Assembly: GCA_012729395.1 (NCBI GenBank)
Contig: JAAYDF010000030.1
Location: 1 to 39,942 of the forward strand
Origin: Phycisphaerae bacterium
Lineage (GTDB): Bacteria; Planctomycetota; Phycisphaerae; UBA1845; PWPN01
Direction of reading: 5' to 3'
DNA length: 39,942 bases
Shown: in pieces, positions 1 through 39,942 of the stretch
How positions within the stretch are numbered: the stretch's first letter is position 1
Layout: every line of letters starts with the position of its first letter
The notes under the pieces: model-generated
What the model saw: only the letters and a program-made list of their open reading frames with translations
What the model was told of the DNA's origin: nothing
The model's database searches: none
Program-made: the position numbers and the translations under genes

Positions 1-6
1 AACGAA

Positions 7-264
7 ATGGCGACGAAAGAAACCGAAGCGATGGCGGTGTATGAAGCGTACAATGCGTGGCTTGCGTCACGAGAGGAAGTTGGGAACGCGACGGAGATCA
101 TGAACAAAGCTTACGCATCGTATAAGGCTGTGGAATTCAAGGGGGACGAAAAAGCTGCTATCGCAGCGTGGAAGGCGTTTGAAATCGCTGCGAGTAGACG
201 TCGGGCGCGTGCGGCCGATTCTCTCGCCGCTTACGAAGCGTATAAGGTGGTTCGGGAACTCTAA
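7..264 (+). CDS. Small Ala-rich helical protein, unknown function
   Basis: An 85-residue reading frame begins with ATG near the window edge. The product is rich in Ala, Glu, Lys and Tyr, has no Cys and no hydrophobic segment, and should be almost entirely alpha-helical. The motif A-x-YEAY occurs near both ends (about residues 10-15 and 73-79), which suggests a short internal repeat. I do not recognise the family. It lies 22 bp upstream of another small gene and is followed by a large serine recombinase on the same strand, so it probably belongs to the integrated element that extends left out of the window. The open frame, the starting ATG and the same-strand spacing support a real gene, but nothing shows its function. 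Confidence 0.5.
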   Translation: MATKETEAMAVYEAYNAWLASREEVGNATEIMNKAYASYKAVEFKGDEKAAIAAWKAFEIAASRRRARAADSLAAYEAYKVVREL

Positions 265-286
265 CGAAGGAAGGTAGGTAGGTGAG

Positions 287-571
287 ATGGCGACGAAGAA
301 AACCAAAAAGGTAGCGGTCAAGGCGGAGCGGCCGGGGAAGCGGCTGCCGCGGTGCGCGATGACGGCGCGTATCCTCTGCGAAGATACGCGCAAGTTCTGG
401 ACGCTGAATGAATTGATTTCAGTTGCGGACAAGCGCCATGCGGAGCTTGGCGGGAAGCGAAATATCAAGGAAGCTACCTTCAGCGCCAAGCGGGCGGTGT
501 CGATCTGCCGCGCAATCGGACTTGCGGAGATGTGTGAGGGGAAGATTCGCGTCATTGGGAAGGTAGTCTGA
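287..571 (+). CDS. Small basic winged-helix-like protein of the serine-recombinase element
   Basis: A 94-residue protein has a very basic N-terminal tail (MATKKTKKVAVKAERPGKR) followed by about 70 residues whose pattern fits a winged helix-turn-helix: a helix around LNELISVADKRHAEL, a second helix around ATFSAKRAVSICRAIG, then a beta-hairpin wing around EMCEGKIRVIGKV. A purine-rich ribosome binding stretch made of tandem GGTA units (about 268-283) precedes the ATG. The gene sits 78 bp before the start of a large serine recombinase on the same strand. Small DNA-binding proteins beside such recombinases can be recombination directionality factors or repressors, and that role is inferred from position only. 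The DNA-binding call comes from the fold pattern, since no family was recognised. Confidence 0.55.
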   Translation: MATKKTKKVAVKAERPGKRLPRCAMTARILCEDTRKFWTLNELISVADKRHAELGGKRNIKEATFSAKRAVSICRAIGLAEMCEGKIRVIGKVV

Positions 572-593
572 CGGAGCGGCGGGTGGAAGGGAA

Positions 594-629
594 GCGGGCG
601 GGACGGTATACTGAAGCCGTCCCGCCCGC
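594..629 (+). terminator. GC-rich hairpin between the small gene and the recombinase
   Basis: A perfect 13-bp inverted repeat (594-606 pairs with 617-629, arm GCGGGCGGGACGG) encloses a 10-nt loop and is followed by GTTT. It lies 22 bp after the stop of the small wHTH gene and 19 bp before the likely recombinase ATG at 649. It could be an intrinsic terminator or attenuator, although its T-tract is only three bases, or a 5'-UTR structure limiting recombinase expression. It also argues against translation starting at 583, because that start would place the hairpin inside the coding region. Confidence 0.5.
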
Positions 630-648
630 GTTTATGGAGTCCGAAGAA

Positions 649-2418
649 ATGGCGAGCAAGAACACCAAACGGGCAGTCGGCTACTGCCGCACGTCCGGGG
701 AAGCACAGAGAGACAACACCTCAATCCCCTCTCAACAGGAAGCTATCGAAGCGTGGGCGGAGCGAAACGGGTATACGCTCATCCGGCACTACACCGACGA
801 AGCCAAGTCCGGGGCCAAAGTCGCGGGAAGGGACGGTTTTCAAAAGCTCATGCGGGACGCGGCGGGGGGAAAGTTCGATGTCGCGGTAGTGTACCAAATC
901 TCTAGGTGGGGACGGGACGGGACAGATATCATGGAGTCGGCCCGAACTCTCGGCAGGGACTTCGGGGTTGACGTGATCGACACGGCCGGTCACTTCGATA
1001 CCCGCGACAGGACCAACCCCCTCGCACGCCATATCTTCGCAGGGCTCGCCGACCAGGAACGGCTTATGATCCTACAGCGTACAATCCGGGGGAGAATCGC
1101 TAGGGCAAAGGCGGGTTTACCCTGGAGCGGCAAGCCGCCGGTCGGCCGATCCTACGACAAGGCAACCGGGAAGTGGTACGTCAACGAACAGGGGCGGCAA
1201 CTCGCCATCATCCTCAAACGCTACGCGGCGGGGGAAGCCGTTGTAGACCTAGCGCGGGAGTTCCCCATCCCTTCCTTCAAGGGTCAACTCTCAGGTTGGA
1301 TAGCCAACGGCCAACTTTCGGGCACGTACAAGGTCCGCTTCCATTCACCCGATATCGGGTTAGATGAAACGGTGGAAGTCCCCGCTATCCCCGAGATCGT
1401 AACTCCGGCCGTATGGGCGAAAGTCAGAGCGCGGGCCGATCACAACCGCACCTTCAACCGTACAGACGCAACCCCCAAGTATCTTCTCTCCGGCTTCCTT
1501 TACTGCTCCACTTGCAAAAAGGCGCTTACAGGCCAGACGGACAGCGGATACACGTACTATCGCCACAGTCGGGGAGCGGGATGCGAAAAGGGCGGGAAGG
1601 CGGACTGGTCCCGCGTCCGGGCGGAGCGTCTAACCGAAACTGTCCTGGACTATCTGTATCGGTTCTATCTGGATGAACCCGCCTTCAATCGGGCCGTAAC
1701 CGCCGCCCTTCCGAGTTCCGAAGACAGGGACGCCATAACGAAGGAAAGGGACCAGGCCGCCAAACGTCTCGCCAAGGTACAGGCCAAGCTAAGCCGTCTC
1801 GTCAACGCGGTCGCAGACGGAGCGGATTCAAGCATCCTCATCCGCGAACAAGACAGCATCAAAGCAGACCTCTCCCGCTACGGCGGGGAAGTCGAAAAGC
1901 TCACGGAACAACTCGCCACAATGCCTTCAGCCAAAGAGGTCGGGGAAGCCGCCGCGCTTCTCAGGCTCCATCTTGTTCAGCAGCACAAAGGGAAGGATTG
2001 GCGGAAGCTCCCGCACGAAGCCGTCCAGGGCTTCCTCCATCACCTCTTCGGCGACAACCCCAAACGGACCGGGACAGGCATCTTCATCCGCAAAGATTCC
2101 AAAGGCACGATCCACGTCGCGTTCAAGGGTCAGGTAGCTATCCCACACCAAGTCGCTATTGTAGACGGTCACGGGCGGGTAGTCTCTCCGGCCGAAGCGA
2201 AGGAAGCCCAGAGGCTCAGCCGTAAGCTACGGGAAACGGCCGGTAAACCAGTCCGGGATAACTTGTTGATGGATGTGCCCAGCCGTATGGCACGAACAAC
2301 AACAAGCCGCCTCGGTCCTGGCAACGGCCCCCGCCGATTCTGTCACGGACCCGAATGGGCTGTCGGGAATCGCTCCGGCTTGACAGCCGACGCCGCAGGG
2401 GCCACAATACCCGTTTAG
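649..2418 (+). CDS. Large serine recombinase (site-specific integrase/resolvase family)
   Basis: This 589-residue protein catalyses site-specific DNA integration or excision through a phosphoserine intermediate. The N-terminal resolvase domain (about residues 8-150) contains the nucleophile motif GYCRTS with Ser16, then SIPSQQEAI and the RWGRDG segment. It is followed by a recombinase domain (about 170-280), a zinc-ribbon (FLYCSTCKKAL with a downstream Cys near residue 325) and a coiled coil (about 375-450), the usual order for large serine integrases. I start it at ATG 649, which has GGAG at 636-639. A longer in-frame start at 583 would cover the 594-629 hairpin. The last 50 or so residues look unlike a folded domain, and their DNA overlaps the promoter of the downstream tRNA-Gln, so the C-terminus may read from element DNA into flanking chromosome. 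Confidence 0.93.
   Translation: MASKNTKRAVGYCRTSGEAQRDNTSIPSQQEAIEAWAERNGYTLIRHYTDEAKSGAKVAGRDGFQKLMRDAAGGKFDVAVVYQISRWGRDGTDIMESARTLGRDFGVDVIDTAGHFDTRDRTNPLARHIFAGLADQERLMILQRTIRGRIARAKAGLPWSGKPPVGRSYDKATGKWYVNEQGRQLAIILKRYAAGEAVVDLAREFPIPSFKGQLSGWIANGQLSGTYKVRFHSPDIGLDETVEVPAIPEIVTPAVWAKVRARADHNRTFNRTDATPKYLLSGFLYCSTCKKALTGQTDSGYTYYRHSRGAGCEKGGKADWSRVRAERLTETVLDYLYRFYLDEPAFNRAVTAALPSSEDRDAITKERDQAAKRLAKVQAKLSRLVNAVADGADSSILIREQDSIKADLSRYGGEVEKLTEQLATMPSAKEVGEAAALLRLHLVQQHKGKDWRKLPHEAVQGFLHHLFGDNPKRTGTGIFIRKDSKGTIHVAFKGQVAIPHQVAIVDGHGRVVSPAEAKEAQRLSRKLRETAGKPVRDNLLMDVPSRMARTTTSRLGPGNGPRRFCHGPEWAVGNRSGLTADAAGATIPV
2380..2408 (+). promoter_or_regulatory. Sigma-70-like promoter of tRNA-Gln
   Basis: TTGACA (2380-2385) is followed after exactly 17 bp by CACAAT (2403-2408). 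The predicted start near 2415 lies about 48 nt before the mature tRNA. The promoter lies inside the final codons of the serine recombinase gene, whose stop is at 2416-2418. Confidence 0.6.
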
Positions 2419-2462
2419 GCCGAGGGTGCCCTTTCGCGAGGCTCCCGGTCCGTGCGTACGTT

Positions 2463-2535
2463 TGGCCCGTGGTGCAATTGGTAGCACGCCTGACTCTGGA
2501 TCAGGAAGTTCTAGGTTCGAGTCCTAGCGGGCCAG
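2463..2535 (+). tRNA. tRNA-Gln (anticodon CTG)
   Basis: A complete cloverleaf can be drawn. The acceptor stem is TGGCCCG/CGGGCCA, the D arm GTGC/GCAC, the anticodon stem CCTGA/TCAGG with loop CTCTGGA (anticodon CTG, reading CAG), the variable loop AAGTT, and the T arm CTAGG/CCTAG with loop TTCGAGT. The discriminator base is G2535. CCA is not encoded, since the gene is followed by GGTTTT, so the cell must add it post-transcriptionally. The gene is flanked by a serine recombinase upstream and a tyrosine integrase downstream that runs into its 3' half, marking it as an integration hotspot. Confidence 0.95.
2501..2535. other. Probable attachment site: tRNA 3' half shared with integrase gene
   Basis: The 3' part of tRNA-Gln (anticodon stem to discriminator) doubles as the last 12 codons of the convergent tyrosine integrase gene, ending in the peptide GPLGLEPRTS. 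Integration into the 3' end of a tRNA gene, with the integrase gene abutting the site, is typical for tyrosine integrases. I found no second copy of the T-arm sequence elsewhere in the window, so the partner attachment site is outside it or lost. Confidence 0.55.
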
Positions 2536-3463
2536 GTTTTGAGAGCCCCAAACTTCTATGTAAGTTCCCGCCAGAAACACCCGAAAACGCCTTGTTTTGT
2601 TGGGTGTTTCGACCGCTTCCCTGTGGAGTGTTCGGGGAGCAGTCTTGCAGGGGCTCGCACGCTTGGGAACCATTTTTGCATACTTTTTGGTCCCGTATTT
2701 GGTCCCACGGAACCAACGGGGTATCCGTGGTCCCTTCGGCCACCGCCACGGCCGCCGGTGGGTCGTACGTCGGCAGCTTGGCCGCCGCCCCGAAGGTGTC
2801 GAGTAGAGACAGGTCGGTGTACGTCCCGTGGGTCAATCGGGGGTCGGTGTGCCGGGCCAGCGCCTGCACTACCCGGCCGGGAGTTCCCGACCGCTGAAGG
2901 TTGGTCACGAAGGTCAGCCGCAGTCCGTGGAAGCCACCGATTCGCCTCTCCGCGTCCAGATAGGCCACGCCAGCCCGCTCCAACAACCGAAGCCATGGCT
3001 TGAGGGCCGGCGGTCGCGTCACGCAGTCCGTAGGAGCCGCGTCAGAGGGCCTACGAGCCGCAAGCGCCGGGGGCAGGGGTAAGACATCCCCCCGCCCGCT
3101 CTTGGTCGCTTCGGGCCGCAATTGCAGGTAAGACCGGCCCTCAAGGTGAACATCCCGCCATTGCAGATCCCGGATTTCCCCGCGTCGTAAGCCCGTCCCC
3201 AGGGCCAGCCGAACTGCGAGGTCATATCGTCCCGCGTGCTTCAGAATAGCCATGATTTCATGGTCAGAGAACGCCCGGCGTACCCGTCTTCGCTCGGTGG
3301 CGTCAATTCTGCCGATCGTGGCCAACGGGTCGCGGTCCGGGTGCTCGTTGCTCACAGCCCAACCCAGGAAGCCCCGGACCGTGGCGAGAATGTTGTTCAG
3401 CGTGCGGGCCGACACCTCGACGCGCCGGGCCTCGACATACTTCACCCACGCCGGCCGCCACAC
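2501..3463 (-). CDS. Tyrosine recombinase/integrase, N-terminally truncated
   Basis: A 320-residue tyrosine recombinase retains a full catalytic set, numbered from the GTG at 3463: Arg93 in TGLRRGE, Lys121 in the ATKSGRG hairpin, His179-x-x-Arg182 in FHGLRLTF, His205 in ARHTDPRLT and nucleophile Tyr215 in THGTYTD. The start of the core-binding domain is missing. The frame continues only to a stop at 3527-3529, so the protein lacks roughly the first 60-100 residues of comparable integrases. A low-complexity tail of about 100 residues follows Tyr215 and ends inside the tRNA-Gln gene. The RelE-type toxin gene starts only 80 bp upstream, so a deletion or rearrangement probably joined the two. The protein is likely inactive, or active only if a cryptic upstream start is used. 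Confidence 0.85.
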   Translation of the reverse strand: MWRPAWVKYVEARRVEVSARTLNNILATVRGFLGWAVSNEHPDRDPLATIGRIDATERRRVRRAFSDHEIMAILKHAGRYDLAVRLALGTGLRRGEIRDLQWRDVHLEGRSYLQLRPEATKSGRGDVLPLPPALAARRPSDAAPTDCVTRPPALKPWLRLLERAGVAYLDAERRIGGFHGLRLTFVTNLQRSGTPGRVVQALARHTDPRLTHGTYTDLSLLDTFGAAAKLPTYDPPAAVAVAEGTTDTPLVPWDQIRDQKVCKNGSQACEPLQDCSPNTPQGSGRNTQQNKAFSGVSGGNLHRSLGLSKPGPLGLEPRTS

Positions 3464-3543
3464 GGTCCGCCGCTTGTTGGAGGGCCACGAGCCAGCCCGT
3501 GGATACGCTCCGGTCGGTGCAGAGACTTACCCGTCCTTCTCCG

Positions 3544-3882
3544 TCACCGTTTGCGGTACACTTCCCGCCGATGCCCCACACGCACCACCAGGACCAAAAG
3601 CACATCGTCCCGGATGGTGTAGATGATGCGGAAGTCGCCCGCGCGGATCCGCCACAGGTCATCTTCTCCGCTCAGCTTCTCCGCCCCAGCGGGCCGGGGA
3701 TCGTCCGCCAAGCCGTCAATCTTCCGGGCCACGCGCAGGAGGTCCCGCCTTTCGAGGCCAGCCAAGTCCCGCTCTGCCGATGGCTTTAGCTCGATGCGGT
3801 ACGATCGTCGGCGCGCCTTGTGCTTGGCTGCCGTGGGCCGCTGGTTCGGGTCCGCCTTCGGTATGTTTCGCTTAGAGGCCAA
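3544..3882 (-). CDS. RelE/ParE-family toxin (probable mRNA interferase)
   Basis: This 112-residue protein has the compact RelE fold pattern after a basic N-terminal extension of about 28 residues: SYRIELKPSAERDLAGL (strand-helix), a second helix ending in DDPRP, then KLSGEDDLWRIRAGDFRII and VVRVGHRREVYRK, the conserved Arg-rich strands of RelE, ParE and YoeB toxins. RelE relatives cut mRNA on the ribosome. ParE relatives poison gyrase, and sequence alone does not settle which applies, though the WRIRAGDFR pattern favours RelE. The start is TTG at 3882 with GAGG seven bases upstream. The gene overlaps the antitoxin gene by 11 bp, so the two are translationally coupled. Confidence 0.88.
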   Translation of the reverse strand: MASKRNIPKADPNQRPTAAKHKARRRSYRIELKPSAERDLAGLERRDLLRVARKIDGLADDPRPAGAEKLSGEDDLWRIRAGDFRIIYTIRDDVLLVLVVRVGHRREVYRKR

Positions 3883-4117
3883 GTCGCTTCCTCACTTCAG
3901 CCCAAGGCGCCGCCCCCGGCTCTTTCAGCGCTTCGCGGGCTGCTTCCAGGTCCATGCGGTCCTCCAGCTCGATGAGCAGCTCCAGATCCTCCAGCGGGAC
4001 CAGCGCCGCCACGTCCTTGCCCCGGCGGCCCACGACGATCCGCTCGCCACCATAAGCTACCCGATTCAAGGCGTCCGTGAAGTTCGCCCGCACCGCCCCA
4101 AGATTCGCTCGACTCAT
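3872..4117 (-). CDS. Phd/YefM-family antitoxin
   Basis: An 81-residue antitoxin begins SRANLGAVRANFTDALNRV, followed by GGERIVVGRRGKDVAALVPLEDLELL, the standard N-terminal DNA-binding Phd/YefM fold. The rest is an acidic, probably disordered C-terminal toxin-binding segment that contains EDRMDLEAAREAL. I place the start at ATG 4117, preceded by AGGGG. The GTG at 4141 would extend the protein through part of the operator palindrome. The protein should neutralise the downstream RelE-type toxin and, with it, repress its own promoter. Confidence 0.88.
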   Translation of the reverse strand: MSRANLGAVRANFTDALNRVAYGGERIVVGRRGKDVAALVPLEDLELLIELEDRMDLEAAREALKEPGAAPWAEVRKRLGL

Positions 4118-4130
4118 CTTATCGCCCCTG

Positions 4131-4187
4131 TACTTGTACACGAAATACCGTCAGTACAAGTATGGCGCACAAACCACCGGAAGTCAA
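4131..4187 (-). promoter_or_regulatory. Promoter and palindromic operator of the antitoxin-toxin operon
   Basis: On the minus strand, TTGACT (4187-4182) and CATACT (4164-4159) are 17 bp apart, a good sigma-70-type promoter. Two arms, TACTTGTAC (4131-4139) and GTACAAGTA (4154-4162), are perfect reverse complements 14 bp apart. One overlaps the -10 box and the other contains a TGTACA core. E. coli YefM binds palindromes with a TGTACA core, so this is a strong candidate autoregulatory operator. Confidence 0.7.
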
Positions 4188-4416
4188 GGCGCTCAACTCG
4201 CCGGTGGCCCTTACGCTCCCGTCCGCCCCCGCCCCGGTAGGCACTATCGCCCACGTTTTACCCAGGCGCGCGCGGGACGATGGGGGCGCCCTCAGGGGCC
4301 GGCCTTTGCCGATCGTCGGTTGTCTCGCCTCCACCTCTCCCCCCTACCCATACCCTCCCCAGCGGGCGCCCTTGGCGTCCTTTGCGTCCCTCTTCTCACT
4401 TGCCCCCCCGGACAAG
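4188..4416. other. Intergenic stretch without recognisable gene
   Basis: The region upstream of the antitoxin promoter is C-rich on the plus strand, with runs such as CCCCCC near 4346 and 4405. I see no convincing coding frame, RNA or repeat. It separates the toxin-antitoxin pair from the presumed replication-gene relics and may be scar sequence of the decayed element. Confidence 0.4.
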
Positions 4417-4761
4417 TCAAAACGGCAAGAGGCCCAAGTCAAGCCCGTAGCTGCTCTGGATGCGCTCGAGATCCTTCAGCCGGGCATCTGCCAATCGCTG
4501 CCCTGCCGATTTCCTGGTCTCGATGCCATACGGCCGCAGGACCGCCCCGACCCGGTTCGGGGACCACATGCGCCCGAACGTGTCCGCGTCTTGCTCCCTT
4601 GCCATGTTCAAGAGCCCCTTGCAGTTTATGTACTGCCCGGCCTTCACCTGGTCGGCGAGAATGGTTAGCAGCGTTTCGTCGGCATCCGGCATCGTGTCTT
4701 CGCGGTTCGCTTCGACCGTTGCGGCCGCGTGTTCTTCCATCCTGCTCTTCAGCCTGGCCAC
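4417..4761 (-). CDS. Fragment of a mobile-element replication-type protein (C-terminal relic)
   Basis: This 114-residue ORF has a winged-helix-like segment, DETLLTILADQVKAGQYI, and later WSPNRVGAVLRPYGIETRK, followed by a helical end containing DLERIQSSYGLDLGLLPF. The pattern resembles the C-terminal ends of primase/helicase-like proteins (DUF3631-like) found beside planctomycete integrases, but this comparison is from memory and not proven. No ATPase motif is present, so it is either a remnant or a small independent DNA-binding protein. It overlaps the upstream ORF by 13 bp in another frame, consistent with both ends of one larger gene joined by an internal deletion. Confidence 0.4.
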   Translation of the reverse strand: MARLKSRMEEHAAATVEANREDTMPDADETLLTILADQVKAGQYINCKGLLNMAREQDADTFGRMWSPNRVGAVLRPYGIETRKSAGQRLADARLKDLERIQSSYGLDLGLLPF

Positions 4762-5102
4762 CCCTTGCGATTCGAGCCAGCCGGGCCTTCCGGCCCCATC
4801 GTCGCCACGGGGACCGCCACGCCCGAGACTTCGTCTGTATGGAGAAGTTCGGGCCGCACGATCCGGCGTACGTCCATCTCGTTGACCGCCGCGCTTGAGG
4901 CAGGGGCTATCCCGCTCACCTCTGACACGATCCGTAGCAGCTCCGCGTCGAGGGTCTCCCGGTCAATGCTCGGCAGCCGCTTGTACCGCCATCGACAAGA
5001 TCTGAGTCTCACGAGCAGGTCACCTGTTTGGAAGCTGTCTCCTCGGACTGCACGGGCGAGTGTTCCTCTGCTATTGGCCGTCCAACCAAGGTGCAACCGC
5101 AC
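4749..5102 (-). CDS. Fragment of a mobile-element protein (N-terminal relic)
   Basis: This 117-residue ORF starts at GTG 5102, 13 bp after the stop of the metal permease gene. The first 30 residues look arbitrary. From about residue 40 (YKRLPSIDRETLDAELLRIV) to PELLHTDEVSGVAVPVATM it resembles a real soluble protein. The HTDEVSGVAVP type of segment recalls a position just before the ATPase domain in planctomycete phage-like primase/helicase proteins, which is an inference from memory. No Walker motif follows, because the frame ends after 30 more residues. The true start is uncertain. I treat it as the surviving N-terminal portion of the same decayed gene as the downstream ORF. Confidence 0.4.
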   Translation of the reverse strand: MRLHLGWTANSRGTLARAVRGDSFQTGDLLVRLRSCRWRYKRLPSIDRETLDAELLRIVSEVSGIAPASSAAVNEMDVRRIVRPELLHTDEVSGVAVPVATMGPEGPAGSNRKGWPG

Positions 5103-5115
5103 GCCGTCCGGTTCT

Positions 5116-6339
5116 TCAGTGGCAGCAGTTGCCTTCCGTGGCGGTGAGGCTCACCGAAACCTGGGCCGGTATCGGCACCCGGCGGGCGGCGCGGATTTGC
5201 ATGAGCTTGCGGTACAGGCCATTGAGCATGAGCAGCGTCAGGAACACGCCCAAGGGCCAGGCGTACCATGGCGGCGTCTCGCCGTGGCCGTGGCAGGCGT
5301 CCGCGGTGGCGACGGAAAACGCAGGTGACGAAGCCACCCACAGATCCGTCACGATTCCGAACACCAGGGCAACAATCACGATGCTGATCAGGTAGAGGGC
5401 CAAGCCGCGCCCGCCCAGATCCTTGCCCACCACGAACATGCTCGCGGTACTTGTCGCGGGCCCGACCAGCAGGAACACCACGGCAGCTCCGGGGCTCAGG
5501 CCCTTGGCGATCAGAGCGGCGGCGACGGGGGTCGAGCTGGTGGCACAGACGTACATGGGCAGTCCGATCGGGACCATGAGCAGCATTGCCAGGGGGCCCG
5601 AGCCGACGTACTCGGGCAGCAGATCGGCGGGCAACGCGGCGGAGACCAAGCCGGCCAGCACGAAGCCCAGAAGCAGCCAGTGCCCGAGCCTCTCGAACAT
5701 GCTCACGAAGCCATGACGCAACGCCTGCCGGGCGCCGGCGACGAGGCCGATCTTCGATGACCGGACCGACGCGGTCGCTTTGCCGTGGCAGCAACTACGA
5801 GCCTGCCCAGCGGCGTGTCCCGTCGCGGCTGCCTCGCCCTCGCAGCAAGCACGGGGCTGCTCAGTCGCCCCGCCCCGGCTGGGGGACGTGAGGGGATCAT
5901 CCGCGGAACTCGCCTGTGGATCTTCGGGGACAAGACGATCGATCATCGTGCCGGCCAGTATGGCGGCGACGACCGCGGCGATGGGGCGCACGATCGCGAG
6001 GACCGGGCCGAGCAGTGCATATGAGACAGCGATCGAGTCCACGCCGGTAGCGGGCGTACTGACAAGGAAGCTGGCCGTCGCCCCCCGGCTGGCTCCCTGG
6101 CGGCGAAGCGACGAGGCGATCGGGAGGACGCTGCACGAGCACAGCGGCAAGGGCGCCCCCAGCAGTGTGGCCTTGAGCACACCCGCCAAGCCGGGCTTGC
6201 CGAAGTGCTTGGTCACCTTGGCAAAGGGGACGAGTACGTAGATCACGCCGGCCAACAAGAAACCGCCCACCAGCCAAGGAGCCGCTTGAAGGATGATCCC
6301 CCGAGTCTCAATCGCCCAGTCACTCAGAAAACTCAACAC
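5116..6339 (-). CDS. SO_0444-family Cu/Zn-efflux-type permease (DUF318)
   Basis: A polytopic inner-membrane protein of about 407 residues matches the two-unit DUF318/ArsP-like permease family. Each half has about four membrane segments. The first half carries the family signature around LCSCSVLP followed by STPATGVDS, and the second has the parallel YVCATSSTPVAAALI and GPATSTASM. The central cytoplasmic loop contains CCEG and CCHG pairs with extra His, and the C-terminus ends NCCH, all suited to soft-metal binding. The family is linked to copper, zinc or arsenical efflux. I choose GTG 6339 because GGAGG (6353-6349) lies nine bases upstream. GTG 6357 would add six residues. A TATAAT lies upstream at 6389-6384. 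The gene is not part of an evident operon. Confidence 0.88.
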   Translation of the reverse strand: MLSFLSDWAIETRGIILQAAPWLVGGFLLAGVIYVLVPFAKVTKHFGKPGLAGVLKATLLGAPLPLCSCSVLPIASSLRRQGASRGATASFLVSTPATGVDSIAVSYALLGPVLAIVRPIAAVVAAILAGTMIDRLVPEDPQASSADDPLTSPSRGGATEQPRACCEGEAAATGHAAGQARSCCHGKATASVRSSKIGLVAGARQALRHGFVSMFERLGHWLLLGFVLAGLVSAALPADLLPEYVGSGPLAMLLMVPIGLPMYVCATSSTPVAAALIAKGLSPGAAVVFLLVGPATSTASMFVVGKDLGGRGLALYLISIVIVALVFGIVTDLWVASSPAFSVATADACHGHGETPPWYAWPLGVFLTLLMLNGLYRKLMQIRAARRVPIPAQVSVSLTATEGNCCH

Positions 6340-6383
6340 CGTGCCGTGCCTCCGCACAAGGAACCACCTCTGCAGTTTGGGGT

Positions 6384-6389
6384 ATTATA
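6384..6389 (-). promoter_or_regulatory. -10 box of the metal permease gene
   Basis: TATAAT reads on the minus strand at 6389-6384, about 45 bp upstream of the chosen GTG start. No good -35 hexamer is visible at the expected distance, so the promoter may be weak or need an activator such as a metal-responsive regulator. Confidence 0.35.
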
Positions 6390-6428
6390 GGGAGCGGGAA
6401 CGGTTTGGGCGCGATTCGTTTCGCCGCG

Positions 6429-6450
6429 GGCCAAAACGGGGACAGGCACC
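6429..6450 (+). repeat. Degenerate half-copy of the rnpB palindromic repeat
   Basis: The 22 bases from GGCCAAAA to GGCACC match 18 of 22 positions of the arm at 6752-6773 inside the rnpB insertion. No inverted partner follows here, so it looks like a solitary, eroded half-element between the permease and rnpB. Confidence 0.35.
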
Positions 6451-6553
6451 GCCGCAGCGGTCTGCGTCAGCGACTGAACTTGCCCGCACCCGGCCATGTC
6501 AAGCATGCTCAGCCATCCGACTCCCTGCCCGCAACCCGCGTGCTGCTCGTCTC

Positions 6554-6584
6554 TTGCCCGCCGTTCCCTGCTTTGTGGTACAAT
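6554..6584 (+). promoter_or_regulatory. Promoter of rnpB
   Basis: TACAAT (6579-6584) lies seven bases before the first paired base of RNase P helix P1. TTGCCC (6554-6559) lies 19 bp further upstream as a possible -35 box. Confidence 0.55.
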
Positions 6585-6589
6585 GCGGC

Positions 6590-7079
6590 GGGCGGAGTGG
6601 GCGAGGCGATCGCTCGGTCGCCCCTTCGGGGGCCATGGCCGGGAGGAAAGTCCGAACTGGGCAGGGCACGGTGGTCGCTAACGGCGACCCGGAGTGATCC
6701 GAGGGACAGTGCCACAGAAAACATACCGCCGGGCTGGTGTGGCTGAGTTGCGGCCAAAAAGGTGTCAGGAACCTTTTTTGAGGTCGTGGCTCCTGCGGTC
6801 GCGGCCTCACAAAAGGTTCCTGACACCTTTTTGGCCGCAACTCAGCCACACCAGCCCGGTAAGGGTGAAAAGGTGCGGTAAGAGCGCACCGCGTCACCGG
6901 TGACGGTGATGGCAGGGCAAACCCCACCGCCAGCAAGCCCAAATAGGCAGCGAGAGGCGGCCCGCCTCGTTTGAGCTGCGGGTAGGGTGCTTGAGCGGTC
7001 TGGCAACAGGCCGCCCAGATGAATGATCGCCGTCCGCCTCGGCGGATAACAGAATTCGGCTTATTCGCCCGCTCCGCCT
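6590..7079 (+). ncRNA. rnpB: RNase P RNA, bacterial class A, with enlarged P12
   Basis: This is the catalytic RNA that removes 5' leaders from pre-tRNAs. Conserved elements appear in order: GAGGAAAGTCC (6646-6656, CR-I), CACAGAAAACATACCGCC (6713-6730), GGTAAGGGTGAAA (6858-6870), GGTGCGGTAAGAGCGCACCG (P13/P14 side), GGCAGGGCAAACCCCACC (P15 loop), CAAATAGGC, GGGTAGG-x-TGCTTGAG, AGATGAATGATCGCC and ACAGAATTCGGCTTA. P1 forms 14 bp between 6591-6604 and 7065-7078. Without the insertion at 6731-6857 the RNA would be a normal length near 360 nt. The P15 loop reads GGC (6916-6918), where E. coli has the GGU that pairs with tRNA CCA. Confidence 0.95.
6731..6857 (+). repeat. Palindromic element with perfect 47-bp arms inside rnpB P12
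   Basis: Bases 6731-6777 are the exact reverse complement of 6811-6857 (47 of 47). The 33-nt centre continues as an imperfect helix with GAGG/CCTC pairing and several wobbles. Each arm contains GGTGTCAGGAACCTTTT. The position, between ACATACCGCC and GGTAAGGGTG, is exactly where the short P12 hairpin occurs in E. coli. The arm style is that of REP or MITE-like repeats dispersed in many environmental bacterial genomes. That affiliation is inferred. Confidence 0.85.
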
Positions 7080-7096
7080 ATTCTTGTCGCATGGTA

Positions 7097-7125
7097 TTGA
7101 ACATCGGCCGACGATCCGCGATGAT
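7097..7125 (+). promoter_or_regulatory. Candidate promoter before the lut cluster
   Basis: TTGAAC (7097-7102) and GATGAT (7120-7125) are 17 bp apart, downstream of rnpB and 40 bp before the small membrane protein gene that heads the lutABC cluster. The match is moderate. Confidence 0.3.
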
Positions 7126-7164
7126 AAGGTGGTTCAGTTGGCCCCGTAATCGGAGACTCGATCC

Positions 7165-7521
7165 GTGCCCAAGTTCTCGCTTCGCAGATACGACATACAA
7201 GCCGTCGTCAGTACGATCGTGTCATTTGTCTCGCTCGGCGCGCTCCTGGTTCTCGGTGGGCTGCTGGCCCGCAATATCAACTGGGCGGACAAGGTAATCG
7301 TTTATGGAAACCGCAAGTACGAGCTGTTGATCCAGTTGCTCGCGGCATTGACCGGCCTGCTGGCGCTGACGGGGTTCGGTTTCGGCGCGAACAGTGCCGG
7401 CCAGCGCCGCAACGAGAAGGCCGGTTTGTCGTGGGTCGGCTTCTTCATCGGGGCCGGCGTGCTTTGCTTGACCGTCATCGTTGTGTTTCTGTTCCGCGCG
7501 CGCAAGGAGTTTGTCGGGTAA
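7165..7521 (+). CDS. Small three-helix membrane protein, unknown function
   Basis: A 118-residue protein starts at GTG with GGAG nine bases upstream. It has three hydrophobic stretches, at about residues 13-35 (VVSTIVSFVSLGALLVLGGL), 53-72 (LLIQLLAALTGLLALTGFGF) and 89-110 (WVGFFIGAGVLCLTVIVVFLF), with short basic loops between them. No catalytic motif or recognised family is visible. It lies 52 bp before lutA on the same strand, so it may be cotranscribed with the lactate-oxidation genes, but a functional link is not shown. Many planctomycetes encode small conserved membrane proteins of this type. Confidence 0.7.
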   Translation: MPKFSLRRYDIQAVVSTIVSFVSLGALLVLGGLLARNINWADKVIVYGNRKYELLIQLLAALTGLLALTGFGFGANSAGQRRNEKAGLSWVGFFIGAGVLCLTVIVVFLFRARKEFVG

Positions 7522-7573
7522 CGGCACTCCATTGCCGTCGCCGGGAGCACCGTCGCCCCAGGGGCTACTGCAT

Positions 7574-8380
7574 ATGCGCATTTCGCTGTTTGTGACTTGC
7601 CTGACGGATTTGTACTTTCCTGAAGTGGGTGAGAGCGTCGTCCGCATTCTCCACCGATTGGGCCACGAGGTGGACTTTCCGGCGGCGCAGACCTGCTGCG
7701 GTCAGCCCGCGTTGAACAGCGGTTACGCCGACGAAGCTCGGGCGGTCGCCAAGCGGATGATCGGGCTCTTCGAGCATGCCGAGACGGTAGTGACGCCCTC
7801 GGGTTCCTGCTGCTCCGTGATCCGGGAGTACTACCCACACCTTTTCGAGAACGACCCGGTTATGCATGGCAAGGCGGTGGCTTTGGCCGACAAGACGTTC
7901 GAACTCGTCGAGTTGCTGCAGAAGAGACTGAAGGTGGACTGGTCGAGATGGCGTCTCTCTTACCCCGGTACGGCCACGTTCCACTACAGTTGCCATCATC
8001 GGGGCATCGGCATGTCGCCGGAGGATGTGCTGGGGCTGGTTCGGGAGTTCAAGGATCTGGAATACAGGCCGCTGGAGAAGATGGAGCAATGCTGCGGTTT
8101 CGGCGGCACGTTCGCGGTCAAGTACGGGGACATCTCCGGGGCGATGGTGCGTGATAAGGTTGCGTGTATCAAGGCGACCGGAGCCCGGACGTTGATCTGC
8201 AACGACGGCGGTTGCACGCTGAACATCGTCGGTGCCTGCCGTCGGGAGGGGGTGGATATCGAGGCGGTGCACATTGCCCAGATGCTGGACGCCGCAATGC
8301 GCAACGGCGGCGGGCAAGCGGTTGACTCGACCGTAGCGGCCGCCCCCCGTGGCGACCGGGAGTGGGAGGCTAAGCAGTGA
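7574..8380 (+). CDS. lutA: Lactate utilization protein A (Fe-S oxidoreductase subunit)
   Basis: A 268-residue LutA/YkgE-type protein with two CCG domains, of the heterodisulfide-reductase subunit B type. The first has TCCGQPALNSGY and SGSCCSVI, and the second has HYSCHHRG, EQCCGFGGTFAVK and a late CNDGGC. These Cys clusters are expected to hold a noncubane Fe-S centre. With LutB and LutC it forms the cytosolic complex that oxidises L-lactate to pyruvate. The start is ATG 7574, where the family-typical sequence RISLFVTCLTDLYFPE begins. A longer in-frame start at 7481 would overlap the upstream gene. It overlaps lutB by 4 bp. The last 30 or so residues are an unconserved tail. Confidence 0.92.
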   Translation: MRISLFVTCLTDLYFPEVGESVVRILHRLGHEVDFPAAQTCCGQPALNSGYADEARAVAKRMIGLFEHAETVVTPSGSCCSVIREYYPHLFENDPVMHGKAVALADKTFELVELLQKRLKVDWSRWRLSYPGTATFHYSCHHRGIGMSPEDVLGLVREFKDLEYRPLEKMEQCCGFGGTFAVKYGDISGAMVRDKVACIKATGARTLICNDGGCTLNIVGACRREGVDIEAVHIAQMLDAAMRNGGGQAVDSTVAAAPRGDREWEAKQ

Positions 8381-9825
8381 CTCAGGCACAAACGCACGAG
8401 CACGCGACGAAACCCGACTTCAAACGAAGCAGCACCCTCGCTTTGGCGAACAAACGGCTGGGTTCGGCCATGGACGCCGCGACCCGGCGCCAAGACAATG
8501 GCCGACGAGCCATCATGCCCGAGTTGGGCGACCCCTTGGCGATCCGCGAGCTGGGGGCCCGGATCAAGAACCACACGCTTCACAACTTGGACCGCTATCT
8601 GACGCAACTGGTGGAGAACGTGCGGCGCCACGGTGGCGTGGTGCACTTTGCCGAGACGGGCGAGCAGGCACGGGAGATCATCACGGACATCGCCCGGCAG
8701 GCCAAGGCGCGGACCATCGTCAAGGGCAAGTCGATGGTCTCCGAGGAGATCGAGCTGAACGACGCCCTGGAGGCGGCGGGTTTCGAGGTAGCCGAGACGG
8801 ACCTGGGCGAGTACATCCTGCAGTTGGCCGGCGAGAAGCCGTCGCACATTGTCACTCCCGTGCTGCACAAAACGCGCGAGGACATTGGCAAGCTGTTTGC
8901 TGAGAAACTCGGTATACCGTATACCTCTGACCCGGAGGAGCTGACCGCGGTCGCGCGGCGGGTGTTGCGAGAGAAGTTTCGGACGGCGGACATGGGCATC
9001 ACCGGCGTCAACTTCGCCGTGGCCGAGACGGGCACACTGTGCATCGTAACCAACGAAGGCAACGGCCGCATGTGCACTTCGCGGCCACGCGTGCTCGTCT
9101 CGCTAATGGGCATGGAGAAGGTCGTTCCGCGAATGGTAGACCTGGCCGTCATGCTCAAATTGCTGGCCAAGAGCGCGACCGGTCAACGGATCACGTGCTA
9201 CACAAACCTGATGACCGGCCCCAAGCGGCCGGCGGACGCCGACGGCCCGGAGGAGTTCCACCTGGTTATCATGGACCGTGGCCGCTCGTCGATCCTGGCC
9301 AGCGATTACTGGGAAGCCCTGCGGTGCATCCGTTGTGGGGCATGTCTGAACGCCTGCCCGGTCTACCGCAAACTGGGGGGGCATGCGTACGAGAGCGTCT
9401 ATCCCGGACCGATCGGCAAAGTCATCACCCCCCTGCTGACCGATCTGGCGATGTACAATCATCTGCCTCAGGCCTCGAGTCTGTGCGAAGCGTGCTTCGA
9501 GGCCTGCCCGATGCGGATCAACATCCCGGCCATGCTGCTGGGACTACGCAGCACACTGGTGCGAACCAAGCAGGCTCCGCTTGGTTGGCGATTGGGCTTC
9601 AAAGGCTGGCGGATGGGGATGAGTTCGCATTTTCTGTATAGCTGGGGCGCTCGGTTCGGTCGATGGGGACTGCGCTTGCTGTCCAAGAACGGCTGGACCT
9701 CTTGGCTGCCCGGCCCGTTCTCGCCGTGGACGCAGTATCGCGATCTACCGGGCATGGCCCCGCGGCCGTTCCACCGGCGATGGGCGAACCTCAAGAAGGA
9801 ACTCGACGAGGAGGCTGGACGCTGA
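8377..9825 (+). CDS. lutB: Lactate utilization protein B (ferredoxin-type Fe-S subunit)
   Basis: This 482-residue LutB/YkgF protein matches the family's usual length. The N-terminal two thirds form the LUD-type domain, with KGKSMVSEEI and GITGVNFAVAETGTL. Two 4Fe-4S motifs follow: CIRCGACLNACPVY near residue 325 and CEACFEACP near residue 370. The C-terminal segment is basic and aromatic. It passes electrons between LutA and LutC during lactate oxidation. Its GTG start overlaps the lutA stop (GTGA), and its own stop overlaps the lutC ATG (TGATG), so the three genes are tightly coupled translationally. Confidence 0.93.
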   Translation: MTQAQTHEHATKPDFKRSSTLALANKRLGSAMDAATRRQDNGRRAIMPELGDPLAIRELGARIKNHTLHNLDRYLTQLVENVRRHGGVVHFAETGEQAREIITDIARQAKARTIVKGKSMVSEEIELNDALEAAGFEVAETDLGEYILQLAGEKPSHIVTPVLHKTREDIGKLFAEKLGIPYTSDPEELTAVARRVLREKFRTADMGITGVNFAVAETGTLCIVTNEGNGRMCTSRPRVLVSLMGMEKVVPRMVDLAVMLKLLAKSATGQRITCYTNLMTGPKRPADADGPEEFHLVIMDRGRSSILASDYWEALRCIRCGACLNACPVYRKLGGHAYESVYPGPIGKVITPLLTDLAMYNHLPQASSLCEACFEACPMRINIPAMLLGLRSTLVRTKQAPLGWRLGFKGWRMGMSSHFLYSWGARFGRWGLRLLSKNGWTSWLPGPFSPWTQYRDLPGMAPRPFHRRWANLKKELDEEAGR

Positions 9826-10469
9826 TGGCCGGCAGCACACAAGAAGCGTTTCTCAAACGGGTTCGCTCGGCCCTGAGCAACCACACTCAACCGACCGATC
9901 TGCCAAGTGCCTTGGATGTTGCTCGTGTGATTCAGCCCGGGGGCGACGTCGTCGCTCTGTTCCTGGCTCGTGTCGAGGAGGCCAAGGCCTCGCCACATCG
10001 CGTACGAGACGAAGCCGAACTGGCGGAGAAGATCGCATCCATCGTGCGGGAGGCGGGCGGGCGAACGGCTCTGGTGCCTGGCGAAGCCATGCCGGCCCGA
10101 GACCAGATCATCGCCCGGCTGCAGGCCGACGGTATCCAGTTACTCGATCCCGACGACCCGGATGCGGCTTTCGTGGCCGACGTGGGTATCACCGCGGCTT
10201 CCGCGGCCGTCGCGGAAACGGCTTCAATGAGCCTGACCAGCGGCGACGGGCGTCGGCGACTGGCCAGCTTGGCGGTGCCCTGCCATATCGGCATTGTGCG
10301 GGCCGAGCAGATTGTGCCCGATCTGTTGGACTGGGCGGAGAAGCACGAGACTCCTCCGCAAGCCAACGAGGTGCTCGTCTCTGCTCCCAGCAAGACCGCG
10401 GATATCGAGCTTTCGCTCGTCATGGGCGTGCATGGCCCACGATACGAACATGTCGTCGTGCTCGGATAA
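9825..10469 (+). CDS. lutC: Lactate utilization protein C (LUD domain)
   Basis: A 214-residue LUD-domain protein is the third member of the lutABC operon. The conserved core has FVADVGITAASAAVAETASM and later VPCHIGIVRAEQIVPDL, ending in LVMGVHGPRYEHVVVLG, the canonical LutC C-terminus. The ATG at 9825 overlaps the lutB stop. An in-frame start 162 bp upstream lies inside lutB and is unlikely. Together the three proteins replace a flavin or quinone lactate dehydrogenase. No LldR or GntR-type regulator or lactate permease gene is adjacent in this window. Confidence 0.92.
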   Translation: MAGSTQEAFLKRVRSALSNHTQPTDLPSALDVARVIQPGGDVVALFLARVEEAKASPHRVRDEAELAEKIASIVREAGGRTALVPGEAMPARDQIIARLQADGIQLLDPDDPDAAFVADVGITAASAAVAETASMSLTSGDGRRRLASLAVPCHIGIVRAEQIVPDLLDWAEKHETPPQANEVLVSAPSKTADIELSLVMGVHGPRYEHVVVLG

Positions 10470-10567
10470 CCAGCGAATAGGGGCTTCAGCGGGCTTCCCT
10501 GCTCGCGGCTCGGCGAAGCCGCAACCGGGGCATGCCCCCCTCGGGCGACCTGCATCGCGGATCGTCC

Positions 10568-10595
10568 TTGACATCGCTTCATCTGCTGCTGTAAA
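10568..10595 (+). promoter_or_regulatory. Promoter of the C10 peptidase gene
   Basis: TTGACA (10568-10573) is followed after 16 bp by TGTAAA (10590-10595), about 70 bp before the peptidase ATG. Two short GC hairpins (10505-10522 and the palindrome GGGGCATGCCCC at 10527-10538) lie between lutC and this promoter and may end lut transcription, though neither has a T-tract. Confidence 0.5.
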
Positions 10596-10664
10596 CTGCC
10601 ATAAACGCGGGAGGGGGGCACACCCCAATCCGTAATCCATGTACAGGTTTCAGGAGCTTTCGGT

Positions 10665-12623
10665 ATGCACATCAGGACCGAAGCGACCCGGGCGGCCTGT
10701 CTCGCCATCCTGCTGACATGGCTTGCCGTCGGTGGCACACTGTTGGCTGCACCGACCACCGAGCAGGAAGCCGAAAAGGCGGTGACCGGCTGGCTGCGGA
10801 TGGATCCCAAGCCGATGGGGATCGAGTTCGGCCAACAAGTGGCCAAGGTTGCATCCTTCATGGGTGCCGACGGCCAACCCGTTTACTACATCGTCTATGT
10901 CCAACCTTCCGGTTTTGTGGTCGTACCGGCAGACGATGAGATCGAGCCGATCATTGCGTTCAGCCTATCGGGCAGCTATGACCCTTCGCCGGACAACCCG
11001 CTGGGAGCGCTGGTCACACAAGACCTCAACGGACGCATGGCCAGGGTCCGGGAGGTCCAGGCCGCACAGGGCGATGAGGACGCACCGGCCAACATGTCCG
11101 ACTCGGGGCGGCGGTGGACCCATCTCGTCCAGGCCGCCGAGGCTCCGGTGCAGGAGGGACTGTCGTCCGTCTCCGACGTGCGCGTCGCCCCATTCGTCCA
11201 GAGCAAATGGAGTCAGTCACGAACATGCAGCAACCCCTGCTATAACTACTACACACCCAACGGCTACCCTTGCGGCTGCGTGGCTACCGCGACGGCCCAG
11301 TTGATGCGTTTTCATCAGCACCCTGCGGTGGGTATCGGGGTCAAGGCTTGTACGATCCTGGTAGACGGCGCCACACAGACGGTCAACACACGCGGGGGCG
11401 ATGGGTTGGGCGGAGCGTATGACTGGGACGGCATGGTGCTTGCTCCCGACTGCGACACCACAACCGCGCAGCGGGCGGCGATCGGGGCTCTCTGCTACGA
11501 CGCGGGGCTCGCTGTCACCATGAGCTACACCAGTAGCGACTCGGGCGCCGACGCCTTGCGGGCGAAAGACGCGTTGACCGGTACATTCGGCTACAGCCGT
11601 GCCGTCAAGGGATACAACAACGCCAGCAACATCGGCGCCGGACTCGACGGAATGGTCAACCCGAACCTGGACGCGCGCCAACCTGTGATCCTGGGCATCA
11701 GCCGCACCGGCGGCGGGCATGCCATCATCGCCGATGGGTACGGTTATGCTGCCTCCACCCTTTACCACCATCTCAATATGGGCTGGGCGGGCTCGTATGA
11801 TGCCTGGTACAACCTCCCCGACATTGACTCCTCACCGGCCTACACCTCCGTCTACAAATGCGTCTACAACGTCTTCGTCACCGGCACGGGTGAGATCATC
11901 AGCGGACGGGTGACGGATGAATTCGGTGATCCGGTGAGCGGCGCGACCGTGACTGGGCAACGAACTGCCGGCGGAACCTACGACACTGTGACTGACAGCC
12001 GTGGAATTTACGCGTTAGCCAAGGTTCCATCCGCTTCAGGCTACATCGTGAGCGTCACGAAACCCGGTTATCTCTTCGCCGACCAGAGTACCTCGACCGG
12101 AACATCGGACGACTATGCAAGTACGTCCGGCAATATATGGGGGCTCGATTTCATCGGCTATGAGGTTCTGGACGATCCGCCGGCCCCCACCGCCTCGGTC
12201 GATGTCTGGTGTGACCGGACACTCACTCGGGCGGACCCGCCCCCCAATGTCACCTACTATTGGCAGGGCACCTCCTGCGGCGAGACCACCGGCAATTCGA
12301 GCGTGACGTACATCGCCAGGGCCAGCGGCACGTACTACCTCCGGGCTCGTTCGGCGAGCGGGCACTGGAGCCCAGGATGCGGCTCGGTGACCGTCTCCGT
12401 CAATCCGATACTGGCTGATCTCGACTGTGACGGCGACGTAGATCTGGACGATTCTGGTATACAGCAACGCTGCCTGTCGGGCTGGGGCATCACGCAATCG
12501 GATGCCGCCTGCCGGAACACGGACCTCAACGGAGACACCTGGATCGACACCTACGACTACGCCATCCTCAGGGGCTGCATGGGCGGCGCCAACCTGGAAC
12601 CCGACCCCGGGTGTCTGCCGTAG
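10665..12623 (+). CDS. Secreted C10-family cysteine peptidase with dockerin-like C-terminus
   Basis: A 652-residue exported protease. A signal peptide covers about residues 1-29, ending TLLAAP. A pro-region of the C10/Spi type follows (about 30-140, including PVYYIVYVQPSGFVVVPADD). The catalytic domain begins around VAPFVQSKWSQS. The nucleophile is Cys205 in CGCVATATAQLMRFHQHP and the catalytic His352 is in GGHAIIADGYG, the streptopain pair. A carboxypeptidase-regulatory-like fold follows (about 407-480, SGRVTDEFGDPVSGATV), then an Ig-like or Cys-rich segment, then a dockerin-like pair of Ca loops, DLDCDGDVDLDDSG and DLNGDTWIDTYDY. The ATG at 10665 has an AGGAG upstream. Two CxC-type pairs beside the active site are unusual for the family. 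Confidence 0.9.
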   Translation: MHIRTEATRAACLAILLTWLAVGGTLLAAPTTEQEAEKAVTGWLRMDPKPMGIEFGQQVAKVASFMGADGQPVYYIVYVQPSGFVVVPADDEIEPIIAFSLSGSYDPSPDNPLGALVTQDLNGRMARVREVQAAQGDEDAPANMSDSGRRWTHLVQAAEAPVQEGLSSVSDVRVAPFVQSKWSQSRTCSNPCYNYYTPNGYPCGCVATATAQLMRFHQHPAVGIGVKACTILVDGATQTVNTRGGDGLGGAYDWDGMVLAPDCDTTTAQRAAIGALCYDAGLAVTMSYTSSDSGADALRAKDALTGTFGYSRAVKGYNNASNIGAGLDGMVNPNLDARQPVILGISRTGGGHAIIADGYGYAASTLYHHLNMGWAGSYDAWYNLPDIDSSPAYTSVYKCVYNVFVTGTGEIISGRVTDEFGDPVSGATVTGQRTAGGTYDTVTDSRGIYALAKVPSASGYIVSVTKPGYLFADQSTSTGTSDDYASTSGNIWGLDFIGYEVLDDPPAPTASVDVWCDRTLTRADPPPNVTYYWQGTSCGETTGNSSVTYIARASGTYYLRARSASGHWSPGCGSVTVSVNPILADLDCDGDVDLDDSGIQQRCLSGWGITQSDAACRNTDLNGDTWIDTYDYAILRGCMGGANLEPDPGCLP

Positions 12624-12747
12624 CCGGGTCCTGCCGCGTCGAGTTGGCCCCCGGCTCAGGCGCTCGCCCTATCGGGCCTTGTGGCCAGGATCGGGTATGG
12701 CAATCCGCAACCGCCGGCCCATCCCGCTGTCTACCGCGGGTGATTCA

Positions 12748-12756
12748 TGCTATAAT
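12748..12756 (+). promoter_or_regulatory. Extended -10 promoter of the amidase-like gene
   Basis: TGCTATAAT is a perfect extended -10 element. It lies about 60 bp before the ATG at 12816, with AGGTGA as the ribosome binding site. No clear -35 is seen, as expected for extended -10 promoters. Confidence 0.55.
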
Positions 12757-12815
12757 TGAACCATGCCATTCAACGCGCGTCGCGGAGCGGTTATTCGGCA
12801 AAGTCGAGGTGAAAG

Positions 12816-15800
12816 ATGACACATCGCAGCATTCGAAACGTGGTGCTTCTGGCCGCAGTAGCCATCCTCTGGGTACAGCTCCCTGGCACATCTGAGGCCT
12901 TCACCGGTGACCCAACCTACCTTGAGCTGCCCTACGGCGAGGGGTTTGTCCCAACCGCTTTGGAGGCCGATAACGAAACAGCACAGCGATCGGCCCACAT
13001 GGCCTATATCGTCGAGCAGGCGGGCACGATCATCTCCGCCGCTGGCGAGACCCTCCTGCCGCCCGGCACACGATTCGACCGCCTGAGCCGCACCGCGGGC
13101 ACCCCCGCCATCGTGGAATTAAGCCTTCCAGAGGAGGCGGGCAAGCTGATCATCGACGCCATCCAGGCTTCCACCATCGAGCGGGTTCTGGCTCGAGCGT
13201 TTGGCGACGATCCTGAGCTGGCCGGAGTTGTGGTCCGATTACGCGTCGGAGAGGGCCCCTACCGCGACATCGAGGACTTCGGTCCGCGCGCTGCCGACCT
13301 GCCTCCCGACAGCGAGATCAGCGATGACTCCGGCCTTACCGCTAGGCAAGGGCAGCAGAACCGAGCGGCCGCGGCACTGGTGGAAACACCAGCGGTGGAA
13401 GCGATCGGTGGCCCCATTGCTCACGGTGACGGTCAGCCCCAGGGCGCCCTCAGCGGGGTGGTCGTTTACATCAGTGCCGGACACGGCTGGACTGCAGGTG
13501 GGTCAAGCTGGTATCTCCAGCGCCCCCTACTGCTCAATATGGTTGAGGATTACGGCAATATCGACCAGCTCAACTCCTTCGCTCACCGTCTGTACAACGC
13601 GGGCGCGGTCGTCGTGCCCTATCGTCCGGTTGGCTACCAGCCCGTCGAAATCGTTTTGGACAACGACGACCCCGGCGTGACCTTCACCGGATCATGGAGC
13701 AACAGCAGTACGACGAGCGGCTACTACGAAAACGGGGCGACCGCGAGCGGCGTACCCTATCGCTACGCGGCAGCCAGTTCGACCGAGACCGCCGTTGCCC
13801 GGTACACCCCGGCGATCCCGACCAGCGGCTTCTGGCCGGTCTATTGCTGGACCAAGGACGACACCGACCGCGTCAAGCAGACCTACCGCGTCAAGCACAG
13901 CGGCGGAACAGCCACCGTGGTCATCGATCACCAGATTGTCGGCAAGGGCTGGATGTGGCTGGGCGAGTACCACTTTGAGGCGGGAACCGGCGGCTATGTC
14001 GAGATCTCCAACCAATCCAACCAGACCGGCGTGGTCATCTCCGACGCCATTCGCTTCGGCAATGGCATGGGCGATATGGTCGGCACCGGCCCCGGAACCA
14101 TCAGCGGATACTCCCGCGAGGAAGAGGCCTCGCGATACTGGGCTCAGAGCGAAGCAGGCGTCAACGCGGTCGGCCTGCCGACGAGCATCTGGTCCGGCTT
14201 CACCAGCGATGCCAACGATAACGTCGGCACCGCCGCTCGGTGGAGCGCCTACATGAACCGCCAGAACATCAACGATGACCGCTGGCGGCGGGCATACGTC
14301 GAGTTTCACACCAACGCGGCAGGATGCGCATCCCCCCCCTGCTCGGCCAAAGGTACTGTCGCCCTGGTCAATGAAGCTAACCCCACCACCAACCAAATAC
14401 AGTTCTCCACGATCGTCGGAGACAAGATAGAAGCCGACATGGTCCTGATCCAGGACCAATTCGAGTACACCTGGGGAGTACGATCCAACCCATACTCCGG
14501 TGCGTATGGCGCCATCTCGACCAACAATAACGACAACGAATTCGATGCCACGCTCATTGAGGTCGCTTTCCACGACAACACACAGGATACCGCTAATCTC
14601 CGCAGCGTGAAGGTGCGCGACGCCGTCGCCCGTTCAACGGTGCAGGGGCTGATCATGTTCCTGTCGAACACCAGCATCTTCCCGGACACACAAGTCCCGC
14701 AGGTGTTCCCCCCCGAGCCCCCTGGCCGAGTCCAGGCCATCCACGACGGGGAGGGTAACGTGGTCGTATCCTGGTCGGCGGCGCCATCCGGCGGGGCCAA
14801 CGGCAGCTCGGCCACCGGGTACAAGGTCTACCGCTCCCCCAACGGCTACGGCTTCGGCCAGGCCGTCACCCTGGGCAACGTGCTGAGTACCACCCTGACC
14901 GACATCCCGGCCGGCGAAACCGTCTACCTGCGAGTCGCCTCGTTCAACGCCGGCGGCGAATCCATGCCCTCCGAAGTCATCGCGGTTCGTCGGCCCGCCA
15001 CAGGCACGCCGTCCGTGCTCATCGTGAACGGCTTCGATCGGGTCAGCCGCCAACAGAACCTCATCCAGACAATCCCCTCCGGCGCCATGGAGCGGCAAAT
15101 CGCCAGGAAGGTCAACTCCTTCGACTACATCGTACAGCACGCCAACGCCCTGGCGGACCATGATTACACCTTCGACTCCTGCTCCAACGAGGCAGTCATC
15201 GAAGGGAACATCTCATTGACGCCGTATGTCACCGTCGTATGGATCCTCGGCGAGGAAGGCTCCCTCGATCAGACTTTCGACACAACCGAGCGACTTCGCG
15301 TCACCGAGTACCTCGGCAACGGTGGCACCCTGTTCGTCTCAGGCTCCGAGATCGCCTACGAACTGGACTACCTCAATGTCGGACGCAGCTTCTACCGCAA
15401 CGTCCTTGGCGCCCAGTACGTCGGTGACGATGCTGGCTCATACCAGGTGACCGGCCAGGACGGCATCCTCGCGGATATCGGCGCGTTGAACTTCTCGCCC
15501 GCGAGCGGCGCGCCGTACGACGCGGATTACCCCGACCGGATCATCCCACAAACAGGGGGTGAAACTAACCTCCGATATGTCGGCGGCACGAGTGACGGCG
15601 CAGGCATCCAGTATGACGCCGGCTTATATCGCACCGTAGTCTTCGGATTCCCCTTCGAAACCATCACGTCCGCCGCGATTCGCAGCAATATCATGCGGAA
15701 GGTCGTGTCCTGGCTGCAGACCGGACTGGTGGGCTGCCCACCCACGTTGTTGGCCAACTTCGAACAGTACGAGCCCGGCGACCGAGCTATGTTCCAAGAT

Positions 15801-16586
15801 CCAAGGCTCTCTGGATCGACACAGGCCGACTTGGCGGAATCTCCAAACACCGCTCTGGTCTTCGCAACCTCGTCCTTCGGTGGATCACGGGCCATCAATG
15901 TCCAATGGTCGTGGATCGACACCACCCCCCAACGGTGGCTGCGGCTGACCACCAACAACGTCACCAATCAGGGCAATCCGACTATCGATCTGACCCGGCC
16001 ATTACGTTTCCGTATGCGGTTCACGCCAGGATCCCTCCGCGTGTGCATCGGGGTCCGCGAGACGAACACCGACGCACCGCTCGGTGCGGACGGCGGGGCG
16101 ACCGGCTCGATTGAATGGATCGGTGCAGGCGGAACCATCGATGGCGCGCCCCTGGGCAAACTGCTGAGCAACCAGGGTTTCGCTTGGCAGACCCTCTCTT
16201 TCGTGCCGACCGCGGCAAACGTCCTCGCATTCACCGGCAACGGAATCCTTGAGGGAACCTATGGCAAGGGCGTGCTCGAGCATCTGGCCTTCTCAGTGGT
16301 CGATACCCAGGGGCCGCTCACTGTTAATCTCGACCTTTTCGAGCAGTTGTGCCCCCTCAACGCTGATCTGGACGACGACAGCGATGTGGATCTGTCTGAC
16401 TTCGCCATATGGCAGAACTGCGTGAGCGGCGTCGGTGTTCCCCATCGCAACGAGGCGTGTGCCCACGTCGACCTCGACGGCGACGCCGATGTCGACACCG
16501 AGGATCTCGACCTGCTCCGGCAGTGCTTCAGCGGCGAGGGAATTCCAGCCGATCCGGTCTGCCTGCAGGCCTCCAATCCGGAGTAG
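12816..16586 (+). CDS. Secreted multidomain amidase-like protein with golvesin-type insert and dockerin-like end
   Basis: A 1256-residue exported protein with a signal peptide at residues 1-28. Residues 214-275 begin an N-acetylmuramoyl-L-alanine amidase (Amidase_3-like) fold: GVVVYISAGHGW supplies a zinc His. A golvesin-like beta domain (about 276-418, from VEIVLDNDDPGVTF to ISDAIRFGNG) interrupts it. The amidase fold then resumes, with EFHTNAAG (about 494-501) and IEVAFHDN (about 582-589) carrying the second His and the Glu. A fibronectin type III domain (about 630-722), a Rossmann-like flavodoxin/xanthan-lyase-type domain (about 735-968), a beta-sandwich (about 970-1160) and a dockerin-like pair (DLDDDSDVDLSDF, DLDGDADVDTEDL) follow. 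The probable target is peptidoglycan or another surface polymer. Substrate specificity is unknown. Confidence 0.82.
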   Translation: MTHRSIRNVVLLAAVAILWVQLPGTSEAFTGDPTYLELPYGEGFVPTALEADNETAQRSAHMAYIVEQAGTIISAAGETLLPPGTRFDRLSRTAGTPAIVELSLPEEAGKLIIDAIQASTIERVLARAFGDDPELAGVVVRLRVGEGPYRDIEDFGPRAADLPPDSEISDDSGLTARQGQQNRAAAALVETPAVEAIGGPIAHGDGQPQGALSGVVVYISAGHGWTAGGSSWYLQRPLLLNMVEDYGNIDQLNSFAHRLYNAGAVVVPYRPVGYQPVEIVLDNDDPGVTFTGSWSNSSTTSGYYENGATASGVPYRYAAASSTETAVARYTPAIPTSGFWPVYCWTKDDTDRVKQTYRVKHSGGTATVVIDHQIVGKGWMWLGEYHFEAGTGGYVEISNQSNQTGVVISDAIRFGNGMGDMVGTGPGTISGYSREEEASRYWAQSEAGVNAVGLPTSIWSGFTSDANDNVGTAARWSAYMNRQNINDDRWRRAYVEFHTNAAGCASPPCSAKGTVALVNEANPTTNQIQFSTIVGDKIEADMVLIQDQFEYTWGVRSNPYSGAYGAISTNNNDNEFDATLIEVAFHDNTQDTANLRSVKVRDAVARSTVQGLIMFLSNTSIFPDTQVPQVFPPEPPGRVQAIHDGEGNVVVSWSAAPSGGANGSSATGYKVYRSPNGYGFGQAVTLGNVLSTTLTDIPAGETVYLRVASFNAGGESMPSEVIAVRRPATGTPSVLIVNGFDRVSRQQNLIQTIPSGAMERQIARKVNSFDYIVQHANALADHDYTFDSCSNEAVIEGNISLTPYVTVVWILGEEGSLDQTFDTTERLRVTEYLGNGGTLFVSGSEIAYELDYLNVGRSFYRNVLGAQYVGDDAGSYQVTGQDGILADIGALNFSPASGAPYDADYPDRIIPQTGGETNLRYVGGTSDGAGIQYDAGLYRTVVFGFPFETITSAAIRSNIMRKVVSWLQTGLVGCPPTLLANFEQYEPGDRAMFQDPRLSGSTQADLAESPNTALVFATSSFGGSRAINVQWSWIDTTPQRWLRLTTNNVTNQGNPTIDLTRPLRFRMRFTPGSLRVCIGVRETNTDAPLGADGGATGSIEWIGAGGTIDGAPLGKLLSNQGFAWQTLSFVPTAANVLAFTGNGILEGTYGKGVLEHLAFSVVDTQGPLTVNLDLFEQLCPLNADLDDDSDVDLSDFAIWQNCVSGVGVPHRNEACAHVDLDGDADVDTEDLDLLRQCFSGEGIPADPVCLQASNPE

Positions 16587-16634
16587 GCTCAGAGGTCGGG
16601 CATGGACAACTCGTCCAACCTTGCTGCAGCGTTT

Positions 16635-16650
16635 GACCGGAACGGTCTTC
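16635..16650 (+). terminator. Weak hairpin between convergent genes
   Basis: GACCG (16635-16639) pairs with CGGTC (16643-16647) around a 3-nt loop and is followed by TTC. It lies between the stops of the amidase-like gene and hemC and could end transcription on the plus strand. The stem is short and the T-tract poor. Confidence 0.25.
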
Positions 16651-16685
16651 TTCGGACCTCGACGAGCTGGAGGTAAGCGACGGCG

Positions 16686-17636
16686 TCAGGATTGCAGGCC
16701 TTGCCGGGCGGTGGCGATGAGGGCGGCGGCCCCGTCGGCTTGCAGCCTGGTGAGTACCGTGGCGGCCAGATCCGGCCACCGGTTGGGGGGGCCGTCGACC
16801 GTAGCCTGGATCCGCGAGGTGCCCCGGGGGTCCAGGACGACGGCATGGCAGCGAAGGAAGCCAGCCGCCTTCACCGCCAGCACCCCGACCGGTGCACGGC
16901 AGCCGGCATCTAAGCCCGCAAGCACCCGCCGCTCGCAGCAGACGGCCGTCGCGGTGGCTTGGTCATGGATCGGCGCCAGGCACGTCGCAACGCGCTCATC
17001 GCCGCGCCGCCCTTCGAGAGCCAGGGCCCCCTGCCCCGGCGCGGGGAGCATGAAATCCGGCTCGAGCGGATGGACAACCCCATGCGCCAATCCCGCCCGA
17101 TTCAGGCCCGCCAGGGCCAGCACCGCTCCCGCACAATCGCCGCGCCGGATCTTGTTGATCCGCGTATCCACGTTGCCGCGAAGAGCGACGAAGCGAAGAT
17201 CCGGCCGATGATGCAGCAGTTGTGCCTGGCGTCGCAGACTGCTGGTGCCGATGGTGCTTTCTTGGGGAACATCGGCGAACGCCCTGCCGTCGGCGGACAC
17301 CCAGGCATCGCGGGGGTCTTCGCGAGCCGGCCAGGCGAGCACCTCCAGGCCCTCGCCCAAGTCGGTGGGCAGATCCTTGGCGGAGTGGACCGCGACGTCG
17401 ATGCTCCCGGCCCGCAGAGCGTTTTCGAGTTCCTCGGTGAAAAGCCCCTTGCCGCCAATCTCCGGCAAAGGCCGACCCTGCTGACGGTCGCCGGCGGTGG
17501 TGATGATCTCGACGCGGATTCCGAGAGCCGGGTGCGCAGCCCGCAGCCGATCGACCACCCATTGCGTCTGCGTCCGGGCCAGCAGGGAGCCGCGTGTCCC
17601 GATGACCAGCAAACGCAATGGGGGCAAGCTACTCAC
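16686..17636 (-). CDS. hemC: Hydroxymethylbilane synthase (porphobilinogen deaminase)
   Basis: A 316-residue enzyme polymerises four porphobilinogens to hydroxymethylbilane in haem and sirohaem synthesis. Family motifs are clear: IGTRGSLLARTQTQWV, GGKGLFTEELENAL, AVHSAKDLPT (with the catalytic Asp region), IGTSSLRRQAQLLHHRPDL, LRGNVDTRINKI and LPAPGQGALALE. Cys246 in GLDAGCRAPVG is the attachment residue for the dipyrromethane cofactor. Length is typical. It starts at a GTG that overlaps the isocitrate dehydrogenase stop by 4 bp, so the two genes form a coupled operon. It is a cytosolic housekeeping enzyme. Confidence 0.96.
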   Translation of the reverse strand: MSSLPPLRLLVIGTRGSLLARTQTQWVVDRLRAAHPALGIRVEIITTAGDRQQGRPLPEIGGKGLFTEELENALRAGSIDVAVHSAKDLPTDLGEGLEVLAWPAREDPRDAWVSADGRAFADVPQESTIGTSSLRRQAQLLHHRPDLRFVALRGNVDTRINKIRRGDCAGAVLALAGLNRAGLAHGVVHPLEPDFMLPAPGQGALALEGRRGDERVATCLAPIHDQATATAVCCERRVLAGLDAGCRAPVGVLAVKAAGFLRCHAVVLDPRGTSRIQATVDGPPNRWPDLAATVLTRLQADGAAALIATARQGLQS

Positions 17637-18643
17637 TGCATGGCCCGGATGATGGCTTCGGTGAAGGATTGCGTAGTGCCCTTGCCGCCGATGTCAGGGG
17701 TGAGTTGCTCGGGATTGTGCTCCAGCAACACAGCATCGTAGGCGTTGCGGATACGATCGGCAGCAACAGTCTCGCCCATGAAGTTGAGCATCATGACCCC
17801 GCTCATGATACAGGCCAGCGGATTGGCGATGCCCTTGCGGGCGATGTCCGGAGCCGAGCCGTGTACCGCCTCGAAGACCGCGCAGGTCCGCCCGATGTTC
17901 GCTCCTGGCACCACGCCCAGCCCGCCGACCAGTCCCGCGGCTAGATCGCTGAGGATGTCGCCGTAGAGGTTCTCGAGCAACAGCACGTCAAACCGCGTAG
18001 GATCGCTGACCAACTGCATGCAGCCGTTGTCGATAATCAGTTCATCGCAGGCCACGCGGTCGGCGTATTCCTTGCCGACCTTGCGCACGCACCGCAAGAA
18101 CAGGCCGTCGGACATCTTGAGGATGTTGGCTTTGTGAAAAACAGTGATCTTGCGGCGGCCTCGCGAGCCGGCATAGTCGAAGGCGAACCGGGCGATCCGC
18201 GTGCAGGCTTTTTCCGTCGCGATCTTCAGACTCTGCACGACGCCCTCGACGATCTCGTTTTCGATGCCGGAGTACAGTCCCTCGGTATTCTCGCGGATGA
18301 TGACCAGCTCGACGTTCTCGAACCGGGTCTTGATGCCGGGCAATGAGCGAACCGGACGGACGGCGGCAAACAGGTTGAGTCGCTTGCGAAGCTGGACGTT
18401 GACGCTGCCGTGGCCTCCCCCGATGGGTGTGGTAATCGGTCCTTTAAGCGCGATGCCGTGCCCCTCGATCGCGGCGATGGTCCGCTCGGGCAGCACGCTG
18501 CCGCAGAATTCGAGCGCCGTCGCCCCCGCGGGCAGAAGCACCCACTCGATGGCCACGCCCGAAGCTTCGATTACTTGCCGGGCCGCCGAGGTCACCTCGG
18601 GACCTATCCCGTCGCCCGGCAGCAGACACACCGTATGGGTCAT
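17633..18643 (-). CDS. NAD-dependent isocitrate dehydrogenase
   Basis: A 336-residue member of the isocitrate/isopropylmalate dehydrogenase family. It has GDGIGPEV at the N-terminus, then GGHGSVNVQLRKRLNLFA, whose S-x-N-x-x-LR pattern marks isocitrate as substrate rather than 3-isopropylmalate. RENTEGLYSGIE, TVFHKANILKMSDGLF, and NLYGDILSDLAAGLVGGLG with metal-binding Asp follow. HGSAPDIARKGIANP has the Asp-Ile pair of NAD-dependent enzymes in place of the Lys-Tyr of NADP types. The start is ATG 18643. An in-frame extension to 18907 would add low-quality sequence across the divergent promoter region. It heads a short operon with hemC. Confidence 0.92.
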   Translation of the reverse strand: MTHTVCLLPGDGIGPEVTSAARQVIEASGVAIEWVLLPAGATALEFCGSVLPERTIAAIEGHGIALKGPITTPIGGGHGSVNVQLRKRLNLFAAVRPVRSLPGIKTRFENVELVIIRENTEGLYSGIENEIVEGVVQSLKIATEKACTRIARFAFDYAGSRGRRKITVFHKANILKMSDGLFLRCVRKVGKEYADRVACDELIIDNGCMQLVSDPTRFDVLLLENLYGDILSDLAAGLVGGLGVVPGANIGRTCAVFEAVHGSAPDIARKGIANPLACIMSGVMMLNFMGETVAADRIRNAYDAVLLEHNPEQLTPDIGGKGTTQSFTEAIIRAMQ

Positions 18644-18865
18644 GCTCAGACACCCTTTGCTGAACCTGCCGGTCACGTCGCGCCGGCATCGCGACCGTCG
18701 GGTTGCGCCCCTTGCGTTCCCGCCGCGAAGTGCGATTATAGCCGAGCGTCGCTCGCGAGCAACGAACATCCGAAGCGAGCCATGCCGAACAAGCCGGCTC
18801 GGCAACGCCGCTTCCGCAAACACCGTTTGGCCGCCACCGAGGCGCGGCGTCGGTAGAATACGCCC

Positions 18866-19573
18866 ATGACCGCAACGCCTGACAACGATTCCACCGCGTC
18901 TGTCCACGAAAGCCCCGCCTTACCGCCGGGCATCCCGGCATGGCAGGCCGTACTGGCCGTTGTTCTCGCAGAAGGTGTGAGCCGCCTGAGATTCACGGCC
19001 CTGGACGAGCATGCCCGCGGCGCGCTGGCCGGCCTGGAAGCCCTCGGCGTCGCAACCCGCCTCGACAGGCAATCAGACACCTTGGAGGTGCAACGGGCAG
19101 GTGGCCTCTGGCCCACGGGCGAGGCACAGCTCTACGGCACCACCCCGCAAGCCGCTTGGGCGCTCATCGCCGCCTGCACGCTCGGCTTGGGGCGGTACGA
19201 AATCACCGGCAACCACACGTTGCCGCCAGTCACGGGCTTGGTCAACGCCCTGCGCGATCTTGGAGCGGGTATCGGCTACGCCGACCAGAAAGGGCACCTG
19301 CCGGTCACCATTCTCGCACGCGGACTCGACGGCGGCACGATCCGCCTCGCTCCCGAACCGGCTCCCCCATGGTTGTCCGCCCTGCTGCTCGTGGCTCCCT
19401 GTGCCAGGGGGGATGTCTTCCTCGACGCACCCCCCGAGGCCGCGATTCGCAAAACGATGGCCGTCACGCTCGCCCTGATGGAGACCTTCGGTGCGACCGT
19501 TGTCACCGATCGCCACGGACGCATCATCATCCCCGCTCCTCAGCATTATCGAAGAGCACCGGTGCGCCTGTGA
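18866..19573 (+). CDS. Half-length EPSP-synthase-like protein without catalytic motifs
   Basis: This 235-residue protein aligns by eye with about the first half of 3-phosphoshikimate 1-carboxyvinyltransferase (AroA): AVVLAEGVSRLRF, LAGLEALGVATRL, LVNALRDLGAGIGY, VTILARGLDGGTIRL, WLSALLLVAPCARGD and TLALMETFGATVV keep the family's rhythm. The residues that bind shikimate-3-phosphate and PEP are gone. The SKS-type segment is absent, the NAGTAMRPL loop reads TTPQAAWAL and the SSQ triplet reads PPW. The frame ends soon after the domain boundary, and no second half follows in any frame. It should therefore be non-catalytic. It is divergent from the isocitrate dehydrogenase operon, with 222 bp between the starts. 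It could be a repurposed fold or a decaying duplicate. Confidence 0.72.
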   Translation: MTATPDNDSTASVHESPALPPGIPAWQAVLAVVLAEGVSRLRFTALDEHARGALAGLEALGVATRLDRQSDTLEVQRAGGLWPTGEAQLYGTTPQAAWALIAACTLGLGRYEITGNHTLPPVTGLVNALRDLGAGIGYADQKGHLPVTILARGLDGGTIRLAPEPAPPWLSALLLVAPCARGDVFLDAPPEAAIRKTMAVTLALMETFGATVVTDRHGRIIIPAPQHYRRAPVRL

Positions 19574-19765
19574 TGAGCCCATGCGTAGAGCGTCTCACGC
19601 AATAGCGTAGCGGCCCAAGCCCCTGGCGGATGTAACCACCCCACAGAATGCGCCGGTCACCGCGGCTCGGCTGGACTCGCCGAAGTCAGGGAGCGACCTC
19701 TACGATGGGTCGCGAAGCGCTCCAGCCCCGCCCCAATCACTCCCCCACCAACTGCGCCGCGCCGG

Positions 19766-21583
19766 TCACTTCGACTGTTTGCGAACGATAACGTCGAAGC
19801 TATTGACCATGGATCGGTAGGTGCCGGCCACAATCGCTCCGTAGAGCCCGACGGCCACCACGGTGCCTATGACCATGAGCGCTTGGACGGACTGGGCCGT
19901 GCCGCCGGCCGCCCTGCCAGCACTCATGATCTGCTCTGGGTCTAGCACCAGGATCACTGCGGCCACGAAGGTCAGCGGTGCGATAAGGGCTCCAAACTCG
20001 GCACCGGTGCCAGCCGCCCCGAATCCGCAAGCCGACAGCCCAAACGCCGCAACCACGAGAATCGCCATCGCCGCCAGCACGGCCTGAACCGAGCGGGCGC
20101 TCTTGAGCGACATCTGCAGTCCGACCATGCAGGCAAACGCCGCGTAGACCGCCAGGAGCAACGGCAGAATCAAAGCCGAAACCAAACCGACCAGCGGCGG
20201 ATCGACCCCCCTGAACCAATCCAGACCGGCCGCCAGCAAAACCGTCACGGCCGGAACGCACATCAGCGGCACCGCGAAGCTGATGAGTCCCCGCAGCTTG
20301 CCCCAGATGATGTAGCGACTGGTCAGCGGCGTGGAGATGAGCAGTTCCATCGTGCCGTCGTCACGTTCGCGTGTGATCGCCGTCGCCGCCGTGTTGGCCG
20401 CCATGAACAACACCATCACGAACTCGACCATCACCACCCCGATCAGCCATTGGCGGGCAGACGCGATCGTGGAGAATTGCCCTCCGCCGTACAACACCAG
20501 GAACAGAACGGCGGCCAACATCCCACCGATCAGGTAGGTATTGCGCATTAGCCCGCTGCTGGCCCCGGCACCTCGCGTCACCGCTTCACGCCAAGCCACG
20601 GGGTTGCTCCAAACGTGCCGCGCTCGCCGCGTCTTTCGGTCCCGACCCAACAAGCGCGCCAGCCGGCGCTTCAGCAGAATGCCCCAATTGCTCTCCCCCT
20701 GCTTGACCCCCCGGCGAACGAACAACGTTGCCACACCGATCAACACGCCCGACACCAGGATCATCGTCAGCATGTAGGCCGCGTAAGGGGCCGCCAGCAT
20801 GAGGTTGAGCGGCCACGTGTAATCCGCGACAAGCAGTGCGTCCGGTGGTATCGCCCGGTTGAGGGCCGTCGTCAGGGCCCAGTATGGATGCACGAGCGAC
20901 AGCCAAGTCATCCCCTCGCTCACGCCCGGTACGATAGACTCCGGCACATAGGTCTGCGGGAGCCAACCCAGCCCCAGCCCGACGGCCAGGAAGAAGGCAA
21001 TCCCCACGTAGAACGAGAACACCGTGCCGCGGGTACCCACGCGCACCACGCTGATCAGAATGGCCAGCGAACCGGTCACCATCGCCGTACACGCTGAAAT
21101 GCCAAAGCTCAGGAGAATCTCCCGACTGGTCACCCCGCCGAAAAGCATCGTGATGCAGAACACCGGCAGGCCCGCCACCAACAAGGTGATGACGAAGAAC
21201 AGGCGACTCATCAGCGAACCCAGCACGATCTGGGCGTTGGTCAGCGGGGTGGTCAGCAGAACATTGAAGGTCTCCGCGTCCTTCTCCTGCGAGATAGCCC
21301 CCGCCGTGAATATCGGGGCCAAAAGGCAGGTCATCGCCAACTGCAACGTGGAGATCAACTTGAACACCTGCGACGAGCTCTTGGCCAATTCGACCAGCGA
21401 CGAGCTGACCCCCTGCACATACTGCGACACGAGCAGGACGCAGAACAAAATCGTCAGGTAACCGGCGCGGATCCACAAGTGCTGCATCCGCCGACTCCCG
21501 CCTTGCACCACGCGCACGACGATGGGGTTGGCGGGCAAGATCCGCCACAGCCACAAGCCCACTTCTTCAACAATCGGTTTCAT
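19766..21583 (-). CDS. ABC-2 type permease with two fused permease units
   Basis: A 605-residue polytopic membrane protein contains two copies of the ABC-2 permease pattern. Each copy has the cytoplasmic signature before a membrane pair: ISQEKDAETFNVLLTTPLT near residues 95-115 and ITRERDDGTMELLISTPLT near 400-420. About twelve hydrophobic segments are visible, with a basic linker (RRLARLLGRDRKTRRARH) between the halves. ABC-2 permeases normally act as dimers of one unit, so this looks like an internal duplication that makes a pseudo-dimer. It is the last gene of an operon with the ATPase, two secreted paralogs and a large accessory protein. Substrate and direction are not shown, though ABC-2 systems are exporters. 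Confidence 0.87.
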   Translation of the reverse strand: MKPIVEEVGLWLWRILPANPIVVRVVQGGSRRMQHLWIRAGYLTILFCVLLVSQYVQGVSSSLVELAKSSSQVFKLISTLQLAMTCLLAPIFTAGAISQEKDAETFNVLLTTPLTNAQIVLGSLMSRLFFVITLLVAGLPVFCITMLFGGVTSREILLSFGISACTAMVTGSLAILISVVRVGTRGTVFSFYVGIAFFLAVGLGLGWLPQTYVPESIVPGVSEGMTWLSLVHPYWALTTALNRAIPPDALLVADYTWPLNLMLAAPYAAYMLTMILVSGVLIGVATLFVRRGVKQGESNWGILLKRRLARLLGRDRKTRRARHVWSNPVAWREAVTRGAGASSGLMRNTYLIGGMLAAVLFLVLYGGGQFSTIASARQWLIGVVMVEFVMVLFMAANTAATAITRERDDGTMELLISTPLTSRYIIWGKLRGLISFAVPLMCVPAVTVLLAAGLDWFRGVDPPLVGLVSALILPLLLAVYAAFACMVGLQMSLKSARSVQAVLAAMAILVVAAFGLSACGFGAAGTGAEFGALIAPLTFVAAVILVLDPEQIMSAGRAAGGTAQSVQALMVIGTVVAVGLYGAIVAGTYRSMVNSFDVIVRKQSK

Positions 21584-21736
21584 CCCGTCACCGCCGTACG
21601 TCTTCGTTGCACGAACGTCGCCCTGGGGCGCCGGCCCTCAACACCAAGGCGATATGCCGAGGCTACCATCAAGACCCCGCTCTTTCACATCGCGATCACG
21701 GTCCTCGCCAGCATTTCGGCATCGCCCTCCCACCCG

Positions 21737-22855
21737 TTATCGCGGGCCCAGCCCCAGGATCTGCAAATCCATGCTATCCAGGCTCATGCCGTGCTTCTCC
21801 GCCCGCTCCCTCAGCTTCTGATCGCCCGATTCCCGCTGCTCGTTCGTGGCCAAGGCGGTGAGACTCTCGCAGAACTCCTGCTCGACATCCTTCAAGGGAG
21901 CGATCAACTCCTTGTAGTCCTGCTCCAGGTGATACACCCACGGAGCCAGCGGCTCGCGACCCAGCGACCAGCGAAGATGATACTTCATACGGTTCTCACG
22001 ACATCGGTCCCGCCACGAAGGCGTCATGAGCTCCTCGGCTTGCGCCCGATGGGTCACGAGAAGCTGCCGGGCCTCCGCCGTCTGCTCCGCCGTGAAATCG
22101 AAGAACGCCGCCGCCTCGCGCACATAGGCTTCCCAACTGCTCGGCGACAACCGTCGAAGATCCTCCTCCGCCCGCCGTCGGGCACGACGAAGCTCCAGCG
22201 TCCCTCGCGGCGGGTGCCCACGATTCTCCGGATCGCCTTCTTCCTCCATCTCCGCCAACGCACGGAAAATATCCTCGCCCTCCTTGACATCCCCGTCCGC
22301 CCAACGCTTCATCATCCCTTCAAGCCGGTCCACCCCCTGAAAATCCCGCCGCAACCGGTCCTTCAGTTGCTCCCATTGCTTGTCCGACAGCAGCGGCCGG
22401 GCGTCGCGGGCAAAATCTCGCATGAAATCCCTGACCACGGGAAGCAGTTCTACCGTTCGCTCCGCAAATTGCTGGCTCAGCTCGGTATTGAATGGCCGCC
22501 CACGCATCTGCATCATGGATTCAATGCTGAACTCGATCAGATCGCACATCTTGTCGCCGTGATTCTCCATCATGTCCGTAATGCGCTCGCCCATCCGTCT
22601 GCTCAGCTCGACTTCCTGCCTTTCGTTTAAGCTGACATCCCGGGCGAACTCCTCCTGAAGCCAGCGACGGCTGAATATCCGGGCGAGATCCGGCGTCAGG
22701 CAGAATCCATGGCGCGTCGGCGTCATCACGTCCGCGGGCAGGGCTGGCCCCTCAGGTGGTGCCGCATCCCCTCCAGGCTCCGCCTGTCCCGCGCCCCAAG
22801 GACACAAGACCGCCGCCAAGAGCAACACCCCTAATCTCGTGTATCCTCTGCACAT
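21737..22855 (-). CDS. Secreted protein of unknown function, exporter-linked paralog 2
   Basis: A 372-residue protein starts at ATG 22855 with a signal peptide (about residues 1-24, LGVLLLAAVLCPWGAGQA). An in-frame extension to 23188 runs into the upstream gene and is not credible. The mature protein is highly charged and predicted helical, rich in Arg, Glu and Met, with no Cys pair or catalytic motif that I recognise. Blocks such as VVRDFMRDFARDARPLLSDKQ, MMKRWADGDVKEGEDIF and WEAYVREAAAFFDFTAEQ correspond in order to blocks of the next upstream gene, so the two are tandem duplicates. The block near DARPLLSDKQWEQL resembles a stress-sensing helical-hairpin style. It lies in an ABC export operon, and its role there is unknown. 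Confidence 0.8.
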   Translation of the reverse strand: MCRGYTRLGVLLLAAVLCPWGAGQAEPGGDAAPPEGPALPADVMTPTRHGFCLTPDLARIFSRRWLQEEFARDVSLNERQEVELSRRMGERITDMMENHGDKMCDLIEFSIESMMQMRGRPFNTELSQQFAERTVELLPVVRDFMRDFARDARPLLSDKQWEQLKDRLRRDFQGVDRLEGMMKRWADGDVKEGEDIFRALAEMEEEGDPENRGHPPRGTLELRRARRRAEEDLRRLSPSSWEAYVREAAAFFDFTAEQTAEARQLLVTHRAQAEELMTPSWRDRCRENRMKYHLRWSLGREPLAPWVYHLEQDYKELIAPLKDVEQEFCESLTALATNEQRESGDQKLRERAEKHGMSLDSMDLQILGLGPR

Positions 22856-22922
22856 GCCTTGTCCCTTCGCCAGATTCCACCGGAAGAAGCGATCCGCATC
22901 AAGCCGATCGAGCTTCCACCAA

Positions 22923-24062
22923 TCACTCCGGAGCGGTCTCCAACACCCCGATCTCTGCCGCCGTGTCGTCTCGCTTAGGTGCTGTGTCCGGCAAGGCGCT
23001 GTCCCCGCTGTACCCATCCAAGCCTTTGTCTTCCAACATTCCCAGAACCCGTCCCTCCGCCGCCTGGCGTTGGGCGTAAGTAGGTATCCCGTCAATCCGC
23101 CGCTTGAGGTCCATCTCGATGGTCTCGATCGGATCCGACATCCGGGCAAACTCTCGCTCCACCATGTGCCGCAACGGATGCGCGGCACCGATGTGCAGAT
23201 GGTGCAACATATGGAACCACACCCGGTTCCGCAGGGCCGATTCGCGCCAGTCGCCGGCCTTGGTTAACGCCTCAACACGTTCCATGCACTCTCTCAGGAT
23301 GGAATCCGCGGTGCTCGACTGCGACTCGTCCAGAGCATAGAACTTCTTCGCGTCCTCCACGTACCTTGCCCAGCCCGCCCATGTTCCCTGGTCGACCTCA
23401 CGCTCGGCCATTTTGCGGGCGCTGGTATACGCCTGCGACCGCCCCTGCTGGTCCGGTTTCAGATCCTGATTGTCGCGAAACGGATCCTCGAACGGACGAA
23501 CCTCCCCGCGGGACCATCGCTCCATTGTCTTCTCAAACACATCAAGCCCGGTGTTGAGAGCCATCAGATCCCCACCCAGCTTGAGTTGCTGCCGCGTCTC
23601 CAGCATCGGCCGCAAGTCCTGGCCGATCGCGTTGAACGTCTCCCGAAGCAAGGGCACGATCGGCCCCATCGCCTCCCCCATTGCCTGGCCCGCCTTCGGG
23701 TTCAGTCCCGGCGGACCACCCATCCCCTCTTTCTCGATCTCCCCCTCGATCATCCGCGTCACCATCCGCTCCAGAACCTCGTGATATCCCTGCCCATCGA
23801 GCTGATGGGCAAGCGTCATCAGGCGGTGCGCAACCTGTTCGCTCAACTCTTCCACCTGCTCGGGTTTGAGGTTGTACCTTTGCACGGCCACATCCTCAGC
23901 GTAAAGCCGCCCCAACGATCGAGCCATGCCCGGCGTGAACCGAATCCCCGGACTGGTCCGAGCCTCTCTTGTTGGGTGGTCGCCCTCCTGGCCCCAGGCA
24001 GCGAGGCAACAGACCGCCATCACCAGCGTAATGCCACCGTATAGCCAACACGGCCTCGTCAT
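22923..24062 (-). CDS. Secreted protein of unknown function, exporter-linked paralog 1
   Basis: A 379-residue exported protein starts at ATG 24062 with a signal peptide ending near CLAAWG (about residue 25). A GTG at 24074 is possible but sits too close to its purine-rich leader. The mature part is helical and charged. Shared blocks with the downstream paralog include IVPLLRETFNAIGQDLRPML, FEKTMERWSRGEVRPFEDPF and WAGWARYVEDAKKFYALDESQ. His-rich HMLHHLHIGAAH near residue 290 is absent from the other copy, so the two have diverged. No homologous family came to mind. It lies 31 bp after the ATPase gene and 67 bp before its paralog, firmly inside the ABC operon. Confidence 0.8.
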   Translation of the reverse strand: MTRPCWLYGGITLVMAVCCLAAWGQEGDHPTREARTSPGIRFTPGMARSLGRLYAEDVAVQRYNLKPEQVEELSEQVAHRLMTLAHQLDGQGYHEVLERMVTRMIEGEIEKEGMGGPPGLNPKAGQAMGEAMGPIVPLLRETFNAIGQDLRPMLETRQQLKLGGDLMALNTGLDVFEKTMERWSRGEVRPFEDPFRDNQDLKPDQQGRSQAYTSARKMAEREVDQGTWAGWARYVEDAKKFYALDESQSSTADSILRECMERVEALTKAGDWRESALRNRVWFHMLHHLHIGAAHPLRHMVEREFARMSDPIETIEMDLKRRIDGIPTYAQRQAAEGRVLGMLEDKGLDGYSGDSALPDTAPKRDDTAAEIGVLETAPE

Positions 24063-24105
24063 CGCGGCACCCACCCTCTCAATCTCGCCCCTTCACCACG
24101 CCGCC

Positions 24106-25035
24106 TCATTGCACAATCCCTTTGGTCAATCGCAGAAACGCCGTCTCCAGATTGACCTCTTCCTCTTTCAGCTCGGTGATCGCCAGCCGGTTGTCAATGA
24201 GTGCACGAGCCAGAAACGAAAAATCATGGACCTCGCCGGCCAACTCGACCGAGAGCTTACCATTCGACACCTGCACACTCTTCACCGCTTCCAGCCGCTG
24301 CAACACCTTGATGGCCGTGTCCGAATGGCTGGCCACGCCCACCTGCACCCGCGTGCCCATCTGAGCCCTTCGCGTCGCCTCACGCACCGAACCATGGAAC
24401 AGCAGTTCCCCCCGCTCAATGATGCCCACCGTCGAACACAGCTCCGCCAGCTCGTGCAGGATGTGCGAGCTGATGACGATGGTCTTGCCCATCCGATGCA
24501 GTTCCTTGAGCAGTTCGCGAATCTCGATGCGGGCCCTGGGGTCCAACCCGCTGGCCGGCTCATCGAGCAGCAACACCTTCGGATCGTGCAGCAACACGCG
24601 GGCGATGCTCAGCCGCTGCTTCATGCCCCGCGAAAGCGAGTCAACCAGGGCTTCCCGCTTGTAGGCCAGATCCGTCAGATCCAGGATGTCGTTCACAATC
24701 CGCCTGCGCTGTTGCCCGGTGATCCCGTACGCAGATGCGAAGAAATCAAGGTATTCCTGCACCACCATATCGCTGTACGCGCCGAAGAAGTCCGGCACGT
24801 AGCCGATCAGCGGTCGGATCCGGCGAGACTGGTAACCCACCACATGCCCACAGATACGCGCTTCGCCCCAGGTCGGCTGCAGCAACGTGGCCAGGATCTT
24901 GATCGTGGTCGTCTTGCCCGCACCGTTGGGGCCGATGTACCCGAAGCATTCCCCCTCCTCAATGCTGAGGTGCAGGTTGTTCAGAGCCACCAGCTCGCCA
25001 TAACGCTTCGTCAGGTTGATTGTTTCGATGATCAC
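24106..25035 (-). CDS. ABC transporter ATP-binding protein
   Basis: A 309-residue ATPase drives the ABC-2 permease encoded three genes downstream. Walker A is GPNGAGKTTTIK, the signature is LSRGMKQRLSIA, and Walker B is VLLLDEPASGLDP, followed by the H-loop region VISSHILHEL. After the nucleotide-binding domain, about 80 residues form a C-terminal domain with an alternating strand pattern (TRVQVGVAS, GKLSVELAGEVHDF), like that of the CcmA/NatA/GldA subfamily. The start is GTG 25035. The family normally partners with multi-span ABC-2 permeases and exports hydrophobic or polymeric compounds or supports gliding. It is cytosolic and membrane-associated through the permease. Confidence 0.95.
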   Translation of the reverse strand: MIIETINLTKRYGELVALNNLHLSIEEGECFGYIGPNGAGKTTTIKILATLLQPTWGEARICGHVVGYQSRRIRPLIGYVPDFFGAYSDMVVQEYLDFFASAYGITGQQRRRIVNDILDLTDLAYKREALVDSLSRGMKQRLSIARVLLHDPKVLLLDEPASGLDPRARIEIRELLKELHRMGKTIVISSHILHELAELCSTVGIIERGELLFHGSVREATRRAQMGTRVQVGVASHSDTAIKVLQRLEAVKSVQVSNGKLSVELAGEVHDFSFLARALIDNRLAITELKEEEVNLETAFLRLTKGIVQ

Positions 25036-25093
25036 CGTATTCGCGTCTCACTGGTCCTGTTGTTGCCCCGGTTCCTGAGCGTGCGTCCCCCTG

Positions 25094-27439
25094 TTACTGA
25101 ATAGGCACCGCGATTCGGTACATGATTTCCGGCTCGGTTGGCGGAATCGGACGCCAGGGATCCTGAGGCCGATCCGACCGGCGATAGCATAACCGCACCG
25201 GCCCCGGCGTCCGACTGAAGCCGATGAACAACGCCGTGTCCCGCATCAACTGCGCCGACCGGTCCAGCCGGTGCCCATATCGACGAATGACCTCGTAGCG
25301 ATCGCTCACCAATCGACGCGGGTTGATCTCGTTCTGAATGGTCATCACCAGCAGTGCCCGCTGGAAGTCCAGCGTGTCCGGGTCCGGCTTCGCCTGCTCG
25401 CGGCCGGCCCCATCCAGCCAGACTCGGGAGATCAACCTGCCCAGCCAATCCTCCTCGAGCAGGGTCGCCAGCGGCTGCCGCAGAGGCGGCGCGGCAGCGG
25501 AGCCGGGGGTGGCCGCGAGTTTCTCCCGTGTCACAAGGTCTTGCCAAGTCACCTGCTGGTCGTCTTGCAGGTTGCCAATCCGGTAGGCCTCAATCCCCAA
25601 CTCGCGGTACCCACCCCCCGGCCGCCAGTCCTGAGCCGCCACCACCAGGTAGCAGTTCGACAAATCCGTACCCAAGTCGTTCCGCAGCCAGCTATCCGGG
25701 CGCAGCTCGATACTCCCTTCGCGAAGCCGATGCAACGCACCGTCAAGTTGCCCTTCAAGCTCGCCCTGCCAATGAGCCTCGAACTGCTTGAGCGTCGCCC
25801 TCAGAGGCAGGGATCGAAGCTGCCCCACCACCGCCGCCGCCTCGTACCGATCCGTCGCCGCAAATCCTTCCGCTCGCCCACCCAGGGGCGGCAAGGCCCG
25901 GATCGAGCAAGACGCCTCAGTCTGCCTGTCCGGAGCCGATGCGTCCTGCGGTACCCGGAGATCCACCCGGATGTGGGCTGGAGCCTTGAGCCCCAGGAAA
26001 CTCACCGCTGTCGCTTCGTCCGTGCCCGCCCAGCCGTCCACCACGGCGATTTCCTGCACACGGTAGCCAATCCCACGGAACCATCGCACCGCCGCGATGC
26101 TGACCAAACTGGCCGCGAGAGCCACACCCGCGAAAGCAACCCACGAATGCCGCTCGATGCGCCGACGACGAAGCCAAGCCCAGCTTCCCGCCGTAGCAGC
26201 CAGCAGGTACATCACCACAAATACGATGGCCACGAACAAGTAGAGCCATGCCGTCACACCGAACGCGATCATCTGGCTGACGATCCCAAAAAGATCCACT
26301 TCACTCCGCCAGCCCATCCCGTTGTCTGAATCCACGGTCTGCCGCCGAACGCCCACCAGGTCGCCCAACATGGCGACTTTCCGCCGGCTGGCCTGAAGCA
26401 AATCTCGCAACTCCGCCGCAACCAGCACCACCTCGCCCCGCCCGCATGGTCGCCGCACCACCAACAGCAAGTCTGAGCCCGGCTCGTCGCTCGCCCCGCC
26501 GATGTCACGCGACGCCGGCACCAGAACCGTCGCCCCAGCCAGCAGGTCCGCCCGCCTCACCGGGCAGTATGTCATCGGTGGATCCAGTCGCCCGCCCGGC
26601 CCGTCAAACGCGCCGATCCCCAACCACTCCGACAACCACAACGGCGGCTCGGTCATCGTCTCCGCACCACGTAGAACCGCGGGCAGAATCTCCCGAAAAC
26701 CCTCCCGGTTTACCAGCTCCCAGTCCCTGCTCGCCGCCAAGATCAGCGTCCCGCCTTGACGCGTCCACTCCAACAGGGCATTGCGCTGTGCCAAATCCAG
26801 AATCGACGGGTCCGCGGCATCCCACACAATCACGTCCGCCAGATCCAGCCCCGCCGCCGCGTCCGGCAAATCGCCAGGCGAACTCCGGGCCACCACCAGA
26901 TCCTGTTGGACCTGCGGATCCCGCAGCAGCTCCCTCAGTAAGGCAACCGGCGCCGTCGAGATGTCCAGGATCACACGATATCCCGGAGGAGTGTCCGTCA
27001 CTTGGCCCGGCGGGATCAGCTCGCGCACAGGCCGCCCCTGATCGTCATGAAGCTCCGCGAACTGCCCCGTCGAGGTATAGACGCGGACCCTGAAATGCTC
27101 GTTTCGCTGCTCTATGCCGCCCGGAACGTACAGAAAATACCGCCGCGTGCCCTGAACCACCACCTCGCGCCGGGCCAGCACCTCGTCCCGGTCGCGGTCC
27201 GGCTGGCGAACCTCGATCACGCCCTCGAAGCGGTCCCGCCCGTCGTTGGCCAGTTCCACCAACACCGGGGTCCAGGCGCCAGCCCGATAGTGATAGGTCC
27301 CGTGCTCGTACTGATCCCCCCCACTCCCCTGGAACCCCACGTACACCACCCGTCCGCGCAGCGGCGCAGCGATCGCCGTCCCAGACCCCCAAGCCAGGAA
27401 CACAACGGCCAGGAACACGGCATGATACCGGCGAGCCAT
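25094..27439 (-). CDS. Large membrane-anchored accessory protein of the ABC exporter
   Basis: A 781-residue protein with a signal peptide (about residues 1-25). An N-terminal beta-rich domain (about 26-140, with TPVLVELANDGRDRFEGVI) is followed by a Rossmann-like glutamine-amidotransferase-type domain (about 145-360), containing DVIVWDAAD and ARQGGTLILAASRDWE-like segments. Two membrane spans follow (about 394-420 and 434-455), then an extracytoplasmic region of about 330 residues. The layout resembles GldG and DUF4350-type proteins that accompany ABC-2 exporters, an architectural comparison only. I choose ATG 27439 over a TTG at 27460. It is the first gene of the operon, and the next gene follows after 58 bp. 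Confidence 0.75.
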   Translation of the reverse strand: MARRYHAVFLAVVFLAWGSGTAIAAPLRGRVVYVGFQGSGGDQYEHGTYHYRAGAWTPVLVELANDGRDRFEGVIEVRQPDRDRDEVLARREVVVQGTRRYFLYVPGGIEQRNEHFRVRVYTSTGQFAELHDDQGRPVRELIPPGQVTDTPPGYRVILDISTAPVALLRELLRDPQVQQDLVVARSSPGDLPDAAAGLDLADVIVWDAADPSILDLAQRNALLEWTRQGGTLILAASRDWELVNREGFREILPAVLRGAETMTEPPLWLSEWLGIGAFDGPGGRLDPPMTYCPVRRADLLAGATVLVPASRDIGGASDEPGSDLLLVVRRPCGRGEVVLVAAELRDLLQASRRKVAMLGDLVGVRRQTVDSDNGMGWRSEVDLFGIVSQMIAFGVTAWLYLFVAIVFVVMYLLAATAGSWAWLRRRRIERHSWVAFAGVALAASLVSIAAVRWFRGIGYRVQEIAVVDGWAGTDEATAVSFLGLKAPAHIRVDLRVPQDASAPDRQTEASCSIRALPPLGGRAEGFAATDRYEAAAVVGQLRSLPLRATLKQFEAHWQGELEGQLDGALHRLREGSIELRPDSWLRNDLGTDLSNCYLVVAAQDWRPGGGYRELGIEAYRIGNLQDDQQVTWQDLVTREKLAATPGSAAAPPLRQPLATLLEEDWLGRLISRVWLDGAGREQAKPDPDTLDFQRALLVMTIQNEINPRRLVSDRYEVIRRYGHRLDRSAQLMRDTALFIGFSRTPGPVRLCYRRSDRPQDPWRPIPPTEPEIMYRIAVPIQ

Positions 27440-27632
27440 GGACAAACCCCGCTGCTGCAATCAGTCACCGTTCAGCTTTGTCTACACCGCCTCCCGCCTC
27501 CCGGTTTCAACCCTAACACCCAGTTGTGCCCGTGGCCACCATTGTATGGACACAGAGGGCAAGCCTCAACACCCACTGGAAGCTCGCCCGTTTCCTCGCT
27601 CTCCCACCCGACGTCCAGCCCGCCTAACCGCC

Positions 27633-27661
27633 TTGACCCTCCGTGTCCGCCGACCTACAGT
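27633..27661 (+). promoter_or_regulatory. Promoter of the URO-D-family gene
   Basis: TTGACC (27633-27638) and TACAGT (27656-27661) are separated by 17 bp. The predicted transcription start falls within a few bases of the ATG at 27671, so the transcript may be nearly leaderless. No Shine-Dalgarno-like sequence is visible before the ATG. Confidence 0.4.
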
Positions 27662-27670
27662 TGACTGAGC

Positions 27671-28666
27671 ATGATGACCAAACGCGAACGAGTCCAAGCC
27701 GTTCTCGGCAGCACCCGGCCGGATTGCCCGCCGGTCAGTTGCTGGCATCATTTTCCACCCGACCAAATCAGCGGCCAAGCCGCCGTCGACGCTCACCTGC
27801 GGCACCTGGAGACCTACGATTTCGACTTCCTCAAGATCATGAACGACCATCCCTACCCCCGCGGTGAGGTCACGACTGTCCAATCCGTCGCAGATCTACG
27901 GAAGATCAAACCTCAGCCCGGTGATGCGGGACCGCTGGCTGGCCAGCTCGACATCGTGCGCATTCTTGCCCGGCGACTTGCTCCCGACGTCCCCACCTGT
28001 ACGACCGTCTTCAATACCTGGGCCACTCTTCGCCAGCTCACCCAGCCCCCCAGCGATCGGCACGGCCCGCCGAAGCTCGACGGTACCGACGAACGAGACG
28101 AGGTCATCGCCACTCTGCTCAAGGAGGACCGCGATGCCGTGCAGGCCGCCCTCCTGGCGATCGCCCAAACTCAGGTCGCCTTCGTCCTCGAATGTCTCAA
28201 GGCCGGCGCCGAGGGCATCTTCCTGTCCGTCCGCGACGACTGGGTAGATCGGCCGGCCAACGGGAAAGACACGTACCGCGACCTCGTCCGGCCCGCAGAC
28301 CTGATGATCCTCGAAGCCGCGGCATCCGCGTCACTCAACATCCTGCACATCTGCGGCCGGCCTCTGGATTTCAAGGGCTTCGCTCAATACCCCGTACACG
28401 TGCTGAATTGGGCGGATCGTGCGGCCGGGCCCAGCATCGCCTATGCCCGCGATCGGGTGAAACCGGCCATCGCCGGCGGCGTCGACAATCTCAACACATT
28501 GCCCAACGGCTCCGCCGAAGACTGTGCCGCCCAGGTCCACGATGCGATCAGGCAGGCAAAGGACCACCCCCTCATGATTACTCCGGGCTGCACTTTCGAC
28601 GGCCAGGCAGTGCCGCCCGCCAACATTCACGCCATGGTTCGCGCGGCAAGGAGCGGGTACGCATGA
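27671..28666 (+). CDS. Uroporphyrinogen decarboxylase-superfamily protein (not classical HemE)
   Basis: A 331-residue (beta/alpha)8-type protein of the URO-D superfamily. It begins MTKRERVQAVLGSTRPDCPPV, the usual opening, and has FVLECLKAGAEGIFLSVRD, ILHICGRPLDFKGFAQYPVHVLNW and MITPGCTFDGQAVPPANIHAMVRAA, the conserved barrel strands. The RQAGRY-type substrate motif of HemE is absent, and the corresponding place reads CWHHFPPDQ. The HxCG motif is shared with corrinoid methyltransferases such as MtaA, which use zinc ligands. The enzyme may act on methyl groups or a tetrapyrrole rather than haem precursors. It lies alone, upstream of ndk by 50 bp. Confidence 0.8.
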   Translation: MMTKRERVQAVLGSTRPDCPPVSCWHHFPPDQISGQAAVDAHLRHLETYDFDFLKIMNDHPYPRGEVTTVQSVADLRKIKPQPGDAGPLAGQLDIVRILARRLAPDVPTCTTVFNTWATLRQLTQPPSDRHGPPKLDGTDERDEVIATLLKEDRDAVQAALLAIAQTQVAFVLECLKAGAEGIFLSVRDDWVDRPANGKDTYRDLVRPADLMILEAAASASLNILHICGRPLDFKGFAQYPVHVLNWADRAAGPSIAYARDRVKPAIAGGVDNLNTLPNGSAEDCAAQVHDAIRQAKDHPLMITPGCTFDGQAVPPANIHAMVRAARSGYA

Positions 28667-28716
28667 TCGCGCGTCAACCTCGGCTTGTCTCAAGTGATGA
28701 CTGAAAGGAACCATAG

Positions 28717-29178
28717 GTGGAACGAACACTGATCATTCTCAAACCCGATTGCGTTCAGCGTCGCCTTATCGGTCGGGTCATTCAGCGTTTTGAGGAAAAG
28801 GGCCTCTCCATCGCGGCCATGAAACTGATGCAGATCAGCCGTTCGCTGGCCGAGCGCCATTACGCCGTCCACGAGGGCAAGCCCTTCTATCCCGGCCTGA
28901 TCGAGTACATCACCGCCGGCCCGGTCGTCGTCATGGTAGTCGCCGGCCCGCGAGCCATCGCCGTATGCCGCAAGCTCATGGGCAAAACCTTCGGCTTCGA
29001 GGCTGAACCAGGCAGCATCCGCGGCGACTTCGGCGCCAGCACCACCTACAACCTGGTCCACGGCAGTGATTCAGTCGAGTCGGCCGCTACCGAAATCGCC
29101 CTGTACTTCGAGCCTGACCAGATTCTCGGCGATCGGCTTCCCGATGCCGCATGGATCAGCAAGCCCAACGAAGCCTGA
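28717..29178 (+). CDS. ndk: Nucleoside diphosphate kinase
   Basis: A 153-residue enzyme transfers the gamma-phosphate of ATP to nucleoside diphosphates through a phosphohistidine. Motifs are ERTLIILKPDCVQRRLIG, FEEKGLSIAAMKLMQIS, HYAVHEGKPFYPGLIEYI, GSIRGDFG and NLVHGSDSVESA, with His115 as the phosphorylated residue. Length is typical for the family. The start is GTG with AAGGAA six bases upstream. The 48-bp gap to the convergent ubiD stop contains only a short GCGC hairpin followed by TTTT (29209-29227), a weak terminator. It is a cytosolic housekeeping gene. Confidence 0.97.
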   Translation: MERTLIILKPDCVQRRLIGRVIQRFEEKGLSIAAMKLMQISRSLAERHYAVHEGKPFYPGLIEYITAGPVVVMVVAGPRAIAVCRKLMGKTFGFEAEPGSIRGDFGASTTYNLVHGSDSVESAATEIALYFEPDQILGDRLPDAAWISKPNEA

Positions 29179-29226
29179 CCACCTCGGTGGACCACTGATC
29201 CGGCGGGGGCGCTTGCGTGCGCGTTT

Positions 29227-30807
29227 TCAGGCGAGTCCCAGTTCCGCCCAACGGCGGGTCACGCGGTCCTTGATGTGGGGGGGCATTTCCAAAGCCATCG
29301 GCCAGCGACGTACGGTACCTTCGCCGGGCACCTTGCGCGTCGCGTCGATGCCCATCTTGCTGCCCGCTCCCTCGAATGGCGCCGCGTGATCCAGGATGTC
29401 CAGCGGGCCGTCGGCGATCACCGTGTCGCGACGCGGGTCCACGTTCGCCCCAACGGCGAACATGACCTCCTGCTCGTTGTGCACGTCCACGTGCTCGTCG
29501 ACCACAACGATAAACTTGCTGAACATCATCTGCCCGGCTCCCCAGATGCTGTGGATCACCTTGCGGGCTTGATAGGGATATTCCTTGCGGATCTTGATAA
29601 AAACGAAGTTGTGAAAAGCACCGAAGATCGGCAGGTGGTAGTCGATCACGTCGGGAATCAGCATCTGCAAGAGAGGCCGAAAGACGCGCTCCGTCGCCTT
29701 GCCGAGGTAGTAGTCCTCCATCGGCGGCGCACCCACAATGGTCGTGGGGTAGATCGGGTTGCGGCGATGGGTGATAGCGGTCACGCGAAAAACCGGGTAA
29801 GGGCCGGACAGCGAGTAGAAGCCGGTGTGGTCCCCGAACGGGCCCTCCATGAAGCGATCCCGCGGGTCGACCAGCCCCTCGATCACAATCTCGGCATGGG
29901 CGGGCACATCGAGCGGGATGGTCTTGGCGGGCACAAGGTCGACGGCCCCTTGATTGAGGAAGCCCGCGAGCATGAGCTCGCTGATACCCGGCGGCAACGG
30001 ACAGGTGGCGGCATAGGTAAGCACGGGCTCGCCCCCGAGGACGATGGCCATGGGCATGGGTTCGCCTGCGGCCGCGTACTTGCGGAAGATCCGAGCCCCG
30101 TCGTGGTGAACATGCCAGTGCGCCGCCGCCAGCCGCGGGCCAAACACCTGGATACGGTACATGCCCACGTTGGTGTGCCCGGTGTCTGGATCGCGGGCGT
30201 AGACGCCTGCCAAGGTGATGTACCGCCCGGTGCGGCCCTCGTGGCCTGCCGCCTCGATCACCGGCTGGGCCGGCGGCGGGATCTCCGGGGGCTCCGACGC
30301 CAGATCGCCGTCGGCCGGCCAGCACTGGATGATCGGCAACGACAGGAAATCCGCGTCGTCCGTGTGCACCACCTCCTGGCAGACCCCTGAGCGGACGACC
30401 CGCGGCCCCATACCCGCCATCTTCACCAAGTCCGGCAGCTTCTTCATTTTCTCGAGCAGCGTTGTGGGCAACTCGGGCTTGACCATCTGCTGAACACGGC
30501 CCGCCAACTCTTCCAGATCAATGCAACCGAGAGCCAGTTTGACCCGCTCATAGCTGCCGAAGGCGTTGATCAGCAGCGGGATCTTTGAGCCGCGCACGTT
30601 CTCGAATAGCAACGCACGGCCCCCCAAGCCCCCGTGCACCGGATCGGTCGCCGGCGCGCCCGCTAAGCCCTCCGGGCAGGGCGATTTCATCACCCGGTCC
30701 GCGATCTCCGTGAGTTCCAGAACAGGATCGACCTCGGCGGTAATCCGCTGAAGTTGACCCCGCTTCTCCAATTCCGCCACGAATGACTGCAGATCCGCAA
30801 AGGGCAT
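29227..30807 (-). CDS. ubiD: UbiD-family decarboxylase (prenylated-FMN dependent)
   Basis: A 526-residue enzyme decarboxylates an aromatic or unsaturated acid with a prenylated flavin. Conserved blocks are GMYRIQVFGPRLAAAHW (Arg contacting the flavin), LPPGISELMLAGFL, RFMEGPFGDHTGFYSL (catalytic Glu and Asp), and the C-terminal SIWGAGQMMFSKFIVVVDEHVDVHN. N-terminal MPFADLQSFVAELEKRGQLQRI is typical of UbiD/MqnL-like quinone enzymes, so a role in menaquinone or ubiquinone-type synthesis is plausible, but the substrate cannot be read from sequence. The cognate flavin prenyltransferase UbiX is not in the window. It starts 10 bp after the AsmA-like gene with AGGTGAGG as ribosome site, so it is co-transcribed with it. 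Confidence 0.92.
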   Translation of the reverse strand: MPFADLQSFVAELEKRGQLQRITAEVDPVLELTEIADRVMKSPCPEGLAGAPATDPVHGGLGGRALLFENVRGSKIPLLINAFGSYERVKLALGCIDLEELAGRVQQMVKPELPTTLLEKMKKLPDLVKMAGMGPRVVRSGVCQEVVHTDDADFLSLPIIQCWPADGDLASEPPEIPPPAQPVIEAAGHEGRTGRYITLAGVYARDPDTGHTNVGMYRIQVFGPRLAAAHWHVHHDGARIFRKYAAAGEPMPMAIVLGGEPVLTYAATCPLPPGISELMLAGFLNQGAVDLVPAKTIPLDVPAHAEIVIEGLVDPRDRFMEGPFGDHTGFYSLSGPYPVFRVTAITHRRNPIYPTTIVGAPPMEDYYLGKATERVFRPLLQMLIPDVIDYHLPIFGAFHNFVFIKIRKEYPYQARKVIHSIWGAGQMMFSKFIVVVDEHVDVHNEQEVMFAVGANVDPRRDTVIADGPLDILDHAAPFEGAGSKMGIDATRKVPGEGTVRRWPMALEMPPHIKDRVTRRWAELGLA

Positions 30808-30817
30808 CAGGCCTCAC

Positions 30818-33800
30818 CTACTTCTCCCCCAGCACCCGCTTGCGCACAGCGTGGTACGCGGTCACCACCAAGTTGTTCTGAACGAACAAGGTCTCCATCA
30901 AGCGGCGAGGAGGAGTGAAGTTGACCCGCTCGTCCTGGAGCTTGCCGTCGGCGTCCGTCCAGCCCGTTTTCACGAAGAGGGGGATACGCCCCTGCCCGCT
31001 ATCCGCCCAGTAGCGGCTATTGTAGTTCGCCAGGAAGTCAATGCCCACCTCGTACTCGAATCGCCGGTCCGCGTCGGAGTACCCGATCATGTAGACGTTA
31101 TAATGACGCCCTTGAAAAATCATCTGATGAGCGATCCGCCCGCTGGGCATCTTGCTGAACCACGAATGCAGGTAGTCAAACTCGAACTTCGCCAGATTGA
31201 GCCCCGGGAAGATGCGCGTCATCCACAAGGGGGCGGCCCGGCCTTCGATGCTGCCGCCATGGATAATCAACTCCCCTTCGCCAACCTCGAAGTTCGGATC
31301 ACCCGGCAACGGCAACAGCTTCTGATTCGTCTCGTCGATGAGCGTCAGCGGACCCGTCGCGGTCATGCCCGGGAACATGCGCTTGAGATAACCCTCGACC
31401 AACGGCCCCGGCTGAATCTCATCTGCCGTGTAGGTGAGGCGGTAGGTGGGCTCCGCAATCTGAGTATGCGAGACCACCTCGCCGGTAACCAACCCGCCGT
31501 CCACCAAGCCCCGAAACCCTACCGTGACCGGCCCTCTCCGCACATTCAGCCCGGCCCAGGCCACATCCGCGGTCAATAACTGCTCTGGCGGCAGAGTCAC
31601 CGCAAGCGTGTCGATATGAAGATCAACGTCCAGCTCCGTTCGTTGTAGCCATTCGAGGACGGCACCCGCAAGCACATCCCCCCCATCCGCTTCCTCGGAA
31701 ACCTCCTCGGACGCCGAGGCCTTTGGCAACCGCTCACGCACGAGACTCCATTGCCGATAAAGGTCCGGCAAGCTCAACTCGTCGCACACCACTGTCAACC
31801 TGCCCGGCCGCGAAACATCCAGCAATGGCAGAAAACCGGCAACCGCCAATCGTGACTTGCCCCAGGCACCCTCGATGCGGTCAACCTCGACGCCCTGCCC
31901 ATCGAACGACACCCTGCCGTCCAACTCGATCACTTCCCCGCCCATGCCGATCAGGAAATCTTCGAACTCGGCACGACTTGCTCCGAGAGCCAGCCGTCGC
32001 CGATCGCCGGCCAGATTCCATTCAAGCTCCGCTCGCCCACCGACGATATCCAGCAGGCTTCCCGGCAGTGCCTCCGCAATGGACTCCGGCCTCAGCAGCC
32101 GCACGTGGGTCTGAAGATCCAAACGATCCCACCTCAGTTCAAGCACCGAGTCGCCCGCCAAACGCACCTCGCCGTGTGTACGCACCTCGTTGTCATCGAA
32201 GAAAACGGAAAGGTCACGAACACCCACCCCGCAGGAACGCCCCGCAAGCCAATCATCGACCGTCAGATCGAACGTGATCCGCGCTGCCGCCCCAGGCGGC
32301 TTACGTATTCGCGGAGCCAGCGAACTCTCGAAGGGCAAGGCAAACGTCAGCGTCTGGGCATCCAGTACCCCAATCAGTTCAACCTGGTCCGGACGGGCCT
32401 TCAGTCGCAGGTCGGCGATCACCCCACCGACCAGCTTGAATTGCTCGCACCATCCACGAACACGCGGGTGGAACTCGAGCACCGCTTCATCAAGAACCAC
32501 CGTGCCGCCCGCTTGCACCTCGGCGGCAAGAACCCTCGGCAGACCCGCCGGCGCCCGGTCAGTGTCCTCAACCCCGGAAGACGGCCTCCCCCAGAAATCC
32601 TCCAGGAAAGCCCGGGCCGGCATCAACGCCGCGTTCCCGCCCGCCGGCCATCCGACAGCGACACTCCCCGACAGCGGACCCAGAGAAGATCCCCCCCACC
32701 GCAGGTACCCACCGGTCAGCGTCCACAACTCCGCATTGGGTTCGCTGTCGTCCGGCGCCGACCTCCAATGCATTCGGAACGTCGCTGGCACGCCGGCCAC
32801 CTTCTTCGCCGCCGGATCACCCTCGATCTCAAAACCCATGCCCGTCGCGTCTATCACCAACCCCAGATCATGCCCCTCCGGCGACAGCACGCAGGTTAGT
32901 TCCGCATCCAAAGACCCCGTCGGCCGATAGCTCTCCAACGCGAGCGCCGCCCGCGGTACAAGCCGCAACCAATCGTTCACGTCCGGCACGGAGATCGCCA
33001 CGTCCGCTTGATGACAAAGCGATGCTGAATCCCGAGCATCCTCCTTGCCGAGACGCACGTGAGCACTCGCCCGCCCACCGGCTTGGTTTAGCACGAATCC
33101 AAGCGTGTGCTCGTTTTGACCCGGAAGCGACTCGTAACGATGATTCAAGACAACACTGAGTGGCCGGCCTGAAGGCTTGTCAATCAGATCGTCCCAGCGG
33201 ACACTCAGATCGTCCGCCTCCACCTCGGCCTGCCAGCGAGCGACGAGATCGCCCGGCCAAGCCGAGACACAACCCTGCAACACAACGCTCGCCGAGCCCG
33301 CCAGATCACGGATACCCTGCGAACCGAGCCAAGTAGTCCATTCCGGCCACGGCTCCCCCAGGCGCTGCGGCTGCTCCACCCGCAGCGGCAGCCACCATGA
33401 CACATCCGCGGAGAGCGATCTGGCGCCTTCAGCCCATGACGCATCCGCGAAGTCAACCGCGTACTCACACCAGGCATCCGCCCCGCCCAGCCGAAACTGG
33501 CCGGCGCCGTACGACACCACACACTCTGGCGCATCGATCCGCCCTACCTGGCCGTGTCTCACAGTCAGTCCCAGCGAGGCTTCAAGAGGCTCTCCTCGCG
33601 GTTTGACCAGGCAGCCCGGAACAATCACCTCAGCGTCGCCTGGCAACGTGACGGCCAGGGTCACCCGACTCGTCGTGAAACCCGGTTCGCAGGACAGGGC
33701 TGCCTGTGCCGACCCCTGCCACTCTGTGGAGCCAGCCCAAGATCCCAACTCCGGCAGCACACGCACCATCTCCGCGAGATCCCTGCAACTCAGGTCAAGA

Positions 33801-35314
33801 TGCCCTCGCACTTCCGGCAGCATGGACCGCAATCGTGCAGGCAAGGAACCCCTCGGATTGTCTGCCGTCGGGCTGCCGCCGAGACTCGCCATCTCGCTTG
33901 GCGGAATCCAGGGCAAATCGAGCGATCCCGCAACCGTGCAACCTCCCACAACCAGATTCAGCGTCGAGTAAACGCGGGGGGCCTCCCTGCGCGAGACTTT
34001 CACATCCCACATCGCCGACTTGCCCAGGCCGGCCGCCGCGTCCAGGTGAATCCCATCAGCACCAGTCAACTGGAACGATGCCCCGTCGGCCTGCACCATC
34101 AGGCTCACATGGTCCTCATCGAGTTGGCGGTTGATGTCCAATTGGAGATTCGCAGGGCCCGCAATCACCAAACCGGCCTCGTTCGCCCAACGCCCGAGTT
34201 CCGGCCACTCGCGGGCCAGCCAAGGCCAATCCGTGATCGTGCCGGCGATGTGCAACTCAGAAGGGTCGCTGTCGTCCAGGTCAAAACGTAGAGACGGCCG
34301 TGCACCATCACCGGTGCCTTCAAACCGCACGCCAGGCGTTACGCAGGAAAGGGCGTGAATCAGAATCACATCGGTGTTGGGGTCCAGGAAGCCGGAGCCG
34401 CGTAACTGAGCGTCGGGCACGTGAGCCACATGCTCCACTCCCGGCCGCCGAATGTGCACCCCGTCCAGGCTGATCGCCACCTCGTAATCCAGGCCTAGGT
34501 CAGGCTGCACCGTGAAGGTGATACCGCCCGAGGTCGTCCCGCTGACCTGCTCGATAGGTAGTTTTGGAATGAGCGTCAACGGCAGATCGGTGAGCGTCAG
34601 GCCATGCCACTCGAACTCGATCTCACCTCCGAGCTTGACGCCGCTCTTGAGCCGGGGCACCGTCACGTGGGCCTGAATGCTCAGCCGTCGCAGCCGGGAT
34701 GCCCCAAGTGAGTCTTCCTTCCGGCCGGCCCGCACTTCACCCAGAAAGCGGACAATCCCGGTCTGCTGCTCGAGCCGGCACTCAAGCTGATCCATCACCA
34801 GCGTCTCGTTCGCGCGTGCCGTCTGGATGTGGCAGACCAGATCACGGATCACGAAATGCAGCGAAGGCAGGCGGCGACCGTCTCGGGTACCCAGGTTGTC
34901 CAGCCTGGATTCTCCGCCCCCATCCAAAGTGAGGAACAACTCCGGATTCTCGATCTCGATCTGGTTCACGCGGCCGGTCAGCATGGTGGTCATCGGGGTG
35001 AAGGCACAGTGGATGCGTTCGACCCTGGCCAGCGGCGTCTCGGGCGAAGAGGGTGTTCCTCCGATTCGGAAACCCTCAAGCACGACGCCGTCGATCCAAC
35101 CGACGTGGATTCGGTCGATGGATACCGGGCGATTGAGATCGGAGCTGAGCTGCTCGGTCAACTGGCCGGCCAGCCAGTCCTTGGGCAACCACCAGGGCAG
35201 AGCGGCGTAGCCCGCCGCCACGAGGACCAGCAGCCCCCCCGCCAAGTGCGTCAACCATCGAAGGATCTTCCGCCGCTGCGGCACAAGATCCGAGGCTGAA
35301 GCGGCTGGCGTCAT
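30818..35314 (-). CDS. Giant AsmA-like protein (envelope lipid-transport type)
   Basis: A 1498-residue protein has one N-terminal membrane anchor (about residues 21-41, THLAGGLLVLVAAGYAALPW). A long beta-rich periplasmic body follows, with the AsmA/TamB/YhdP style of opening, LNRPVSIDRIHVGWIDGVVLEGFRI. The C-terminus (about 1360-1498) has the AsmA-like segment GELIIHGGSIEGRAAPLWM and FEFDYLHSWFSKMPSGRI. AsmA-family bridges move phospholipids to the outer membrane in diderm bacteria. That role is from the family and is not shown here. I start at ATG 35314, though an upstream ATG at 35368 adds 18 Arg-rich residues. It is the first gene of a two-gene operon with ubiD. Confidence 0.85.
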   Translation of the reverse strand: MTPAASASDLVPQRRKILRWLTHLAGGLLVLVAAGYAALPWWLPKDWLAGQLTEQLSSDLNRPVSIDRIHVGWIDGVVLEGFRIGGTPSSPETPLARVERIHCAFTPMTTMLTGRVNQIEIENPELFLTLDGGGESRLDNLGTRDGRRLPSLHFVIRDLVCHIQTARANETLVMDQLECRLEQQTGIVRFLGEVRAGRKEDSLGASRLRRLSIQAHVTVPRLKSGVKLGGEIEFEWHGLTLTDLPLTLIPKLPIEQVSGTTSGGITFTVQPDLGLDYEVAISLDGVHIRRPGVEHVAHVPDAQLRGSGFLDPNTDVILIHALSCVTPGVRFEGTGDGARPSLRFDLDDSDPSELHIAGTITDWPWLAREWPELGRWANEAGLVIAGPANLQLDINRQLDEDHVSLMVQADGASFQLTGADGIHLDAAAGLGKSAMWDVKVSRREAPRVYSTLNLVVGGCTVAGSLDLPWIPPSEMASLGGSPTADNPRGSLPARLRSMLPEVRGHLDLSCRDLAEMVRVLPELGSWAGSTEWQGSAQAALSCEPGFTTSRVTLAVTLPGDAEVIVPGCLVKPRGEPLEASLGLTVRHGQVGRIDAPECVVSYGAGQFRLGGADAWCEYAVDFADASWAEGARSLSADVSWWLPLRVEQPQRLGEPWPEWTTWLGSQGIRDLAGSASVVLQGCVSAWPGDLVARWQAEVEADDLSVRWDDLIDKPSGRPLSVVLNHRYESLPGQNEHTLGFVLNQAGGRASAHVRLGKEDARDSASLCHQADVAISVPDVNDWLRLVPRAALALESYRPTGSLDAELTCVLSPEGHDLGLVIDATGMGFEIEGDPAAKKVAGVPATFRMHWRSAPDDSEPNAELWTLTGGYLRWGGSSLGPLSGSVAVGWPAGGNAALMPARAFLEDFWGRPSSGVEDTDRAPAGLPRVLAAEVQAGGTVVLDEAVLEFHPRVRGWCEQFKLVGGVIADLRLKARPDQVELIGVLDAQTLTFALPFESSLAPRIRKPPGAAARITFDLTVDDWLAGRSCGVGVRDLSVFFDDNEVRTHGEVRLAGDSVLELRWDRLDLQTHVRLLRPESIAEALPGSLLDIVGGRAELEWNLAGDRRRLALGASRAEFEDFLIGMGGEVIELDGRVSFDGQGVEVDRIEGAWGKSRLAVAGFLPLLDVSRPGRLTVVCDELSLPDLYRQWSLVRERLPKASASEEVSEEADGGDVLAGAVLEWLQRTELDVDLHIDTLAVTLPPEQLLTADVAWAGLNVRRGPVTVGFRGLVDGGLVTGEVVSHTQIAEPTYRLTYTADEIQPGPLVEGYLKRMFPGMTATGPLTLIDETNQKLLPLPGDPNFEVGEGELIIHGGSIEGRAAPLWMTRIFPGLNLAKFEFDYLHSWFSKMPSGRIAHQMIFQGRHYNVYMIGYSDADRRFEYEVGIDFLANYNSRYWADSGQGRIPLFVKTGWTDADGKLQDERVNFTPPRRLMETLFVQNNLVVTAYHAVRKRVLGEK

Positions 35315-35558
35315 GGCATCATTCCTGCGGCCGATCCGGCGGCACCTGGCGTGCCCGGATCGCGACAACCGCGAACCGGTGCAGGCAGATTGTATGGGCC
35401 AAGCGGGGTTCTGTTCAACGCATCCGAAATGGCCGGGTCCGCAACCGCTTGTCGGGAACCGACAAGAACGCTATAAAAGTCATCGATCCTGGCCGGCAGG
35501 CCGCGCCGGCCAGCAAAGCCCAAGTGTCGGACGGCCGTCGGGCTCGCGCGGGAATAAT

Positions 35559-36038
35559 ATGAGAATTGGCGTGCTTTCCGATACCCACGATCGCCTGTCC
35601 GTCATAGACAGTGCCTTGGCGCTCTTCAGGCAGCGTGGCGTCGAGCTGATACTGCATCCGGGCGACGTGGTCGCCCCCTTCGCCGCCAAGCGGCTGCTTG
35701 CCTGGACCGGCCCCATGCGCATTACCTACGGCAACAACGACGGCGAACGCCGAGGCCTCAAGAACGTCCTGCCGCACATCGAGGACGGCCCGCTGCTTTT
35801 CGAGGCCGGCGGACGTCGCGTCCTGCTGCATCACTTCGTCGATTGGTGCTCGCCGGAAGTGATCGCCAAAGCTGACATCATCGTCACCGGGCACACCCAT
35901 GAGGTGGTGAACGCGGTTCGCGACGGCCGGCTCTTCCTCAATTCGGGTGAATGCTGCGGCTGGGTCACCGGCCGCTGCACCGTGGCTATTTTGGACACCG
36001 CCGGTCCCTCGGCGGAGATCATCGAGGTGAAGCCATGA
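35559..36038 (+). CDS. YfcE-type metallophosphoesterase
   Basis: A 159-residue member of the YfcE/MJ0936 phosphodiesterase family. Metal-binding motifs are complete: SDTHD near the N-terminus, HPGDVV, YGNND, LLHHF and TGHTHE near residue 110. The family hydrolyses phosphodiesters in vitro with Mn, and its natural substrate is unsettled. The start is ATG 35559, matching the family opening MRIGVLSDTHD. A longer frame from 35313 would cover the divergent promoter region. Its stop overlaps the ATG of the PEGA lipoprotein (ATGA), so the two are translationally coupled. It is transcribed away from the AsmA-like gene, 245 bp apart. Confidence 0.92.
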   Translation: MRIGVLSDTHDRLSVIDSALALFRQRGVELILHPGDVVAPFAAKRLLAWTGPMRITYGNNDGERRGLKNVLPHIEDGPLLFEAGGRRVLLHHFVDWCSPEVIAKADIIVTGHTHEVVNAVRDGRLFLNSGECCGWVTGRCTVAILDTAGPSAEIIEVKP

Positions 36039-36457
36039 CCGCACGATTGACCGCCGCACGCGGAGGTCTGATTGCCTTGATCGCCTTGACCTGCCTGCAA
36101 ACGGGGTGTGTCCGCCGAACACTCACCCTGAACTCTGATCCTCAGGGAGCCCGCGTGTTTCTCAATGATGATGAAGTCGGCACCAGTCCCGTCAGCGTGG
36201 ACTTCACCTGGTATGGCACTTACGACGTGATCTTGCGCAAGGATGGTTACGAGACGCTCAAAACACACCATCGCGTCGAGCCGCCCTGGTATCAATGGCC
36301 GGTCATCGACTTCTTCGCGGAGGTTGTCCTGCCGTGCAACCTGCACGACCAGCACGAGGCGACCTTCGCACTCGAACCAGCCCAACCGATCGACTCAGAG
36401 GCCCTGCGGCAGGAAGCCATCCAGTTTCGCGAGCAATCCCTGTTTGCGCCGGAATGA
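36035..36457 (+). CDS. PEGA-domain lipoprotein
   Basis: A 140-residue lipoprotein: the signal peptide ends at the lipobox LQTGC (about residue 25), with Cys as the acylation site. A PEGA domain of about 50 residues follows (TLTLNSDPQGARVFLNDDEVGTSPVSVDF to LRKDGYETLKTHHRV), a fold that is usually extracellular or periplasmic and often present in S-layer-type surface proteins. A His-and-Trp-rich stretch PPWYQWPVIDFF follows, then a charged helical end. It overlaps the phosphodiesterase gene by four bases. Function is unknown beyond likely envelope structure. Confidence 0.88.
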   Translation: MTARLTAARGGLIALIALTCLQTGCVRRTLTLNSDPQGARVFLNDDEVGTSPVSVDFTWYGTYDVILRKDGYETLKTHHRVEPPWYQWPVIDFFAEVVLPCNLHDQHEATFALEPAQPIDSEALRQEAIQFREQSLFAPE

Positions 36458-36542
36458 ACGCGGGGCGACGAAGCAGACCGGGTATTGAACAGCTACCTTG
36501 TTTTTCGGTGAATTAGCCAAGCACCCGCCATCCCGGCAGCAT

Positions 36543-39500
36543 TCAGTCTTCGTCTTCCTGACGCTCAAACGCGCCCACGTCGACGAGCGGCGGCTCGCCC
36601 GCCCCCGTATCCGGGTACGGATCGTCCACCAGCCGCGGCCGGGAGCCAAAATCCGTGGGGGGTAGAGACTGCACGCCCGCGACAACCGCATTGGTATCCA
36701 CCAGGTTGCTGCCGGCGTCCAGACAGGGCGATTGCGCCTGCAAGCGGAGATCCCCAAGGTCTCCGTTGCCCGGCGCGGGGTCCCGTGCGAACCGAGGGGC
36801 GTGGTCTTCCAGATTGTTCCCGATGTTGCCCTCGCCGCCGAGCTCGCCCGTCCAGCCTTGAATGTTGGAGTACGAGATCGGGACCGCCCCCTGCTCGACG
36901 AGGATCTGCATGGCCTCGGTTTGCTCTGTCGCTGCCGTGTTCCCCCAGAGGATGCAGTTGGCCATCGCTCCCCCAAGGCTCGAAGCGAAATGAACGCCCC
37001 CCGCCGCGTTGGAGGCGAAGTTACCCGCGATGGTGCAGTTGGTCAGCGTCGGCCTGCCGTAGTAGCTGTAGACCGCGCCGCCGCTGGAGTAGTCGCCATG
37101 GGCGGTATTGCCTACAAAAATGCAATTCACGAGAGCGGGACTGCCGCCCCCGACATACAGCCCAGCGCCATAAGTCGCCCCGTTCAGCGCAAACAGGCAG
37201 TTCCTGATCGTGGGGCCGCCTCCAAGGACGAGCATGCCTCCACCCAAGCCGTCCTCTTCGATTCCGTCGGCCTGGCCCCTGCTGATGATGAAACCATCAA
37301 GAACAGCCGTCTCCGTCACCGACTGCGCCGTCACCACGTGGTAGCAGTCGTCCGAAGAGACGCCCGGTTGTCCGAGCTCTCCGCTCAGGAACGTGCGATT
37401 CAGCATCAAGTTCCGCTGCCCCAGTTCGGTCTCGCCACCGGGATACACGCCGGAACCTGCACCGGCGAACCCCCCGTAGATGGCCACGCCGTCGAGCAAG
37501 TTGAAGGTTGCGGTGCGCTCGCCATCCTCATCTGGCCTGTAAATGCCCCGGGCCACCCAGACCTGGTTGACCAACGGTTTCGCACATTGGGCGAAAGCGA
37601 GTGCCTCGCGCAGCGAACCGTAGGCCGTCTCCCATGTCGCCCCATCCTGATTGGCCTGAGACCGAGTGGCGTCTACATACACCACGCCCGTCTCGAACTC
37701 GCAGGAGTCGGCAACCCCGTTGCCGTTGCAGTCCATCCCGTCGCAGATCTGCACAATACAGGCATCGGGGCAACCCGGGGCACAGCGGTCGCCGCCGCAA
37801 GTCGGATCGCAGGAAGGATCACCCCCGCAGGCTGGAGCGCATGCGTCGCCATCGTACACACAATCGCACTCATTCCAGCCGGGACAGGCCGGGTCATCAC
37901 AAGGGTCGCTGCAGAGGAACTCGCACTGCGTCGCCTGGCAGCTGGAGCCATCTCCTTGGGACGTACCGCCTAGGCTCCCGCACTCGACTTCAAGTACATC
38001 TTCGCAAATCCCATGAAGCAGGCAGCATGCGACGGTCGAAAACTCACACTCGTCGGGTGTGCCGTTCTCGTCCTCGTCGTAACTACGACCGCTGGCAATG
38101 TCGCAGCTATCGAGGAACCCGTTGCCGTTGCAGTCGCCACACGCCGGGGCGTCGTCGCAGTTCACCAGGTCGTCACGGTCATCGATGCCGTTGCCGTCGC
38201 AGTCCCGGCATGCGGGGTCCGCCGGAACATTAGCCCCATTGAAACACCGGAAGAACAAAGCCAGATCCACTCCGTCGACGTCATCGTCCCCGTCAAGCAG
38301 CATCTTGCCGCACTCGGGATCCAACTGCGGAGAATCCTGGCCCGTCTGACACAACTGGAACAACGCGAAGTCATCCAAGTCCACGTCCCCATCCCGGTCA
38401 TAGTCCACCTTCACCGGGCGGGCCGGGCAGCCGACCTCGTCAACCTCCAGGTCTGGAATACTGTTCGGGCATTCATCGTTACAGTCGGTGACGTCATCGC
38501 TATCAACATCCGTATCGGGGATACCACACCCGCAGACCCCGGGCGCCGTCTTCTTAGGATCCTTCCGGCAACCGTCGATGCAGTCCGGAACATCGTCGCC
38601 GTCGGTGTCGTCATCCGGCACGCCGCAGCCACAAATCCCAGGCTCGGTCTTGTTAGGATCATCAGGGCACAGGTCCGAGGGCAAACCACATCCGGGGATC
38701 TCCGGTCGGCCGCAACCGCACTCGCCCGCCGAGGTCTTGAGAGGATCGTTCGGGCAACCATCAATGCAGTTCGGCACATCGTCGCCGTCGGAGTCGACGT
38801 CCGAGACATTGCAGCCACAGACTCCGGGAGCGGTCTTGTTCGGGTCGTCCGGGCAACCGTCAATACAGTCCGCCACCTCGTCGCCGTCCGTATCCATGTC
38901 GGATACGCCACAGTCGCAAATACCCGGCTCGGTCTTCGCACGATCGTTCGGGCAGCCGTCAATACAGTCCGCGACACCGTCGCCGTCCGTATCCACGTCG
39001 GACACGCCACAGTCGCAGATACCCGGCTCGGTCTTCGCACGATCGTTCGGACAGCCGTCAATACAGTCCGCGACACCGTCGCCGTCCGTATCCACGTCGG
39101 ACACGCCGCAGTCGCAGATACCCGGCTCGGTCTTAGCGCGATCATTCGGGCAACCGTCAATACAATCCGCGACACCGTCGCCGTCCGTATCCACGTCGGA
39201 CACGCCGCAGTCGCAGATACCCGGCTCGGTCTTCGCACGATCATTCGGACAGCCGTCAATACAATCCGCGACACCGTCGCCGTCGGTATCGGTATCCGGC
39301 ACACCACAGCCACATTGCCCTCGCGACATTTTGTTCGGATCGTTGGGGCACTCGTCTGCCGGATCCGGAATCACGTACTCGATCAGATCGCCCGAAGTGA
39401 ACTCCCGGCCGACCACATAGCTTGCCGAAGGGGTAGGAGCGCCGCTCACGTAAGCACCGTTGACAGCTACGGAAGTGGCGACGTCCGGACCAATCGTATC

Positions 39501-39770
39501 CATGCGTTGGCCGGCCGGTACGGCCAACACCGTCCGCCTGACCTCGACTTGGTTGACGAAGAAGCGAACAAGAACGCCGGCATCAACGCCGCTCTCGCTG
39601 ATGACCGCCAGACTGACGGGCTCGCCGATCTCTGGCACAGTCTCGCCGGCCGGCTCGTTCGGATTGATACCCCCGGGGCCGGCCGAATCATCGGGTACAT
39701 TAAACCCCGGGCAACCCATCAACATGGAGCCTATGACTACCGTTAAGCTTGCCAGTATCGTCGTTCGCAT
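36543..39770 (-). CDS. Giant lipoprotein with Ca-binding repeats and beta-helix domain
   Basis: A 1075-residue exported protein starts at ATG 39770 with a lipobox near LMGC (about residue 20). ATG 39860 in frame would place a non-hydrophobic stretch ahead of the signal. An N-terminal beta domain (about 25-140) leads to thrombospondin type 3-like repeats (about 147-433) built of DxDGDGVxDCIDGCP units. A dockerin-like pair follows (about 450-515, DYDRDGDVDLDDFALF and LDGDDDVDGVDLAL), then more Asp/Asn loops and a Cys-rich segment (about 590-690). A right-handed beta-helix region (about 700-1050) is of the pectate-lyase-like surface type, with GGAVYSYYGRPTLTNCTI, and the end is VDVGAFERQEDED. 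It should be surface exposed and calcium-stabilised. Confidence 0.85.
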   Translation of the reverse strand: MRTTILASLTVVIGSMLMGCPGFNVPDDSAGPGGINPNEPAGETVPEIGEPVSLAVISESGVDAGVLVRFFVNQVEVRRTVLAVPAGQRMDTIGPDVATSVAVNGAYVSGAPTPSASYVVGREFTSGDLIEYVIPDPADECPNDPNKMSRGQCGCGVPDTDTDGDGVADCIDGCPNDRAKTEPGICDCGVSDVDTDGDGVADCIDGCPNDRAKTEPGICDCGVSDVDTDGDGVADCIDGCPNDRAKTEPGICDCGVSDVDTDGDGVADCIDGCPNDRAKTEPGICDCGVSDMDTDGDEVADCIDGCPDDPNKTAPGVCGCNVSDVDSDGDDVPNCIDGCPNDPLKTSAGECGCGRPEIPGCGLPSDLCPDDPNKTEPGICGCGVPDDDTDGDDVPDCIDGCRKDPKKTAPGVCGCGIPDTDVDSDDVTDCNDECPNSIPDLEVDEVGCPARPVKVDYDRDGDVDLDDFALFQLCQTGQDSPQLDPECGKMLLDGDDDVDGVDLALFFRCFNGANVPADPACRDCDGNGIDDRDDLVNCDDAPACGDCNGNGFLDSCDIASGRSYDEDENGTPDECEFSTVACCLLHGICEDVLEVECGSLGGTSQGDGSSCQATQCEFLCSDPCDDPACPGWNECDCVYDGDACAPACGGDPSCDPTCGGDRCAPGCPDACIVQICDGMDCNGNGVADSCEFETGVVYVDATRSQANQDGATWETAYGSLREALAFAQCAKPLVNQVWVARGIYRPDEDGERTATFNLLDGVAIYGGFAGAGSGVYPGGETELGQRNLMLNRTFLSGELGQPGVSSDDCYHVVTAQSVTETAVLDGFIISRGQADGIEEDGLGGGMLVLGGGPTIRNCLFALNGATYGAGLYVGGGSPALVNCIFVGNTAHGDYSSGGAVYSYYGRPTLTNCTIAGNFASNAAGGVHFASSLGGAMANCILWGNTAATEQTEAMQILVEQGAVPISYSNIQGWTGELGGEGNIGNNLEDHAPRFARDPAPGNGDLGDLRLQAQSPCLDAGSNLVDTNAVVAGVQSLPPTDFGSRPRLVDDPYPDTGAGEPPLVDVGAFERQEDED
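38859..39300 (-). repeat. Near-identical 99-bp tandem array coding thrombospondin-3-like repeats
   Basis: Units start at 38859, 38958, 39057 and 39156 with a fifth, decaying copy at 39255. Each codes 33 residues containing DTDGDGVADCIDGCPNDRAK and then TEPGICDCGVSD. Copies differ by a few mostly silent bases, while flanking repeats of the same protein are much more diverged, so this block expanded recently. Confidence 0.85.
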
Positions 39771-39942
39771 GGGACGCCCTCTTCCGCAAAGGCCAAGCAA
39801 GGCAAAGGCGGAAGAACCGCCCTTGCTGAACTCGGTATCAGTATTCTCCTGATTCTTCATTATACCCACAGTCTGGCAAAAGCCGCGCATCAGGAGCTGA
39901 CATGGCAACCCGGAGGCGAATAACATACGCCGTGACTGCCGG

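Follow-up and report, generated by a model that had tools for sequence, protein, structure and literature searches.

A dispersed palindromic repeat linked to a RAYT gene lies in helix P12 of the RNase P RNA of a Phycisphaerae bacterium

The sole gene for RNase P RNA found in the genome of a Phycisphaerae bacterium (GenBank assembly GCA_012729395.1) carries in its helix P12 a palindromic element that is present in dozens of copies in the same genome and is linked to a RAYT transposase gene. The core of the RNA is intact, and dispersed repeats have entered P12 repeatedly within the order to which this organism belongs. The explanation that we favor, at a probability of roughly 75%, is that a REPIN of a RAYT-linked family was inserted at the tip of P12 in the only rnpB of the genome, was nearly neutral and was kept. 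The window referred to below is the whole stretch of DNA that was analyzed, 39,942 nucleotides, which is an entire contig (G000:C313) of the source genome; this genome, G000, comprises 5.74 Mb in 370 contigs, and all other G-numbers denote genomes of the same order.

The RNase P RNA gene and its palindrome

A search with cmscan identified rnpB in the window as class A RNase P RNA, with a match to RF00010 (RNaseP_bact_a) that covers the full length of the model (1-367), reaches 303.8 bits and exceeds the gathering score (Table 1). It is the single RF00010 match in G000, and a profile search of G000 for a HARP-type protein-only RNase P (PF08745) found none. The score is no worse than that of relatives with a short P12, and the full-length match bears out the preliminary description of this DNA, which had called the rnpB core intact. 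Elsewhere in the window, the 3' part of a tRNA-Gln gene (anticodon CTG, 2462-2536, + strand) runs into the end of an ORF for a phage integrase (2501-3463, - strand), which is the usual look of an element integrated at a tRNA.

The cmscan alignment places the insert in the P12 loop. The inverted repeat spans 6729-6786 and 6802-6859, and a position-by-position check of the arms (6729-6777 against 6811-6859) gave 49 Watson-Crick pairs out of 49; the arms, previously counted as 47 of 47, are indeed perfect and slightly longer. One mismatch (6778/6810) lies inside these arms and is followed by 13 pairs, four of them G.U, with zero mismatches. The insert does extend P12, as had been proposed, to a nearly uninterrupted helix of about 60 bp, and the palindrome folds at -132.6 kcal/mol vs -52.6 +/- 4.2 kcal/mol for shuffled sequences (z = -18.9). 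Each of its two REP units, which are inverted copies of AAAAAGGTGTCAGGAACCTTTTT with a single-base difference at the inner edge of one, is able to fold alone as AAAAAGGT, a GTCAGGA loop and ACCTTTTT.

The earlier claim of a mobile insert of 127 nt holds for the inner part of this structure only. A 24-mer from inside the outer 27 bp, searched for in G000 with up to 3 mismatches allowed, was found only at the rnpB locus, and the two outer segments are complementary to each other with no mismatch, so that the mobile element is only the middle ~73-77 bp of the insert and the outer 27 bp of each arm, which are locus-unique, are best read as the P12 stem proper.

Table 1. Features of the rnpB gene and of the palindrome in its helix P12 (positions in the window)
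Feature	Position	Strand	Basis
rnpB, class A RNase P RNA gene, sole copy in the genome	6594..7079	+	cmscan, RF00010
5' outer arm, putative P12 stem, 27 bp, locus-unique	6729..6755	+	pairs with 6833-6859; 24-mer search
5' REP unit AAAAAGGTGTCAGGAACCTTTTT, small hairpin	6756..6778	+	13-mer core GGTGTCAGGAACC at 6761-6773
REPIN spacer, variable, hairpin of 13 pairs including 4 G.U	6779..6809	+	folding, pairing, comparison of copies
3' REP unit, inverted copy	6810..6832	+	17-mer on the minus strand at 6811-6827; inverse core at 6815-6827
3' outer arm, putative P12 stem proper	6833..6859	+	inverted repeat, pairing

Dispersed copies and their arrangement

We counted copies in G000 by pattern search. 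The core GGTGTCAGGAACC has 58 exact copies, vs 0 for the reversed control, and the 17-mer GGTGTCAGGAACCTTTT of the arms has 27 (reversed control 0); within the window the 17-mer, with 0.04 occurrences expected, is present in the two P12 arms only. The arm motif is therefore dispersed, and the earlier suggestion of a dispersed REP/MITE-like palindrome gains support from the copy number, from the doublet structure described here and from the linked RAYT gene described below. Most core copies come in pairs, as inverted doublets that enclose a palindromic spacer of variable sequence. Among the loci that were fetched from G000 we found 22 distinct inverted doublets with exact REP ends, whose spacers, mostly 41-58 nt long, are hairpin-forming and different in every copy, the only shared sequence being a TTTGTTTG-like edge in some. 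Judging from the sequences, this is the anatomy of REPINs, which are defined as inverted REP doublets with a changing spacer that keeps pairing (Bertels and Rainey 2011, PMC3116915). The GTAG tetranucleotide is absent from the flanks of the 22 doublets, which have an A-run instead, and the family thus falls outside the GTAG-tagged REP superfamily. The other genomes of the order contain at most 2 copies of the core each, except G016, where 29 copies of the motif are mostly single rather than in doublets.

A number of the single REP cores are situated no more than a few hundred bases from the end of a contig (C28, C78, C211, C219, C228 and C324 of G000), and for this reason the figure of 58 copies is probably too low. 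Such positions also indicate that the assembler struggles with this repeat, as would be expected if the insert in rnpB were an assembly artefact. We consider this extremely unlikely, since the insert is located 6.7 kb inside its contig, with unique rnpB sequence on both sides, unique outer arms and a spacer that is not identical to others. Two further REPINs of the family are located in one 808-aa ORF with glycosyltransferase domains (L015:1501-1584 and 1792-1889) and may also be translated, ORF calling being unreliable in this GC-rich DNA. No Rfam RNAs were found at 20 loci of other REP copies, and a scan of GTDB genome contigs for the REP core in P12 of another rnpB gave 29 matches to the core, 0 of them in an rnpB.

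Link to a RAYT transposase

A REP-associated transposase gene had been named as something to look for, and one was found. G000 has 11 Y1_Tnp matches. One of them, on contig C122, is a RAYT gene that scores above the Pfam cut-off for Y1_Tnp (PF01797); the core lies 46 bp upstream of the start of this gene, and past its end, inside a neighbouring ORF, there is a copy of the core with one mismatch. The best NCBIfam model for this gene is REP_Tyr_transpos (REP-associated tyrosine transposase), at 63.4 of the 80 bits required and hence below the cut-off. Its closest relative among the RAYTs found, with 57% identity, is in G016 (G016:C160), where exact inverted cores flank the gene on both sides, ~39 bp upstream and ~10 bp downstream. 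Homologous RAYTs in G014, G036 and G024 are bracketed by copies of the motif with two mismatches, and in the Planctomycetaceae genome Ww147 the motif precedes a RAYT at a distance of ~40 bp. Because it flanks RAYTs in all six of these genomes, the motif behaves as the end sequence of the RAYT clade to which the C122 gene belongs, in the manner of TIRtrons.

Flanking sequences and hairpin tips

The flanks of the doublets were compared after removal of the A/T run beside the REP, and right flanks were permuted among loci (20,000 permutations). At least 4 contiguous complementary flank bases are present in 8 of the 22 doublets, rnpB included. With rnpB excluded, flank complementarity of at least 4 bp remains in 7 of 21 REPINs, where 0.61 would be expected (0 of 20,000 permutations, p < 5e-5). 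About one-third of the REPIN copies are located at the tip of another hairpin, the copy in P12 being the most extreme, and we infer a preference of REPINs for hairpin tips. The complementarity could reflect either a preference of the RAYT for hairpin tips in single-stranded DNA or template switching that lengthened the palindrome outward. GGCC is present on both sides of the rnpB element and could be a target duplication or merely stem; no target-site signature was isolated.

The perfect arms in rnpB had been taken as a mark of recent arrival or of repeated correction. Other copies, with entirely different spacers, are near-perfect palindromes as well, so recent arrival is not required and a continual homogenisation of the arms fits. 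This same observation is what would be expected if a REP had entered one arm only and quasipalindrome correction by template switching had copied it to the other arm, thereafter keeping spacer and outer arms identical; the complementary outer flanks of REPINs and the outer 27 bp of rnpB, perfect although locus-unique, point in that direction too. We nevertheless judge such an origin unlikely, because the usual form of the element is a doublet with similar spacing, which favors movement as a doublet.

P12 in related genomes

The comparison covers P12 from 49 rnpB sequences, after exclusion of four extractions judged unreliable and four others that did not succeed. These P12s are between 19 and 248 nt long (median 45 nt), and 16 of them reach at least 80 nt. 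The premise that P12 is short in sister species was half right: short forms go down to 19 nt, while in the family of G000 itself six other genomes have a P12 of 83-133 nt. Sequence that is found again elsewhere in the same genome is contained in 7 of the 16 long P12s (Table 2). The patterns were picked after the P12s had been viewed, and the counts in Table 2 accordingly measure multiplicity and are not an unbiased rate.

Table 2. Copies in each genome of the repeat found in its P12
Genome	Copies in genome	Of these in P12	Reversed control	Remark
G000	58	2	0	
G035	15	2	0	
G028	13	2	0	
G046	8	2	0	
G045	5	2	0	
G027	4	1	0	
G021	2	1	0	single other copy

The repeats in the long P12s belong to five unrelated families, namely the rnpB REPIN, a GTAG-tagged REP doublet in G035 and three octamer-periodic kinds (GTGGGAAC, GTNACAAN and TCGAAANN). 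The REP of G035 is unrelated to the rnpB REPIN, and some of its other copies in that genome are also inverted doublets. Within genus g30, P12 is 93 nt long with the REP doublet in G035 and 47 nt long in G044, a difference that fits an insertion after the origin of the genus. Because 7 of 16 long P12s hold genome-repeated sequence from five unrelated families, P12 is in all appearance a recurrent and tolerated landing site for repeats in this order, and the insert is not a singular case, other dispersed repeats being present in P12 of at least six relatives. Not every long P12 is a repeat, since a k-mer test in samples of 5-9% of the genome gave no repeat signal for the long P12s of G002, G003, G007, G052 and G056.

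These five P12s, together with the wide range of P12 lengths across the order, are what would be expected if the insert were an ordinary extension of P12, a helix that varies greatly within this order and often forms a long palindrome, with arms that evolved in place and came to resemble a repeat. For the insert taken as a whole we regard this as very improbable, since the REP core is exact on both arms, since its 58 genomic copies contrast with a reversed control of 0 and since RAYT genes are linked to it. The genome-wide copies refute an ordinary extension for the inner 73-77 bp; it is still the explanation for the outer 27 bp.

Three further observations concern the gene and its repeats in the order. 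The octamer-periodic repeats are dispersed in several genomes, sometimes as long inverted pairs (L263-L277). The single-contig genome G005 has two full-length rnpB (C1:1119264-1119652 and 2096372-2096760; L029 and L096) with different P12, both above 300 bits. Class A RNase P RNA was not found in G001, G009, G014, G037 and G055, for which the reason may be an insert of great length, divergence of the RNA or the strictness of the search filters; G037 and G055, which belong to one genus, are 96-97% complete and G009 is 99% complete.

Proposed origin and consequences

In the sequence of events that we propose, the RAYT would mobilise the REPIN as single-stranded DNA, and the REPIN would land at the P12 tip in the only rnpB, a palindromic element at the center of a palindrome, giving one nearly uninterrupted helix of ~60 bp. 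The insert would be tolerated because the tip of P12 is distant from the catalytic core, and, being nearly neutral, would be retained. RNase III is predicted to act on a duplex of about 60 bp, and G000 has an RNase III gene; for these two reasons the enzyme may cut the helix, leaving an RNase P RNA with a nick in P12 that functions as two pieces. We offer this as a possibility with the odds against it. The broader proposal, that P12 in this Phycisphaerae order is a recurrent target of hairpin-seeking mobile repeats, that the 60-bp duplex is cut by RNase III and that the sole RNase P RNA works as two pieces, is likewise tentative and, taken together, rather doubtful.

The insert could also have been recruited for a function, with a long P12 that stabilises or localises the RNase P RNA or binds a protein. 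In the spacer stem at rnpB, 4 of 5 imperfect pairs are G.U when read on the transcribed strand, vs 11 of 42 in other copies (p ~0.02, a post hoc comparison of few pairs), which is a hint of selection at the RNA level. Sequence and length of P12, however, turn over between genera, to as little as 19 nt, and we give recruitment very little credence.

Mobile palindromes in an essential ribozyme amount to a natural insertion experiment, which indicates the helix tips of RNase P RNA that tolerate large inserts. That unrelated repeats have entered a single helix recurrently, and that the other copies are biased toward hairpin tips, opens the target choice of RAYTs to testing. Should RNase III indeed cut the helix, the result would be a two-piece bacterial RNase P RNA.

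Comparison with known systems

Butler and Fuerst are said to have described P12 of planctomycete RNase P RNA as highly variable already in 2004. Intervening sequences of bacterial 23S rRNA are hairpins inserted into an essential RNA, at the variable tip of one of its helices, where they are tolerated and cut by RNase III. The hairpin in P12 shares this kind of position and is likewise tolerated; the 23S rRNA sequences are removed by RNase III, which leaves a fragmented RNA, whereas in rnpB such cleavage is only predicted. None of the universally conserved nucleotides lies in P12, and this helix is at times dispensable (PMC2858038).

Our literature search, which covered few subscription journals, found no report of a REP, REPIN or RAYT-linked palindrome in rnpB and none describing P12 as a site that repeats enter recurrently. 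REPINs were already known, as were repeats within rnpB, in the form of the STRR repeats of cyanobacterial RNase P RNA (Vioque 1997, NAR 25:3471, as cited in PMC2858038). As cited there, STRR are like our case dispersed genomic repeats in rnpB, but they are short tandem repeats, whereas the insert described here is a palindrome linked to a RAYT; several relatives have octamer repeats in P12 that come nearer to STRR than the rnpB REPIN does. By their description, Rickettsia palindromic elements are similar in that a palindrome is inserted within a functional gene, those cited being in protein genes (PMC3733652).

In TIRtrons, RAYT-like genes have flanking TIRs that are also dispersed as dimers (Di Nocera et al. 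2013, PMC3733652). The rnpB motif shares with them the bracketing of a transposase gene as inverted repeats, the dispersal as dimers and the lack of a GTAG tag; the same paper catalogues REPs in protein genes, and a search of its text for RNase P or rnpB gave no hits. With the REPIN/RAYT system (PMC3116915) our family shares the inverted doublet with conserved ends, the variable pairing spacer, the dispersed copies and the linked RAYT, but its REP sequence is different and not of the GTAG type, and the REPINs described there are extragenic, whereas the rnpB REPIN is located inside an essential ribozyme.
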